This document shows positions 1 to 64,000 of a DNA stretch of 64,000 nucleotides, in pieces. This DNA comes from Thioalkalivibrio nitratireducens DSM 14787 (GTDB taxonomy: Bacteria > Pseudomonadota > Gammaproteobacteria > Ectothiorhodospirales > Ectothiorhodospiraceae). Every line of letters starts with the position of its first letter. The stretch's first letter is position 1. The translations under genes were made by a program, and so were the position numbers. A model generated the notes under the pieces. That model ran no database searches. It saw nothing but the letters and a program-made list of their open reading frames with translations, and had not been told where the DNA came from. Where the stretch lies: assembly GCF_000321415.2 (NCBI RefSeq), contig NC_019902.2:2232001-2296000 (forward strand). The letters run 5' to 3'.

Positions 1-165
1 CTGCGGGAACTTCGGTGCCTGTGCAACACAGCCAGGCGCGCCGGAGCGAGGCCGGCACGTGCAGGACTAACCCACCCATCACCAACCCACCCACCGCAAA
101 CCTGCCCAACGCAGCGACGGCATGTCTGGCGAAGCGACCGGGTGATGCATTTTCCGCATCGCCCA

Positions 166-1032
166 CTAGTCCACCACGACACGGTAATCGGTCAGCGCGG
201 CCTGGTGCAGCCGCTCGGTCGCATCCTGCACGGCCAAGGGGTCGACCAGCGGCCCGATCCGCACCCGATGCAATGCCCCATTCGCGGCCTCGAACGTGGT
301 GATCCGCACCGCATCGAAGCCGAGATCCCGCAGATCGGCCTGCACCCGCTCCGCCGCGACACGGCTGGCAAACGCGCCCACTTGGATAAAGCGATCATCC
401 GCCGGCATCTCACCGGAATCGATCGATTCGTGGTTCGCGCCGCCCTGATCGGCCACGCGCACCGGGCCGGCTTCGTGGTCGCGCGGACCCGCCGCCCGGA
501 CCAGCACCGGCGCGACTCCCCGTTCCAGCATTCCCAGCCGGTAGGCCGCGGCATAAGAGAGGTCGATCACGCGGCCGGCCACGAACGGTCCCCGATCGTT
601 GACCCGCACGATCACCCGCCTACCGTTGTTCAGGTTGGTTACCTCGACGAAGCTGGGCAGCGGCAGGCTCCGGTGCGCCGCCGTCATCGCGAACATGTCG
701 TAGGGCTCGCCACTGGACGTGCGGCGGCCGTGAAACTTGGTTCCATACCACGAAGCGAGGCCGCGCTGTTCGAATCCCTCGCTCGACACCAGCGTCCGGT
801 AACGCTGGCCGAAGACCTCGTACTCGGGAGGATTTCCGTAGCGACTACGGGGTTCGTCGCGCGGCACCGCGTCGGGGATCGATGCCAGGTCGCGCGGCAC
901 CGCCCCTGGCGGGCCGTCCACCACCGCCTTGCGGCCCGGGCTGCCGCCGCAGCCGGCCAGGCACAGCCCCCCAGCGAGCGTCAGCACCAGAAGCAGCGCA
1001 AGGAAGCGCCGGCGCCCGCGGTTCATCATCAC
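166..1032 (-). CDS. rlpA: Septal ring lytic transglycosylase RlpA (SPOR-domain lipoprotein)
   Basis: RlpA is an outer-membrane lipoprotein that cleaves denuded (stem-peptide-free) glycan strands and goes to septa through its SPOR domain. The 288-residue product starts with three consecutive Met codons and has a hydrophobic leader ending in a lipobox LAGC with Cys28 as the likely lipidated residue. A double-psi beta-barrel domain covers about residues 90-175, with the hallmark GLASWYG near 91 and VNDRGPF near 145. A C-terminal SPOR domain (about 212-287) contains RFIQVGAF. It is the last recognisable gene of the minus-strand mrdA-rodA-mltB-rlpA set, an order common in gammaproteobacteria where dacA often follows. 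The remaining 165 bases to the window edge show no recognisable gene start. Identification is confident; which of the three Met codons is used is unknown. Confidence 0.95.
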   Translation of the reverse strand: MMMNRGRRRFLALLLVLTLAGGLCLAGCGGSPGRKAVVDGPPGAVPRDLASIPDAVPRDEPRSRYGNPPEYEVFGQRYRTLVSSEGFEQRGLASWYGTKFHGRRTSSGEPYDMFAMTAAHRSLPLPSFVEVTNLNNGRRVIVRVNDRGPFVAGRVIDLSYAAAYRLGMLERGVAPVLVRAAGPRDHEAGPVRVADQGGANHESIDSGEMPADDRFIQVGAFASRVAAERVQADLRDLGFDAVRITTFEAANGALHRVRIGPLVDPLAVQDATERLHQAALTDYRVVVD

Positions 1033-1096
1033 GCTGCCACCACCCTACCCGTGGCACCACGACCCGCGCCGTGTGCCGCAACGGGTCGGGTGCTGC

Positions 1097-2131
1097 TCAT
1101 TGCCGTAGCGCCTCCGCGAGTTGGTGCACCGCCATTGCATACAGTGGACTGCGGTTGTAACGCGTGATCACGTAGAAGTTCGGGTAACCGAGATAGTACT
1201 CGAAGCCGTGCCCACCCTCGAGACGGATCAGCGAGAAACGGCCGTCCGCCGGCACCACTTCAGCCGGATAGACGCCGTGCGCGGCAAGCTCGTCGAGCGA
1301 GAAACGCGCCTGGTAGCCCCCACCCAGCAGGGCCTCGTAGCCCTCGCCTTCCACCTGCGCCCGGGCCACCACCGGCTGTCCCGTTTCCCAGTGGTGCTCG
1401 CGGAAGTAGTTCGCGACACTGCCGATCGCATCGGCCCAGGAATCGATCAGGTCACGGCGCCCGTCGCCGTTGAAATCCACCGCGTACGCCCGGTAGCTCG
1501 ACGAAATGAACTGCCCGCGACCCATCGCGCCGGCGTAGGAGCCGCGTGTCTCGCGGGTATCCAGCCCCTCCTCGTCCACGAGCTGGAGGTAGTGCCGCAG
1601 CTCGCTGCGGAAGAAGTCCGCCCGTGGAGGATAATCGAAACCGAGCGTCACCAGCGCATCCATGACCCGGAACCCGCCCAGGTTCCGCCCGTAGTTCGTC
1701 TCGACCCCGATGATCGCGGCGATCAGCGCCTGGTCGACCCCGAAGACTTCCTCGGCCCGTTCGAGCCAGTACGCCTGTTCCTCCATGAACACCTGCCCCC
1801 GCTCGATCCGCGGACTGTTCACGAAGATCGGTCGGTAATCCTTCCACGGGCGCGCCTCCGCGGGCCGCGAGATCAGATCCAGAATCCGCTGCTGCGGCTC
1901 GACATCGGCAAACAGCGCCTCCAGCTCGCCGCGGTCCAGCCCATCCGCCGCGAGTTCGTCGATAAAGGCGATGACCTCGGGGCGCTCCAGGTACGGCGGA
2001 TCGCCCGCGCGGTACTCCGACTGCGACACGGCCAGGCCCGGGAGCGAACAGGCCGCGAGCAACAGGATGGACACGGCATGAATACAGATCTGCAGCAAGA
2101 GCCCGGGCCGGGTTTTCAGGGTCGGAGTCAT
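1097..2131 (-). CDS. mltB: Membrane-bound lytic murein transglycosylase B
   Basis: MltB cleaves the MurNAc-GlcNAc bond of peptidoglycan to leave 1,6-anhydromuropeptides and is anchored to the outer membrane as a lipoprotein. The 344-residue product has a leader ending LLAAC (Cys28, lipobox). The catalytic glutamate is E144 in GVETNYGR, followed by the family motif GAMGRGQFISSS. A DFNGDGRRDL segment resembles the EF-hand-like calcium site of E. coli Slt35/MltB. The length fits the family. Its ATG overlaps the rodA stop (ATGA), which implies translational coupling. Its place between rodA and rlpA puts it in the lateral-wall and septal remodelling operon. Confidence 0.95.
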   Translation of the reverse strand: MTPTLKTRPGLLLQICIHAVSILLLAACSLPGLAVSQSEYRAGDPPYLERPEVIAFIDELAADGLDRGELEALFADVEPQQRILDLISRPAEARPWKDYRPIFVNSPRIERGQVFMEEQAYWLERAEEVFGVDQALIAAIIGVETNYGRNLGGFRVMDALVTLGFDYPPRADFFRSELRHYLQLVDEEGLDTRETRGSYAGAMGRGQFISSSYRAYAVDFNGDGRRDLIDSWADAIGSVANYFREHHWETGQPVVARAQVEGEGYEALLGGGYQARFSLDELAAHGVYPAEVVPADGRFSLIRLEGGHGFEYYLGYPNFYVITRYNRSPLYAMAVHQLAEALRQ

Positions 2132-3237
2132 CGATTCACCAGTCGCTGTTGGGAGTGAACGGCCATCAGGATACCGAAGCCCACCATGAGCGTCACCAGC
2201 GACGTGCCCCCGTAACTGACCAGTGGCAGCGGCACCCCGACTACCGGCAGCATCCCCGCCACCATCCCAATGTTAACAACCATATACACCGCAAACGTCA
2301 GGCTGATACTACCGGCAATCAGCCGCGAGAACCGGTCCTGAGCCATACCCGCGATCCAGAGCCCCCGCGCGATGATCAGAAAATACAAGGCCAGCAGCAC
2401 CAGCACGCCCAGAAAGCCGAACTCTTCCGCATAGACCGCGAACACGAAGTCGGTCGATCGCTCGGGCAGGAATTGCAACTGGGACTGGGTGCCGTTCAGC
2501 CAGCCCTTGCCATACAGCCCTCCGGATCCGATCGCGATCTTCGACTGGATGATGTGATAGCCGGCACCCAGCGGATCGGACTCCGGATTCAGCAGGGTCA
2601 GCACGCGCTGGCGCTGGTAATCGTGCATCTGCGCCCAGAGCAGGGGAATGGCCGCCGCGACCACCGCGCCCAGCCCGACGAACCAGCGCCAGTTCAGCCC
2701 GGCGAGGAACACCACCAGCAGTCCCGCGGCACCGACCAGCAGCGCGGTCCCCAGGTCGGGCTGCCGCATGATCAGCAGTACCGGGACGACGATCAGCACC
2801 GCGACCACCACGAGATCGAGGAAGCGGGGGGGCGCAGTACGCAGCGACAGGTACCAGGCGACCATCAGCGGCATCGCCAGCTTCATGATCTCCGACGGCT
2901 GGAACCGCAACATGCCCAGGTCGAGCCAACGCCGGGCGCCCTTGCCCACTTCGCCCATGAACATCACTGCGACCAGCAGGCCCAGAGCGGCCAGAAACAG
3001 CCAGGGGGACCAGGCCCGCAATGTCGAGACGGGTATACGGGCGACCAACAGCATGCCCGCCAGCCCGAACCCAACGCGGACGAGTTGCCGTTCCATCGCC
3101 GCCACGTTCTCGCCGGAGGCGCTGAAGAGCACGACCAGACCGAGTGCGAGCAGGATGGCGAGCAGCAGCATTAGAGTCCCGTCCAGGCGCAGGCTGCGCA
3201 GAATCCACTGCGACGCAGTAAGCTCTCTGCCGGTCAC
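2128..3237 (-). CDS. rodA: Rod-shape peptidoglycan glycosyltransferase RodA
   Basis: RodA is the SEDS-family glycosyltransferase that polymerises lipid II during cell elongation together with PBP2. I place the start at the GTG at 3237, five bases past the mrdA stop, giving 369 residues, the usual size. The open frame continues about 200 codons upstream, but that part lies over mrdA in another frame and does not look like RodA. Multiple membrane segments are evident, with SEDS motifs FQPSEIMKLAMP, RQPDLGTALL (the conserved catalytic Asp), SKIAIGSGGLYGKGW and LPERSTDFVF. It sits between mrdA and mltB and overlaps mltB by 4 bp. Function is certain by family; the GTG start is likely but not proven. 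Confidence 0.93.
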   Translation of the reverse strand: MTGRELTASQWILRSLRLDGTLMLLLAILLALGLVVLFSASGENVAAMERQLVRVGFGLAGMLLVARIPVSTLRAWSPWLFLAALGLLVAVMFMGEVGKGARRWLDLGMLRFQPSEIMKLAMPLMVAWYLSLRTAPPRFLDLVVVAVLIVVPVLLIMRQPDLGTALLVGAAGLLVVFLAGLNWRWFVGLGAVVAAAIPLLWAQMHDYQRQRVLTLLNPESDPLGAGYHIIQSKIAIGSGGLYGKGWLNGTQSQLQFLPERSTDFVFAVYAEEFGFLGVLVLLALYFLIIARGLWIAGMAQDRFSRLIAGSISLTFAVYMVVNIGMVAGMLPVVGVPLPLVSYGGTSLVTLMVGFGILMAVHSQQRLVNR

Positions 3238-3242
3238 ACTGA

Positions 3243-5135
3243 TCAACGCACGCCCCCGGCTTCGACGGCATCGGCCAGCAGCCCGCGCGATGCAAGGTGG
3301 AAATCGATCACCTTGCGCGCAATGGGCGCCGCGACCCGACCCCCGCTGCCTCCGTGCTCGACGAGCACCCCTACCGCGATCTGCGGATCGTCGGCAGGCG
3401 CATAGGCCAGGAACAGCGCGTGGTCCCAGAGCCTGCGATCCAGTTCCGACTCGTCGTATTCCTGGTCGGGCGCGAGGCTGAACACCTGCGCCGTGCCGGT
3501 CTTCCCGGCGATCCGGTAGGAAGGCGCGGTGCTGCCGATGCTGCCCCAGGCGGTGCCATGACGTGCGTGCACCGCGTCGATCAGTGCCTCGTGGATCACA
3601 GCCCAATGGTCGTCGCTCGCCGACACCGGCGCCAGCCGGCGCACCGGTTGCACGATCGGCTCTGCGTCGCTGTGATCGCGGACCGCGCGCAGCAGGCGTG
3701 GCTGCAGCCGTTGCCCGCGGTTCGCCAGAGTGCTCGCGATATCCGCGAGCTGCAGCGGCGTGGTCAGCATGTAGCCCTGGCCGATCGCGGTAATCAGGGT
3801 CTCGCCGGGGAACCAGGGCAGGTTCTGCACCGAGCGTTTCCATTCCCGGCTCGGGCGAATACCCGGGCGTTCGCCGGTGGCATCGATGCCGACGCGGTCA
3901 CCGATACCAAAGGCCTTGAACATTGGCGCCATCCGGTCGATGCCCAGTTTGTATCCGAGATCGTAGAAGTAGACGTCGGAGGAAACGGCCACCGCACGCG
4001 ACATGTCCACCCAGCCGTGCCCACTGCGCCGCCAGTCACGGTAGCGGCGTTCGTGCCCCGGCAGCTGGTAGTAACCGGTCGCGAACATGCGCCGTTCCGC
4101 GGTGGTCACCTGCTCTTCCAGCCCCGCCAACGCAACCACCGGTTTCAATGTGGATCCGGGTGGATACTGGCCGCTCAGCGCCCGGTTGAACAGCGGTTTG
4201 TGCGGATCGGATTGCAAGGCGGCAAAATCCCGGTGGGAGATCCCGTTCACGAAGGGATCGGGGTCAAATCCGGGCTTGCTGACCAGCGCCAGCACCTCCC
4301 CGGTCGCGGTATCGATCGCGACCACGGCGCCATCGTGTGGCGCCAGCGCAGCACGCGCCGACCGCTGCAGCTCCACGTCGATGCTCAGAAACAGATCCTG
4401 TCCGGGCACCGGTGGCGTGACCGACAGTTCACGGATCACCCTTCCCTGGGCGTTGACCTCGACCTGCTTGTGGCCGGTGGTTCCGTGCAGCACGTCCTCG
4501 TAGTAGCGCTCGATCCCGGTCTTCCCGGTATGAGAACTGCCCGCGTAGTTGCGCATATCCAGCCGCTGGACATCCCGCTCGTTGATCCGGCCCACGTACC
4601 CCACGACATGGGCAAAATCGGCACCCTGGGGATAGTGACGGACGGGGCGGGCCTCGATCTCGACGCCGGGGAGTTCGTGCCGCGCCACCGCAATCCGGGC
4701 CACGGCCTCGTCGTCCAGCCCCGCCTTCAGCAGTACCGGCTGGAACGGGCGGCGCTGGCGCACCGACGTCCGGAAGCGCTCGATCTCGGCCGGAGTAAGG
4801 TCGACCAGGGGGGCGAGGCGCTTTAGCAGTCGGTCCAGATCGCCCGCCTGCTCCACCGTCACCTCGAGCTGGTAGGCCGGCTGGTTCTCAGCCAGCAGCA
4901 CGCCGTTGCGATCGTAGATCAGTCCGCGCGCCGGCGGAATCGGTTCGATCCGCAGCCGATTGTTCTCGGACAGCGTGGTGAAGTGAGCATGCGCTCCGAC
5001 CTGCAGGCTGAACATACGCACGCCGATCGTCAGCACCAGGCCCAGCAGCACCACAATCGCGACCAGCACCCGGATCGAGAAACGGCGCTGGTCCCGGCTT
5101 CCCTCGTCGTAGGAGTCGTTTCGATCGATCAACAT
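3243..5135 (-). CDS. mrdA: Penicillin-binding protein 2 (transpeptidase of the elongasome)
   Basis: PBP2 is the monofunctional DD-transpeptidase that crosslinks new glycan made by RodA in the lateral wall. The 630-residue product has one N-terminal membrane anchor (about residues 21-42), a pedestal/dimerisation domain beginning near RGLIYDRNG (70-78), and the transpeptidase domain. The active-site motifs are complete: STLK with Ser328 and Lys331, SSD at 385-387, and KTGT at 545-548. It is the first gene of the rod-shape operon and rodA follows after about 5 bp. About 85 bp separate it from the ppa stop, so the operon may share a transcript with ppa. Confidence 0.96.
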   Translation of the reverse strand: MLIDRNDSYDEGSRDQRRFSIRVLVAIVVLLGLVLTIGVRMFSLQVGAHAHFTTLSENNRLRIEPIPPARGLIYDRNGVLLAENQPAYQLEVTVEQAGDLDRLLKRLAPLVDLTPAEIERFRTSVRQRRPFQPVLLKAGLDDEAVARIAVARHELPGVEIEARPVRHYPQGADFAHVVGYVGRINERDVQRLDMRNYAGSSHTGKTGIERYYEDVLHGTTGHKQVEVNAQGRVIRELSVTPPVPGQDLFLSIDVELQRSARAALAPHDGAVVAIDTATGEVLALVSKPGFDPDPFVNGISHRDFAALQSDPHKPLFNRALSGQYPPGSTLKPVVALAGLEEQVTTAERRMFATGYYQLPGHERRYRDWRRSGHGWVDMSRAVAVSSDVYFYDLGYKLGIDRMAPMFKAFGIGDRVGIDATGERPGIRPSREWKRSVQNLPWFPGETLITAIGQGYMLTTPLQLADIASTLANRGQRLQPRLLRAVRDHSDAEPIVQPVRRLAPVSASDDHWAVIHEALIDAVHARHGTAWGSIGSTAPSYRIAGKTGTAQVFSLAPDQEYDESELDRRLWDHALFLAYAPADDPQIAVGVLVEHGGSGGRVAAPIARKVIDFHLASRGLLADAVEAGGVR

Positions 5136-5220
5136 GCGTCAGGGCCCGGCAGCGGGTGGCCTTGCGGGAGGGTCCGTTCGCACCCGGGCCACGGCTCCCG
5201 AACGGCGGAGTCGAAGCAGC

Positions 5221-5757
5221 TCAGACCTTGCTTTTCTGATAGCGCTTGTAGCTCGCGAGGATTTCCGCCTTGGCGCTGGCGGCGTCCGACCATCCCTCGA
5301 CTTTCACCCACTTGTTGCGCTCCATTTCCTTGTAATGCCCGAAGAAATGGGTAATTTGATCCAGCAGTTCCCGGTGGACGTCCTCCGGCCCGTGGATGCG
5401 CTCGTATTGCGGGTCGAGTTTGGTCAGGGGGACCGCCAGCACCTTGGAATCCGGGCCGGCCTCGTCGGACATGTTCAGCAGCCCTACCGGCCGTGTCCGC
5501 ACCACGGCCCCCGGGACCAGCGGTACCGGCGTAATCACCAGCACGTCCAGCGGGTCCCCGTCCTCCGCGAGCGTATGCGGCACGAACCCGTAGTTGCAGG
5601 GATAGAACATGGCCACTGTCATGAACCGGTCGACGACCAGGGCTCCGCTGTCCTTGTCGATCTCGTACTTGACCGGCTGCCCCAGCGCTGGGATCTCGAT
5701 CACGACGTTGATATCGTTGGGGATATCGGCGCCGGCGGGGATTTTGCTCAGGTCCAT
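5221..5757 (-). CDS. ppa: Inorganic pyrophosphatase, family I
   Basis: Ppa hydrolyses pyrophosphate to phosphate in the cytosol, pulling biosynthetic reactions forward. I chose the ATG at 5757 (178 residues, beginning MDLSKIPAG), because it matches the family N-terminus and is preceded by a GAGG box about 7 bases upstream; the reading frame itself opens further up at 5790. The family-I features are visible: YGFVPHTLAEDGDPLDVLV with the metal-binding Asp residues, then KVLAVPLTKLDP and HFFGHYKEMERNKWVKV. The gene lies head-to-head with lptD and appears to have its own strong promoter, 30-60 bases upstream. Confidence 0.96.
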   Translation of the reverse strand: MDLSKIPAGADIPNDINVVIEIPALGQPVKYEIDKDSGALVVDRFMTVAMFYPCNYGFVPHTLAEDGDPLDVLVITPVPLVPGAVVRTRPVGLLNMSDEAGPDSKVLAVPLTKLDPQYERIHGPEDVHRELLDQITHFFGHYKEMERNKWVKVEGWSDAASAKAEILASYKRYQKSKV

Positions 5758-5788
5758 GGACGGAACCTCACGGCTGGGTTGGTGGCAC

Positions 5789-5816
5789 ATTATACCGGTG
5801 ATCGGGTCCAGGTGAA
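5789..5816 (-). promoter_or_regulatory. Candidate sigma70 promoter of ppa
   Basis: On the minus strand a perfect -10 hexamer TATAAT (5794 down to 5789) lies 16 bases from a -35-like TTCACC (5816 down to 5811). Transcription would begin near 5782 and leave a leader of about 25 nt before the ppa ATG. Identified by eye from consensus only. Confidence 0.5.
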
Positions 5817-5821
5817 TCGGC

Positions 5822-5850
5822 TTGCGGGGGGATCTCGCAACCGGTATAAG
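5822..5850 (+). promoter_or_regulatory. Candidate sigma70 promoter of the lptD operon
   Basis: TTGCGG (5822-5827) and TATAAG (5845-5850) are separated by 17 bases, giving a plausible plus-strand promoter back-to-back with that of ppa. It would give lptD a leader of about 115 nt containing an 11-codon upstream ORF. A sigmaE-type promoter, common for lptD, was not evident by eye. Confidence 0.42.
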
Positions 5851-5939
5851 TCCGGCAGGCGGATGTCACCGGGGCTGCGGCGTCCGGCAGGCCCTGACAG
5901 TCCCCGGATCGACAGCTCGACCACGACAGGAACATCATC

Positions 5940-5975
5940 ATGGAACTCACCGGACGCACCCCCCCGACACCATGA
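5940..5975 (+). CDS. Candidate 11-codon upstream ORF coupled to lptD
   Basis: A short ORF (MELTGRTPPTP) starts at the ATG at 5940, preceded by AGGA at good spacing (AGGAACATCATCATG). Its TGA stop overlaps the lptD start codon as ATGA. The lptD ATG itself has only a C-rich stretch upstream and no visible ribosome-binding site, so ribosomes terminating on this mini-ORF may reinitiate on lptD. The peptide resembles nothing known to me. That it is translated is an inference from the spacing and overlap. Confidence 0.4.
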   Translation: MELTGRTPPTP

Positions 5976-8173
5976 CGGCCAAGCCGCTGCGACGCCCTGC
6001 CGCGCTGGTCCCTGCGCTGCTCCTGGCCCTGCTTCCGCAGCCCGCGATCTCCGAATACCTGTCCCTCTGCCCGGGCCCGCCCGACGCCTTCTGGCCCCAG
6101 CTCCGATCACTCGAACCCGGCGTGATCGAGGTGGAATCCGATTTCGTCGAGGCTATCCGCGAGCGCAGCGTGCACGCGCGCGGAGACGTCCGGCTGTTCG
6201 CGGACGGGCGCCGGGTGGATTCGGACTGGGTCGACTACGACCTGCGCGAGCGTGTGGTGGAAACGCGCGGCCGCACCCGGCTGTTCGACGGCGACCTGCT
6301 AGTCGAGGCCGGCGAAGGCCGGTACTGGCTCGACCAGGATCAGGGCGAGTTCTCGGACATCGACTACTGGCTGCGCTCCCGGCGCGCGCGCGGGAGCGCA
6401 GCCCACGCGGAGCAGGAAGGACCGGGGCGGATCCGCCTGACCTCCGGCGGCTATACGACCTGCCCGGAAGACAATGACAGCTGGTGGCTGTCGGCGGGCT
6501 CCATGCGCCTGGACCAGGACAGCGGACGCGGCCATGCCCGCAACGTGACGCTGCGCCTGCGCAACGTCCCCGTATTCTACACACCGTACATCAATTTTCC
6601 GATCGACGACCGGCGCCAGTCCGGGCTGCTCACGCCACGGGCTGGCTACAGCACCAACAGCGGCCTCGACATCGCCGCCCCGTGGTACTGGAACATCGCC
6701 CCGCAGTACGACGCGACACTCACGCCGCGTATCCAGTCCCGGCGCGGTCTGATGCTGGAGAGCGAGTGGCGCTACCTGCGCCCCTGGGGGAGTGGCATCG
6801 TGGATCTTGCGTTCCTGCCGGACGATCGCGTGACCGGGGACGACCGGCACCTGTTCCGGTGGCGTCAGCAGGCCACGCTGCGGCCAGATCTGTTCCTGGG
6901 CATCGATGCCACCGACGTATCGGACCCGAGTTACTTCCAGGACTTCGGCACCGACCTCTTCAGCTCCAGCACCGCGGTCGTCGAGCGCCGTCTGGACCTG
7001 ATCTACGACCAACCGGCCTGGCGCCTGACCGGTCGCGTGCAGGGGTTTCAGTCCCTCGACCCGAGCCTGACGGCGGAGGACCGCCCGTACCAGCGCCTGC
7101 CGCAGGTGCTGCTGCAGGCCGGTCATTCGCTGGATTCGGGGCTTTACTGGGGCCTGCGCTCGGAGCTGGTGCGGTTCGAACGCAGCGACTCGGTCACCGG
7201 CACACGCGTGGATCTGGAACCCGAGGTCGGCTTTCGGCACGACGGTGGCGGCTATTTCATCGAACCGCGGGTCAGCGTCCGGCAAACCGACTACCGCCTG
7301 GACGGAATCGGGCCCGGCACCGACCGCAGTCCGAGCCGGACGCTCCCGGCCATGAGCGTGGACGGTGGCCTGGTCCTGGAACGCATCCTGGACGACGGCA
7401 ATCTGCAGACCCTCGAACCGCGGGTCTTCTATGGCTATGTGCCATTCCGGAATCAGGACGACATCCCGCTGTTCGATACCGGGGAACGCGACTTCAGCTT
7501 CGATAGCCTGTTCACTACCCAGCGTTTCATCGGCGCCGACCGGGTGGGAGACACCCACCAGATCACCACGGCGGTGACCAGCCGGATCATCGACCCCACG
7601 ACGGGCGCCGAGCGGCTGAGCCTGTCCGGCGGCCAGATCACCTACCTCGACGACCGCCGTGTCGGGCTTCGGCCGGGCGCGCCGCCCAGACGGGAAAACC
7701 GCTCCGAGCTTGCCGCCGAGGCCCAGGCGCTGCTGGGCCGGAACTGGCATGGCCGCGGGTCGATCCTGTTCGACACCGACCGCGACCGTGCGCGCCTCGC
7801 GACCGTCGCCCTGTCCTACCGCCCCGGGCAACGGGCGTTGCTGAACCTGGGCTACCGCTTGCGCGAAGGGCAGATCGAGCAGACCGACATCTCGGCCTAC
7901 TGGCCGCTGAGCGACCGGATCCAGGCCATCGGGCGCTGGAATTACAGCCTGCGCGAAGACCGCGATCTCGAACTGCTGGCCGGTCTTGAGTATCGTAGCT
8001 GCTGTTACGGTCTGCGCGTGGCACTCCGGCGATACCTCACCGACTTCGATGGCGGGTACAATAACGCGATCTACTTCCAGTTGACGCTCGACGGTCTGAC
8101 GCGCTTCGATACCGGGCTCGACAACCTGCTGCGCGAGGGCATCTCCGGCTATGGGACATTCGAGAACCACTAG
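5972..8173 (+). CDS. lptD: LPS-assembly protein LptD (outer-membrane beta-barrel)
   Basis: LptD, with the LptE lipoprotein, is the outer-membrane translocon that inserts lipopolysaccharide into the outer leaflet. From the ATG at 5972 the product has 733 residues with a signal peptide (MTAKPLRRPAALVPALLLAL, cut near residue 27), a periplasmic OstA/beta-jellyroll domain (about 45-160) and a C-terminal barrel. The disulfide pattern of the family is kept: Cys33, Cys164 and the adjacent pair Cys677-Cys678. The frame is open further upstream, to 5822, but the signal peptide fixes the start. The start lacks its own Shine-Dalgarno and overlaps an upstream mini-ORF. surA begins inside its 3' end. Confidence 0.95.
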   Translation: MTAKPLRRPAALVPALLLALLPQPAISEYLSLCPGPPDAFWPQLRSLEPGVIEVESDFVEAIRERSVHARGDVRLFADGRRVDSDWVDYDLRERVVETRGRTRLFDGDLLVEAGEGRYWLDQDQGEFSDIDYWLRSRRARGSAAHAEQEGPGRIRLTSGGYTTCPEDNDSWWLSAGSMRLDQDSGRGHARNVTLRLRNVPVFYTPYINFPIDDRRQSGLLTPRAGYSTNSGLDIAAPWYWNIAPQYDATLTPRIQSRRGLMLESEWRYLRPWGSGIVDLAFLPDDRVTGDDRHLFRWRQQATLRPDLFLGIDATDVSDPSYFQDFGTDLFSSSTAVVERRLDLIYDQPAWRLTGRVQGFQSLDPSLTAEDRPYQRLPQVLLQAGHSLDSGLYWGLRSELVRFERSDSVTGTRVDLEPEVGFRHDGGGYFIEPRVSVRQTDYRLDGIGPGTDRSPSRTLPAMSVDGGLVLERILDDGNLQTLEPRVFYGYVPFRNQDDIPLFDTGERDFSFDSLFTTQRFIGADRVGDTHQITTAVTSRIIDPTTGAERLSLSGGQITYLDDRRVGLRPGAPPRRENRSELAAEAQALLGRNWHGRGSILFDTDRDRARLATVALSYRPGQRALLNLGYRLREGQIEQTDISAYWPLSDRIQAIGRWNYSLREDRDLELLAGLEYRSCCYGLRVALRRYLTDFDGGYNNAIYFQLTLDGLTRFDTGLDNLLREGISGYGTFENH

Positions 8174-9470
8174 CGCACTGGCAGCGATCGTGTTGATCGT
8201 GCTGTCCACTGCACTGCATCCGGCGCTGGCCCAGGAGCGCGACCGCTTCATGGACCGGATCGTCGCCGTGGTCGGCGAAGATGTGGTCACCCAGCGCGAA
8301 CTCGTGCAGAGGCTGCAAATGGCCGAGCAGCAGCTCGTTCAACGCGGGGTCGGGATCCCCGACCGCGATGCGCTGGTGCGCCAGGTGATGGAGCGCATGG
8401 TGCTGGAACGCATCCAGTTGCAAGAGGCGGAACGGGTCGGCATCCGGATCGACGAACTCGCGCTGAACCGCACGATGGAAAACATCGCCGCCGAGAACAA
8501 CCTGACCCTGCTGCAACTGCGCAACGCGCTGCAAGCCGAGGGGGTCGACTTCAACCAGTTTCGCGAACAGATCCGCGACGAACTCACGATCGCGCAGTTG
8601 CGGCGGCGTCAAGTCGAGGATCGGCTGCGCGTGGGCGAGCAAGAGATCGACGACCTGATCGCCGCCGAAAGCGGCGCGATCGACCGCGACGTGCGCTACC
8701 ACCTGGCGCACATCCTGGTTGCGCTGCCGCAGGGCGCCGACTCCGGCACCATTGCCAGGGCACGCGAGCAAGCGGGCGAGCTACGGGACCGCGCCGTTGC
8801 CGGAGAAGACTTCGCGGGCCTGGCCATCACCCACTCCGACGCGCCGGACGCGCTCGAGGGGGGTGACCTTGGCTGGCGCGGCGCCGCCGACATCCCGACC
8901 CTGTTCGCGCGCAACGTGATCCTGATGCGCCCCGGCGAGATCACCCCCGTCTTGCGTTCCCCGAACGGCTTTCACATCGTGAAGCTGATCGACCGTGAGG
9001 GCGGCGCCAGCGTTGCGGTGGATCAGGCGCGCGTCCGGCACATCCTGATCAGCCCCGACCAGATCCGCGGCGACCTCGAGGCCGAGGAGCAGGCCCGCGT
9101 CCTGTATCGTCGCATCCAGGACGGTGCCTCGTTTGCCGACCTCGCCCGGGCGCACTCCGACGACCCGGGATCCGCCGCCCGCGGAGGCGAACTCGGCTGG
9201 ATCAGCTCGGGCGAGACCGTGCCCGCGTTCGAGGAGGCGGTCGCCCATCTGGCCGTAGGCGAGGTCAGCGCGCCGGTCCAGAGCCCGTTCGGCTGGCACA
9301 TCATCGAGGTACTCGACCGCCGGGCGGTGGACGCCTCGCGTGAACTGCTCCGTGCCCGGGCACGGGAAATCCTGCAGAACCGCAAGCGCGAAGAAGAGAC
9401 CGAACTCTGGCTGCGCCGCCTGCGCGACGAAGCCTTCATCGAATACCGAATCGAGGGCCTCAGGTCCTGA
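8151..9470 (+). CDS. surA: Periplasmic chaperone/peptidyl-prolyl isomerase SurA
   Basis: SurA escorts unfolded outer-membrane proteins, LptD among them, across the periplasm. The 439-residue product has a signal peptide (MGHSRTTSALAAIVLIVLST, ending in ALA-Q), an N-terminal SurA domain with the family opening DRIVAVVGEDVVTQRELVQR, and two parvulin (PpiC-type) domains, starting near residue 180 (YHLAHILVALP) and near 288 (VRHILISPDQ). The start at 8151 lies 23 bp inside lptD, so the two are probably translationally coupled. Order and spacing match the lptD-surA-pdxA operon of enterobacteria. Confidence 0.96.
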   Translation: MGHSRTTSALAAIVLIVLSTALHPALAQERDRFMDRIVAVVGEDVVTQRELVQRLQMAEQQLVQRGVGIPDRDALVRQVMERMVLERIQLQEAERVGIRIDELALNRTMENIAAENNLTLLQLRNALQAEGVDFNQFREQIRDELTIAQLRRRQVEDRLRVGEQEIDDLIAAESGAIDRDVRYHLAHILVALPQGADSGTIARAREQAGELRDRAVAGEDFAGLAITHSDAPDALEGGDLGWRGAADIPTLFARNVILMRPGEITPVLRSPNGFHIVKLIDREGGASVAVDQARVRHILISPDQIRGDLEAEEQARVLYRRIQDGASFADLARAHSDDPGSAARGGELGWISSGETVPAFEEAVAHLAVGEVSAPVQSPFGWHIIEVLDRRAVDASRELLRARAREILQNRKREEETELWLRRLRDEAFIEYRIEGLRS

Positions 9471-9481
9471 AGGCACTGTCG

Positions 9482-10525
9482 ATGCCCACCAGCGAACCCA
9501 CACCGCGTCTGGCACTCACCACCGGGGAACCCGCCGGCGTAGGCCCCGACCTGCTGCTGCGGCTGGCACAGCAGCCGATCGCCGCGCAGCGGGTCGCGAT
9601 CGGCAACCCCGCGCTGCTGGAGCAGCGTGCGCGGCAGCTCCGGCTCCCGTTGCGCATTGTCACCTTTGCACCGGACGGTCCGCGTGCGCCGACCCCACCC
9701 GGAACCCTCGAACTGATTCCGGTCCCGGTGGCTGCACCCGTTCATTGCGGCGTGCTGGATCCGGCCAACGCCGAACATGTCCTGACCCTGTTGGAGACCG
9801 CTGCCGCCGGCTGCATCGACGGCCTGTTCGACGCGATGGTCACCGGGCCGGTGCACAAGGAGGTGATCCACCGTGCCGGCTACGCCTTCACTGGTCATAC
9901 CGAGTGGCTCGCCGAGCGCGCCGGCGGCTGCCGCCCGGTGATGATGCTCACCGCGGGGAGCCTGCGGGTCGCGCTGGCGACCACGCACCTGCCGCTGCGC
10001 GCGGTCCCCGATGCGATCACCCCTGCCCTGCTCGAGGAGGTCATCACCATCCTCGACCATGATCTGCGCAGCTGCTTCGACATCGACCCGCCCCGGATCG
10101 CGGTGTGTGGCCTGAACCCGCATGCCGGGGAACACGGCGTGCTCGGAACCGAGGAGTGTTCGGTGATCATACCGGTGCTCGACACCCTGCGCGCGCGCGG
10201 GATCGACCTGCGCGGGCCATTGCCGGCAGATACCGCTTTCACCCCCCGCGCGCTCGCCGAGGTCGACGCGGTGCTCGCGCTGTACCACGACCAGGGGCTT
10301 CCAGTACTGAAACACGCCGGCTTCGGCCGGGCCGTGAATGTGACTCTGGGTCTGCCCTTCATCCGCACCTCGGTGGACCACGGAACGGCGCTGGACCTGG
10401 CCGGTTCCGGATCCGCCGACCCGGGCAGTTTCCTTGCGGCCGAGGCGCTGGCCCGCGAACTGGTAGTCCGACGAAGGCACGCGGGGCCCGACCCGGTCGC
10501 ACGGGGCCCACGGGCCGGGACGTGA
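9482..10525 (+). CDS. pdxA: 4-hydroxythreonine-4-phosphate dehydrogenase
   Basis: PdxA oxidises 4-phosphohydroxy-L-threonine with NAD(P) in DXP-dependent pyridoxal 5'-phosphate synthesis. The 347-residue product starts LALTTGEPAGVGPDLLLRL, typical of the family. Metal-binding histidines are visible in FTGHTEWLAER, LALYHDQGLPVLKH and RTSVDHGTALD. The C-terminus is about 15 residues longer than E. coli PdxA and rich in Arg/Gly/Ala. It begins 11 bp after surA and its TGA overlaps the GTG of rsmA. The annotation is firm from motifs and operon position. Confidence 0.95.
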   Translation: MPTSEPTPRLALTTGEPAGVGPDLLLRLAQQPIAAQRVAIGNPALLEQRARQLRLPLRIVTFAPDGPRAPTPPGTLELIPVPVAAPVHCGVLDPANAEHVLTLLETAAAGCIDGLFDAMVTGPVHKEVIHRAGYAFTGHTEWLAERAGGCRPVMMLTAGSLRVALATTHLPLRAVPDAITPALLEEVITILDHDLRSCFDIDPPRIAVCGLNPHAGEHGVLGTEECSVIIPVLDTLRARGIDLRGPLPADTAFTPRALAEVDAVLALYHDQGLPVLKHAGFGRAVNVTLGLPFIRTSVDHGTALDLAGSGSADPGSFLAAEALARELVVRRRHAGPDPVARGPRAGT

Positions 10526-11352
10526 ACCCCGGGGTCGCCGCGCGCAAGCGGTTCGGACAGAACTTCCTGCACGACCCCGGTGTTCTTGCGCGCATCGTCG
10601 CCGCGATCGCCCCGGCCCGCGACGATTCGATGATCGAGATCGGCCCGGGACTCGGTGCTCTGACCCGACCCTTGCTCGAGCGAGTTGAACACCTGGAGGT
10701 CGTGGAACTCGACCGTGACCTGATCCCCCACCTGCGCACGCTGGCCGCGCCCGACCGGCTCACCATCCACTCTGCCGATGCACTCGCGTTCGACTTCGCC
10801 CACCGTGCTCCGGGTCCGGGGCGCCTGCGCGTGGTCGGGAATCTGCCCTACAACATCTCCACCCCCCTGCTGTTCCACCTGCTCGACCAGGCCGAAGCGA
10901 TCCGCGATATGCATTTCCTGCTGCAGAAGGAAGTCGTCGAACGGCTGGTCGCCGGCCCCGGCAGCAAGCGCTACGGCCGACTGAGCGTGATGCTGGGCGC
11001 GCGCGCGCGCGCCAAGCAGCTGTTCACGGTCGGGCCCGGAGCATTCCGCCCCGCCCCGAAGGTCGAATCCGCGCTCGTGCGCATCGAGCCCCTGGATCGC
11101 CCCCTGGTGCCACCGGAACTCGAAAGCCGGTTCCGCCAGCTCGTCCACCAAGCCTTTTCCAACCGCCGCAAAACCCTGCGCCGTGCTCTGGCGGGCCTGC
11201 TGCCACCGGACGCATTCGCCGCCGCAGGTGTGGCCTCCGGCCTTCGGCCGGAGGCGCTGGAGGTCGCCACGTTCATCCGTCTCGCGTCGCTGACCGCACC
11301 GGGAAGCAACGATATGCGACCGAAACCGGCCGATTCCGCAGGTGCACAGTGA
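10522..11352 (+). CDS. rsmA: 16S rRNA (adenine1518/1519-N6)-dimethyltransferase
   Basis: RsmA (KsgA) dimethylates two adjacent adenosines at the 3' end of 16S rRNA, a late 30S maturation checkpoint. I start at the GTG at 10522, which overlaps the pdxA stop (GTGA) and gives 276 residues; the same frame is open upstream to 10105 but that part only shadows pdxA. Motifs: RKRFGQNFLHDP at the N-terminus, the SAM-binding IEIGPGLGALTRPLL, and the catalytic NLPYNISTPL. The C-terminal helical domain with FSNRRKTLRRAL is also present. It is coupled to glk downstream by a 4-bp overlap. Confidence 0.96.
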   Translation: MNPGVAARKRFGQNFLHDPGVLARIVAAIAPARDDSMIEIGPGLGALTRPLLERVEHLEVVELDRDLIPHLRTLAAPDRLTIHSADALAFDFAHRAPGPGRLRVVGNLPYNISTPLLFHLLDQAEAIRDMHFLLQKEVVERLVAGPGSKRYGRLSVMLGARARAKQLFTVGPGAFRPAPKVESALVRIEPLDRPLVPPELESRFRQLVHQAFSNRRKTLRRALAGLLPPDAFAAAGVASGLRPEALEVATFIRLASLTAPGSNDMRPKPADSAGAQ

Positions 11353-12356
11353 GCATCGTGGTCGGTGACATCGGGGGCACCAAGACGCTGCTCGCGGTCG
11401 CACGCCCGGAGGCCGGCGGCTGGCATTTCGAACACCGCGCCCGGCTGCCCAGCCAGGACCATCCCAGCCTCGAGCATCTGCTGGAGCACTGGCTTGCAAC
11501 CAAGGGCGATCGGGAGGAACCGATCTCCGCGGTCGGACTGGCTCTGGCAGGTCCCGTCCAGGGCGAAAACGACTCGGCGACGGCGCGCCTGACCAACCTG
11601 GACTGGCCGCCCCTCGATGCGCGTGGACTCGCACGTCGGTTCGGGGCGCCGGTACGTCTGCTCAATGACTTCGCGGCGATCGGCGCAGGCCTGGATGCGC
11701 TGCGCCCGGCAGATCTCGACACCCTGCAGGCCGGTCATCACGACCCTGCCGGCCTCCGGCTGGTGGTCGGTGCAGGGACCGGGCTGGGCACCTGCCTGGT
11801 GGGACCACCGCCGCAGAACCGCCTTTTCCCCGGGGAAGGCGGACACGCAGACTTCTCGCCCGCCGACGCCTGGCAGGCCGCGCTCGGAGAATGGGTGCGC
11901 CGACGCCTCGGACGCTGCACCCGGGAGCACCTGCTGAGCGGAGCCGGCATCGCCCGGATCACCGCCTTCGTGCATGAACAGACGCCGGCGCCGGAGCTGG
12001 CAGATGCGCTGGCGGCACCGGATCCGGCGGCCGCGATCGGCACCCTGGCCGACAGCGGCAACCCGGCGGCCTTGCAGGTCGTCGAACGCTTTGTCAGCAT
12101 CTATGCGGGTCAGGTCGGTGACCTTGCGCTGACCGCCTTGCCTCGCGGCGGTGTATTCATCGCCGGCGGGATCGCTCCCCGGTGGAAGGCGCATTTCGAG
12201 GCACCGGGATTCCTTCAAGCGTTCCGCAACAAACCACCGATGCAGGATCTGGCGGCTGGTCTGCCCCTGCACCTGATCGTCCATCCTGAACCCGGCCTGC
12301 TGGGCGCGGCGGCGGCCGCGCACCGGGCCATGGAACCTCCTGGAGATACTGCATGA
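11349..12356 (+). CDS. glk: Glucokinase (Glk family)
   Basis: Glk phosphorylates glucose to glucose-6-phosphate with ATP. The 335-residue product starts at a GTG overlapping the rsmA stop. The phosphate-binding motif VVGDIGGTKTLLAV opens it; GAGTGLGTCLVG and the glucose-binding GEGGHADFSP follow. It belongs to the hexokinase-like Glk family rather than the ROK repressor group, since no HTH is present. Its location is odd: it sits between rsmA and apaG, which are normally adjacent, with 4-bp overlaps on both sides, so it is a full member of the operon. In an autotroph it could serve glycogen or sucrose turnover (inference). Confidence 0.9.
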   Translation: MSIVVGDIGGTKTLLAVARPEAGGWHFEHRARLPSQDHPSLEHLLEHWLATKGDREEPISAVGLALAGPVQGENDSATARLTNLDWPPLDARGLARRFGAPVRLLNDFAAIGAGLDALRPADLDTLQAGHHDPAGLRLVVGAGTGLGTCLVGPPPQNRLFPGEGGHADFSPADAWQAALGEWVRRRLGRCTREHLLSGAGIARITAFVHEQTPAPELADALAAPDPAAAIGTLADSGNPAALQVVERFVSIYAGQVGDLALTALPRGGVFIAGGIAPRWKAHFEAPGFLQAFRNKPPMQDLAAGLPLHLIVHPEPGLLGAAAAAHRAMEPPGDTA

Positions 12357-12733
12357 GCCCTACGGAACACCGCGTCGAGATCGAAGTCGCAACCGCGTAC
12401 ATCGAAGAACAGTCGGATCCCGAGGCCTCGCGGTTCGTGTTCGCCTACCACATCACGATCCGCAATACGGGTGAGGCCGCGGTCCAGCTGCTGAACCGGC
12501 ACTGGATCATCCGCGACGCCCGCGATCAGACCCAGGAAGTGCGCGGCGAAGGTGTGGTGGGCAAGCAGCCACGGATCCCGCCCGGAGAGGAATTCGAATA
12601 CACCAGCGGCACGGTGCTCGAGACCCCGGTCGGGACGATGGAGGGCAGCTACGAGATGCGCGACGATTCGGGTTTCACCTTCCAGGCCCCGATCCCCCCG
12701 TTCACTCTCTCGATCCCCCATTCGCTGCATTGA
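12353..12733 (+). CDS. apaG: ApaG domain protein
   Basis: This is a 126-residue single-domain ApaG protein (fibronectin-III-like fold). Recognisable family segments are QSDPEASRFVFAYHITIRN, VQLLNRHWIIRDA, VRGEGVVGKQPRIPPGE and YTSGTVLETPVGTMEGSYEM. The exact biochemical role of ApaG is unsettled; it almost always accompanies apaH, as here. It overlaps the glk stop by 4 bp (ATGA) and is followed after 13 bp by apaH. Confidence 0.95.
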   Translation: MSPTEHRVEIEVATAYIEEQSDPEASRFVFAYHITIRNTGEAAVQLLNRHWIIRDARDQTQEVRGEGVVGKQPRIPPGEEFEYTSGTVLETPVGTMEGSYEMRDDSGFTFQAPIPPFTLSIPHSLH

Positions 12734-12746
12734 CGGTGGGTTCCTG

Positions 12747-13571
12747 ATGGCTGTTTACGCCGTTGGTGACCTGCAGGGCTGCCTGGAGCCTCTCGAGCGG
12801 CTGCTCGAGCGGGTCGCGTTCGACCCGGCACGTGACCGTCTATGGCTGGTCGGCGACCTGGTGAACCGGGGGCCCGACTCCGGGGGCTGTTTGAAACGGG
12901 TGCGCGATCTGGGCGATGCGGCGGTGACCGTGCTCGGCAACCACGATCTGCACCTGCTGGCGGCCGCCGCCGGCCTGCGCACGCCCCGACCGCGCGATAC
13001 GCTCGACAATGTGCTGGACCGGCCAGACGCCGATGAACTGCTCGAGTGGGTCGCGCACCGGCCCCTGATCCACCACGATGCCGGCCTCGGATGGACCCTC
13101 GTCCACGCCGGGATCCCGCCGCAATGGGATCTGGACCGCGCCCGGGCCGAAGCCCGGGCCGTCGAGGAGGTTCTGGCACATCCGGATCAGCGCGAGGCGT
13201 TTCTCGCCCGGATGTACGGCAACCAGCCGGACCGCTGGAATGCGCGGCTGCGCGGCGTCGACCGGCTGCGCTACACCGTGAACGCGTTCACCCGCATGCG
13301 CTACATTCGCGACGATGGCGGGCTCGACTTCGAGGAAAGCGGTCCGCCCGGGCTCGCCCCGCGCTGGCTCACCCCATGGTTCGAGGTGTCCGGACGCGCG
13401 TGCGCGGGCCAGCGCATCGTATTCGGCCACTGGTCGGCCCTGGGCCATCGCCGGGGGCCAGACTGGCTGGCGCTCGATAGCGGCTGCGTTTGGGGCAACC
13501 AGCTGACCATGGTGCGACTCGACGCTGCGCCGGACGACGAAGCGCTGTGGCAGCAGCCCTGCCCTGGCTGA
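12747..13571 (+). CDS. apaH: Bis(5'-nucleosyl)-tetraphosphatase, symmetrical (ApaH)
   Basis: ApaH cleaves diadenosine tetraphosphate to two ADP and decaps Np4-capped RNAs in stress. I use the ATG at 12747 (274 residues, MAVYAVGDLQGCLEPLERLL); the frame extends upstream to 12552 only as an overlap with apaG. Metallophosphatase motifs are complete: GDLQG, GDLVNRGPDS and GNHDLHLLA, plus HAGIPPQWD and the C-terminal FGHWSALGH. It ends the operon and a repeat element and a rho-independent terminator follow. Confidence 0.95.
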   Translation: MAVYAVGDLQGCLEPLERLLERVAFDPARDRLWLVGDLVNRGPDSGGCLKRVRDLGDAAVTVLGNHDLHLLAAAAGLRTPRPRDTLDNVLDRPDADELLEWVAHRPLIHHDAGLGWTLVHAGIPPQWDLDRARAEARAVEEVLAHPDQREAFLARMYGNQPDRWNARLRGVDRLRYTVNAFTRMRYIRDDGGLDFEESGPPGLAPRWLTPWFEVSGRACAGQRIVFGHWSALGHRRGPDWLALDSGCVWGNQLTMVRLDAAPDDEALWQQPCPG

Positions 13572-13612
13572 TTGCGCGCCAGGCCGGCGCCACCCATCGG
13601 TAACGAAGAGGC

Positions 13613-13725
13613 GTAGGGCGGAAGAGGCCGAAGGCCGTCATCCGCCATCCGGCGCCGGGGTTGCCGCAGGCGCCGGGGATGCGCGAACGCCGAGCGGCGG
13701 ATGACGCTGCGCTATTCCGCCCTAC
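13613..13725 (+). repeat. REP-like palindromic element, full copy
   Basis: A 113-bp element has inverted ends (GTAGGGCGGAA at the left, TTCCGCCCTAC at the right). The left arm is itself a hairpin of the form GCGGAAGAGGCCGAAGGCC...CCGCC. Related copies occur at 26344 (degenerate), 44886 (degenerate), 48989, 50442 and 58020-58116, always between genes. It has no coding capacity. It resembles REP/BIME-type dispersed repeats; no RAYT transposase gene is in the window. Confidence 0.75.
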
Positions 13726-13837
13726 GGGACTGACCGACGCCAAGGCCGCTACGGAAGCGGCTGAGGACAAGCTTTGCCAAGCGAGGGCCGCCGCCCGCGC
13801 GGCAGCATGACGGCCTGACGCACCCCAACCCCACCGA

Positions 13838-13861
13838 CCCCGGCCCCGCGCCGGGGTTTTT
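13838..13861 (+). terminator. Rho-independent terminator of the lptD-apaH operon
   Basis: A 7-bp G+C stem (CCCCGGC / GCCGGGG, loop CCCGC) is followed by five T residues on the plus strand, about 265 bp past the apaH stop and beyond the REP-like element. Confidence 0.75.
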
Positions 13862-13898
13862 CGTGCGCCGTGACCGTGACTTTTCTGTGACCCCAACG

Positions 13899-13917
13899 AA
13901 AAACCGCCTTTCGGCGG
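13899..13917 (-). terminator. Rho-independent terminator after tRNA-Pro
   Basis: On the minus strand a CCGCC-GAAA-GGCGG hairpin is followed by TTTTT, 24 bases beyond the tRNA 3' end. It would end the thrS-to-tRNA transcript unit, or a separate tRNA transcript, and it faces the apaH terminator. Confidence 0.75.
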
Positions 13918-13938
13918 CTTTCGTACGTGCTTGTTTTA

Positions 13939-14017
<79 letters not shown>

Positions 14018-14093
14018 AAGTGCGTAAGTGTAGCGAATCGGAGCTCCCCGGGGAAGTCCGAATATACGCGCCGCGCACAGGAGCCGCGGATAC

Positions 14094-14450
14094 TCAGTGC
14101 CTCAGGATGCGCAGGATGCCTTCGAGCTCGGTGATCGTATCCTGGATGAGCTGCTGGGTCTGGGTCAGGTCACCCTTGGCCTCCTCGCCGCTCAGCTTTT
14201 GCCGCGCACCGTGAATCGTGTAGCCCTGCTCGTACAGCAGAGCCCGGATCTGGCGGATCAGCAATACGTCGTGGCGCTGGTAATAGCGCCGGTTGCCGCG
14301 GCGCTTCACCGGGGAGAGCATCGGGAATTCCTGCTCCCAGTACCGCAGCACATGCGGTTTCACCTGGCAGAGCTCCGCGACCTCGCCGATCGTGAAATAG
14401 CGCTTGCCGGGGATCGCCGGCAGTTCCTGACGCTCACTCGCTTCCAGCAT
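14094..14450 (-). CDS. MerR-family DNA-binding protein downstream of ihfA
   Basis: The 118-residue protein has an N-terminal MerR-type winged helix-turn-helix ([20 protein letters not shown], then [13 protein letters not shown]) and a C-terminal coiled-coil ([20 protein letters not shown]). It lacks the cysteines of metal-sensing MerR proteins. I begin at the ATG at 14450, inside the ihfA 3' end by 17 bp, because the family starts just before KRYFTIGEV; the open frame runs further up to 14558. Homologues sit in the same place (pheT-ihfA-merR-tRNA-Pro) in many gammaproteobacteria, but their regulon is not well defined. No ligand can be inferred. Confidence 0.85.
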
Positions 14451-14733
14451 AGGCCTCCACCCTCTCCCGCAGCTTCTGGCCCGGACGGAAGGTGACCACC
14501 CGGCGTGCCGACACCGGGATCTCCTCCCCGGTCTTGGGATTGCGCCCGGGGCGCTCACCCTTGTCGCGCAGCACGAAGTTGCCGAATCCCGACAGCTTCA
14601 CGCTGTCACCCCGTTCCAGTGCCAACCGCATTTCCTCGAAGAAAAACTCGACGAGTTCCTTCGCCTCGCGCTTGTTCAGACCCAGTTCCTCGTGCAGGAC
14701 CGTCGCCAGTTCTGCCTTCGTTACAGCTGCCAT
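14434..14733 (-). CDS. ihfA: Integration host factor subunit alpha
   Basis: IhfA forms the IHF heterodimer with IhfB; it bends DNA sharply at specific sites for recombination, replication and transcription control. The 99-residue product is full length, with [20 protein letters not shown] at the N-terminus, [20 protein letters not shown] covering the DNA-intercalating beta-arm proline, and [15 protein letters not shown] at the end. The alpha-type N-terminus and position just after pheT (2-bp gap) separate it from ihfB or hupB. Confidence 0.95.
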
Positions 14734-14735
14734 GC

Positions 14736-17099
14736 TCAGTATCTCGGTTTCGCGCCAAAATGGGCGTCCAGATGCTCCAGAACCGCCCTGGTAACAGTCT
14801 GTACATCCTCTTCTTCAAGGGTGCGATCAAAAGCCCTTAAAATCAAGCCAAAAGCGACACTTTTCTCGCTTTCTTCGAGCCCCTTGCCGCGATACACGTC
14901 GAACAGGCGGGCTTCCTGCAACAGCGGCAGATCGAGTTCGCCAAGCGCGGCCAGAAGTTCACCGACGGGCACATCCTCGTGCACCACCAGCGCCAGATCG
15001 CGGCGGATCGCGGGAAATGCGGAGAGCGCCCGGAATCGGGGCACCGGTGCGGCCGACAGCACAGCGCCGTCGAGCTCGAACAAGAACATCTCCGGCACGT
15101 CGAAGCGTTCGCGCAGCGATGGATGCAGTGCACCGATCCAGCCGATGCGGCGGTCGTCCAGCAGCACCCGCGCCGCCTGACCATCGTGCAGCGCGGGATG
15201 CAGTGCCGGTTCGAAACGCAGCGCACCCGCACCGCCCGGGCACAACGCCTCGACCACCCCCTTGGCATCGAAGAAATCGACGCCGCGGCGTGCGGCCTGC
15301 CAGTGTTCCGGCTCCGCCCCGCCGCACAGCAGCCCACCAAGCCGGGGCTCCTGACGCAGCCCGGAAGCGTCCGGGACGAATCTCAGGCCGTATTCGAACA
15401 GCCGGAGATCGCCCTGCTGGCGGGCCAGATTGTGGGCCGCGGTACGCACCAGGCCAGGCCACAAACCGGGGCGCATCACCGCGAGTTCGGACGAGATGGG
15501 ATTGGAAAGTTCGAGTCCCTGAACTTCGGGATAGAACGCGTCGGCCCAATCGGGTGCGATGAACGAAAAGCTCACGATCTCGTGAAAACCCAGATCCGCG
15601 AGTTCGCGCTTGTGCCGGACCAGAGCGACCTCGGCGGCGCGGGCCGCCGGGACCGTCGCGGCCGGGAGCGTCTGCGGCAGGCGTTCGTAGCCGTGGACGC
15701 GTGCAAGCTCCTCGATCAAATCCTCCTCCCGGGTCAGATCGAAGCGGGCCCGCAACGGATATACCGTCCAGCCGTGCTCCACCGCGTTCACCCGGCATCC
15801 GAGCCCGACGAGGATCCGTTCGACCTCCGCCGGGTCGAAGGCCATCCCCAGCACCCGCGGGATCCGCTCCCGGCGCAGTGCGATCGCGGTATCCGCATGG
15901 GCTGTCGGCACCACTCCCTGGTGGGTCACCGGGCCGGGCGAACCACCGGCGATCGCCTGGATCAGCGCCGTGGCGCGTTCCATCGCATACAGCGGCAGCG
16001 TCGGGTCGACCCCACGCTCGAACCGGTGCGAGGCGTCGGTGTGCAACCCGTACGCCCGCGCGCGCCCGGCCAGCGCCTGTGGCGCGAAATGCGCGCTCTC
16101 CAGCACCACCCGGGTCGTGTCCGCGGTCACCGCGCTGTCCTCGCCGCCCATGATGCCCGCGAGGGCCAATGGTCCGCGTGCATTCGCAATCAACAGGTCT
16201 GCGGAGCCCGGTTCGATCTCGTCGCCATTGAGCAGCCGCAGACGATCGCCGGATCGCCCGAACCGTACCTCGATGCCATCGCCCACCGCGTCGGCGGCAA
16301 ACGCGTGCATCGGCTGCCCGAGTTCCAGCAGCACGTAGTTGGTCACATCGACCACCGGGTGCAGCGGGCGCACCCCGGCGCGACGGAGCCGCTCACGCAT
16401 CCACATCGGCGTCTGCGCGCCCGGGTCCAGCCCGTCGATCACTCGCGCGGCATACAGCGGACAGGCGCCCGGGTCCGCGACCTGCACCGCCACCTGCAGG
16501 TCCGACTCCGGCGGCACCGGCTCGATCCGCGGGCCGGAGACCTCCCGGTCCAGCAGCACACCAGTCTCGCGCGCGACACCCAGCATCCCGAGGCAGTCCG
16601 CGCGATTCGGCGTCAGGTCGATCTCGAGGATCGCGTCATCCAGCCCGAGCCACTCGCGGAAATCGGCCCCGACCGGGGCATCGTCGGGCAGCGCCATCAG
16701 ACCCTCGGACGATTCCGCCAGCCCCAGCTCCGACGCCGAACAGAGCATCCCCTGCGATTCCACTCCACGGAGCTTCGAACGCTTGATCCGGAAGTCGCCC
16801 GGCAGCACCGCGCCAATGCAGGCCACCGGTGCCCGCATCCCGCCGACGACGTTCGGCGCCCCGCAGACGATATCGAGCGGCGCATCGCCGCCGGCATCGA
16901 CCCGGCAGACGCGCAGCCGGTCGGCGTCGGGGTGCGGAGCGACGCTCAGCACCTGCCCGATCCGCACCCCGCGGAACGCGGGCGCCGCCGGCTCGATCGC
17001 GTCGAGTTCGAGACCGGCCATGGTCAGCCGGTGCCCCAGTTCTTCTTCCGTCTCGGTCACCGGAAGCCATTCGCGCAACCACTGCATGCTGATCCGCAT
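14736..17099 (-). CDS. pheT: Phenylalanyl-tRNA synthetase beta subunit
   Basis: PheT is the large subunit of the alpha2-beta2 enzyme that charges tRNA-Phe and it edits mis-charged Tyr. The 787-residue product carries an N-terminal EMAP/tRNA-binding-like domain (about 40-150, [20 protein letters not shown]), B3/B4 editing domain (about 210-385), B5 DNA-binding-like domain, a core catalytic-like domain ([20 protein letters not shown]) and the C-terminal anticodon-binding FDX-ACB domain (about 694-787). Size and order match E. coli PheT (795). It lies 5 bp after pheS. Confidence 0.96.
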
Positions 17100-17104
17100 C
17101 GTCG

Positions 17105-18725
<1,621 letters not shown>

Positions 18726-18740
18726 GGTTCTCCTCCTCGA

Positions 18741-18938
18741 TCAGCTGTGCGGCAGCATCTGGCGGACGGCCGCGACATCGCTGTCGTGGATCATCGCCGC
18801 ACCACGCAGGTGGCGCTTACGCTTGGTGGACTTTTTGGTCAGGATGTGGCGGCGGTGCGACTGCGCCCGCTTGAACCCACCCGAACCGGTCTTCGCGAAG
18901 CGCTTGGCTGCGCCCCGGTTGGTCTTCAGTTTCGGCAT
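18741..18938 (-). CDS. rpmI: 50S ribosomal protein L35
   Basis: L35 is a small basic protein of the large subunit. The ATG at 18938 gives the standard 65-residue product ([20 protein letters not shown], then [19 protein letters not shown]). Eleven additional in-frame codons lie upstream but do not match the family; an AGACTGGAGATACAA stretch before the ATG supplies GGAG at proper distance. It lies between infC (98 bp upstream) and rplT. Confidence 0.96.
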
Positions 18939-19036
18939 TTGTATCTCCAGTCTAGAGGCCGCTACGTGCATGCACGGCCGATTATCAGAGGCCTGCGGGT
19001 ATACCGGAACCCGCCGGCCCTTGTGTTCGACGCCCG

Positions 19037-19558
19037 CTACGACTTCTTCTTCGCGGACATCACCATCGTCAGTTGCCGGCCTTCCATCTTGGCACGCTGT
19101 TCCACCACCGCGATGTCGGCCAGATCCGACTCGATCCGGTCGAGCAGTTCTCCGCCCAGTTCCTGGTGCCTCATCTCCCGGCCGCGGAAACGGATCGTCA
19201 CCTTGCCCTTGTCGCCGGCCTCCAGGAACCGGATGAGATTACGCAGCTTGACCTGGTAATCCGCTTCGTCGGTCCCCGGCCGGAACTTCACTTCCTTGAC
19301 CTGGACCTGTTTCTGGTTCTTCTTGGCCGCCTGAGCCTTCTTGGCCTGTTCGAACTTGAACTTGCCGTAATCCATGATCCGGCAGACCGGGGGATCGGCG
19401 TTGGGAGATATCTCCACCAGATCCATTCCGGCTTCCAGCGCCATTCCCAGCGCGATCTCCGTTTTCATCACGCCGCGGTTCTCACCCTCGGCATCGATCA
19501 ATCGGATCGTCGGGCAGATGATCTGCTCGTTCAGTCGAACACTCTTGGCTCCGCTAAT
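19037..19558 (-). CDS. infC: Translation initiation factor IF-3, ATT start codon
   Basis: IF-3 keeps ribosomal subunits apart and checks start-codon/initiator tRNA pairing. Read from an ATT at 19558 the product is 173 residues, beginning [20 protein letters not shown], which restores the conserved N-terminal domain (RLNEQI...[13 protein letters not shown]). The first conventional start in frame, a TTG at 19501, would cut away that domain. GGAG and AAGG lie just upstream (GGAGAATAAGGCT-ATT). E. coli infC also begins with AUU, used for autoregulation by IF-3. The C-terminal domain is complete: [40 protein letters not shown], and [11 protein letters not shown]. thrS ends 51 bp upstream. Confidence 0.92.
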
Positions 19559-19609
19559 AGCCTTATTCTCCAGACAATTGTAGGTAATGAATCCCGGGGC
19601 CGATTGCGC

Positions 19610-21526
19610 TCAGTGACCGCGACTGGCGATCTCTCCCTGAAGCCGCTCCGACAGCGCCCCGAGGCTCATGCTCCCGAGGTCTTCCCCGGACCGGGTACGC
19701 ACGGCCACGGATTGGGATTCCATTTCGCGGTCCCCGAGGACCAGCAGGTACGGCACGCGCTTGAGCGTGTGCTCGCGAATCTTAAAGCCGATCTTCTCGT
19801 TTCTCAAGTCCGCATCGACCCGCAGCCCCTGTGCACGCAGGCCCGATACGACCTCCCGGGCGTAGCGGTCCTGGCGCTCGGTGATGGTCAGCACCCCCAC
19901 CTGCACCGGGGCCAACCACAGCGGGAACAGACCCGCGTAGTGCTCGATCAGCACACCGAAGAACCGCTCCAGCGAGCCGAACAACGCGCGATGGATCATG
20001 ATTGGCCGCCGGCGCTCGTTGTTTTCGGCGACGTATTCCATGTCGAAACGCTCCGGCAGATTGAAGTCGAGCTGGATCGTCGAACACTGCCACTGCCGGC
20101 CGATCGCGTCGCGGATCTTCACGTCGATCTTCGGCCCGTAGAACGCGCCGCCGCCCTCGTCCACGGTGTATTCCAGTCCCTTCTTCTCGATCGCCGAGCG
20201 CAGCGCCGCAGTCGCGTGGTCCCAGATTCGGACAGACCCTACCGCGTCCTCAGGTTTCGTGGAAAGATGAATTTCGAAATCATTGAAACCAAAAGCACTC
20301 AGCAGCTCCAGAGTCAGGTCGAGCACGCCGATGATCTCGGACTCGATCTGATCTTCCCGGCAGAAGATATGCGCGTCGTCCTGGGTGAAGCCGCGCACGC
20401 GCATCAGCCCGTGCAGCGCGCCCGACATCTCGCGCCGGTATACCGTGCCCATCTCGCCCCAGCGCAGCGGCAGATCCCGGTAGGAGTGCAGCCGGTCCTT
20501 GTACACCAGCACGTGGAACGGGCAGTTCATCGGCTTGAGCTGGAACGCCTGGTTGTCGTCCTCCATCGGCTCGTACATCGACTCCGAGTAGAAGTCGGCG
20601 TGCCCGGAGGTCTTCCACAGGTCGAGGTTCGCGATATGCGGGGTCACCACGAAGTCGTAACCGGCACGCTCGTGGAGGTCGAACCAGAACTGCTCGATCA
20701 CGCGGCGGATCCGCGCGCCCTTCGGATGCCAGAACACCAGGCCGCCACCGGCGTCGTCCTGGATCGAGAACAGGTCGAGTTCGGTGCCGATCCGGCGGTG
20801 GTCGCGGCGCTCTGCCTCGCGCAACTGCTCGAGGTAGGCGTTCAGCTGCTCCTTGTTCGGCCAAGCGGTGCCGTAGATGCGCTGCAGCATCTCGTTGTTC
20901 GAGTCGCCGCGCCAGTAGGCGCCGGCGACCTTGGTCAGCTTGAAGGCCTTCAGCCGGCCCGTCGACGGGATATGCGGGCCGCGGCAGAGATCGACGAAAT
21001 CTCCCTGCCGGTACAGCGAGATTTCCATGCCCTCGGGAATGCTCTCGATGATCTCGGCCTTGTACTCCTCGCCCATGTTGCGGAAATAGACGACCGCATC
21101 GTCGCGCTGCATCACGGAGCGCTCCACCGGCAGGTCGGCCTTGGCCAGTTCCTTCATCCGCTTCTCGATCTTCTCGAGATCCTCGGGCGTGAAGGGACGC
21201 TCGAACGAGAAATCGTAGTAGAAGCCGTTCTCGATCACCGGGCCGATGGTCACCTGCGCGCCCGGAAAGAGATCCTTCACCGCCTGCGCAAGCAGATGCG
21301 CGGTCGAGTGCCGGATGATCTCGACACCCTCGGGATCGCGGTCGGTCACGATCGCGAGTTCCGCATCCTCGGTGATCGGGTGCCGGACATCGACCAGGCG
21401 CCCGTTGACCTTGCCGGCCAGCGCGGCCTTGGCCAGACCCGGGCCGATGTCGCGCGCAACATCGAGCACCGTCACCGGCGCATCGAACTCGCGGCGGCTG
21501 CCATCGGGGAGAGAAACTGCAGGCAT
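19610..21526 (-). CDS. thrS: Threonyl-tRNA synthetase
   Basis: ThrS charges tRNA-Thr and edits Ser-tRNA-Thr. The 638-residue product (E. coli 642) has an N-terminal TGS domain (about 1-61), the editing domain with [20 protein letters not shown], and a class-II core with zinc site around [20 protein letters not shown], motif 2 [20 protein letters not shown] and motif 3 [20 protein letters not shown], followed by the anticodon-binding domain. GGAG is placed well before the ATG. It heads the translation operon; a -10-like TATGAT (21623 down to 21618) upstream may be part of its promoter. E. coli ThrS represses its own mRNA; I could not confirm an operator here. Confidence 0.97.
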
Positions 21527-21618
21527 CGTTCGGACTCCTTCGCCGACCTGTACGCGGGGTCGAGCGCAGTGATGGATGGATCGCCCGGCGTGGTGCCGGG
21601 GCCGTCAGGGACGGCGGA

Positions 21619-21957
21619 TCATACCAGAGGCCCGCCGCCCGGAGCGAAATACCGCAACGCTGTGGGCCTGCCGCGCTTGTCGGAGCCGCCGAAGATCGAG
21701 GCCGACGCCCAGGCCGTCGACACCAGATCAGGGACCGACAGCTCCGACGCGAGCATGCGATCCTTCAGCGACACGATGTCCCGGGCATCGATCAGTTCGT
21801 GGTCAACCGCGGGTACCGGATCCTGCCAGGTCAGGTCCTCAGCCGGAACCGAGCGCTCGACGCTATGCCCCTGACGGCCGCTGCTGACTTTCATGGCCAG
21901 CGGCCACCCTGAACGAGGGAAAGGCGAGCCACGCAGAACACGGACCGACACGGACAT
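21619..21957 (-). pseudogene. katG: Remnant of catalase-peroxidase KatG (start of C-terminal domain)
   Basis: A 112-codon frame contains a segment unmistakably like the start of the second peroxidase-like domain of Kat[21 protein letters not shown], then [20 protein letters not shown] and [14 protein letters not shown], where intact KatG reads close to [20 protein letters not shown]. Nothing upstream resembles the N-terminal heme domain with its distal RWH triad, and after this segment the frame ends in unrelated residues. Only about 70 of over 700 residues remain, so catalase activity is excluded. It sits in degenerate DNA between thrS and a hypothetical membrane gene. Confidence 0.75.
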
Positions 21958-22173
21958 GCGGTTCGGTCCGTCTCATCGCCCGTGATTCCCGTGTTCGTCC
22001 GCAGCTGCCTTCCCACGCTGACGCAGCCATCGGTCCCGCCGCAGCGGAAAGCCGGTTCCTCGCAGCAGGCGCCGGTGTCGCCGGCCACGACGACCTGCGC
22101 CGTCGGCCGGTGCATGTTCACCGGACCGACGGTATTCGGCAAAACGATAGCCGCCGGGGCCGCCCGGCATGCT

Positions 22174-22779
22174 TCAGCAGGCCGATGGAGTGTCCTGCGC
22201 GTCACGCTCCAGGCAACGTATCAGGAACAGGACGGTGAGCATGTGGCCCAGGGCCAGCAACACCGCGAGCACGGCGTAGAACACGGCCCAGGGTACGAAA
22301 CCCTGCAACAGCATCAGCGTCGTGGGGAACCCGATCAGGATCAGGTAAAAGATCCCGAAGGTCGGGAACGCAACGCGGTCATGCACCCGGCGCTGCCAGT
22401 CCGGCCAGGCCAATGCCAGCGCGAACACCGGTTCCGGGCCCGGATAAAGGGCATTGAGCCGTGTTTCGAAGCGGCGCATGCGTGCCTGATGAAAGAAGAA
22501 AATCGACTGCTTGAGCAGGTTGTAGAACAGCACGAACATGATCACCAGCAGCAGCGTCGTGAAGCCTACCGGTGTCACCGGCTCGTCGAGGCGCACGTTT
22601 AGATCCAGCATCCTCGCCATGGGATCCCAGGCGAGCACGGCCCCGACCGCCCCCAGCAACTTGATATCCGACAGCGCGCCCCTGATGTAGGCGTTGCAGC
22701 TTTCCGAGAGACGTACGTACTCCTTGTACAGCAGGTCCGTGGTCTCCGCCCCTTCCGCCTCACGTGGTGTTTCGTTCAT
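22174..22779 (-). CDS. Hypothetical integral membrane protein
   Basis: A 201-residue protein with no family I recognise. It has an acidic N-terminus, a weak hydrophobic segment at about 45-60 (LLGAVGAVLAW), and clear membrane segments at about 73-92 (FTTLLLVIMFVLFYNLL), 137-157 (FPTFGIFYLILIGFPTTLML) and 162-190 (PWAVFYAVLAVLLALGHMLT). A charged loop of about 45 residues lies between the first two clear segments. A GAGAGGGGG stretch precedes the ATG. It stands alone between the katG remnant and a MITE-like element. Codon bias looks normal for the window, so it is probably a real gene. Confidence 0.65.
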   Translation of the reverse strand: MNETPREAEGAETTDLLYKEYVRLSESCNAYIRGALSDIKLLGAVGAVLAWDPMARMLDLNVRLDEPVTPVGFTTLLLVIMFVLFYNLLKQSIFFFHQARMRRFETRLNALYPGPEPVFALALAWPDWQRRVHDRVAFPTFGIFYLILIGFPTTLMLLQGFVPWAVFYAVLAVLLALGHMLTVLFLIRCLERDAQDTPSAC

Positions 22780-22821
22780 GGTGCGCCCCCTCTCTCGTCA
22801 AGGCCGGTTCCATCGAGTCTC

Positions 22822-23100
22822 CTGATTATCACGGAAGCTCCGCAAACTGGAACGGACCGTCTTCGAACGCACCGTCATCGCGAGAAGCGAAGCCTTTAGC
22901 CGCGAGCGCAGCGAGGCGGGACGTGGCGATCCAAACGGCGTGAGTCCTCACGACGCCGCCTGGATTATTCGCTGCGCTCACCCTGCGGGCCGGCCTTCGG
23001 CTGTTCAATGCGCTACACGCATGGGTGCTTCGCGACGCCTGCAATGACGACCGACGCAGAGCGGTGCCATCCTGGCTGCAGAGGTTTCGTGATCATCAGG
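22822..23100. mobile_element. MITE-like element, copy A, with 8-bp target duplication
   Basis: A 279-bp non-coding element begins CCTGATTATCACG and ends CGTGATCATCAGG, so its ends are inverted repeats that extend imperfectly through about 22 bases (TGATTATCACGGAAGCTCCG against TGATGATCACGAAACCTCTG). It is flanked on both sides by the 8-mer TCGAGTCT (22814-22821 and 23101-23108), as expected for a target-site duplication. A second copy, inverted, is at 36784-37061 and matches it along most of its length. Inside are smaller palindromic segments of the CGTCATCGCGAG / CTCGCAATGACG kind. The remaining bases of the 22780-23260 gap show nothing definite. Confidence 0.8.
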
Positions 23101-23260
23101 TCGAGTCTAGCCCTTGACGCTCGAGGCCATCGATGCGCCCCCTGCGCCGATGCCATGCGGATCATCGCCTTCCCGACCGCTGGCTCGGCGGTCCAACGGG
23201 TCGCGCATGGCATCGGCGAGACGAGCGGCCGCACGCATGCGTGCCGCCCGCGCGGAGGGA

Positions 23261-23896
23261 TCAGCGCGCGGTCTGCTCCCGAACCGCCCGGAGATCCCAG
23301 TTCCTCAGAAGCTCGACGGCGACATCCGACGACTCGAGATTCCTGCCCTTGACCTGCATCATGATGCGGCCGTCCAGCAACAGCGTCGCCTCAGCCTGCG
23401 CTCTATTCGGCTCCCATTTGAGCATCGCGGATTCGCGCCCGATGCGCACGCGCTCGGTATTGGGTTGTGCCGCCATCATCGCCGGGTTGTTGAATATGGC
23501 CGCCACCCCCTGAATCATCGGGCTGTCGACGATCAGCGACGCTTCCAGTTGCCCGGAGCCGTCGTCCTGGGTGTAGGCACGCTGCAACATCGTCCCGCCA
23601 CCGCCGAACATCCCGGCCATTCCGCCCCCGCCGGATTGCGATTCCACCAGCGCCGCGGTCCAGCCGGCCGGTGCATCCGGGAAGGTGTCCGCGATGCGGT
23701 TGGCCATCAGTTTACGGATGTCGTTGATCGCGAACTCGAGTTCCGTGATGGCCGCCCCGTAGTCCTGCTCCTGGTACAGATCCAGGCCCAGTTCGATCTG
23801 CTCCTGGATCTCGTCGGCGAGTGCCGGACCTGCGGTTGACATCAGAAGGCCCGCGCCAAGGAGCGTTACAAAGAGGGGCTGGTGTGGGAATCGCAT
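23261..23896 (-). CDS. Hypothetical exported protein
   Basis: I place the start at the ATG at 23896 (211 residues), where GGAG precedes it and a signal peptide follows (MRFPHQPLFVTLLGAGLLMS, ending PALA-D); the open frame goes back to 23995. The mature part begins with a helical stretch (IQEQIELGLDLYQEQDYGAA) resembling a single TPR-like helix pair, then a glycine-rich linker (GGGGMAGMFGGGG) and a probable beta-rich C-terminus with LLLDGRIMMQVKGRN. I recognise no enzyme motif. It is likely periplasmic, monocistronic, and lies next to a MITE-like element. Confidence 0.6.
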   Translation of the reverse strand: MRFPHQPLFVTLLGAGLLMSTAGPALADEIQEQIELGLDLYQEQDYGAAITELEFAINDIRKLMANRIADTFPDAPAGWTAALVESQSGGGGMAGMFGGGGTMLQRAYTQDDGSGQLEASLIVDSPMIQGVAAIFNNPAMMAAQPNTERVRIGRESAMLKWEPNRAQAEATLLLDGRIMMQVKGRNLESSDVAVELLRNWDLRAVREQTAR

Positions 23897-24240
23897 GCGT
23901 GTTCTCCGTTGTTGAAGGGGGTAAACCGTGATCCGCGGGGAACGTACCCGCGTGGCCCGGATAGCGCGCGCAGCGCACGACGGCAGCCACGGCAAGCATG
24001 GCAGCTATGGCGACGCGCTGCCATCGGGCCTCTCGAAACGGGTCCGGCAAGACCCTGCAACCCGCACGATTCAGCCGGGCCGGGAATCGCCTGCAGGTGC
24101 ACTGGCGGCCCATTGGCGTTGCGGACACATCGGCATCGCCCGCTACGATCCCCGAAGCCTCTGCAGCGCATCGGACTGGCGATGCGCACGTCATGCGCAC
24201 CGTGCACAGGGTGCGATGGCGCGAAGCCGGACCGGAACGA
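23897..24240. other. Intergenic region without a recognised gene
   Basis: About 340 bases between the exported-protein gene and the BCCT transporter stop. Short frames exist on both strands, but none has a ribosome-binding site plus family resemblance. No hairpin with a T-run or tandem repeat is obvious by eye. Confidence 0.5.
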
Positions 24241-25788
24241 TCACCCCCAGGGCGGCTCCACTCCCTCGACCCGGTATTCGCGCCGCAGAGCACGCAGCAG
24301 GCTGTAACAGCAGAAGGCAAGGATGATTGCGACCGGCAGGCCGCCGGTGAGTGACGCGGTCTGAAGACTGTCTAGCGCGCGTTCACCGCCGACGATCAGC
24401 AATGTGGCCGCCACCGCCCCCTCGGTGATGCCCCAGATCACCCGCTGGCGCTTGGGCGAGTGGATCGCCCCGCGCGAGACCAGGGAATCGATCACGTAGG
24501 TGCCGGAGGCCGAGGAAGTGATGAAATAGGTCGCGATCAGCAGCGTTGCAATGGCCGAGGTCAGCGTCGTCCACGGCAGGTGGTCGAGGGTGGCATACAG
24601 CGCGACGGTCGTGTCCTCGGCGACCGCTGCAGCGATGCCGGCGCCCTCCTCGAACAATTCAAGGTATAGCGCGGTGCCGCCGAAGATCGTCAGCCAGGTG
24701 AACACGAACAGCGTCGGGACTCCGAGCACGCCGACGATGAACTCGCGGATCGTGCGCCCGCGCGAGATGCGGGCGATGAAGATGCCGACGAACGGCGACC
24801 AGGCGATCCACCATGCCCAGTAGAACATGGTCCAGTCCTTCTGCCATCCGGAACCGCCAATCGCGTCGGTATGCAGACTCAGGTCGATCAGCTGCTGCAG
24901 GTAGCTGCCGGTGGAGTCGAGCAAAAATCGCACCAGGAACAGCGTCGGCCCGGCCAGCAGCACGAACAGCATGAAGGCCATCGCGAGCGTCAGGTTGAAC
25001 ACGCTCACCCACTTCAGACCGCGATCCAGACCCGAAAGGACCGCGAACACGGCCACCGCCGTGATCGCCGCGATGATGCCGACTTGGTACCAGTGCGACA
25101 CCGGCAGGCCCACCAGCACATTGAGCCCGGTGTTCAACTGCATCGCACCGAAACCGAGCGAGGTGGCGAGTCCGAACAGCGTCCCGAAGATCGCGAGGAT
25201 GTCGATCGCGTGGCCGATCGGCCCGTAGATGCGGTCTCCGAGCAAAGGGTAGAAGATCGAGCGGATCGTCAACGGCAGGCGATGCCGGAAGCTGAAATAG
25301 GCGACCGACAGCCCCAGCACCACATACACCGCCCAGGCGTGCAGGCCCCAGTGAAAGAAGGTGTAGACCATCGCCCGCCGCGCCGCCTCGGCAGTCTCGC
25401 CCTCGGCGTGAGGCGGCTGCTGATAGTGCATGATCGGCTCGGCCACGCTCCAGAAAACCAGGCCGATGCCCATGCCCGCGCTGAACAACATCGCGAACCA
25501 GGCACCGTAGCTGAATTCCGGACGGTCGTCGGGCTGCCCCAGACGGATGGCCCCGTAGCGGCTGAAGCCCAGCCAGACCAGGAACACCAGAAAGACCGTC
25601 ACCGCGAGCAGGTAACCCCAGCCCAGGTACTCGGTGATTAGACCATGGATGCCCTCGAACACCCGGCTCGCGGTCGTCGGAAACAGCACGCCGAAGCCCA
25701 CGAACAGGATGACCATGACCGCCGAGGCCATGAACACCGTCGGGTTCACGGAAGCGAAGAACGCCTGTGGACGGTAGTGCTTCGACAT
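24241..25788 (-). CDS. BCCT-family osmolyte transporter (betaine/choline/carnitine type)
   Basis: BCCT transporters import trimethylammonium osmolytes or ectoine by Na+ or H+ symport and protect against salt stress. The 515-residue product has about 12 membrane segments. The family motif GMGIGLVFWSVAEP spans 105-118, and the signature with the conserved tryptophans appears as WTMFYWAWWIAWSPFVGIFI followed by ARISRGRTIREF. AGGAGG precedes the ATG (AGGAGGATTCGAGATG). The C-terminal tail after the last membrane span is short, so an osmosensory extension as in BetP is not evident. Substrate cannot be told. The gene fits a halophilic lifestyle; no betaine-synthesis gene is next to it. Confidence 0.9.
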   Translation of the reverse strand: MSKHYRPQAFFASVNPTVFMASAVMVILFVGFGVLFPTTASRVFEGIHGLITEYLGWGYLLAVTVFLVFLVWLGFSRYGAIRLGQPDDRPEFSYGAWFAMLFSAGMGIGLVFWSVAEPIMHYQQPPHAEGETAEAARRAMVYTFFHWGLHAWAVYVVLGLSVAYFSFRHRLPLTIRSIFYPLLGDRIYGPIGHAIDILAIFGTLFGLATSLGFGAMQLNTGLNVLVGLPVSHWYQVGIIAAITAVAVFAVLSGLDRGLKWVSVFNLTLAMAFMLFVLLAGPTLFLVRFLLDSTGSYLQQLIDLSLHTDAIGGSGWQKDWTMFYWAWWIAWSPFVGIFIARISRGRTIREFIVGVLGVPTLFVFTWLTIFGGTALYLELFEEGAGIAAAVAEDTTVALYATLDHLPWTTLTSAIATLLIATYFITSSASGTYVIDSLVSRGAIHSPKRQRVIWGITEGAVAATLLIVGGERALDSLQTASLTGGLPVAIILAFCCYSLLRALRREYRVEGVEPPWG

Positions 25789-25824
25789 CTCGAATCCTCC
25801 TGGGGCGTCGGCGCGGCCGGCCGG

Positions 25825-26283
25825 TCAGGTGTCCGTCTCCGGCGGCGACCGCTCGATCATGCCAGTGAGCTCTCCTTCATCCAGCACGTGCCCCGCGGCC
25901 GCCTGGTCGAATTGACTACGGGTACCACCGGATTCGAGCTCGAGTTCGGCATCGAGGGCCAGCACGCGAAAGCGGTAATGGTGTACGCCCTCGGGCGGGA
26001 CGGGGCCCAGGTAGCCGATCTTGCCAAACGAATCCATGCCCACCCGGCCTTGCTCGGGCAGGTTCAGCGCATCGACCCGAACCGTGTCGGGCGGCAGGTT
26101 CCACACCAGCCAGTGGGTCACCTCGCCCAGCGGCGAATCCAGGTCTTCCAGGATCAGCGCCAGGCTGCGCGCACCCTCGGGCACGTCGCGGATCTCCAGC
26201 GCCGGCAACCGATTCTCGTTCGGTGCCGTCGCGCTCCAGGGCATTCGGCCGCCTTCCTCAAAGGTGGGGCTGGTCAGTTCCAT
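25825..26283 (-). CDS. YbhB/YbcL-family PEBP-like protein
   Basis: The 152-residue protein belongs to the phosphatidylethanolamine-binding/Raf-kinase-inhibitor-like family. Signatures: ELTSPTFEEGGRMP at the start, SLALILEDLDSP (the DPD-like anion site region) and THWLVWNLPP, then GYLGPVPPEGVHHYRFRVLA. The ATG at 26283 has GGGAG upstream; the longer frame up to 26418 runs into a repeat. Bacterial members are of unknown or ill-defined function. It is a cytosolic protein here, since no signal peptide is visible. The gene follows a REP-like remnant and precedes the BCCT gene on the same strand with a gap of 36 bp to the transporter start, so they may be co-transcribed. Confidence 0.88.
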   Translation of the reverse strand: MELTSPTFEEGGRMPWSATAPNENRLPALEIRDVPEGARSLALILEDLDSPLGEVTHWLVWNLPPDTVRVDALNLPEQGRVGMDSFGKIGYLGPVPPEGVHHYRFRVLALDAELELESGGTRSQFDQAAAGHVLDEGELTGMIERSPPETDT

Positions 26284-26343
26284 CGCTGCTCTCCCAGTTG
26301 AACGATCACGGCGCGCGACCACCACCCCGGACCAAGAACGATG

Positions 26344-26456
26344 CGTAGCGCGTAGAGGCCTGAAGCCGTCATCCACCATCCCCACGCCAGGGTTGCCGCG
26401 GCCACCGGGGCACTGCACACGCCGCGCGCCCGATGACGCTGAGTTGTCCCACCCTC
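26344..26456. repeat. Degenerate copy of the REP-like element
   Basis: The stretch GTAGAGGCCTGAAGCCGTCA and the following bases parallel the element at 13613-13725 over its whole length, including the internal GGTTGCCGCGG and the right part GATGACGCTGAG...CCCACCCT, with many substitutions. It lies between the PEBP-like gene and uppP. Confidence 0.55.
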
Positions 26457-26513
26457 CGCGTCACCGAGACGGGAGCCCGCGTCGTTTCACACCACCGGCC
26501 ATACCCGTTCTGG

Positions 26514-27395
26514 TCAATGCGTACCGTACATGATGCTGGTGTCCAGGAACCCGAACAGCACCAGCAGCGCCAACGCCCAGACATAGAAGGAAAACACCTT
26601 GAGCTGCGCCCGGTACAGAAAATACAGCACCATCTTCAGAGAGACGATACCGACCACGGCCGAGACCACGAACCCCACGGTCAATGCTGCCCAGCCAATG
26701 TCACCGAGGCCGTCGGCACGAAAAACCTCCAGCGACTGCACCAGCGTGGCAGCCAGAATGGTGGGGATGGCGAGAAAGAAGCTGTATTCCGCGGCCCAGC
26801 GGCGCTTGAGACCGCTGAACAACGCGAAGGTGATGGTCATGCCGCTGCGGCTCAGCCCCGGAACCAGCGCAAACCCCTGGGCTACCCCGATCACCGACGC
26901 CACCCGTGGGCTGATCTGGCGCAGGCCCCGAGGGCGCCGGCTCAAACCGTCCGTCCACCATAGCAGCACCCCCGTCAGGGTCAGGGTTCCCGCAATCAGC
27001 AACGGATAGGCGAACACGCGCTCGAAGGTCAGCTTGAGAGTAAAACCCACCACGGCCGTGGCAAACACCGACAGCACGATCAGCAGCCCCAGCCGCAGAT
27101 AGAGCATCTCGCGCCCACCCGCCCCCCTCGAACTCGCCCACTGCCACGATTCGCGCACGATATTGCCGGACAGATGCAGCAGGCTGCGCCAGAACACGAA
27201 CACGATCGACACCAGCGTGCCCACATGCACCACCAGATCGAACAGGATCATCTCCGGGCTTTCCGGTGGCGGAAGGGGTTGCCCCATGCCGATCAACCAG
27301 TGCTGGGTCAGCACCAGATGGGCGGTAGAGCTCACCGGCACGAACATGAAGACCCCCTGCACGATCCCGAGCAAGGTGGCAATCCATAACGTCAT
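26514..27395 (-). CDS. uppP: Undecaprenyl-diphosphatase UppP (BacA)
   Basis: UppP removes a phosphate from undecaprenyl diphosphate to recycle the lipid carrier for peptidoglycan and gives bacitracin tolerance. I take the ATG at 27395 (293 residues); the frame extends upstream to 27734 without resemblance. Family motifs: LGIVQGVFMFVPVSSTAHLV at the N-terminus (in most family members the key glutamate lies in EG[LI]TEFLPVSST, and here the segment reads VQGVFMFVPVSST, so that site is altered) and the second signature GFALVPGLSRSGMTITFALF. About eight membrane segments are evident. The altered first motif is a reason to test activity. Confidence 0.85.
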   Translation of the reverse strand: MTLWIATLLGIVQGVFMFVPVSSTAHLVLTQHWLIGMGQPLPPPESPEMILFDLVVHVGTLVSIVFVFWRSLLHLSGNIVRESWQWASSRGAGGREMLYLRLGLLIVLSVFATAVVGFTLKLTFERVFAYPLLIAGTLTLTGVLLWWTDGLSRRPRGLRQISPRVASVIGVAQGFALVPGLSRSGMTITFALFSGLKRRWAAEYSFFLAIPTILAATLVQSLEVFRADGLGDIGWAALTVGFVVSAVVGIVSLKMVLYFLYRAQLKVFSFYVWALALLVLFGFLDTSIMYGTH

Positions 27396-27706
27396 TTCAG
27401 CCGAAACTCCAGGCCGGCAACGGGCCGCGCAGTATATCGGATCCTCGACACGCGCTTCGCCTTGCTGCCGCTGCAGGCAGCGGCAAGAAACCCCTCCCCC
27501 GTTTACGGCGCAGGGTTCGGGAGGAAGTGAGCGCACTGCCTGGCCGCGGGATACGCTCCCGCATCCCTTTCCTTCGGGCTCGCCTCCAGCCGTTCGAAAT
27601 ACGCTAGCGGCGTATGAATCCCGCACACGCGCAAGGAGACGACCGCTCCCACCCGCGGCGCGCGGGTGCCCCCTCGACGCAGCGGCAGCGGCCAGTGCCC
27701 GCGGGC
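27396..27706. other. Intergenic region between uppP and dinB
   Basis: About 310 bases. A GCCGCTGC-AG-GCAGCGGC inverted repeat lies at about 27467-27486, with no T-run on either side. I see no gene, tRNA or convincing promoter. Confidence 0.5.
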
Positions 27707-28918
27707 TCAGAACGGCAGCTCGGCCTGAACCCACCGGTCACCGGCCGGGCCCTCCTGGCTGTCCGCCACGAGGGCGCCTGCACGCACACCCAGCAGCCGG
27801 ATGCGCCGGTCGAGCGGCACCCGGCGCAGGCACTCCCGACTCGACGCGAGCAGATCCTCCGCACGGCATACCGGATTGCGCAGCGTGACGTCGCGGGTCA
27901 GCGTACGGAAATCGTGGTAGCGCAGTTTGATTCCGATGGTACGGCCACGATACCCCCTGGCCGCGAGATCCCCTGCGACCCTCTCGCAGAGGCCGGTCAG
28001 CGCAGCGGTCAGCAGCGCGCGATCCTGGCGCGGGTGCAGATCACGCTCGAAGGTCGTCTCGCGAGTCATAGACCTGGGTTCGGATTCGGTGACGATCGGC
28101 TGTTCGTCGAGACCGTGGGCGGCCCGGATCAGCCAGCCGCCCATCCTGGCACCGAAATGGCGTTCCAGCAGGGCCGGGGCCGCACCGGCGAGATCGCCGA
28201 TGGTTCGGATGCCCAGCCCCTGCAGCCTATCGCCAGCCTTGGGGCCGATCCCGTTGATCTTGTTCACGGGCAGCAGCCAGACGCGGGCAGCCAGGTCGGA
28301 GGGCGCCAGCACGGTCAGACCGTCCGGCTTGTCGAGGTCCGACGCGATCTTGGCCAGGAGCTTGTTCGGCGCAATGCCAATCGAACAGGAAAGCCCGGTG
28401 GCTTCCCGCACTGCAGCCTTGATTTCATTCGCAAGCGGCAGCGTGTCGGCGGACATCTCGGTCAGGTCGATGTAGATCTCGTCGATACCCCGGTCCTCGA
28501 TCCTCGGCGCGATGTGCGCCACGGCGGTCTTGAACAGCCGCGAGTAACGCCGGTAGGCGTCGAAGTCCGCGGGCAACAGGATCGCATCCGGGGCGAGCCG
28601 AGCCGCGGTCATCAGCCCCATTCCGGAATGCACACCCAGCGCCCGGGCCTCGTAGGTCGCGGTCGTGATCACGCCCCGCCCCGCGTAGTCGCACAACCGG
28701 CGAAATCGCGGATCGCCCCGCGCCTGCCCCGCTGTTGGCTGCAGCCTGCGGCCACCGATCACGACCGGCTGCCCCCGCAGCCGTGGATACCGCAGCAGTT
28801 CGACGGATGCGTAGAACGCGTCCATGTCGAGGTGAGCGATCCGGCGTTCGGTTCCGCGACCGGGAAGCCGGCTGTCCCGTACCGGCTGTCGCGCAGCACT
28901 GGAGGATGGTCGTCTCAT
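27707..28918 (-). CDS. dinB: DNA polymerase IV (Y-family translesion polymerase)
   Basis: Pol IV copies past lesions with low fidelity. I use the ATG at 28918 (403 residues, MRRPSSSAARQPV); the frame opens earlier without resemblance. Catalytic features are present: HLDMDAFYASVELL, GIDEIYIDLTEM (Asp-Glu pair kept, though the usual SIDEA Ser is Gly), GLSCSIGIAPNKLLAKIASD and VWLLPVNKINGIGPKAGDRL for the thumb HhH region. About 25 extra residues are inserted after the VVIGG motif, as in some beta/gamma-proteobacterial members. The last six residues, QAELPF, match the sliding-clamp binding motif QxxLPF. No LexA box was found by eye upstream. Confidence 0.92.
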   Translation of the reverse strand: MRRPSSSAARQPVRDSRLPGRGTERRIAHLDMDAFYASVELLRYPRLRGQPVVIGGRRLQPTAGQARGDPRFRRLCDYAGRGVITTATYEARALGVHSGMGLMTAARLAPDAILLPADFDAYRRYSRLFKTAVAHIAPRIEDRGIDEIYIDLTEMSADTLPLANEIKAAVREATGLSCSIGIAPNKLLAKIASDLDKPDGLTVLAPSDLAARVWLLPVNKINGIGPKAGDRLQGLGIRTIGDLAGAAPALLERHFGARMGGWLIRAAHGLDEQPIVTESEPRSMTRETTFERDLHPRQDRALLTAALTGLCERVAGDLAARGYRGRTIGIKLRYHDFRTLTRDVTLRNPVCRAEDLLASSRECLRRVPLDRRIRLLGVRAGALVADSQEGPAGDRWVQAELPF

Positions 28919-29181
28919 CGGTGAGGGAAATCCTACCGCCTTCGACGCACGGGGGCATCGGGCACGATTGGCGCGCGAACGGGTCCGATGCCGCACGGGT
29001 CGGCGAGGCACGCCGCTACCGGCCCCGCGAAGCCTGCGCGCACTTCGACCGAACACGGCCTCGCGTCGCACGAACTCTCGACACAAGGGCGCCCGCGCCA
29101 GCGGCGCCGGACCGCAGGGTTCGCCCTCGGCCCCGTGCGGTGCGGGTCCTGGAACCGGGCCCCAGGACCGTCCCGAATTGT

Positions 29182-31332
29182 TCACGACAAGCGCCAGGCG
29201 TGGAATCGCTGCAGCCATTGCAGCACGCGTTCGGGCTTGTGCGCTTTCTTCCACTCGCCCGCGACGTACTTGTTCGCCTCCGCCATCGTCGGGTAGACGT
29301 GGATCGTGCCGAGGATCCGGTTCAGGCCGAGGCCCGCCTTCATCGCGAGCACGAACTCGGCCAGGAGTTCGCCGGCATGGTGGCCGGCGATGGTCACGCC
29401 GAGGATTCGGTCCTTTCCGGGCGGGGTCAGCACCTTGACCATCCCCCGTGCCTCGCCGTCGGCGATTGCCCGGTCCAGGTCGTCAATGCCGTAGGTCGTC
29501 ACCTCGAACGGGATGCCCTTCTCTCGCGCCTCCTGCTCGCTCAGCCCGACCCGTGCGATCTCCGGATCGGTGAACGTGGTCCACGGAATCACCGAATAAT
29601 CGACCCGGAAACGTCGGAACATCCCGAACAATGCATTCACCGAGGCGAACCACGCCATATGCGCCGCGACGTGGGTGAACTGGTAGCGTCCGGCCGCGTC
29701 GCCGCAAGCATAAATGTTCGGGTAGGTCGCCTGCAGAAACTCGTTGACCTCGATCGTACGGCCGGTACGGATACCCAGCGCATCGAGGCCAAATCCCTCC
29801 AACCGCGGTGCGCGACCGACCGCGACCAGGATCTCGTCGAGTTCGATCGCCTCCTCGCGTCCGTCGCGTCTCACGACCAGGCGCTTTCCCGCCTCGCCGG
29901 TCTCGACGCGCTGGCCCTCGCTACGGAGCCGCAGGTCCACGCCCTCGTCCAGCAGACGCACCTGCAGCATCTCGGAGATCTCGGGATCCTCGCGCGGCAG
30001 CAGCCGCGCACCCCGATGCACGAGGATCACCCGCGCGCCGAGGCGATGAAACGTCTGGGCGAGCTCGCAGCCGATCGGACCGCCCCCGAGGACCACCAGT
30101 CGGCGCGGGCACGCGCGCAGGTTCCAGACCGTATCCGAGGTCAGGTACCCGGCCTCGGCAAGCCCCGGCAGCGGCGGGATCAGGGGTTCGGCACCGGTGG
30201 CGAGTACGATCGCGCGGCTGGTCAGCGTGCGCGCGGTCCCGTCGGCTCCCGTGATCTCCACCGACCACGGGCCGGTCAGCCGGGCCGTTCCCTCGAGCAC
30301 CTCGACCCCCAGCCCCTCGTAGCGCTCGCGCGAATCGTGCGGGGCGACCTCGGCGATCACCCGCCGAACCCGCTCCATCGCCTCGCCAAAGTCGAAGTCG
30401 ACGCGCGCGGACCGGATGCCATAGTCGGCGGAACGGCGGATCTCGTCCAGCAGCCGCGCGGTGCGTATCAACGCCTTGGAAGGCACACAGCCGTAGTTCA
30501 GGCAATCCCCGCCCATCCGGTGTTTCTCCACCAGCGTCACTTTCGCCTTCACGGTCGCGGCGATGTAGGCCGAGACCAGGCCCGCAGCGCCCGCACCGAT
30601 CACGATCAGGTTCCGGTCATAGCGCCGCGGGCGCTCCCAACCCCGGTAGACCCGGCGGCGACGCAGCACCTCGAGCGCACGGCGGGCAAACAACGGAAAG
30701 ATCCCGAGCAGAGCGAACGACAGGATCAGGGTTGGCGACAGAATCCCCTCCGGGCTGTCGAGCCGGCCAAGCTGGGTGCCGGCGTTCACGTACACCGCCG
30801 TGCCGGCCAGCATCCCGACCTGTGACACCCAGTAGAATGTCCAGGTCCGCATCGGGGTCAGCGCCATCACGATGTTGATCAAGAAGAACGGGAACAGCGG
30901 CACCAGGCGCAGCGCGAACAGGTAGAAAGCACCCTCGCGCTCGATGCCGGCGTTGATGACTTTCAGCTTGTCTCCGTAGCGCCGCTGCACCGGTTCGCGG
31001 GCGATCAGGCGCACGATCAGGAAAGCCAGCGTCGCGCCGAAAGTCGATGCAAACGACACCAGCAGCAGGCCCCAGCCGAGACCGAAGACGGCTCCGCCGG
31101 CCAGCGTCATCACCGTGGCTCCAGGCAGCGAAAGCGCGGTGACCGCCACATACACGCCGAAATAGAGCAGGCTGGCGAGCACCGGACGGGCATCCCGATA
31201 CGCCTCGATGTCCCCCTGGGCCGCTTTTACAGTATCGAAATCCAGCAAGCGGTCGAGGTCGAACGCGAAGAACGCGACGACAGCCAGCACCACCGCGGCA
31301 AGGAGGATCCATCGGGTCCGGTTCACGCGCAT
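29182..31332 (-). CDS. DedA/TVP38-like membrane domain fused to a pyridine nucleotide-disulfide oxidoreductase
   Basis: The 716-residue product, from the ATG at 31332, joins two proteins. Residues 1 to about 225 form a TVP38/TMEM64 (VTT/DedA-like) membrane domain with LSLPGATVMTLAGGAVFGLG and RLVPLFPFFLINIVMALTPM. From about 240 on there is a mercuric-reductase/lipoamide-dehydrogenase-like flavoprotein: FAD motif LIVIGAGAAGLVSA, redox-active Cys277 and Cys282 in GGDCLNYGCVPSKA, NAD(P) motif VLGGGPIGCELAQ, FAD motif YACGDAAGRYQFTH, and a C-terminal dimerisation domain with HVYPTMAEANKY. The enzyme half should face the cytosol and be tethered to the inner membrane. Substrate unknown; no MerA-type heavy-metal N-domain or C-terminal Cys pair is present. 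Such fusions are known from genome annotation, not well studied. Confidence 0.88.
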   Translation of the reverse strand: MRVNRTRWILLAAVVLAVVAFFAFDLDRLLDFDTVKAAQGDIEAYRDARPVLASLLYFGVYVAVTALSLPGATVMTLAGGAVFGLGWGLLLVSFASTFGATLAFLIVRLIAREPVQRRYGDKLKVINAGIEREGAFYLFALRLVPLFPFFLINIVMALTPMRTWTFYWVSQVGMLAGTAVYVNAGTQLGRLDSPEGILSPTLILSFALLGIFPLFARRALEVLRRRRVYRGWERPRRYDRNLIVIGAGAAGLVSAYIAATVKAKVTLVEKHRMGGDCLNYGCVPSKALIRTARLLDEIRRSADYGIRSARVDFDFGEAMERVRRVIAEVAPHDSRERYEGLGVEVLEGTARLTGPWSVEITGADGTARTLTSRAIVLATGAEPLIPPLPGLAEAGYLTSDTVWNLRACPRRLVVLGGGPIGCELAQTFHRLGARVILVHRGARLLPREDPEISEMLQVRLLDEGVDLRLRSEGQRVETGEAGKRLVVRRDGREEAIELDEILVAVGRAPRLEGFGLDALGIRTGRTIEVNEFLQATYPNIYACGDAAGRYQFTHVAAHMAWFASVNALFGMFRRFRVDYSVIPWTTFTDPEIARVGLSEQEAREKGIPFEVTTYGIDDLDRAIADGEARGMVKVLTPPGKDRILGVTIAGHHAGELLAEFVLAMKAGLGLNRILGTIHVYPTMAEANKYVAGEWKKAHKPERVLQWLQRFHAWRLS

Positions 31333-31952
31333 CACCCCGTATCGTGTTGGAAGGCGACCTGTACCCGCGTGGCCGCAGTGTGCAGGGTCAAAACGGTGCC
31401 GGAAGATCCGACTGCACAGACCCTGCGACGCCGGCACCGACTGCAGCGGTCCGAGGCTCCGGGGCCGGAACCGTCGGGCCTACCGCTCCGACCAGCCTGG
31501 GCCCAGAATACCTGCACCCCGCCCTTCGGCCTATTTCGGTTTTTCCCGATACCGCACCCATGTTCGGGCCACCAAGATAGGGATGGCACGTGATGGGCGA
31601 TTCGTGGCCCCCCGATGGCGAAACCGAAGGCAATGCGTCGAAGAATCACCGAGAGCACTCGAGCAGCATGCCGCCCGGTGGCAGCGACTGGCCAAATGCC
31701 TTTGCACGGCAGGTCCGTATGATCGCGATGGCCGTTGCCACCGACGCCGCCGCAGGCTGGCGCGTCGAGCGGCCCAACCTGCTGGCGGACGTTCTCCGCT
31801 ACCATGGCCTCGAACCCGATCGCGTGAACGCGGTCGCAACAACAACCGACTGTGACAACACCGGGCAGCGCGTGTGCTTGGTACGGCGGCATTCGCTTCC
31901 TGCCAGAGTGAACCCGGACCCCGAATCACCCATCCTGAAAATGGAGCACCGC
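31333..31952. other. 620-bp divergent intergenic region
   Basis: The region lies between the DedA-oxidoreductase gene and arsS, which diverge. Several frames of 60-190 codons cross it on both strands, but none shows a recognisable domain or a ribosome-binding site. The arsS frame is open upstream to 31590, yet that part has no resemblance to ArsS N-termini. No clear promoter could be assigned by eye. Confidence 0.5.
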
Positions 31953-32915
31953 ATGGCCAACAGCGAGCCGGTCCTTCTCCTTGGCGACTTCCCCGCCATC
32001 ACGCGCAGTGCGGTGACGACGCTGCAGGTCAACCTTGGCTATGTCTGCAACCAGACCTGCTTCCATTGTCACGTGAACGCCGGCCCCAACCGCAAGGAGA
32101 GCATGGGGCGCGAAACCGTGGGGGATGTACTCGCCTTTCTGACGCGTGGCGGTGTGCGCACGATGGACCTGACCGGGGGGGCACCGGAGCTGAATCCCCA
32201 CTTCCGCGACCTGGTCACCCGGGCACGGGCACTGGGGATCGAGGTGATCGACCGCTGTAACCTCACCGTGCTCGGACAGCCCGGACAGCAGGATCTCGCG
32301 GTGTTCCTCGCCAGCCACCGGGTGGCCGTCATCGCCTCGCTCCCCTGCTACCTCGAGGAAAACGTGAATTCCCAGCGCGGCGATGGCGTGTTCGAGGGCA
32401 GCCTGTCGGGGCTGCGCGCACTCAATGCCCTCGGCTACGGGCACCCCGGCTCCGGACTCGAACTAAACCTCGTGTTCAATCCGCAGGGGCCAGAACTGCC
32501 GCCACCGCAGGCAGCGCTGGAGGCCGACTACCGCGCGCATCTCGGCAGCCGTTACGGCATCGTGTTCAATCGCCTGTTGACCATCGCCAACATGCCGATC
32601 AACCGCTTCGCGAAGACGCTGGCGCGCAAGGGCGAATACAACCGCTATCTGACGATGCTGCGACAGGCACACCAGGACGCGAACCTGGAACAGGTGATGT
32701 GCCGTTCGCTGGTATCGGTCGACTGGCAGGGCTTCGTCTACGATTGTGACTTCAACCAGATGCTGCACATCCCGCTGGCCGCGGCCGGACGACCGCGCAG
32801 CCACATCCGCGACCTGGACCCGGCCTCGCTCGCAGGCGGTACGATCGCGGTTGGCGACCACTGCTACGGATGCACCGCGGGTCAGGGCTCGAGTTGCGGG
32901 GGCGCCCTCGCCTGA
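31953..32915 (+). CDS. arsS: Radical SAM protein ArsS-like (arsenosugar biosynthesis family)
   Basis: ArsS-family enzymes are radical SAM proteins reported to act after ArsM in arsenosugar synthesis. The ATG at 31953 has GGAG seven bases upstream and gives 320 residues, the family length. The cluster ligands are Cys32, Cys36 and Cys39 in VCNQTCFHCHVNAGP. Further family blocks: MDLTGGAPELNPHFRDLVTR, IDRCNLTVL, SLPCYLEENVNSQRGDGVFE, CRSLVSVDWQGFVYDCDFNQ and the C-terminal Cys-rich GDHCYGCTAGQGSSCGGALA. The DUF3641-type C-terminus is complete. No arsM, arsR or arsenate gene is near, so the substrate here is uncertain. A TerB-like gene follows 80 bp downstream. Confidence 0.88.
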   Translation: MANSEPVLLLGDFPAITRSAVTTLQVNLGYVCNQTCFHCHVNAGPNRKESMGRETVGDVLAFLTRGGVRTMDLTGGAPELNPHFRDLVTRARALGIEVIDRCNLTVLGQPGQQDLAVFLASHRVAVIASLPCYLEENVNSQRGDGVFEGSLSGLRALNALGYGHPGSGLELNLVFNPQGPELPPPQAALEADYRAHLGSRYGIVFNRLLTIANMPINRFAKTLARKGEYNRYLTMLRQAHQDANLEQVMCRSLVSVDWQGFVYDCDFNQMLHIPLAAAGRPRSHIRDLDPASLAGGTIAVGDHCYGCTAGQGSSCGGALA

Positions 32916-32995
32916 CCGATGCAAGTGCCGCTGATTGCCCACTCCGTCGCCGGGTCCACCGCCACGGCCGCGCCCGGAATGCCGAGGCTCCGCCG

Positions 32996-33511
32996 ATGAA
33001 GGATCTGATCGACCTGTTTCGCCGGAGCCTGGCGACGGTGCAGGATCAGATCGTGCCCTCCGGCGGCCCCGGCCGGTCGGCAGCTACACAGCCGGTCACC
33101 GAGCATGATATCCACCTGGCGACCGCAGCCCTGCTATTCGAAGTCAGTCGGGCCGACTTCCAGATCCACGATGACGAACTGGTGACGATCCGCGAGCAAC
33201 TCGCATCCGCATTCGATCTCGAACCGGAGGAGCTCGGCGAACTGATCCACCTGGCCCGCCTGGAAAGCGACGAACTGCTGTCCCTGCACCCCTTTGTCCG
33301 GGTGATCAATACCCACATGAGTCCGCAGGACAAACGCAGAATCATGGCGGATCTCTGGCAAGTTGGCTATGCTGACGGTGTACTTGCCCCACGCCAGGAG
33401 GCCGCCATACGGCAGATCGCCGACCTCCTGTACATTCCGCACGCGGTGTTCGTCCAGACGCGTATCGAAGTCGAAAATGCCAGAGGTACCCGTGATCCCG
33501 ACCATCCCTGA
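32996..33511 (+). CDS. TerB-like (tellurite resistance protein B family) protein
   Basis: The 171-residue all-helical protein has the TerB-like/DjlA N-domain pattern: DIHLATAALLFEVSRADFQI (with acidic turn), DDELVTIREQLASAFDLEPE, ELGELIHLARLESDELLSLH and DKRRIMADLWQVGYADGVLA followed by PRQEAAIRQIADLLYI. The two acidic helix starts (ADFQIHDDE and ADGVLAPRQE) fit the putative metal-binding sites of the fold. The ATG at 32996 begins MKDLIDLFRRS. Members are common in proteobacteria with no settled function; the name tellurite resistance should not be taken literally. It is likely transcribed with arsS. Confidence 0.75.
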   Translation: MKDLIDLFRRSLATVQDQIVPSGGPGRSAATQPVTEHDIHLATAALLFEVSRADFQIHDDELVTIREQLASAFDLEPEELGELIHLARLESDELLSLHPFVRVINTHMSPQDKRRIMADLWQVGYADGVLAPRQEAAIRQIADLLYIPHAVFVQTRIEVENARGTRDPDHP

Positions 33512-33673
33512 CAGTCCGGCACGACGGTCCGCTGCCCGTGCGGCCACCGTCTGAAGCGGTTCGGGGAAAATTGTCGCTGACACGGGAACCGTTCAAGCCA
33601 CTGAACAGCAACCACTTCCTGAGACAGCAACGCGGTATTTCGCTCGCGATGTTCGATTTTTTCGGAATACCGC

Positions 33674-33702
33674 TTGCCATCCCCAGACGGGTTCTGTAGA
33701 CT
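33674..33702 (+). promoter_or_regulatory. Candidate sigma70 promoter of the sulfur-globule-type gene
   Basis: TTGCCA (33674-33679) and TAGACT (33697-33702) are separated by 17 bases. A start near 33709 would leave a leader of about 120 nt that includes an AT-rich patch (TCTAATATTTTAGA, itself palindromic), standing out in this GC-rich DNA. The rest of the 317-bp gap from 33512 shows nothing else definite. Confidence 0.42.
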
Positions 33703-33828
33703 ACGCCACACATTAGGTTTCTCTAATATTTTAGATCGGTTTCGGCTTTACCCGCGGTGTCCCGCCCTTGGCACTGCCCGCCCAGAGCGGTACCAAAGGG
33801 CACCATTCATAACCAATAGGATTGAATC

Positions 33829-34218
33829 ATGCGCAACTCTCTGAAGCTTCTCGCCGCCGCCGCCCTGGTTGGTGCCTTCGCGATCCCGATGCACGCCAGC
33901 GCCCAGTGGGGCGGTCCGGGCTACGGTGGTCCGGGCTACGGCTACGGCGGTCCCGGCTACGGCTACGGCCCGGGCTACGGCCGCGGCTTGGGTGACATGT
34001 TCGGCATGGGCGACATGTTCAGCGACTTCGACTTCTCCGCCCGCGGTCGCGGCCACGGCCACGGCTACGGCCGCGGCTACGGCGACGCCTACGGCTACGG
34101 CCAGCCCTACGGCTACGGCCGCGGCTACGGCTACGGCGCCCCCTACGGCTACGGCGCGCCCTACGGTGCCCCGATGCCCTACGGCCAGCAGCAGCCTGAA
34201 GCCGCTCCCGCCGAATAA
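33829..34218 (+). CDS. Sulfur-globule-type exported Gly/Tyr/Pro-rich protein
   Basis: The 129-residue product has a signal peptide ([20 protein letters not shown], cleaved after HASA) and a mature part of [11 protein letters not shown] and PYGYG repeats around a central segment, [20 protein letters not shown]. Purple sulfur bacteria make similar small Gly/Tyr-rich secreted proteins (SgpA/B type) that coat periplasmic sulfur globules, and their central D/F/M segment before RGRGxGxGYGRG looks alike. AGGA lies 8 bases before the ATG. The gene is monocistronic with a strong terminator. If correct, the host deposits extracytoplasmic sulfur when oxidising sulfide or thiosulfate. An unrelated low-complexity secreted protein remains possible. 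Confidence 0.72.
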
Positions 34219-34231
34219 GGCGAGCGGTCCG

Positions 34232-34259
34232 GTCATCCAGCGCAACAGCGCTGGATGAC
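34232..34259. other. Perfect 12-bp stem inverted repeat
   Basis: GTCATCCAGCGC and GCGCTGGATGAC enclose the tetraloop AACA, 13 bases after the sulfur-globule-type stop and directly before its terminator. It could protect the transcript 3' end or stall exonucleases (inference). Confidence 0.6.
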
Positions 34260-34262
34260 GGC

Positions 34263-34293
34263 AAGGCCCGGTCCTTCTGGACCGGGCCTTTTT
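34263..34293 (+). terminator. Strong rho-independent terminator
   Basis: AAGGCCCGGTCC and GGACCGGGCCTT pair perfectly around TTCT and continue into TTTTT, three bases after the preceding hairpin. This is the best terminator in the window, as expected for a highly expressed gene. Confidence 0.92.
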
Positions 34294-34310
34294 CGTTGCC
34301 GGGCTACGGC

Positions 34311-34430
34311 AACAGTCGCGGAAGCGACACCCACTGCGCGATCGAGTGCAACGGGTCCCGCGCCGTGCCCAACAGTCGCGGAAGCGACACCCACTGCGCG
34401 ATCGAGTGCAACGGGTCCCGCGCCGTGCCC
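34311..34430. repeat. Perfect tandem duplication of a 60-bp unit
   Basis: Bases 34311-34370 and 34371-34430 are identical (unit starting AACAGTCGCGGAAGCGACAC). The unit length is a multiple of three, so any frame through it stays open with a repeated 20-residue block; the segment GTCGCGGAAGCGAC is palindromic. It follows the terminator of the sulfur-globule-type gene. The remaining bases up to 34706 hold no recognisable gene. Being identical, the duplication looks recent. Confidence 0.9.
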
Positions 34431-34706
34431 GAATCGGTTACCTTCCCGCCGAACAACGGCCACGACCAAGGCCCACTCGGTGGCCGAAGTCCTGCACGCA
34501 GACGTCTTTATGGCGGCACGCGTTCCTGCCCCGGATACCGCTACCGGGGATCCTGCAGCTGAGCGGGGCAACGCATTCCGACACGCCGACCTGGTGGCGG
34601 GCGATGCAGTCCGGATGCCGGTGACCGGCCCCCTCGACCGGGCCCTTCTCCGCAGCCTGCGCTTCGCGTATCGTGCCGCGATGCTTCCCGCCTCCGGCCA
34701 ATCCCG

Positions 34707-35987
34707 ATGACTCGGTCCGCGATGTCGCCGCTGCGCGCCGCGATCGGCCCGGGACTGCTGATGGCCGGTGCTGCGGTCGGCGTCTCCCACCTCGTGCAGT
34801 CGACCCGGGCGGGCGCCGAGTTCGGACTGCTACTGCTCCCGGTGGTGCTGCTCGCCTGCCTGCTGAAATACCCCTTCCTCGAATTCGGCCCGCGGTACGT
34901 GGCCGCCACCGGCGAGAACCTGCTGGTCGGCTACCGCCGGCTCGGCCGCTGGGCGCTTGCGCTGTTCGCGCTGATCACCATCGCCACGATGTTCATCATC
35001 CTGGCGGTGGTCACCGTGGTGACGGCCGGGCTGGCCGGTTTCGTGCTGGGAATCGACGCGTCGCCTGCGACCCTTTCGGTCGGGATCCTGCTGGCCTGCG
35101 TGCTGCTGCTGGCGATCGGGAACTACCGCGGGCTCGATCTCGCGATGAAAATGATCATGGCGGCGCTGACGGTATCGACCGTCGCCGCGGTGGTGCTCGC
35201 TTTCGGTGGTCTGCAGGACATGACCACCATCAGCGGACTGCAGCTCGCACCCCAGCTCTGGACGGCAACCGGCTTCGCGTTCCTGCTGGCGCTGGTCGGC
35301 TGGATGCCGATCCCTCTCGAGGTCGCGGTCTGGCACTCGCTCTGGACCCAGGAACGCGCGCAGGCGACCGGGCAGACGCCCACGCTGCGCAATGCGCTGA
35401 TCGACTTCCGCATCGGCTACATCGGCGCGACGCTGCTGGCCGCGGCCTTCCTGCTGCTCGGCGCGCTGCTGATGTACGCCAGCGGCATGACCTTCGCCGA
35501 CTCGGCCGTGGGGTTCTCGGCGCAACTGGTCGATCTCTACGCCGGCACGCTGGGGGAATGGAGCCGCCCGCTGATCGCGGTGGCGGCCCTGAGCACCATG
35601 TTCAGCACCACCCTCGCGGTGACCGATGCCTACCCACGCGTGCTCGCGGCGCTGCTTGCAGTCGCGCGGTTCGGCCCGGACGATCGCCGCGCCCGGGACC
35701 CGCATAACCGGGCGACCTATCTGCTGGCACTGGCCCTGGTGATCGCGGGGGCACTGCTGATCCTGTACTTCGCCGGCGCGGCGTTCACCCAGCTGATCGA
35801 CTTCGCGACCACGCTTTCCTTCCTTGCCGCCCCGGTGATCGCCTGGCTCACGCTGCGCGTGGTCACCGACGCGCACATGCCAGCGGCGGCACGCCCGGGA
35901 TTCTGGCTGCGCACGCTGGCCTGGCTCGGGCTTGCCTTCGGCGTCGGTTTCGCGCTGATCTGGGTCGGCTGGCGCATGCTGGCGTGA
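34707..35987 (+). CDS. Nramp-related transporter lacking the canonical metal-binding motif
   Basis: The 426-residue protein has about eleven membrane segments and the Nramp (SLC11, LeuT-fold) layout: GPGLLMAGAAVGVSHLVQST in TM1, then ARAGAEFG-like turn and TM6 with LALVGWMPIPLEVAVWHSLW. Canonical Nramp proteins bind Mn/Fe with DPGN in TM1 and MPH in TM6; here those sites read GVSH (25-28) and MPIP (200-203). It therefore probably does not transport the same ions in the same way. Start at 34707; a second Met 5 codons later is equally plausible, and no ribosome-binding site is clear. Upstream DNA is non-coding repeat. Substrate is unknown. Confidence 0.8.
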   Translation: MTRSAMSPLRAAIGPGLLMAGAAVGVSHLVQSTRAGAEFGLLLLPVVLLACLLKYPFLEFGPRYVAATGENLLVGYRRLGRWALALFALITIATMFIILAVVTVVTAGLAGFVLGIDASPATLSVGILLACVLLLAIGNYRGLDLAMKMIMAALTVSTVAAVVLAFGGLQDMTTISGLQLAPQLWTATGFAFLLALVGWMPIPLEVAVWHSLWTQERAQATGQTPTLRNALIDFRIGYIGATLLAAAFLLLGALLMYASGMTFADSAVGFSAQLVDLYAGTLGEWSRPLIAVAALSTMFSTTLAVTDAYPRVLAALLAVARFGPDDRRARDPHNRATYLLALALVIAGALLILYFAGAAFTQLIDFATTLSFLAAPVIAWLTLRVVTDAHMPAAARPGFWLRTLAWLGLAFGVGFALIWVGWRMLA

Positions 35988-36036
35988 TCGAGCGCGCCAG
36001 GCGGGGCGGGGTCCGGCAGTCGGCCGGCGGCACGAC

Positions 36037-36561
36037 CTACGCCAGGCGCCACCGCTGCAGGACCCGGTACGGTCCCGGATGGCCTCCCCGCCCCGATTCG
36101 ATCAATACCATCTCGGGCGCGACCCAGGCGATGGGCTCGATCGGGCCGGATGCCATCCGGGTCACGAACCGCCGCAGCGTCACGTGGGGTCGGAAGGGAC
36201 GATCGTCCATCGCCACTCCCGCATCGCGGCAGATCCCGCTCAGTGATTGCGCGAGCGCGTCCAGTTCCGCCGGTGCATCGGACGGGCCCACCCACGCGAT
36301 CCGCGGTCGGCGGAAATGGCCCAGGCGATCCAGTGTCAGGCGGATGGCGGGCCGCGCCAGACGATTCGCGTCGGTGGCGATCCGCGTCACCACCGGCGCG
36401 GGAACCACCCCGGCGAATGCCAACGTCAGGTGCAGGTGCGCGACCGGAACCAGCCGGCCATTGGCGCGCAATTCCCGGGAAAGGCGCGCGAGGCGGTCCC
36501 GCAGCGCATCGTCCGGCCACAGGGCAAAGAACACACGCCGACGATCAATTTCCTGACTCAT
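36037..36561 (-). CDS. thpR: RNA 2',3'-cyclic phosphodiesterase (2'-5' RNA ligase family)
   Basis: ThpR-type enzymes of the 2H phosphoesterase family open 2',3'-cyclic phosphate ends of RNA. The 174-residue product has both hallmark HxTx motifs, HLTL at residue 44 and HVTL at 126, with the typical start RRVFFALWPDDALRDRLARL. Cytosolic. It converges with the Nramp-like gene (49-bp gap) and is followed upstream by a repeat-rich 790-bp stretch. Its physiological substrate in bacteria is not settled. Confidence 0.92.
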   Translation of the reverse strand: MSQEIDRRRVFFALWPDDALRDRLARLSRELRANGRLVPVAHLHLTLAFAGVVPAPVVTRIATDANRLARPAIRLTLDRLGHFRRPRIAWVGPSDAPAELDALAQSLSGICRDAGVAMDDRPFRPHVTLRRFVTRMASGPIEPIAWVAPEMVLIESGRGGHPGPYRVLQRWRLA

Positions 36562-36601
36562 CGCTTGCCTCGATGGAACTGCGCGCCCGAGTCAACGTAG
36601 A

Positions 36602-37240
36602 AAAGCAGCCACGGAAGAACACGCAAATCACGGAAGATGAAACAGACCAAGCCGTTTCCTCTTGAGAAACAAACTGCTAGGACAACATGAAATCATGTGG
36701 GTTACCAGAGTGCCGATGGTGCCCCACTGCAGTCCCGGTTTCTGCGCGAACGCCTGCCCCGGTATGGGCCCGGGGATGGGATGCTGATTATCACGAAACC
36801 TCCGCAGCGAGTGCGACGCCGTGCAGCGTCGGTCGTCATTGCGAGCGTAGCGCGGCACTCATGCGCGCAGCGCATTGAACAGCCGAAGGCTGGCCCGCAG
36901 GGTGAGCGCAGCGAATAATCCAGGCGGCATGGGGAAGACCATCGCCGCTTGGATCGCCACGTCCCGCCACGCTGCGCTCGCGGCTAAAGGCTTCGCTCCT
37001 CGCGATGACGGTGGTTTCGATGACGGCCCGTTCCAATTTGCGGAGCTTCCGTGATAATCAGCCTCCCAACCCCGGCCGAGGCCGCGGCAGGCGCTCGCGG
37101 AGAAACTGTGCTCGGAGCGAGGCCGATGGTTGCTGCAGGCGCCCTTTCCGCAAGTGATTGATTTCCAATGAGGGACACAGTTTGTTTCTCAAGAGGAGCC
37201 GTTTTCCCGTGTCTGTCCGTGCTTTCCGTGGCTCGCCTTT
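36602..37240. repeat. Inverted repeat pair enclosing MITE-like copy B
   Basis: The 20-mer TCCTCTTGAGAAACAAACTG at 36657-36676 recurs perfectly in inverted orientation at 37178-37197. Weaker similarity continues outward on both sides through CACGGAA-type repeats (about 36608-36656 and 37198-37235). The arms enclose about 500 bp, including the whole of MITE-like copy B. A related CACGGACNNACACGGA patch also occurs near 21935. No gene is seen in the 36562-37354 gap. Confidence 0.7.
36784..37061. mobile_element. MITE-like element, copy B (inverted)
   Basis: Bases 36784-37061 begin CTGATTATCACGAAACCTCC and end CGGAGCTTCCGTGATAATCAG-like, forming terminal inverted repeats. Read in reverse, the element matches copy A (22822-23100) along most of its 278 bp, including GGATTATTCGCTGCGCTCAC and GCGAAGCCTTTAGCCGCGAG. 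Unlike copy A, no direct repeat flanks it, so it may be older or have arrived by recombination. Confidence 0.75.
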
Positions 37241-37309
37241 GCATCGTGCAAGGCGGCCGCTGGCCCGAAAGGTAACGTGAACGTCGCGATCATGCCCGCG
37301 CGCTCCCTT

Positions 37310-37348
37310 GGGAGCGTGCCTTGCACGCGAACGCGCCGCAGGCGCGCC
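37310..37348. repeat. Short dispersed repeat GGGAGCGTGCCTTGCACGCG
   Basis: The segment GGGAGCGTGCCTTGCACGCG continuing to GGCGCGCC is nearly identical to that at 48839-48877. Both are intergenic and palindrome-rich. Similar TGTGGGAGCG repeats are known from Pseudomonas and relatives. Confidence 0.65.
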
Positions 37349-37354
37349 CGGCGA

Positions 37355-38008
37355 TCAGCGTGCCTGCAGCACCAGCGTCGGGCCCTCGTTGCGGATGTCC
37401 AGGCGGCTCAGGAAACTCATGCCCAGCAGGGCCGTGGCAGGCCGGTCGCCCGGCAACACGACGGCGCCCACGTCGCGTTCTTCCAGACCGCCGATCTGCA
37501 CCCGCTCCAGGACCACGCGCTGCCCCATGACCCGGCCCGAGGCCGTCTCGACCGGAACCGGGTTTCCCCCGGACAGCGACAACCGCAGCCGTTCCGCGTC
37601 GTGCTGGCTCAGGGTGATCAGCGTCGCCCCGGTGTCGACCACGAAGCCGACCGGCTGCCCGTTGATGGTTCCGTTCACCCGGTAGCCACCGAACTGTGAA
37701 TTGGGAAGCAGGCGCAGCTCCGGAAGCGACCGGCTTTCATAGGCACCCGCGAAACGGCCGCGCTCAAGGCCCAGCCGTTGTTCCCGGCCCTGGTACTCGA
37801 CCAGCGCCGACTCGCTCGTGGCCCGCAACAGGCGAAGCCCGTCGGGGCCGGTCTCCCCGTCGCTCAGCACGAAACGTTGCCCGTCGAGCAGGAACAGCGC
37901 TTTACCCGCGAACAGTGCCTGCACCCGGAGTTCCGCCATCGCGGGCCCGGCGACCCAGGTAAACCCAAGCGCGGCGACCAGAACGACGATCTGTTGAAAC
38001 CGTTGCAT
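37355..38008 (-). CDS. Exported retropepsin-like aspartic protease (clan AA, TIGR02281-type)
   Basis: The 217-residue product has a signal peptide (MQRFQQIVVLVAALGFTWVA, cut after AMA) and a C-terminal clan-AA aspartic protease domain. The catalytic motif is FVVDTGATLITLS with Asp125, flanked by GYRVNGTINGQPV; AVVLPGDRPATALLGMSFLS is the family's second signature. The enzyme would act as a dimer in the periplasm; substrates of this bacterial group are unknown. GGAGG stands 7 bases before the ATG at 38008. The frame is open further upstream to 38236 but without a signal peptide. It diverges from glcD. Confidence 0.85.
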   Translation of the reverse strand: MQRFQQIVVLVAALGFTWVAGPAMAELRVQALFAGKALFLLDGQRFVLSDGETGPDGLRLLRATSESALVEYQGREQRLGLERGRFAGAYESRSLPELRLLPNSQFGGYRVNGTINGQPVGFVVDTGATLITLSQHDAERLRLSLSGGNPVPVETASGRVMGQRVVLERVQIGGLEERDVGAVVLPGDRPATALLGMSFLSRLDIRNEGPTLVLQAR

Positions 38009-38343
38009 GTTGCATCCTCCAGAAGGAAGTCCGGCCCCGGCCGGATCTGCGGATGTCCGAAGCCCGTGGTACCTCGGCAGCCGGTGACGGCCGATAGGGC
38101 GATGCACATGTGCGTCGATCGGCCGCCCTGCTGCCATCAATCCACAGCCGCGATCCCGGCGCAAGTCTCCCTGACAACCGGGTCCGATCCGGCCTCCGCG
38201 CACGACCGGTCGCGCGCCGGCGGTTCCCTGCGGCACAATGCGGTAAACGCGACACCGGAACTTCCCGCGGGCTAGAGTAGCCGGCGCTGACGGGTTCCGG
38301 ATGGATCCCGTGGCAGCACGCCCCTCGCGACAAAGGCGAAGCG
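38009..38343. promoter_or_regulatory. Divergent promoter region with an 18-bp palindrome
   Basis: The 335-bp gap between the protease gene and glcD must hold both promoters. At 38100-38117 lies CGATGCACATGTGCGTCG, an inverted repeat with one mismatch pair, a candidate operator. Other short symmetric sequences are less convincing. No hexamer pair could be fixed with confidence. Confidence 0.35.
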
Positions 38344-39843
38344 ATGAACATCCTTTTCGACCAACGTCTGGACGGTCCGCTGCCCCCCGTGGACGCCGCG
38401 ATCACGCTCGAGCGCCTGCGGGCCGCTCTCCCCGGGATGAGCCTGCTGTACCGTGAGGAGGACCGGCGCCCGTTCGAGTGCGACGGCTTGTCGGCGTACC
38501 GCGTGTTGCCGATGCTGGTCGCACTGCCCGAAACGGTCGAGCAGGTCGTGACCCTGTTGCGCACCTGCCGTGAACTCCGCGTGCCGGTGGTGACCCGCGG
38601 CGCCGGCACCGGCCTCTCCGGCGGCGCACTGCCGCTGGAACAGGGCGTGCTGCTGGTGATGTCGCGCTTCGACCGAATCCTGGAACTCGACCCCGACGCG
38701 CGCATCGCTCGAGTGCAGCCGGGAGTGCGCAATCTCGCGATCTCCGAGGCGGCCGCGCCCCACGGCCTGTACTATGCCCCCGACCCGTCCTCGCAGATCG
38801 CGTGTTCGATCGGCGGCAACGTTGCCGAGAATGCCGGCGGCGTGCATTGCCTGAAATACGGGCTGACCGTGCACAATGTGCTTGCGATCGAGGCGATCAC
38901 CCTGGAAGGAGAACGCCTCACGCTCGGCTCGGCGGCGCTGGATGCGCCGGGCTACGACCTGCTCGCACTGTTCAACGGCTCCGAGGGCATGCTCGGAATC
39001 ATCACCGAGGTCACGGTGAAACTGCTGCCGCGACCCGAGACTGCGAAGGTGATTCTCGCCAGCTTCGACGACGTCGAAAAGGCCGGCCGCGCGGTCGGTG
39101 ACATCATCGCGGCGGGCATCATTCCCGGTGGCCTGGAGATGATGGACAACCTCGCGATCCGCGCAGCCGAGGACTTCATCCATGCCGGCTACCCGGTCGA
39201 CGCACAGGCGATCCTGCTCTGTGAACTCGACGGGGTCGAGGCCGACGTCGCCGACGACTGCCAGCGAGTGCGCAAGGTCCTGGCGGCGGCGGGAGCGACC
39301 GACATCGCGCTCGCCTGCGACGAAGCCGAGCGCGCGCGCTTCTGGGCTGGACGCAAGAACGCGTTCCCCGCCGTTGGCCGCCTGGCACCCGACTACTACT
39401 GCATGGACGGAACCATTCCCCGGCGTGAACTGCCGAGGGTGCTGAAGGGGATTGCGGCGCTGTCGGCGGAATCCGGCCTACCGGTGGCGAACGTGTTCCA
39501 TGCTGGCGACGGCAACATGCACCCCCTGATCCTGTTCGATGCCAACCGGCCCGGCGAACTGGAACTCGCGGAGCGCGTCGGCGCACGCATTCTCGAACTC
39601 TGCGTCGAGGTCGGCGGCAGCATCACCGGCGAACACGGCGTCGGGCGCGAGAAGATCAATCAGATGTGCACCCAGTTCCAGCCCGACGAGATCACGGTGT
39701 TTCACGCGGTGAAGGCCGCGTTCGACCCGGACGCGATGCTCAACCCCGGCAAGAACATCCCGACGCTCGCCCGCTGCGCAGAGTACGGCGCGATGCACGT
39801 ACACAACAATCAACTTCCACACCCGGACCTGCCCCGGTTCTGA
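38344..39843 (+). CDS. glcD: Glycolate oxidase FAD subunit GlcD
   Basis: GlcD is the flavin subunit of membrane-associated glycolate dehydrogenase, GlcDEF, which oxidises glycolate to glyoxylate. The 499-residue product has the FAD_binding_4 domain (VVTRGAGTGLSGGALPLEQG, and DPSSQIACSIGGNVAENAGG) and the FAD-oxidase C-terminal domain with NVFHAGDGNMHPLILFD and GSITGEHGVGREKI. Length equals E. coli GlcD (499). It is followed by glcE (143 bp), glcF and glcB. In a Calvin-cycle bacterium glycolate arises from RuBisCO oxygenation (inference). A D-lactate dehydrogenase role is less likely given glcE and glcF. Confidence 0.95.
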   Translation: MNILFDQRLDGPLPPVDAAITLERLRAALPGMSLLYREEDRRPFECDGLSAYRVLPMLVALPETVEQVVTLLRTCRELRVPVVTRGAGTGLSGGALPLEQGVLLVMSRFDRILELDPDARIARVQPGVRNLAISEAAAPHGLYYAPDPSSQIACSIGGNVAENAGGVHCLKYGLTVHNVLAIEAITLEGERLTLGSAALDAPGYDLLALFNGSEGMLGIITEVTVKLLPRPETAKVILASFDDVEKAGRAVGDIIAAGIIPGGLEMMDNLAIRAAEDFIHAGYPVDAQAILLCELDGVEADVADDCQRVRKVLAAAGATDIALACDEAERARFWAGRKNAFPAVGRLAPDYYCMDGTIPRRELPRVLKGIAALSAESGLPVANVFHAGDGNMHPLILFDANRPGELELAERVGARILELCVEVGGSITGEHGVGREKINQMCTQFQPDEITVFHAVKAAFDPDAMLNPGKNIPTLARCAEYGAMHVHNNQLPHPDLPRF

Positions 39844-39986
39844 GCGATGCGGCGCGAATGGAACATCCCGGGCGCTACCCCATGCGTCCTGCGTCGGCAC
39901 ACCCTGCCGGGCCAACCCGGGTTCCACAGGTTGTGGCACCAGACACCAGAACCACCCCCTCACCGGCCCGCGACCCAAGCGCACAC

Positions 39987-41069
39987 ATGAACCCGACCGA
40001 TCACCCGGACACCGTTGACCACGACATCGCGGCCGAACTCTGCACCCGCGTGGCCGAAGCCGACGCAGCGGGCACTCGGCTGCGGATCGCGGGTGGGGGT
40101 ACCAAGGCCTTCTACGGGCGCCCGGTGGCAGGCACGCCACTCGACGTGACCGCCCATCGTGGCGTCACCCACTACGATCCGGTCGAACTCGTGGTCTCGG
40201 TGCGTGCCGGTACTCCACTCGCGGAGCTCGAACGCACGCTGGCCGCCGCCGGTCAGCACCTTCCGTTCGAACCACCGCATTTCGGCACGGCCGCGACCGT
40301 CGGCGGCATGGTCGCAACCGGGCTCTCCGGCCCGCGCCGCCCCTGGTCCGGTGCCGTACGCGACTTCGTGCTGGGTACGCGCCTGATCACCCACCGGGGC
40401 CGGGAGCTGCGCTTCGGCGGGGAGGTGATGAAAAACGTCGCCGGCTACGATCTCTCGCGGCTGATGGCCGGTGCGCAGGGTACGCTCGGGGTGATCACCG
40501 AGGTCTCGATGAAGGTGCTGCCCCTGCCCGCAGCCGCGTACAGCCTCAGCCTCGCGCTGCCCCTGGAGCATGCAATGGCCAAGCTGGCCAAATGGGGCCG
40601 TCAGCCGGTACCGCTCACCGCCGCTGCCTGGTCCGATGGCATCCTCCATCTCCGTCTCGAGGGCGGCAGCCGCTCCGTGGCCGCGAGCCGGGCCCGGCTC
40701 GGCGGCGAGGATCTCGACCCGGCGTTCTGGCACGATCTGCGCGAGCACCGCCTCCCGTTCTTCGAATCCACAGACCCGCGCCCCCTGTGGCGGCTGTCGC
40801 TGCCGCACCACACACCGCCGCTGGCCTTGGAAGGCGACTGGTTCCTCGACTGGGGCGGCGCCCAGCGCTGGCTGCGCAGCGACGTCGCCGCGCCCCGGAT
40901 TCGCGACGCCGCCAGCCGGGCGGGCGGCCATGCCACCTGCTGCACCCCGGGTGCCGCCGAGCCCTTCCACCCGCTGGCCCCGGCCATCGCGAAATACCAC
41001 CGGCAGCTGAAGGCGCAACTGGACCCCCACGGCATCTTCAACCCCGGCCGCCTTTACCCGGACCTCTGA
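39987..41069 (+). CDS. glcE: Glycolate oxidase subunit GlcE
   Basis: GlcE is the second, shorter FAD-binding subunit of glycolate dehydrogenase. From the ATG at 39987 the product is 360 residues (MNPTDHPDTVDHDIAAEL), against 350 in E. coli; the frame extends up into glcD territory to 39666 without resemblance. Domain marks: LRIAGGGTKAFYGRPV, EPPHFGTAATVGGMVATGLS, GEVMKNVAGYDLSRLMAGAQ and the C-terminal LDPHGIFNPGRLYPDL. It ends 2 bp before glcF, so the two are coupled. Confidence 0.94.
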   Translation: MNPTDHPDTVDHDIAAELCTRVAEADAAGTRLRIAGGGTKAFYGRPVAGTPLDVTAHRGVTHYDPVELVVSVRAGTPLAELERTLAAAGQHLPFEPPHFGTAATVGGMVATGLSGPRRPWSGAVRDFVLGTRLITHRGRELRFGGEVMKNVAGYDLSRLMAGAQGTLGVITEVSMKVLPLPAAAYSLSLALPLEHAMAKLAKWGRQPVPLTAAAWSDGILHLRLEGGSRSVAASRARLGGEDLDPAFWHDLREHRLPFFESTDPRPLWRLSLPHHTPPLALEGDWFLDWGGAQRWLRSDVAAPRIRDAASRAGGHATCCTPGAAEPFHPLAPAIAKYHRQLKAQLDPHGIFNPGRLYPDL

Positions 41070-41071
41070 CG

Positions 41072-42322
41072 ATGCAGACGCAATTCACCGAACGGGCCCT
41101 GCAGGAGCCCCGCATCCGCGAGGCCGACCGAATCCTGCGCAACTGCGTGCATTGCGGTTTCTGCAACGCGACCTGCCCCACCTACCAGCTGCTCGGCGAC
41201 GAGCGCGACGGCCCGCGTGGGCGAATTTACCTGATGAAGGCGTTGCTCGAACAGCCTCACGCAGGCGACAAGATCACCGCCGAGACCCGGCTGCACCTGG
41301 ACCGGTGCCTGACCTGCCGCAACTGCGAGACCACCTGCCCCTCGGGTGTCGAATTCCACCGGCTGCTCGATATCGGCCGCGCCGAGATCGAGTCCCGTGT
41401 GCCGCGCGGATTCCGGGAACGCGCGTTCCGCTACCTGCTGCGCCGGGCGCTCGGGTCACCCCGCGCCGCCGCCGCGCTGTTCCGGATGGCCCGCGGCATC
41501 CGTCCGTTGCTCCCTGCGCGCCTGCGGGAAAAGGTTCCACCCGCGGCGTTGCCGGCGGGACAGCGGCCGCTGCCCGGCCGACACGAGCGGCGCATGCTGC
41601 TGCTCGAAGGCTGCGTGCAGCCCGGCCTCTCGCCGAACACGAACGCCGCTGCGGCACGCGTACTGGACCGCATGGGCATCGACCTGCGGCCCGCAGCATC
41701 CGCGGGCTGCTGCGGGGCCATGGATTACCACATGAACGCAGCGCGGGACGGCCTCGACCGGGCCCGCGCCAACATCGACGCTTGGTGGCCCGAAATCGAG
41801 CCCGGCGCCGAAGCCATCGTGCAGACCGCCAGCGGCTGTGGCGCCTTCGTGAAGGACTACGGTCGATTGCTGGCCGACGATCCCGCCTACGCCGAGAAAG
41901 CCGCAGCGGTCAGTCGGCTCGCACGCGACCTGGTCGAGGTGCTGCAGGAAGAACCGCTGGAACAGCTCGGCCTGCGGACCGCGCGGTCACTCGCGTTCCA
42001 CTGCCCCTGCACGCTACAGCATGCGCAGCGCCTCGGCGGTGCGGTCGAGTCGGTGCTTTCCCGCCTTGGGTTCCGGCTGACCTCGGTCGTCGATGCTCAC
42101 ATCTGCTGCGGGTCCGGCGGCACCAACTCGATCACCCAGCCGGAGATCGCACGCCGGCTGCGGGACCGGAAAATGCGAGCGCTGGAGGCCGGCAGTCCCG
42201 AACTGATCGTCACCGCGAACATCGGCTGCCAGGCTCACCTCGCCTCGGCCGACCGTACACCGGTTCGCCACTGGATCGAGGCCGTCGACGAGGCACTGGA
42301 ACGCGCTCCCCTGCCAGGGTAA
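41072..42322 (+). CDS. glcF: Glycolate oxidase iron-sulfur subunit GlcF
   Basis: GlcF carries electrons from GlcDE to the quinone pool. The 416-residue product has two [4Fe-4S] motifs: Cys25-28-31-35 in [13 protein letters not shown] and Cys79-82-85-89 in [14 protein letters not shown]. Two CCG (heterodisulfide-reductase-like) domains follow, marked [13 protein letters not shown] and [11 protein letters not shown]. It starts 2 bp after glcE. The complex should be bound to the inner membrane's cytoplasmic face. Confidence 0.96.
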
Positions 42323-42581
42323 TACAACCGAGCGCAGGGACCAGGGCGGCATTCTGACCCGGTCGCACCTCAGGGTATGCCGACCGCCACGACGATCACC
42401 CGCAATGCACTCACCCTCACCCCTTTCCCGCAAGCGGGAAAGGGAGACGACCGCAAGGCCGTTCCCCGTTCACGGAAACCCCAGGGGGACAACGCCCCAA
42501 CGGGACGTGGCATCATGCAACGACCCGCCCCCGGGGCAACACACAGGCGCAGGATCCACTCACAAGGGAGGCCGAGCCAGC

Positions 42582-44774
42582 ATGACCCGTTACGTGACCC
42601 ATGAGCGGCTGCAGGTGGCCGCGGAACTGGACCGCTTCATCGCAGACGAAGCCCTTCCGGGCACCGGCATCGAGCCCCAGGCCCTCTGGTCCGGCGTCGA
42701 TGCGCTGGTCCACGACCTGATTCCGCGCAACCGGAATCTCCTCGAGCGACGCGACATGCTGCAGAAGCAGATCGACGCCTGGCATCGAGCACATCCCGGT
42801 CCGATCCGCGACCTCTCTGCGTTCCGCGAATTCCTCGAGGAGATCGGCTACCTGGCCGACGCCCCCGCCGATGTCCGCGTCAGCACCGCCAATGTCGACC
42901 CGGAAATCGCGGTCCAGGCCGGGCCGCAACTCGTGGTACCGGTGAGCAATGCGCGGTACGCGCTGAACGCCGTCAACGCCCGCTGGGGCAGCCTGTACGA
43001 CGCCCTGTACGGCACCGACGCGATACCCGACGACGACGGCGCCGAACGCCGTGCCGACTACAACCCGGTACGGGGCGAAAGGGTGATCGCTTACGCGCGC
43101 GACCTGCTGGACCGCGCAGCCCCGCTCAAGTCCGGCTCACACCACGACGCGGTTGGCTACATGGTCGACGAGGGCCGACTGATCGTGAACCTGGACAACG
43201 ACGACGAGACCGCACTCGAGGATCCGTCCCGGTTCGCCGGCTACCAAGGCGAGGCCCGGAAACCCTCGGCCGTGCTGCTGAACAACCACGGCCTGCACCT
43301 CGAGATCCAGTTCGACCCCACCCACCCGGTCGGACGCGAGGACGCAGCCGGCATCAAGGACATCCTGGTCGAGGCCGCCGTCACCACGATCATGGACTGC
43401 GAGGACTCGGTCGCTGCCGTCGACGCCGAAGACAAAACCGGCGTATACCGCAACTGGCTGGGCCTGATGAAGGGTGATCTCGAGGCCTCGTTCCAGAAGG
43501 GCGACGAGGTAATCACCCGCCGGCAGAACCCGGATCGCGAGTACACCGCCCCGGACGGCGGCAACGTGTCCCTGCCCGGCCGCTCGCTGATGTTCGTGCG
43601 CAATGTCGGCCACCTGATGACCACCCCCGCGATGCTCGACAGCAATGGCGGCGAGGTATTCGAAGGCATCCTGGACGGCATCGTGACCAGCCTGCTCGCG
43701 CTGCACGACCTGAAGCGGTCCGAAGGTGGCAACTCGCGCACCGGCTCGGTGTACATCGTGAAGCCGAAGATGCACGGTCCGGACGAGGTCGCGTTCACCT
43801 GCGAACTCTTCGACCGGGTCGAGGATCTGCTGCGCCTTCCGCGCAACACGCTGAAGATGGGCATCATGGACGAAGAACGGCGCACCTCGGTGAACCTGAA
43901 GGCCTGTATCGCCGCTGCGGCCGCGCGCGTGGTGTTCATCAACACCGGTTTCCTCGACCGCACCGGTGACGAGATCCACACCGCGATGGAGGCCGGTCCC
44001 GTGCTGCGCAAAGGCGACATGAAGGGCGCGAAGTGGATCGCCGCCTACGAGCGCAACAATGTCGTCGTCGGGCTCGCCTGCGGCCTGCGCGGCCGTGCCC
44101 AGATCGGCAAGGGCATGTGGGCGATGCCGGACAGGATGGCGGCGATGCTCGAGCAGAAAATCGGCCACCCGAAGGCCGGCGCCAACACCGCCTGGGTGCC
44201 CTCGCCAACCGCCGCGGTGCTGCATGCGCTGCACTACCACGACGCCGATGTCGCCGCGATCCAGCAGGAGATGGAGGCGAACCTCGACCCGGACATCGAG
44301 CGGCAGCTGCTCGACGACCTGCTCGCGGTGCCGGTGGTCGAACGCCCCGAGTGGCCCGACGAGGAGATCCAGCAGGAACTCGACAACAACTGCCAGGGCA
44401 TCCTCGGCTACGTGGTCCGTTGGGTGCAGCAGGGGATCGGCTGCTCGAAGGTCCCGGACATCCACGACGTCGGCCTGATGGAGGACCGCGCAACGCTGCG
44501 CATCTCGAGCCAGCACATCGCCAACTGGCTGCACCACGGCGTGGTCGACGCCGGCCGGGTGCATGCGACGTTGGAGCGCATGGCGGCCGTGGTCGACGAG
44601 CAGAACCGGGACGACCCGCTGTATCAGCCGATGGCCGCCGACTTCGACGCGTCGATCGCGTTCCGCGCCGCCTCCGATCTGATCTTCAAGGGCCGCGAGC
44701 AGCCCTCGGGCTACACCGAGCCGCTGCTGCATCACTGGCGCGCGGTGCAGAAGGCCGAGCGGCAGGGGGCCTGA
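42582..44774 (+). CDS. glcB: Malate synthase G
   Basis: GlcB condenses glyoxylate with acetyl-CoA to malate. I use the ATG at 42582 (730 residues, [20 protein letters not shown]), with GGGAGG upstream; the frame is open to 42405. The isoform-G signature [20 protein letters not shown] is present, along with [40 protein letters not shown] and the C-terminal domain [20 protein letters not shown]. It follows glcDEF after about 260 bp, so glyoxylate from glycolate goes directly to malate. It is also the second step of the glyoxylate shunt with aceA 6 kb downstream. The single copy in the window is form G, not form A. Confidence 0.96.
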
Positions 44775-44885
44775 ACGCAACGGCACGCTTTGGCGTGCCG
44801 CAGGTCCGCAGCATCACGGCTACCGGCTCTCCGTCTCCCGACGGGCAGTGGCGCAGACCGGACACGTCCCGGCAACCGGGGACAG

Positions 44886-44921
44886 CGGAACGGTCGATAA
44901 CGGCCTTCGGACTTTTCCGCC
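44886..44921. repeat. Degenerate REP-like hairpin
   Basis: GATAACGGCCTTCGGACTTT followed by TCCGCC keeps the core of the window's REP-like repeat, with inverted ends GCGGAA / TTCCGC. It lies between glcB and the MOSC gene. Confidence 0.5.
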
Positions 44922-44946
44922 AGTGGCGCTGCGCGAGCGGCGAGGT

Positions 44947-45483
44947 TCAACGCGAGACGGTCACCGCGTCGCCAGCCCGCAGCAGCCCGCCGACCAGTAC
45001 CCGCGCCGTGACTCCGCCGTGGCCACGCATCGCGTTGTAGCCGCCGGGTCCAAGGATCGGCTCCATCCGCGAGCAGGGTTCACAGGGGCCGGTGATCTCG
45101 AGCCGCACCTCCGTGCCAATGCACAGTACCAGCGGCTGGTCGGCGAACAGTGCCCGTGCGGCCAGCAGGTTCAGGCCCGATACGACCAGGTTACGGCGCA
45201 GCGCCAGCGGGTCGACTTCCGGTTGGCCACTCAGCGCGGCGATCACCGGCAGGTGCTCGGCCTGGATCAGCGTGACCTGGCGCCTGGCGGAGGCATCCGC
45301 CCGCGCCGCGGCCCTGTGATCGCCTTCCAGGCCGCGTCCGGTCAATGCGAGCGCCTCCGGAACGCGCGCCACCGGCCCGCGCCGTTCGGCACGGAGCAGG
45401 ATCGCCTCCAGCCACCCCGGATACGGAAAACGGCCGGACAGGGCACGGAGATCGAGTGCTGGGTCGGGTTGCGGCGGGGGCAT
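44947..45483 (-). CDS. MOSC-domain protein
   Basis: The 178-residue protein is a stand-alone MOSC (molybdenum cofactor sulfurase C-terminal) domain: [54 protein letters not shown], and the conserved Cys region [24 protein letters not shown] proteins handle sulfur for the molybdenum cofactor or mARC-like and YiiM-type reductions; the Cys in CEPC is the likely Moco ligand. No Moco biosynthetic gene is close. It converges with glcB. The start ATG at 45483 has no clear ribosome-binding site. Confidence 0.85.
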
Positions 45484-45683
45484 CGGCGGACAGTCGGCTG
45501 GGATGTCGCATTAAACCACGCGCTGCGATCGGCTGCCGCGAAAGGCAGGCGCAGTCATTCCCCGACGGAGCGGTGCCCCCTCCCGGGGTGTCTTTTTCTT
45601 GAACCCTGCCGGGCGCCCCGCCAGACTGCCCGAAACCGGCAGCACTGGAACAGACTTCCGCACCCCCCTCGAGGATCAGTTCC

Positions 45684-46628
45684 ATGGCGAGATCGTCCGT
45701 AGGCATCATCGGCACCGGCAACGTGGGCATTGCGGCGGCGTACGCCATCTTCCAACGCCAGCTGGCGAGCGAGATCGTGCTCGTCGACAAGAACCGCCAG
45801 CGCGCCGAGGGCGAAGCGATGGACCTGATGCACGGCCAGCCGCTGGTGGGCCGGGTGACGGTCCGCGCGGCCGACTACGACGCCCTCGCCGGATGCCAGG
45901 TAATCGTGATCACCGCCGGGGTCAACCAGAAACCGGGAGAATCCCGGCTCGACCTGCTGAATCGAAACGCCGCGGTCTTCCGCGAGGTCGCCGCGGAACT
46001 CGACCGCCATGCGCCCGACGCGGTGCTGGTGATCGCGACCAACCCGGTCGACATTCTCACTCAGGTGATGCAGCAGCTGAGCCGCCGCCCGACGCGCAGG
46101 GTGATCGGCACCGGCACCATGCTCGACACCTCGCGCTTTCGCTCGCTGCTCGGCGACTGGTACCAGGTCAACCCCCGCTCGGTCCACGCCTACATTCTCG
46201 GCGAGCACGGCGATTCCGAGGTGCCGATCTGGAGCGGCGCGATGATCGGCGGCCTGTCGGTGATGCAACACGTGATCAACGGCCAGCGTTTCGACCCGGA
46301 AGCGATGGAAACGCTGTTCCAGCGTGTGCGCACCGCGGCGTTCGACATCATCTCGCGCAAGGGCTACACGAACACGGCGATCGGCCTGGTGATCGCCTAC
46401 CTGGTCCGGGTGATCCTCGAGGACCAGCGCAGCGTGCTCCCGGTATCGGTGAACCCCGAGGGCGACTACGGCCAGCGCGACGTGTGCTTCAGCGTGCCCT
46501 GCGTGATCGGTGCCCACGGCGTCGAGTACCGGCTCGCGCCCGAGGTCGACTCCGCCGAGCGTCGCGGGCTGGAGGCATCCGCCGGGGTACTGCGCGACAG
46601 CCTGCGGCAGATGACGATCGCAGACTAG
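45684..46628 (+). CDS. L-lactate/malate dehydrogenase family, lactate-type specificity residue
   Basis: The 314-residue NAD-dependent dehydrogenase starts SVGIIGTGNVGIAAAYAIFQ (Rossmann GxGxxG). The substrate loop reads ITAGVNQKPGESRLDLLNRN: Gln82 is at the position where lactate dehydrogenases have Gln and malate dehydrogenases Arg, so L-lactate/pyruvate is favoured. The catalytic Asp-His pair is seen in IGTGTMLDTSRFR and ILGEHGDSEVPIWS. GAGGA precedes the ATG. It is monocistronic by spacing. A role in disposing of reduced pyruvate under oxygen limitation is possible; a 2-oxoacid of other chain length cannot be excluded. Confidence 0.88.
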   Translation: MARSSVGIIGTGNVGIAAAYAIFQRQLASEIVLVDKNRQRAEGEAMDLMHGQPLVGRVTVRAADYDALAGCQVIVITAGVNQKPGESRLDLLNRNAAVFREVAAELDRHAPDAVLVIATNPVDILTQVMQQLSRRPTRRVIGTGTMLDTSRFRSLLGDWYQVNPRSVHAYILGEHGDSEVPIWSGAMIGGLSVMQHVINGQRFDPEAMETLFQRVRTAAFDIISRKGYTNTAIGLVIAYLVRVILEDQRSVLPVSVNPEGDYGQRDVCFSVPCVIGAHGVEYRLAPEVDSAERRGLEASAGVLRDSLRQMTIAD

Positions 46629-46803
46629 GACAGCCAGCCTGGCCGTGGCCCCGGGGTATCGCCGGCGTCCCTCGTGCGAGTCCCCGTTGTCCGATCTGCG
46701 GGGGCACGCGAACTTGATTCCTGACCCACCGATGGGGCACCGTGGAGCCCCGGTCGTCGGTCCCCTGCCGGCGGCGACTTCCCGGTACCGAGGAGGCTCT
46801 CAC

Positions 46804-48072
46804 ATGCCCCCCGCCTCAGCCGCTGCACAAAGTCTTCCGGAATCCCCGCTCCTGGAAACCTACGGGCGCGTGCGCGCACTCTCCGAGCACCTCGCCCGAA
46901 CGCTGATGCCCGAGGACCAGGTCGTCCAGACGATGCCGGACGTGAGCCCGACGAAATGGCATCTCGCGCACGTGACTTGGTTTTTCGAACACTTCGTGCT
47001 GCAGCCGTATCTGCCCGGTTACCGACCCTTCGACGAGCGCTGGCACTATCTCTTCAATTCGTACTACTACACCGTCGGCGCCATGCACCCGCGGCCTGAG
47101 CGCGGCCTGCTGACGCGGCCCACGGTGCCGGAAATACTCGCGTTCCGCGCCCATGTCGACGACGCGATGCAGCGGCTGTTGGCAAGCTCGGCCGACGATC
47201 CCGAGGTCGCCACGAGGGTGACGCTGGGCCTGCATCACGAACAGCAACACCAGGAACTGCTGCTCACCGACATCAAGCACGTCTTCTGGACCAACCCGCT
47301 GGGACCTGCGTACGACGTTCAACTCGAACGGCCGCCCGGGGTCGAGGCGCCCGGCCTCGAGTTCATCCCCTGCGTAGGTGGCGAGGTCGAGATCGGTGCG
47401 GGGGATACGGGGTTCCACTTCGACAACGAGACCCCGCGCCACCGGGTTCGGCTGCCGGCTCATCGTCTCGCCAACCGGCTGGTGACGAACGCGGATTTCC
47501 GCGACTTCATCGACGACGGGGGCTACCAGGATGCGGCCCTGTGGCTGGCGGACGGTTGGGCACACGTCCAGGGCGAACGATGGCAACGGCCGCTGTACTG
47601 GTCGGAGGATCTTGCGCAGGAGTTCACACTGGCAGGCTGGCAGCCGATACTGGCCAGTGCTCCGGTGTGCCATGTGTCCTTCTACGAGGCCGACGCCTTC
47701 GCGCGCTGGGCCGGGGCGCGGTTGCCGCTCGAGGCGGAATGGGAGACAGCGGCCGCAGCCCGCCCGATACACGGCAATTTGCTCGAGTCCGGCTGGCTGC
47801 GGACCGCCCCGGCCACGCAGCCGGGGCTCACGCAGCTCTTCGGCGACGTCTGGGAGTGGACCGGTTCGCCCTACGTCGCCTATCCGGGATTCCGGCCCCT
47901 CGCCGGCTCATTGGGCGAGTACAACGGCAAGTTCATGTGCAACCAGATCAGCGTGCGCGGAGGATCCTGCCTGACGTCCACCGACCACATCCGCGCGAGC
48001 TACCGCAGCTTTTTCTACCCGCACCAGCGCTGGCAGATGCTGGGGTTCCGTCTCGCATCGGACACGCCCTGA
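46804..48072 (+). CDS. egtB: Ergothioneine biosynthesis protein EgtB-like sulfoxide synthase
   Basis: EgtB is a non-heme iron enzyme that joins hercynine and a thiol (gamma-glutamylcysteine or cysteine) as a sulfoxide en route to ergothioneine. The 422-residue product has an N-terminal DinB-like domain with candidate iron ligands His53 or His56 (KWHLAHVTWFFEHFVL) and His145/His149 (LGLHHEQQHQELL), and a C-terminal FGE-sulfatase domain (LFGDVWEWTGSPYVAYPGF and ISVRGGSCLTSTDHIRASYR). AGGAGG stands 7 bases before the ATG at 46804. Normally egtD, the histidine trimethylase, is adjacent; the methyltransferase 15 bp downstream is not EgtD-like. OvoA is less likely because no C-terminal methyltransferase is fused. 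Confidence 0.85.
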   Translation: MPPASAAAQSLPESPLLETYGRVRALSEHLARTLMPEDQVVQTMPDVSPTKWHLAHVTWFFEHFVLQPYLPGYRPFDERWHYLFNSYYYTVGAMHPRPERGLLTRPTVPEILAFRAHVDDAMQRLLASSADDPEVATRVTLGLHHEQQHQELLLTDIKHVFWTNPLGPAYDVQLERPPGVEAPGLEFIPCVGGEVEIGAGDTGFHFDNETPRHRVRLPAHRLANRLVTNADFRDFIDDGGYQDAALWLADGWAHVQGERWQRPLYWSEDLAQEFTLAGWQPILASAPVCHVSFYEADAFARWAGARLPLEAEWETAAAARPIHGNLLESGWLRTAPATQPGLTQLFGDVWEWTGSPYVAYPGFRPLAGSLGEYNGKFMCNQISVRGGSCLTSTDHIRASYRSFFYPHQRWQMLGFRLASDTP

Positions 48073-48087
48073 ACGATTGTCACGGCC

Positions 48088-48789
48088 ATGTCGGCAGCCA
48101 TCGGTGATGCCCGCTTTGCAGCCGGCGAGGTCTCGGGTGGCTTTCGGGGCCGAAGACGATGCCCGGTCTGCCTTGCCGATGCGAGCCGCCTGTTCGCGAC
48201 CATCGGCGAACGGGATTACCTGCGCTGCGAAGCCTGCGAAGCGACATTCCTCCGCCGCGACCAGCTCCCGACTCCGGAGATGGAGGTTGCCGAGTACCGC
48301 CTCCATCGCAATCGCGTGGATGACCGCGCATACCGCGTGTTTCTCGGGCAGTTGGCACAACCGCTGCTGGCGCGGCTGAAACGGGGGCGCCAGGGGCTCG
48401 ACTACGGCTGCGGTCCTGCCCCGGCGCTCGCCGCGATGCTCGAGGAAGCCGGGCACCGGGTCAGGCTGTACGACCCGTTCTTCCACCGCAATCCCGAGGC
48501 GCTAGAGCGGCGCTACGACTTCGTGACCTGCACCGAGGTGACCGAGCATTTCCACCACCCCGCCCGGGAGTTCGACCGGCTCGCGACCCTGCTCCGTCCG
48601 GGCGGCTGGCTTGCGATCCAGACCTGTTTCCAGACCGACGACGCCGCGTTCGCACGTTGGAACTACCGCCGCGACCCGACGCATGTCGTGTTCTACCGCG
48701 AACGCAGCTTCGCCGCGATCGCGCACCGCCATGGCTGGCACTGCGAGTTCCCGGCACGGAACGTGGCGCTGCTGCGGAACCCGGCGTAG
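48088..48789 (+). CDS. Zinc-ribbon class I SAM-dependent methyltransferase
   Basis: The 233-residue protein has a short N-terminal zinc ribbon (CPVC at 25-28 and CEAC further on), then a Rossmann methyltransferase of the Methyltransf_23 type: LDYGCGPAPALAAMLEEAGH as SAM motif I, TCTEVTEHFHHP, and LLRPGGWLAIQTCF. It starts 15 bp after egtB, in the same direction, so co-transcription is likely. It is shorter than EgtD (about 320) and lacks its recognised histidine-binding domain, so I do not call it EgtD. Substrate unknown. Confidence 0.8.
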   Translation: MSAAIGDARFAAGEVSGGFRGRRRCPVCLADASRLFATIGERDYLRCEACEATFLRRDQLPTPEMEVAEYRLHRNRVDDRAYRVFLGQLAQPLLARLKRGRQGLDYGCGPAPALAAMLEEAGHRVRLYDPFFHRNPEALERRYDFVTCTEVTEHFHHPAREFDRLATLLRPGGWLAIQTCFQTDDAAFARWNYRRDPTHVVFYRERSFAAIAHRHGWHCEFPARNVALLRNPA

Positions 48790-48836
48790 CGGCCGCCGCC
48801 GCGGCACCGGCAAAGCCGCGACCATGCCCGGGCCTC

Positions 48837-48930
48837 TGTGGGAGCGTGCCTTGCACGCGAACGCGCCGCAGGCGCGCCTGGCGCTGGCGGCCACCCCAAC
48901 GCCGTTTCGCGAGCGAGGCTCGCTCCCACA
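48837..48930. repeat. TGTGGGAGCG-type palindromic repeat
   Basis: The element has inverted ends, TGTGGGAGCG and CGCTCCCACA. Its left part is nearly identical to 37310-37348. It fills a large share of the 300-bp gap after the zinc-ribbon methyltransferase; the remainder is another REP-like hairpin and nothing else recognisable. Confidence 0.7.
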
Positions 48931-48988
48931 CGGTGGATTACAGCGGCGTTCGGCACGCGCCGCGCCTGAGGAAACCCCGGCGCCCGAT

Positions 48989-49018
48989 GGCGGATGACGG
49001 CCTTCGGCCTCTTCCGCC
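48989..49018. repeat. REP-like hairpin
   Basis: GGCGGATGACGGCCTTCGGC followed by CTCTTCCGCC is the same hairpin as at 13613-13646 in reverse orientation, apart from the ends. Confidence 0.7.
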
Positions 49019-49090
49019 GACGTACTCCTTGGTCGGGAGGTGGCCGCACACGCCATGACGGTTGGCGGACTCCCGGAACAGCCGTGGCGA

Positions 49091-49672
49091 CTAGGGATTC
49101 CGGGTCGCGACCAGCCAGGCCTCGTTGCGCAAACCCTGCCCCGGGTCGCCGACGACGCCTTCCTCGCGGTAGGCGATCAGGCGCAGGTGAGCGAACAGCT
49201 GCAGCAGTTCGTTCGGTGCGAGACGGAACGCGGGGTTTTCGGGGCCGCGGGCGTCGACCGCCTCCTGCGTCCAGGTCTGGTAGAACAGCAGCCCCCCGGG
49301 GCGCAGCGCCCGCATCAGCGCGGGGGCCAGCTCGCGCTCGAGGAAGTAGGACACCACGATCACGTCGAAATGCTCCGGCTCCGGTGGCGCCCGTTCCACG
49401 TCGCGGACCTCGGCCCGGATCGGCAGGCCCCGCTCGCCCGCGTGCCGACCGAGCCCGGCAATCGCCACCGGGGAGATGTCCCAGGCGGCGGTTTCCAGGC
49501 CCCGGCTCGCGAGCCACTGGGCATTGCCGCCGAGCCCGCAAGCGAGGTCCAGCGCCGTCCCGGCGCGTGGGAGCAGGTGCGCGTAGGCCTCGAGCACCGC
49601 GCAGGGCCGTGCGGCGGCCACGTCGCCTTCCGCGTGGCGCGCATCCCACTTACTGCGGATGTCGTCGTTCAT
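49091..49672 (-). CDS. Small class I SAM-dependent methyltransferase (TehB-like size)
   Basis: The 193-residue protein starts at the ATG at 49672, which GAGG precedes at about 7 bases; two further Met codons upstream are less well placed. Motif I is ALDLACGLGGNAQWLASRG, followed by AAWDISPVAIAGL, then DVIVVSYFLERELAPALMRA and LRPGGLLFYQTW. Such stand-alone enzymes include TehB and thiopurine-type methylases; no substrate is suggested by the neighbours (a REP repeat and a Uma2 gene). Confidence 0.82.
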   Translation of the reverse strand: MNDDIRSKWDARHAEGDVAAARPCAVLEAYAHLLPRAGTALDLACGLGGNAQWLASRGLETAAWDISPVAIAGLGRHAGERGLPIRAEVRDVERAPPEPEHFDVIVVSYFLERELAPALMRALRPGGLLFYQTWTQEAVDARGPENPAFRLAPNELLQLFAHLRLIAYREEGVVGDPGQGLRNEAWLVATRNP

Positions 49673-49753
49673 GTCCATTCCTCGGTATCGCTGGGGCCCC
49701 ATGATGTCGGCATCGGCCAGGGCGTACCCGTGTCCGGTACGCGAATTGCCCCA

Positions 49754-50347
49754 TCAGGGCTCGACCGGGGGCAGCCTAGCGACCAGTGCATCCCAGGCGA
49801 TCGCGAGGCCCGGAAGCACCGCCACCGCCGTCTCGCCCTGCAGCTCCTGAATCTCCGGCTTGCCGTACTCGCCGTCGGCGAGCCGGTAGATCGTGACCAT
49901 CCGGTCGGTGGGGTGGACCAGCCAGTACTCCTGGACCCCGGCGCGTTCGTATACGCGCCGCTTGCGCACGTGATCGTGGGCGGCGGTGGAAGGCGACAGT
50001 ACCTCGACCACCAGGTCGGGAGCGCCCCGCACGCCGCGCCGGTCGAGCCGGGCGGGATCGCAGACGACCAGCACGTCGGGTTGCACGACCGTGTCGATCT
50101 GCTCGTCCGCTTCATGGGCCCTGGGCAGGCGGACGTCGAGGGGGGCGATGTAGGGGCGGCACGAACTGCCGTCGAGGGCATTCCCCAGCTGACGATAGAT
50201 CTCCCCGGCGATGTCCTGATGCTCCAGGTCCGGGCCCGGCGCCATCAGGAAAGCCTCGCCATCGATCAGTTCGTAGCGCACGTCCTCGGGCCAGCCGAGG
50301 TAGTCGCCATAGGTATGATGAATGCTGTCGCGCCGCGCCAGTCCCAT
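49754..50347 (-). CDS. Uma2-family (DUF820) PD-(D/E)XK nuclease-like protein
   Basis: The 197-residue protein carries the Uma2 domain, a restriction-endonuclease-like fold found in many copies in cyanobacteria and some proteobacteria. Visible marks are YGDYLGWPEDVRYELIDGEA, QPDVLVVCDPARL, the active-site-like PDLVVEVLSPST (Asp-x-x-x-Glu), then RVYERAGVQEYWLVHPTDRM. Function is unproven; a relation to transposon or restriction activity is often supposed. It is single in the window, without partner genes. Confidence 0.85.
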   Translation of the reverse strand: MGLARRDSIHHTYGDYLGWPEDVRYELIDGEAFLMAPGPDLEHQDIAGEIYRQLGNALDGSSCRPYIAPLDVRLPRAHEADEQIDTVVQPDVLVVCDPARLDRRGVRGAPDLVVEVLSPSTAAHDHVRKRRVYERAGVQEYWLVHPTDRMVTIYRLADGEYGKPEIQELQGETAVAVLPGLAIAWDALVARLPPVEP

Positions 50348-50441
50348 GGCTGCCCCTCCGTCGCGGATTCCTCGCCCTGAAGTCTATCCCGCCCGAAAAG
50401 CACGGGCCAGCGCGGGCCTGCGGCAGCCCCGACGTGGGAAT

Positions 50442-50475
50442 GGCGGATGACGGCCTTCGGCCTCTTCCGCCCTAC
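50442..50475. repeat. REP-like hairpin
   Basis: GGCGGATGACGGCCTTCGGC followed by CTCTTCCGCCCTAC matches the hairpins at 48989 and, inverted, 13613 and 58083. It lies downstream of the aceA stop. Confidence 0.72.
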
Positions 50476-50578
50476 CCATCTACACCGAGCAGACGGCAGG
50501 CCGACAGGGGTGGCCGGGGACCGGACAGCGCCGGATCGGCCAGGGGGCTGGCCTCCTACGTTGCCCGGGCGCCGTTCG

Positions 50579-51901
50579 TCAGAACTGATCTTCCTCGGTC
50601 GAGCCTTTCAGCGCGGTGACCGAGGAGCCGCCGCCCTGGATCACAGTGGTCACGTCGTCGAAGTAACCGGCGCCGACCTCCTGCTGGTGCGAAACGAAGG
50701 TGTAGCCGCGCTCGCGCGCCGCGAACTCGGGCTGCTGCACCTTCTCCACGTAGTGGCGCATACCCTCCCCGCGCGCGTAGTCGTAGGCGAGGTCGAACAT
50801 GTTGAACCACATGCTGTGAATCCCGGCCAGCGTGATGAACTGGAACTTGTAGCCAAGCGTGGACAACTCGTCCTGGAAACTCGCGATCTGCGCGTCGCTC
50901 AGGTTCTTCTTCCAGTTGAACGAAGGCGAGCAGTTGTACGCCAGCAGCTGGTTCGGGTTCTCCGCCCGGACCGCCTGCGCGAACTCGCGCGCGAAGCCGA
51001 GATCCGGCGTGCCGGTCTCGCACCAGACCAGGTCGGCGTACGGTGCATACGCGACACCACGGCTGATCGCCTGCTCGACACCATTCCGCACTCGGAAGAA
51101 GCCCTCGGAGGTACGCTCGCCGGTCAGGAACGGCCGGTCGTTGTCGTCGACGTCGCTGGTCAGCAGATTCGCCGCCTCGGCGTCGGTGCGCGCCAGCAGA
51201 ACCGCCGGCACGCCGGTCACGTCGGCGGCGAGCCGCGCCGCGATCAGCTTCTGCACCGCCTCCTGCGTCGGCACCAGCACCTTGCCGCCCATATGGCCAC
51301 ATTTCTTCACCGCCGCAAGCTGGTCCTCGAAATGTACGCCCGCGGCCCCTGCGACGATCATGTTCTTCATCAGCTCGAAGGCATTCAGCACGCCGCCGAA
51401 ACCCGCCTCGGCGTCGGCGACGATCGGCAGGAAGTGGTCGACATAACCGTCGTCCCCGGGACCGATACCGCGTGACCACTGGATCTCGTCGCCACGCTGG
51501 AACGCGTTGTTGATCCGGCGCACCATCGCCGGCACCGAGTCGTAGGCGTACAGCGACTGGTCCGGGTACATCGTCTCCGAGGTGTTGCCGTCGGCCGCGA
51601 CCTGCCAGCCGGACAGGTAGATCGCCTCGACGCCCGCACGCGCCTGCTGCAGCGCCTGGCCGCCGGTCAGCGTGCCGAGGGCGTTCACGTAGCCCTTGCG
51701 TGCCCCGCCGTGCAGGATTTTCCAGAGCCTTTCCGCCCCCATCCGCGCGTAGCTGTGTTCGGGGCGCACCGACCCCCGCAGTCGGACCACGTCGGCGGCC
51801 GAATAGCCGCGGCGTACGCCCTGCCAGCGGGGATTCTCTGCCCATTCCCGCTCCAGGGCCCGGATCTGCTGCTCGCGGCTTGGGGTATCGCTTTGGGTCA
51901 T
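50579..51901 (-). CDS. aceA: Isocitrate lyase
   Basis: AceA splits isocitrate to glyoxylate and succinate, the first glyoxylate-shunt step. The 440-residue product has the catalytic motif KKCGHMGGK (nucleophile Cys201), [20 protein letters not shown] and the C-terminal [24 protein letters not shown] precedes the ATG by 7 bases. Length is close to E. coli AceA (434). The gene diverges from aceK, sharing a 160-bp regulatory region with paired palindromes. Its partner malate synthase here is glcB, 6 kb away on the other strand. Confidence 0.96.
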
Positions 51902-51990
51902 CTCAGGTCCTCCGAAGCTGCCGTGAAACGGCTCTTTTCACACTCAGGCGTTGTCCACTGCAGAGAAGCTGGGCATCTCCCATCCGGGGT

Positions 51991-52016
51991 TTGCCGCAAC
52001 TTGTGCATTGCAGCAA
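51991..52016. promoter_or_regulatory. Candidate operator: two TTGCNGCAA palindromes
   Basis: TTGCCGCAA (51991-51999) and TTGCAGCAA (52008-52016) are two near-identical palindromic 9-mers with centres 17 bp apart, thus nearly on one helix face, in the aceA/aceK divergent region (51902-52062). This fits binding of a dimeric or tetrameric repressor that controls both genes. No regulator gene is adjacent, so the protein is unknown. Confidence 0.45.
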
Positions 52017-52062
52017 AATAGTCTAAATCAGGCATTTCGTAAAGCGGAACCTCCGAGGAAGC

Positions 52063-53862
52063 ATGGCGACAGCGCGCGAACAACTGGCCACCTGCCCGGA
52101 ACAGGAAGGCTCCGACACCCTTGCCTCGCGCCGGGGGCGCCACCGGCGCGCATCGCAGCTTGCGCGCGCGATCCTGACCGGTTTCGAACGCCACTACTCA
52201 TTTTTCGCCGAGATCACCAGCGACGCCCGGCAGCGGTTCGAGCGCGCGGATTGGAATGCGGTGCGCGAGTCCTCGGCCCAGCGCATCAGCTTCTACGACG
52301 TCCGGGTGCGCGAGACGATCTCGAAGCTGCATTCAACCTTCGAGATCGATTGCCTGGACGAGCCGCTGTGGCAGGAAGTGAAACGGGTGTACACCGACCT
52401 GCTGCGCCACCACAGCCGCCCGGAACTGGCGGAAACGTTCTTCAACTCGGTGTTCTGCCAGCTGTTCGCGCGCAAGTACTACCACAACGACAATATCTTC
52501 GTGGAGTCGACGATCGACCGCGAGGAGCTGGCGGCGCGCTACCGGGTCTGCATGTCCTTCCATCCGCGGGCCGCCGGGCTGGAACAATGCGTCTGGGAGA
52601 TCCTGTCTGCGTTTTACTTCAGCATCCCCTACGAGGACATCGACCGCGACGTGCAGCGCATCGCCGAGGCATTCCGCGAGCGTGCGCCGCAGGCCGCTGC
52701 GCGCATGGAAGAACTGCGCATCGACGTGCTGGAATCTCCGTTCTTTCGGAACAAGGCCGCGTACCTGATCGGTCGGGTGACCTGGGACGACGAAATGGAG
52801 CCGTTCGTGACCCCGCTGATCAACAACGAGCAGGGCGCGATCCGCGCCGACACGCTGCTGACCACGCGCGAGCAGATGGAGGCGGTATTCAACTTCGCCC
52901 GCGCCTATTTCATGGCGAAGACGCCGGTCCCCGCAGCCACGGTCGCCTTTCTGCAGACGCTGATGCCGGACAAGCCGCTGGCCGAGATGTACATGAGCAT
53001 CGGGTTCCAGAAACAGGCGAAGAACGAGTTCTACCGCGATTTCCTGGCCCATCTGGCGCAGAGCACCGATGAATTCAAGCTGGCCGAAGGCACCCCGGGC
53101 ATGGTGATGCTGGTGTTCACGCTGCCGTCGTACGGCTACGTGTTCAAGGTGATCCGTGATCGCTTCCCGCCGCCGAAGGACGTGACCCACGAGCAGGTGA
53201 AGCAGCGCTACCAGCAGGTGAAGCTGCACGACCGCGTCGGGCGCATGGCCGACACGCTGGAATTCTCGGATGTGGCGTTCCCGCTGGACCGCTTCCCGCC
53301 GGAACTGCTCGCCGAGCTGCGGTCAGAGATCCCCTCGCTGCTGGAGTTCGACGGCGACGTGCTGGTGATCAAGCACCTGTATATCGAGCGGCGCATGCTG
53401 CCGCTGAACCTGTTCCTGGAGGAGGCCGACTTCGAGGAGCGCAGCGCGGTGCTGGACGACTGGGGACTGGCGATCAAGCAGCTGATGGCGGTGAACATCT
53501 TCCCTGGCGACCTGCTGTTCAAGAACTTCGGCGTGAACTGCCTGGGCAAAGTCGTATTCTACGACTACGACGAAATCGCCTATCTGACCGACTGCAACTT
53601 TCGCCGGATCCCCGCAGCAATGACACCCGAGGACGAACTGAGCGCAGAACCCTGGTTCTCGGTCGGTCCGCACGACATCTTCCCCGAGGAATTCCCGACG
53701 TTTCTCTGCCAAGATCCCGAAGTCCGACAGATCCTGAACGAGACCCACCCGGAGCTGTTCGACTACCGCTACTGGCGGGCCCGCCAGCAGGACATCCGCA
53801 ACGGTGCCCACGGTGACGTGTTTCCCTATTCGAGCCAGATCCGCTTCCCGCACCCGCAGTGA
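52063..53862 (+). CDS. aceK: Isocitrate dehydrogenase kinase/phosphatase
   Basis: AceK phosphorylates and dephosphorylates isocitrate dehydrogenase, directing isocitrate into the TCA cycle or the glyoxylate shunt. The 599-residue product (E. coli 578) has an N-terminal regulatory domain and a C-terminal kinase-like domain: TPGMVMLVFTLPSYGYVFKV, FKVIRDRFPPPKDVTHEQVK, VLVIKHLYIERRMLPLNLFL and VFYDYDEIAYLTDCNFRRIP. It diverges from aceA rather than following it as in E. coli aceBAK. GAGGA lies just before the ATG. Confidence 0.95.
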   Translation: MATAREQLATCPEQEGSDTLASRRGRHRRASQLARAILTGFERHYSFFAEITSDARQRFERADWNAVRESSAQRISFYDVRVRETISKLHSTFEIDCLDEPLWQEVKRVYTDLLRHHSRPELAETFFNSVFCQLFARKYYHNDNIFVESTIDREELAARYRVCMSFHPRAAGLEQCVWEILSAFYFSIPYEDIDRDVQRIAEAFRERAPQAAARMEELRIDVLESPFFRNKAAYLIGRVTWDDEMEPFVTPLINNEQGAIRADTLLTTREQMEAVFNFARAYFMAKTPVPAATVAFLQTLMPDKPLAEMYMSIGFQKQAKNEFYRDFLAHLAQSTDEFKLAEGTPGMVMLVFTLPSYGYVFKVIRDRFPPPKDVTHEQVKQRYQQVKLHDRVGRMADTLEFSDVAFPLDRFPPELLAELRSEIPSLLEFDGDVLVIKHLYIERRMLPLNLFLEEADFEERSAVLDDWGLAIKQLMAVNIFPGDLLFKNFGVNCLGKVVFYDYDEIAYLTDCNFRRIPAAMTPEDELSAEPWFSVGPHDIFPEEFPTFLCQDPEVRQILNETHPELFDYRYWRARQQDIRNGAHGDVFPYSSQIRFPHPQ

Positions 53863-54114
53863 CGCGGACACCTCAGCGCGCACACCGGCGCCGCTGAGGG
53901 CGGCCGCCTGTGGCCCGCTTGCGGGCGAGGCGCCAGGGCTGAAGGGGTATGCACCGCGGTGGACGCGCGCTGCCGCCTGGCAGCCGGTCGGACTTGGGCT
54001 GCTAGCTGCGGCCGTCCCGCAGAAGGGCTTCACGGAAAAGCCATGGGCGTTCGTGATTTTGCCGCCAGCGGCCGGTACCCTGTAGCGCCCTCTCCGCACC
54101 CGGACCCCGCCTTC

Positions 54115-57100
54115 ATGACTGCCGAACGCATCCGCGAGATCCCCTACAACTACACGTCGTTCTCCGATCGCGAGATCGTGATCCGCTTCCTCGGATCGGC
54201 CTACTGGGATCTGCTGAACGAGTTGCGCGGCGAGCGGCGCACCGGGGTCTCAGCACGCATGCTGTTCGAGGTGCTGGGCGACCTCTGGGTCGTCTCCCGC
54301 AACCCCTACATCCAGGACGACCTGCTCGGCGACCGCAAGCGCCGGCACGGGCTGATCGACGCGATGCGCCAGCGCATCGAGCAGATCGTCGCACGCGCCG
54401 ACGGCAACGAGAAAGCGCTCAAGCTCGCGCGCCGGGCGGAGGCGGCGGTCAGCAGTTTCGCCGCGTCGTTTCGTGACACCGCCAATCTGCGCGAACGGGT
54501 GCGCAGACGCCTGTCCGGCCTCACGCACCGCGACAACATCCAGTTCGGCGGGCTCGCCCGGGTCTCGCACGTGACCGACGCCACCGACTGGCGCGTGGAA
54601 CTGCCCTTCGTGGTGTTGACTCCGGATTCCGAGGCGGAGATGGGTCGACTGGTCGCGGCCTGTATCGAGCTCGGGCTGACGGTGATCCCTCGTGGCGGCG
54701 GGACCGGCTACACCGGCAGCGCGGTGCCGCTGAGCCCGCGTGCAGCGGTGATCAACACCGAAAAGCTCGAGGCCATCGGGTCGGTGTTGCACCGGCGTCT
54801 GCCGGGTGTCGAACACGAAGCCGCAACGGTACGGGTCGAGGCCGGCGTGGTCACGCGCCGAGTGTCGGAACTCGCCGCCGAGAACGGGCTGGTGTTCGCG
54901 GTAGACCCCACCTCGCAGGACGCCTCCACCATCGGCGGCAATATCGCGATGAACGCCGGCGGCAAGAAAGCAGTGCTCTGGGGCACCGCGCTGGACAACC
55001 TCGCGTCCTGGCGCATGGTCACGCCGCAGGCCCACTGGCTGCAGGTGGAACGGCTCGAGCACAACCTGGGCAAGATCCACGACGCGCCAACCGTCCGCTT
55101 CCGCGTCACGCGTTACCAGCCCGACGGCGAGACTCCCAGCGGCGAGCCCGAGATCCTGGAACTTCCCGGCCCGGCGTTCCGCAAGGCCGGGCTCGGCAAG
55201 GACGTGACCGACAAGACGCTGATGGGGCTGCCTGGTATCCAGAAGGAGGGCTGCGACGGCCTGATCACCTCGGCCGAGTTCATCCTGCACCGGATGCCCG
55301 AACACCTGCGCACCGTCTGTCTCGAGTTCTACGGCAGCGACCTGCACCAGGCAGTGCCGGCGATCGTCGAGATCAAGAACGCGGTGGACGGCGACCCGGA
55401 CGTGCTGTTAGCCGGGCTCGAGCACCTCGACGAGCGCTACGTGAAGGCGGTGAAATACACGCCGAAAGGGGCCCGCGGCGAAGCACCGAAGATGGTCCTG
55501 ATCGCCGACATCGTTTCCGACGACGAGGACGCGCTGGCACGCCGCACCGCAGCGATGGTGCGCGCCGCCAATGCGCGCAACGGCGACGGCTTCATCGCCG
55601 TCAGCCCGGACGCGCGCAAGCGCTTCTGGGCCGACCGTGCGCGCACCGCGGCCATCGCCGCCCACACCAACGCCTTCAAGATCAACGAGGACGTGGTGAT
55701 CCCGCTGGAGCGGCTCGCCGAATACACCGAAGGCATCGAGACGCTGAACGTGCGCGAATCGCTGAAGAACAAGCGCGCGATGATCGACGAGATCCTGGAT
55801 TGCCTGCGCGGCGAACATCCCGAGTTGCGCGAGCTGCTCGGCGAGAGCGGCAGCGAGGGCTGGGACTGGTTCGACGCCAAGCGCGCCCGGGCGGTCGAAG
55901 TGCTGGGGGCGGTGCAGCGCCGGTGGGCCGCGATCAACGCGCACTTCGTCAGTGCCGCGACCGACTGCGACGAATGGCTGGACGACACCGCCCGCGCCGA
56001 CCTGCGTCCGGGCGACCGGATCATCGACCTGCTGCTGCGGCGCAGCCTGCGCATCTCCTACCGGCGCGAGGCCGAACGGCCCCTGTTCGAGATCTTCGAC
56101 GGACACCAGCTCGAGTCCGTGCGCAAGCGGATTACCGCGATCCACGACCGCATCCTGACCAGCCGCCTGTTCATCGCGCTGCACATGCATGCCGGCGACG
56201 GCAACGTGCACACCAACATCCCGGTGAACTCCAACGACTACCCGATGATGCAGACGGCAGAGCGGCTGGTCGAGGCGGTGATGAAACTGGCCCGCGACCT
56301 CGGCGGCGTGATCTCGGGCGAACACGGGATCGGCATCACCAAGATGCAGTTCCTGGAGCCCGAACGGATCGAGGCCTTCGCCGAATACAAGCGCCGGACC
56401 GACCCGGAAGGGGTGTTCAACGCCGGCAAATTGCTGCCGGGCTCGGGCCTCGCGAACGCCTACACGCCGTCGCTGCGGCTGGTCGAGCAGGAAGCGCTGA
56501 TTCTGGAGGAGAGCGCGCTCGGCGCGCTGAACGACGAGATCAAGGACTGCCTGCGCTGCGGCAAGTGCAAGCCCGTCTGCAATACCCACGTGCCGCGCGC
56601 GAACCTGCTGTACTCACCGCGCAACAAGATCCTCGCGACCGGGCTGATCGTCGAGGCCTTCCTGTACGAGGAGCAGACGCGGCGCGGGCTGTCGCTGCAG
56701 CATTTCGACGAAATGAACGATGTGGCCGACCACTGCACGATCTGCCACAAGTGTCTGAACCCCTGCCCGGTAAACATCGACTTCGGCGATGTGACCATGC
56801 ACATGCGCGCGATCCTGAAAAGCCGCGGCCAGCGCCACTTCAAGCCGGCCACCGCCGCGTCGATGGCGTTCCTGAACGTGAAGGACCCGACCACGATCAA
56901 GGCAATGCGCAAGGGGCTGATCCAGTGGGGCTACGCCGCGCAGCGTCTCGGCCACATGACCTTCCGCAAGCTGAGATTGCTGAAAGAGCAGAAGCCGCCG
57001 GGCGCAACGACCGGCAAGATGAAGATCCCGGCGCAGGTGATGCATTTCGTGAAGAAGCCGATGCCGGCCGGCCTGCCCGCGCAGACCACCCGCGCGATGC

Positions 57101-57957
57101 TGGGGCTGGAGGATGCGCGCTACGTGCCGGTATTGCGCGACCCGGTGAAGACCGACATCGACTCCGAGGCGGTGTTCTACTTCCCCGGCTGCGGTTCCGA
57201 GCGCCTGTTCAGCCAGGTCGGGCTCGCGACGCTGGCGATGCTGTTCGATGCCGGCGTGCAGACGGTACTGCCCCCCGGCTACCTCTGCTGTGGCTACCCG
57301 CAGCTCGGCAACGGCGACACCGCGAAGGGACAGGCGATCACCACCGAGAACCGCGTGCTGTTCCACCGTGTCGCCAACACGCTGAACTACCTCGACATCA
57401 AGACCGTGGTCGTCTCCTGCGGCACCTGCATGGACCAGATGCTGAAATACCAATTCGACCGCATCTTCCCCGGCTGCCGGCTACTCGACATCCACGAGTT
57501 CCTGATGGAAAAAGGCGTGCAGACCGAGGGCGTTCCCGGGGTACAGTACCTCTACCACGACCCCTGCCACTCGCCGATGAAGACCCACGCACCGACCACC
57601 GTCGCGAACGCGCTGCTCGGCCAGCCGGTGCTGCCCTCCGACCGTTGCTGTGGCGAAGCCGGCACCTTCGCGATCAGCCGCCCCGACATCGCCAGCCAGG
57701 TCCGCTTTCGCAAGCAGGAGGAACTGCACAAGGGGATCCGGGCGCTGACCGGCGCAGACCGTGCGCACGACGGCAACGTGAAGATCCTGACCTCCTGCCC
57801 CGCCTGCCAGCAGGGGCTGTCCCGCTACCGCGAGGACACCGGCCTGGACACCGACTACATCGTGGTCGAACTCGCGAAACGCCAGCTCGGCGATACCTGG
57901 CAGCAGGACTTCATCGCCCAGGCCCGTGCCGGCGGCATCGAGAAGGTGCTGCTCTGA
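54115..57957 (+). CDS. DUF3683-type FAD/Fe-S oxidoreductase (predicted D-2-hydroxyacid dehydrogenase)
   Basis: The 1280-residue single-chain enzyme (ATG at 54115, [20 protein letters not shown]) has, in order, an N-terminal DUF3683 domain (1-150), an FAD_binding_4 domain with [20 protein letters not shown] and [20 protein letters not shown], an FAD-oxidase C-terminal domain with [20 protein letters not shown] and [16 protein letters not shown], two [4Fe-4S] motifs (about residues 813-877: [11 protein letters not shown] and [14 protein letters not shown]), and two CCG domains at the C-terminus ([21 protein letters not shown]). It is like a fusion of GlcD and GlcF. Related proteins are annotated as D-lactate or D-2-hydroxyglutarate dehydrogenases; substrate uncertain. 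It follows aceK by 250 bp on the same strand. Confidence 0.9.
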
Positions 57958-58019
57958 CGCCTCAGTCACGATGGGCGCACTGCGTCGGACCCGCCGCGCG
58001 GCCGCCTCATACGCCGTTC

Positions 58020-58116
58020 GGCGGATGACGCTGGCGCTCTTCCGCCCTACCCGTGCTCGCCATGGATCGTGGAACCAGCCCCGTAGGGCGGAAGAGGCCG
58101 AAGGCCGTCATCCGCC
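58020..58116. repeat. Pair of REP-like hairpins in opposite orientation
   Basis: GGCGGATGACGCTGGCGCTC...CCGCCCTAC (58020-58050) and GTAGGGCGGAAGAGGCCGAA...CCGCC (58083-58116) form a BIME-like pair. The two arms correspond to the right and left arms of the element at 13613-13725, in swapped order. It lies between the DUF3683 gene and suhB. Confidence 0.72.
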
Positions 58117-58206
58117 GTTCCGGCGCCGAGCGGGCCGCTTTCCCTTCCGGACGGGCTTGTGTATCGTTCCCGGCCCGATCCCTGACCGCGTACCGGAGAC
58201 GTTTCC

Positions 58207-59013
58207 ATGCATCCGATGCTGAACACCGCCATCAAGGCCGCGCGGGCGGCTGGCCGCGTGACCACGCGTGCCTGGGACCGCCCCGACAAGGTCAGCATCC
58301 GCGAAAAGACCCGCAACGACTTCGTGACCGAGGTCGACCTGCAGGCCGAACAGACGATCGTGCAGATCCTGCGCCAGGCCTACCCCGACCACGGCATCCT
58401 CGCCGAGGAAGGCGGTCACCAGGCCGGGGACGACTACGTCTGGGTGATCGACCCGCTGGACGGCACCACCAACTTCCTGCACAGCGTCCCGCATTTCGCG
58501 ATCTCCATCGCCCTGAGGTACCGCGGACGGCTCGAACAGGCGGTGGTCTACAACCCGATCGGCGAGGAGCTGTTTACCGCGACCCGCGGCGGCGGCGCGT
58601 TCCTGAACGACCGCCGCATCCGCGTCGGCCAGCGCGCGGACCTTCACGGCGCCCTGCTCGGCACCGGAATCCCGTTTCGGGACGAGCAGAACCTCGACCG
58701 CTACCTGGCCACGCTGCGAGCGCTGATTCCCGATACCGCCGGCGTACGCCGCCCCGGCTCGGCAGCGCTGGACCTGGCCTATGTCGCGGCGGGCCGATTC
58801 GACGGCTTCTGGGAGATGGGGCTGCGCGACTGGGACATCGCGGCCGGGGTGCTGCTTGTGCAGGAAGCCGGCGGCCTGGTCAGCGACTGGGAAGGCAAAC
58901 CCGATGTGTTCCGGCGCGGGGACGTGGTCGCCGGAAACCCGAAGGTACTGAAGGCCATGTTGCAGCGCCTGCGCGCGGCGCTGGCGGCGGACACCGCGCC
59001 CGCCGGTTCCTGA
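58207..59013 (+). CDS. suhB: Inositol-1-monophosphatase family protein SuhB
   Basis: SuhB hydrolyses inositol monophosphates and, in E. coli, also works with NusA/NusB in rRNA antitermination. The 268-residue product has the metal-binding motifs LAEEGG, VIDPLDGTTNFLHSVPHFAI (Asp pair) and WDIAAGVLLVQEAGG. N-terminus MHPMLNTAIKAARAAGRVTT matches the family. GGAG precedes the ATG (GGAGACGTTTCC). It converges with secF, with a 24-bp gap. In E. coli suhB is also single and near translation genes. Confidence 0.93.
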   Translation: MHPMLNTAIKAARAAGRVTTRAWDRPDKVSIREKTRNDFVTEVDLQAEQTIVQILRQAYPDHGILAEEGGHQAGDDYVWVIDPLDGTTNFLHSVPHFAISIALRYRGRLEQAVVYNPIGEELFTATRGGGAFLNDRRIRVGQRADLHGALLGTGIPFRDEQNLDRYLATLRALIPDTAGVRRPGSAALDLAYVAAGRFDGFWEMGLRDWDIAAGVLLVQEAGGLVSDWEGKPDVFRRGDVVAGNPKVLKAMLQRLRAALAADTAPAGS

Positions 59014-59037
59014 CGATATTGCGCCGGCGCCCTTCGA

Positions 59038-59985
59038 TCAGGGCGTCTCTTCCTGCTCGGCCCCCTCTTTCTTCACCGGCAGCAGGACCTTGCGGTCGAC
59101 GCCGAGCATCAGCGCGGCCGCCGCGGCGATGAAGATCGACGAGTAGGTTCCGACCAGCACGCCGACGATCAGCGCGATCGCGAAGTTGTTCAACGCGGCG
59201 CCGCCGAGCACGAACAGCGCCAGCAGCACCAGCAACGTGGTGGTACTGGTGACAATGGTCCGCGCCAGCGTCTTGTTCACCGCGTTGTTCATCACGAATT
59301 CGGTACCTTCCTTGCGCAATATCCGGAAGTTCTCGCGTATTCGGTCGTAGACCACGATGGTATCGTTCAGCGAATAGCCGATCACCGCGAGCACCGCCGC
59401 AAGCACCGCGAGATCGAACTCAAACTGCGTCAATGCGAAAAAGCCCAGCGTGAGCGCCACATCGTGCACCAGTGCCAGCACCGAACCCACCGCGAAGCGC
59501 CACTCGAAGCGCACTGCCACGTAGATCAGGATCCCGAACAGCGCATAGATCATCGCCAGGCCGCCCTGCTCGCGCAGTTCCTCGCCGACCGCCGGGCCGA
59601 CGAATTCCACCCGGCGCAGCTCGACGCCGTCGGGGCCACCCGCTTCCAGCGCGCGCAGCACCTGGTTCGACAGCTCGGCCTGGTCCGGATCGTCCGCGCG
59701 CGGGGGCAACCGAATCAGCACGTCCCGCGATGTGCCGAAATACACCACCGTCGCGCGCTCGAAGCCGCCTTCGTCCAGTTGCTGCCGGATCGGATCCAGT
59801 TCCACAGCGTCGGGATACCCGACCTCCACCAAGGTGCCGCCGGTGAAGTCGATGCCGAAATTCAGGCCCCGTGTGGCCAGCAGCAGCACTGACGCCAGGA
59901 TCAGAACGATCGAAAAGGCGATCGCAATCCTGCGGCGCCCCAGAAAGTTGATGTTCGATTCGGCGAAATTGAGATGTGGCAGCAT
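59038..59985 (-). CDS. secF: Protein translocase subunit SecF
   Basis: SecF pairs with SecD in a proton-driven RND-type complex that helps pull exported proteins through SecYEG. The 315-residue product has a first membrane segment (residues 17-35), the periplasmic P1-like loop starting FGIDFTGGTLVEVGYPDAVE, and a C-terminal cluster of five membrane segments with VIGYSLNDTIVVYDRIRENF and SSIFIAAAAALML. It follows secD by 15 bp. Order yajC-secD-secF is the classical operon. Confidence 0.96.
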   Translation of the reverse strand: MLPHLNFAESNINFLGRRRIAIAFSIVLILASVLLLATRGLNFGIDFTGGTLVEVGYPDAVELDPIRQQLDEGGFERATVVYFGTSRDVLIRLPPRADDPDQAELSNQVLRALEAGGPDGVELRRVEFVGPAVGEELREQGGLAMIYALFGILIYVAVRFEWRFAVGSVLALVHDVALTLGFFALTQFEFDLAVLAAVLAVIGYSLNDTIVVYDRIRENFRILRKEGTEFVMNNAVNKTLARTIVTSTTTLLVLLALFVLGGAALNNFAIALIVGVLVGTYSSIFIAAAAALMLGVDRKVLLPVKKEGAEQEETP

Positions 59986-60000
59986 GTATAGATTCCGGGA

Positions 60001-61866
60001 CTAGATCGCCAGCCGCGTGATGCGCCGCTGGCGACCGTAGGTCAGGTTGACGATGGCGCGCGTGACCACGATCGCGGTGAACATCGACACCACGACCCCG
60101 ATCGAAAGCGTGATCGCGAAGCCCTTGATTGGGCCGGTGCCAAACAGAAACAGCACCACCGCCGCGATCAGGGTGGTCACGTTCGCATCCGCGATGGTCG
60201 AGAACGCCCGCTCGTAGCCGCCGGAAATCGCCGCCTTCGGCGACATCCCGTTGCGCAGCTCCTCGCGTATTCGCTCAAAAATCAGCACGTTGGCATCCAC
60301 CGCAATGCCGACCACCAACACGATACCGGCGATTCCCGGAAGCGTCAGCGTCGCCTGAAGCATCGACAGGATCGACACGATGAACACGAGGTTCAAAGCC
60401 AGCGCGAAGTTCGCGATCAGCCCGAACACGCGGTAGTAGAGGACCATGAACAGCATCACCGCGATGAAGCCGATGATCACCGACTGCATGCCCCTATCGA
60501 TGTTCTCTTGTCCGAGGCTCGGTCCGACCGTACGCTCTTCCACGATCGACATCGGTGCCGCCAGTGCACCGGCGCGCAGCAGCAACGCCAGGTTATGCGC
60601 CTCGCGGGTACTCTCGAGACCCGTGATCTGAAACCGGCGGCCGAGCGGCTCGTTGATGCGGGCGATGTTGATGACCTCTTCGCTGCGCGAGGTCCGCCGT
60701 ACCAGTTCGCCGTCTTCCTCCGTGGTCTCGGTACGGGTCTCGATGAACACCGTGGCCATCAGCCGCCCGACGTTCTCGGCCGTGACCCGGGAAAAGATCC
60801 GTGCACCCTGCCCATCCAGGTTGATGAACACCGCCGGCCCCCCGGTATCCTGCGCAATTCCGGACGAGGCTCCGGTGATGTAGTCCCCGGTCAGCATCAC
60901 GCGCCGCTGCAGCAGGACGGGGGCCCCGTCGCGCTCGTAATAGAGACGGGTTCCGGCGGGAGCCCGGCCGGAGGCGGCCGCCGCAGGTGCATCCTCACCC
61001 TCCGCGACCATACGAAACTCGAGGGTGGCGGTGGCACCGAGGATTTCCTTCGCCCGGGCCGTATCCTGCACCCCGGGAAGCTGCACCACGATGCGGCTCT
61101 CTCCCTGTTGGGCGATGATCGGCTCGGCGACTCCGAGTTCGTCCACCCGTTTGCGCAGCGTCGAGATGTTCTGCTGCAGCGCCAGTCGCCGCAGTTCGGT
61201 CAAATGCTCCGCGTCCAGCGTGACTTCGAGGCTGCTGTCCGCGCCCAGACCGCGTTCGACGAAGTTGAGTTCACCCCGGTAATTCCGGCGCAGCCAGGTC
61301 AGCGCCTGCGCCCGATCCTGTTCCGACGCAAAGCGGATCATCAGGTCGCGGGCGCCGCGTTCGATCTCATCGAACGCCAGGCGCTCCTCGCGCAGCCGTC
61401 CACGGAACTCGTTCGTGTAGCGCTCCATCGCCGTGCCGATCACGGCGTTCAGATCCACCTCCATCAGGAAGTGCACACCACCACGCAGATCCAGCCCCAG
61501 TGACATCGGCCGGCCATTGATAGCCCGCAGCCACTCCGGCGTCGCCGGGGCAAGGCTCAACGCCACGACATGGTCGTCGTCCAGCGCACCGCGCAGCACA
61601 TCGGCGGCGCGCAACTGGCGCTCGGCGCTGTCGAACCGCAGCAGCTTCTGCCCATCGGGCTCCTCAATCCGGTGCGGCGTCAGTCCCTGGGCACCGAGGA
61701 TCACATCGATGATCGAAGCGATGTTCTCGTCGACCACCCCGGTCCGGGAATTGGCGACCTGCACTGCCGGGTCTTCCGGGAAGATGTTCGGCAATGCATA
61801 CAGGCCACCCGTGACGATGGCCAGGGCGATCAGGGCATAGACCCAGACAGGATAGGTGTTGCGCAT
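60001..61866 (-). CDS. secD: Protein translocase subunit SecD
   Basis: SecD is the larger SecDF subunit. The 621-residue product (E. coli 615) starts with a membrane segment (VWVYALIALAIVTGGLYALP), then a large periplasmic domain (about 30-440) opened by LGLDLRGGVHFLMEVDLNAV, and six C-terminal membrane segments with IAGIVLVVGIAVDANVLIFE (the family VDANVLI motif) and AIVVTRAIVNL. It lies 9 bp after yajC. Its stop and secF ATG are separated by 15 bp. Confidence 0.96.
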   Translation of the reverse strand: MRNTYPVWVYALIALAIVTGGLYALPNIFPEDPAVQVANSRTGVVDENIASIIDVILGAQGLTPHRIEEPDGQKLLRFDSAERQLRAADVLRGALDDDHVVALSLAPATPEWLRAINGRPMSLGLDLRGGVHFLMEVDLNAVIGTAMERYTNEFRGRLREERLAFDEIERGARDLMIRFASEQDRAQALTWLRRNYRGELNFVERGLGADSSLEVTLDAEHLTELRRLALQQNISTLRKRVDELGVAEPIIAQQGESRIVVQLPGVQDTARAKEILGATATLEFRMVAEGEDAPAAAASGRAPAGTRLYYERDGAPVLLQRRVMLTGDYITGASSGIAQDTGGPAVFINLDGQGARIFSRVTAENVGRLMATVFIETRTETTEEDGELVRRTSRSEEVINIARINEPLGRRFQITGLESTREAHNLALLLRAGALAAPMSIVEERTVGPSLGQENIDRGMQSVIIGFIAVMLFMVLYYRVFGLIANFALALNLVFIVSILSMLQATLTLPGIAGIVLVVGIAVDANVLIFERIREELRNGMSPKAAISGGYERAFSTIADANVTTLIAAVVLFLFGTGPIKGFAITLSIGVVVSMFTAIVVTRAIVNLTYGRQRRITRLAI

Positions 61867-61875
61867 CGGCGTTCT

Positions 61876-62205
61876 TTACACGTCTTTCATGGTGCCTTTC
61901 GGCATGACGGCGGCGACCGACTGGCGCTGGATGATGACGTTGACGCCATCGGCCACGTCGGCTTTGACGAAGTTCTCGCCCACCTCGGTGATTTTCGCGA
62001 GCAGACCGCCGTTGGTCACGATCTCGTCGCCCTTCGACAGGGCCTCGACCATCGCCCGGTGCTCTTTCGCCCGCTTGCTCTGCGGGCGGATGATCAGAAA
62101 GTACATGATCGCGAAAAAGATCGCGATCATGATCAGGAACTCGATCATGCCGCCACCGGCGGCGGCGCCCTCCTGCGCATGGGCCGCGGAAATGAGAAAG
62201 TCCAT
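61876..62205 (-). CDS. yajC: Preprotein translocase subunit YajC
   Basis: YajC is the small accessory of the SecDF complex. The 109-residue product has one membrane segment (about 21-40: MIEFLIMIAIFFAIMYFLII), followed by RPQSKRAKEHRAMVEALSKG and the conserved IVTNGGLLAKITEVGENFVK. The start MDFLISAAHAQEGA is typical, with an alanine-rich acceptor before the span. It precedes secD and follows tgt by about 170 bp. Confidence 0.95.
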   Translation of the reverse strand: MDFLISAAHAQEGAAAGGGMIEFLIMIAIFFAIMYFLIIRPQSKRAKEHRAMVEALSKGDEIVTNGGLLAKITEVGENFVKADVADGVNVIIQRQSVAAVMPKGTMKDV

Positions 62206-62374
62206 CTGGTTGCTCCGTTCGAAAGGGTCGGGATTGGTTTCGCGCCACCGGCCGAACCGCGCGCCACGCGCTGTTCAGATCCCGGCCCGAGAGACGCCGC
62301 TGCAGGGACACCGCAAGGGCCTCGCCGGGCTCGGGCAGGCCCTCTGGGCCGGCAGCGATTCAAGACGGGCCGGA

Positions 62375-64000
<1,626 letters not shown>

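Follow-up and report, generated by a model that had tools for sequence, protein, structure and literature searches.

The stretch at 22821–23100 of the window (the whole 64-kb piece of DNA that was analysed) raises two questions: how a short sequence with inverted ends came to lie there, and what it carries. The window is part of a genome represented by a single 4.0-Mb contig, referred to here as the home genome, which made it possible to follow the sequence through its copies, their flanks and the corresponding sites in related genomes.

The 280-bp element

The element is 280 bp long, with inverted ends (CCTGATTATCACG...CGTGATCATCAGG) in which 19 of the 23 outermost bases pair, and it is bracketed by an exact 8-bp duplication (Table 1). 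An earlier note on this DNA had described the inverted ends and the duplication, both of which are borne out, but its length of 279 bp was one base off. The interior had been described as non-coding; no ORF of at least 80 aa lies wholly within the element (a mechanical ORF, 23008–23352, extends beyond it), and there is no transposase gene inside, but the REP dimer present there had been overlooked. The neighbouring minus-strand ORFs have no Pfam match; the element is upstream of one (22174–22779), the start of which is 41 bp away, and downstream of the other (23261–23995). In the window alone, the 12-base end pattern, with two mismatches, gave six matches against 2.3 expected, which is not significant.

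Table 1. Positions, in the window, of the two MITE insertions and their parts
Feature	Position	Strand	Remark
8-bp target duplication, left copy, TCGAGTCT	22813–22820		
MITE, end type I-I, 280 bp, cargo A (CGTC-type REP dimer)	22821–23100	+	
Left terminal inverted repeat, CCTGATTATCACGGAAGCTCCGC	22821–22843	+	
Cargo A, head-to-head CGTC-type REP dimer (CGTCATCGCGAG ... GCAATGACG)	22873–23049		REP class as described in the text of PMC3733652
Optional 26-bp module M26, inside first REP	22894–22919		
Optional 60-bp module M60, inside second REP	22966–23025		
Right terminal inverted repeat, more diverged, reverse complement CCTGATGATCACGAAACCTCTGC	23078–23100	-	
8-bp target duplication, right copy, TCGAGTCT	23101–23108		
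8-bp target duplication, left copy, AGCCGTTT	36650–36657		
Larger element, end type III-III, perfect 19-bp CCTCTTGAGAAACAAACTG ends, 539 bp	36658–37196		
Core: internal type I ends (outermost base changed to G) and cargo A	36784–37061	-	
8-bp target duplication, right copy, AGCCGTTT	37197–37204		

Copies, target duplications and empty sites

The end pattern (up to three mismatches) occurs at 104 places in the home genome (50 + 54), whereas the reversed control occurs at none. Similarity searches of the same genome gave at least 70 matches, many of them an inverted end matching itself; the best 40 of 135 candidates were scored, and copy numbers from these whole-genome searches are lower bounds. 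Patterns and similarity together yielded, from the fetched loci, 88 distinct end-to-end elements, which are not a random sample: at least three orthologous pairs share a site (L021/L062, L024/L070, L080/L129), and L003 and L004 have one arm in common. The ends are about 22 bp long and the elements 146–314 bp (search range 120–330). The home genome contributed 43 elements, 37 of the ordinary I-I type and six with one or two extended ends.

The 8-bp duplication is exact in 25 of the 37 ordinary elements of the home genome and holds for at least seven of the eight bases in 31; in the other six the flanks do not match. Among the 87 elements with both flanks, which entered the duplication test, the flanks agree at all eight bases in 37 true pairs, against 4 of 7482 control pairs made from the left flank of one element and the right flank of another. 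The duplication ends at 8 bp, the ninth base being equal in 16 of the 37. The earlier note had reckoned with copies devoid of flanking duplications, but copies elsewhere do have them. The right flank of L041 and the left flank of L022 (home positions 1374470 and 595188), two elements without a duplication of their own, share seven of eight bases (AGGCGTTA/AGACGTTA), possibly following a rearrangement between MITE copies.

Insertion is not indifferent to sequence. In the 57 elements with a duplication of at least seven of eight bases, CA stands to the left in 36 (background 5.3%) and TG to the right in 26 (background 5.9%), and the duplication has A or T at position 1 in 53 and at position 8 in 55 (background 37%); this describes a loosely palindromic target, CA-[A/T]N6[A/T]-TG. 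The earlier note had also pointed to sister strains as a place to look for empty sites, and two were found: the insertions at 701478 and 2333319 of the home genome correspond to uninterrupted sites in the sister genome G011, each with a single copy of the target, conserved at seven and six of the eight bases. These two were the judgeable sites among ten joined sites queried, for which the best 40 of 257 candidates were taken up by a high-copy repeat from the flank of L051. Short elements with terminal inverted repeats, a fixed 8-bp duplication, dispersed copies and empty sites are what is found in MITEs, and the discrete ends, duplications, target preference and empty sites support the view of the earlier note that the element was moved in trans.

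Extended ends

A second, inverted copy had been placed at 36784–37061. Such a copy is indeed present there, 87% identical to 22822–23099, but these limits are not an insertion boundary; they lack a flanking duplication because the copy forms the central part of a longer element, 36658–37196. The latter carries an exact 8-bp duplication on both sides, and 36784–37061 is therefore a core rather than an insertion. Copies with G as the outermost base generally behave in this way: they have no duplication at that boundary, and most extend into arms ending in CCTCTTGAGAAACAAAC. This type III end is found at 15 places in the home genome (control 0), seven of them in six elements with both ends located and eight solo. 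Exact 8-bp duplications surround four mixed III-I elements, with one old and one new end (L197, L208, L210, L211), and one III-III element; the sixth, L207, has no duplication. The type III ends are very probably an outer pair added to some copies, working on both sides or in combination with a type I end.

An inverted pair of a CCGTGTCTGTCCGTG-type repeat (21895–21964 and 37196–37265, 80%) adjoins the larger element in the window, and CCGTGTCTGTCCGTG-like sequence also lies near some other MITE copies. At L048 (882–1381, home 2024881–2025380), a 500-bp mosaic has several type I ends inside a single exact 8-bp duplication (TGACTCTT); it consists of nested or recombined MITE copies.

REP dimers as cargo

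Cargo A has the CGTC tag, short stem, CCA tail and head-to-head dimer of CGTC-type REPs, by a comparison made by eye with the text description of this type rather than with a figure consensus (PMC3733652). The same ends of about 22 bp also enclose other interiors, a point missed by the earlier note: TGTAGGAGGCCAGCCTCTGGCCGATGG...GGCTCGCCTCCTAC in class B, and GTAGGAGCCTGCCTTGCAGGCGAAGG... with GTGGGAGCGCGCC... in class C. By eye, both are GTAG-type dimers (TGTAGGAGGCCAGCC..., TGTAGGAGCCTGCC...), with some GTGG variants. In terms of the GTAG and CGTC superfamilies, as the text of PMC3733652 presents them, cargo A fits the second, and the tags of B and C are GTAG/GTGG. After removal of 24 bp at either end, 15 representatives gave no match across classes A, B and C at E 1e-3. 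Exact duplications flank 26 of 47 elements with cargo A and 8 of 25 with cargo B. Another 16 elements are unclassified, and 4 of them have an exact duplication; 14 of the 16 match class C, and the other two, L055 and L167, are without duplication. Outside the home genome and G011, class B has 7 exact duplications among 24 elements, and class C has 3 among 12; at least seven of eight bases agree in 16 of 24 and 7 of 12, respectively. Unrelated interiors thus lie between the same ends, with duplications, and the ends are independent of the interior.

It could be argued that what moves is the REP dimer itself, by means of a RAYT-type single-strand transposase, and that the inverted ends are no more than its preferred landing place. 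REPs lie within palindromes in three other species, including the CGTC-1 dimers of Halothiobacillus neapolitanus, according to the text of PMC3733652, and palindromes holding REP dimers are also reported from A. variabilis; in the home genome, CGTC units also form arrays without such ends, among the matches listed; and L106, a C-type element, has an additional REP dimer inserted in it. A PF01797 (Y1_Tnp) gene, noticed incidentally in the home genome (L185, 588–1433, minus strand, home about 26667–27512) and of RAYT type by eye, makes it possible that REPs move by themselves. However, with all three cargoes it is the outer ends, and not the REPs, that the 8-bp duplication directly borders, RAYT transposition is not known to give a target duplication, and the two empty sites in G011 lack the whole element. 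A RAYT enzyme would account for the entry of REPs into the MITE and not for the movement of the whole, for which this explanation is improbable. The Y1_Tnp gene (IS200-like) adjoins a PF01609 transposase gene and is a candidate REP mover.

A second vehicle for cargo A

Copies matching only the inner part of the element are not naked; they sit between GGAAGCGCTGA ends, in a second type of MITE (chassis II) of which at least ten elements with cargo A exist in the home genome. The limits of the cassette are nearly identical to those of the 22873–23049 cassette. Among the ten chassis II copies examined, exact 4-bp duplications flank L057 (CAAG), L058 (CTAG) and L228 (CTAG); as scripted, one other copy has three of the four bases and the rest fewer. 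IS5-type elements have CTAR targets. The GGAA... ends and CTAG-like 4-bp duplications of chassis II resemble theirs, and on these two features, the ones seen here, chassis II looks like an IS5-type MITE.

Internal modules and low divergence

Orthologous elements at 44086 of the home genome and 74721 of G011 are nearly identical except for clean modules of 26 bp and 60 bp; at 1516424 and 1913164 the differences are confined to the 26-bp module and a C run, and the elements at 967910 and 2483631 show no such difference. The 26-bp module also differs between elements at different loci of the home genome (L004 and L024 versus L044_975), which are identical over 253–256 aligned bases. No microhomology was seen at the module junctions, and the element at 44086 has locus-specific variants between the two modules, so that the module exchange is most simply read as short-patch gene conversion between copies.

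Over 640 aligned bases the three orthologous elements differ by one substitution, whereas their 400-bp flanks have 105 over 2397. This low divergence, together with a DNA fold of 22821–23100 that is stabler than that of shuffles (z −4.4), might suggest a dispersed, non-mobile hairpin (an RNA element or a protein-binding site), maintained by selection and amplified by recombination. Such an origin is very unlikely: the exact duplications largely refute it, and it is also at odds with the preferred target, the empty sites and the lack of relation between the interiors. The conserved RNA gene considered as a possibility in the earlier note finds no support in an Rfam scan of the window, in which no family reached its gathering score over the element and the only such match was a tRNA. 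The divergence of the flanks at the three loci is uneven (0.2% to 12.5%). On these three loci the low divergence of the elements fits gene conversion, recent spread or exchange, and selection alike, and a reading of it as selection was set aside; uneven flanks and identical copies at different loci fit recent spread or gene conversion. The MITE may have a functional role after insertion.

Distribution

With up to one mismatch, the end is found in 8 of 58 genomes of relatives, all in the same genus and counting the home genome. Among 369 genomes of the class it occurs in two, the home genome and G373 (one mismatch); the latter lies outside the genus and was taken as a chance match, since the reversed control also matched once in the class search (G348). 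The exact pattern gave 50 stretches in the GTDB r220 contigs, a scan that may omit records close to the home genome; 46 are labelled Thioalkalivibrio, and the other four come from the metagenome bins Gammaproteobacteria PLM2.Bin7 (two stretches), Ectothiorhodospiraceae T3Sed10_218 and Puniceicoccaceae LCM1.Bin39. The viral contigs and plasmids gave no match to the end pattern. The family is one of the genus of the window, most relatives found being labelled Thioalkalivibrio.

Search for the donor transposase

More than one IS family is compatible with an 8-bp duplication; besides those searched for here, IS66, IS256, ISL3, IS1595 and others make duplications of this length. The earlier note had proposed looking for a full IS with the same ends, and none was found in the home genome, in the 50 GTDB stretches or around the PF01609 genes. 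In the home genome, no pair of ends 0.7–4 kb apart (100 of the 104 places listed) combines matching flanks with a transposase gene, and in the GTDB stretches, where end pairs and flanks were compared, no transposase gene lies between such ends. None of 19 ORFs between lone or distant ends (L022, L036, L104, L106, L135, L141, L144, L145, L151) matched a Pfam transposase family. The family search was for PF01609 (IS4/IS5-like) and PF13701 (IS1380): none of the 16 PF01609 genes of the home genome and two of G011 has CCTGATTATCACG-like ends with a duplication, and PF13701 has no hit in any of the eight carrier genomes. Looser end patterns, class-wide and GTDB scans and a duplication-guided search for longer elements also gave no candidate donor; its mark would be CCTGATTATCACG or CCTCTTGAG ends with 8-bp duplications.

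Several candidates were rejected. The pair of lone ends at 593261/595471 encloses a Beta-Casp gene, and the pair at 555749/561650 consists of two solo ends around feo-like ORFs (by eye) with unrelated flanks, both in the home genome. The PF01609 locus in L185 has convergent three-mismatch ends 1.3 kb apart, both inside ORFs (the right one within the transposase ORF), with different 8-base flanks; that in L182 has an end pair 76 bp apart. In L127 (557–1948, metagenome contig SKJG01000026.1), a 1.2-kb candidate comprises two MITE-like stretches around a host gene, with flanks agreeing at six of eight bases; an ORF between these stretches encodes a Gly/Tyr-rich protein, and repeats at 33936–34157 of the window are similar to this region by eye.

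Descent from a composite or other IS, for instance of IS110 type, decorated by these ends is the least likely origin: an IS110-family gene adjoins a type III end in L209 (PF01548, PF02371), an IS110 remnant (88% alike over 403 bp) adjoins one in L202, and another such gene interrupts cargo A in L055 (PF01548), but these are the only three places among the loci examined, the L055 gene interrupts the MITE itself, IS110 elements are not known to make an 8-bp duplication, and none of the three is the donor. At L202 (home 2926303 region), the type III end and the remnant adjoin a CRISPR-like array with repeat CGGTTCATCCCCGCGCGGGCGGGGAACGC (by eye).

Where it was searched for, a partner IS with the same ends was thus not found. 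The assignment to the MITEs stands without one, because orphan MITEs are usual. The donor may have been lost, may have diverged at its ends, may belong to another family or may be absent from draft assemblies.

Proposed mechanism

The sequence at 22821–23100 is, very probably, a non-autonomous MITE of IS type moved in trans, with REP dimers as its passengers. Because the searches turned up no complete IS with such ends, we infer the transposase rather than observe it. The enzyme, most likely of the DDE class, would recognise the ends of about 22 bp, cut the CA-[A/T]N6[A/T]-TG target with an 8-base stagger and insert the element, and repair would produce the 8-bp duplication. The interior is free: in this genus the ends enclose REP dimers, arranged head to head, whose sequences fall into three or more unrelated kinds, and the REP hairpins would therefore ride as passengers. 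Transposition of the whole unit would spread the REPs, the CGTC type included; the duplications around elements with A, B and C cargo show that REPs and ends move together. REPs probably entered the MITE by secondary insertion, although the ends may instead have formed around REPs.

A wider reading is possible, and we put it forward tentatively, as something we do not yet hold to be probable. IS-type ends and REP dimers would form a modular system in which both are interchangeable, the dimers being shared by two or more unrelated MITE vehicles. Outer ends would be added stepwise (I-I, I-III, III-III) and internal modules swapped by gene conversion, and CGTC REPs would generally be dispersed in this way by the transposase of the vehicle rather than by one dedicated to them.

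Relation to known elements

IS-derived MITEs, of which MITEAba12 is reportedly one, make target duplications. The present element is like them in being gene-less, with inverted ends and many copies, and unlike them in that its interior is a REP dimer rather than a deleted IS and no donor IS was found. Other members of this group named in the text of PMC3733652 are NEMIS, RUP, ERIC and Nezha.

The closest likeness is to QMITE2 of Coxiella burnetii, described in the text of PMC5896051 as a 150–190 bp MITE with inverted ends, variable direct repeats of 7–11 nt and, inside, a GTAG REP that is the target of IS1111. Both have inverted ends, direct repeats and a REP inside, but QMITE2, by that account, is one family with one type of REP, whereas the present family has three unrelated REP dimers, including CGTC, and exchanged ends. 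The earlier note knew of no named MITE with these ends. MITEs with a REP core are already known (QMITE2), and in PubMed Central, which leaves subscription papers uncovered, no paper on this family was among those listed. Nor was there any on unrelated REP dimers between the same ends, on a dimer shared by two vehicles, or on mixed ends. What is new is the interchangeable cargo and the interchangeable ends.

CGTC REPs occur in bacteria of five phyla, and the text of PMC3733652 reports no dedicated transposase for them and leaves their mover open. The words "target site" are absent from its main text, and no duplication test was seen there; the REPs of the present family move inside a MITE. Transport as cargo between IS-type ends is a plausible route for CGTC REPs, and the question of their mover becomes testable through target duplications around the dimers. 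MITE ends that work independently of the sequence they enclose, placed around unrelated hairpins in a soda-lake sulfur bacterium, suggest how repeats without a known mover of their own could spread through genomes.

Other repeats in the window

A dispersed repeat, TGGGAGCGTGCCTTGCACGCGAA, which is GTAG-REP-like, lies at 37309–37353 and 48839–48883. Another, GTAGGGCGGAAGAGGCCGAAGGCCGTCATCCGCC, lies at 13607–13682, 48953–49018, 50420–50481 and 58083–58138, and a relative of it is found at dozens of places in G011. Positions 34310–34429 are a perfect 60-bp tandem duplication.
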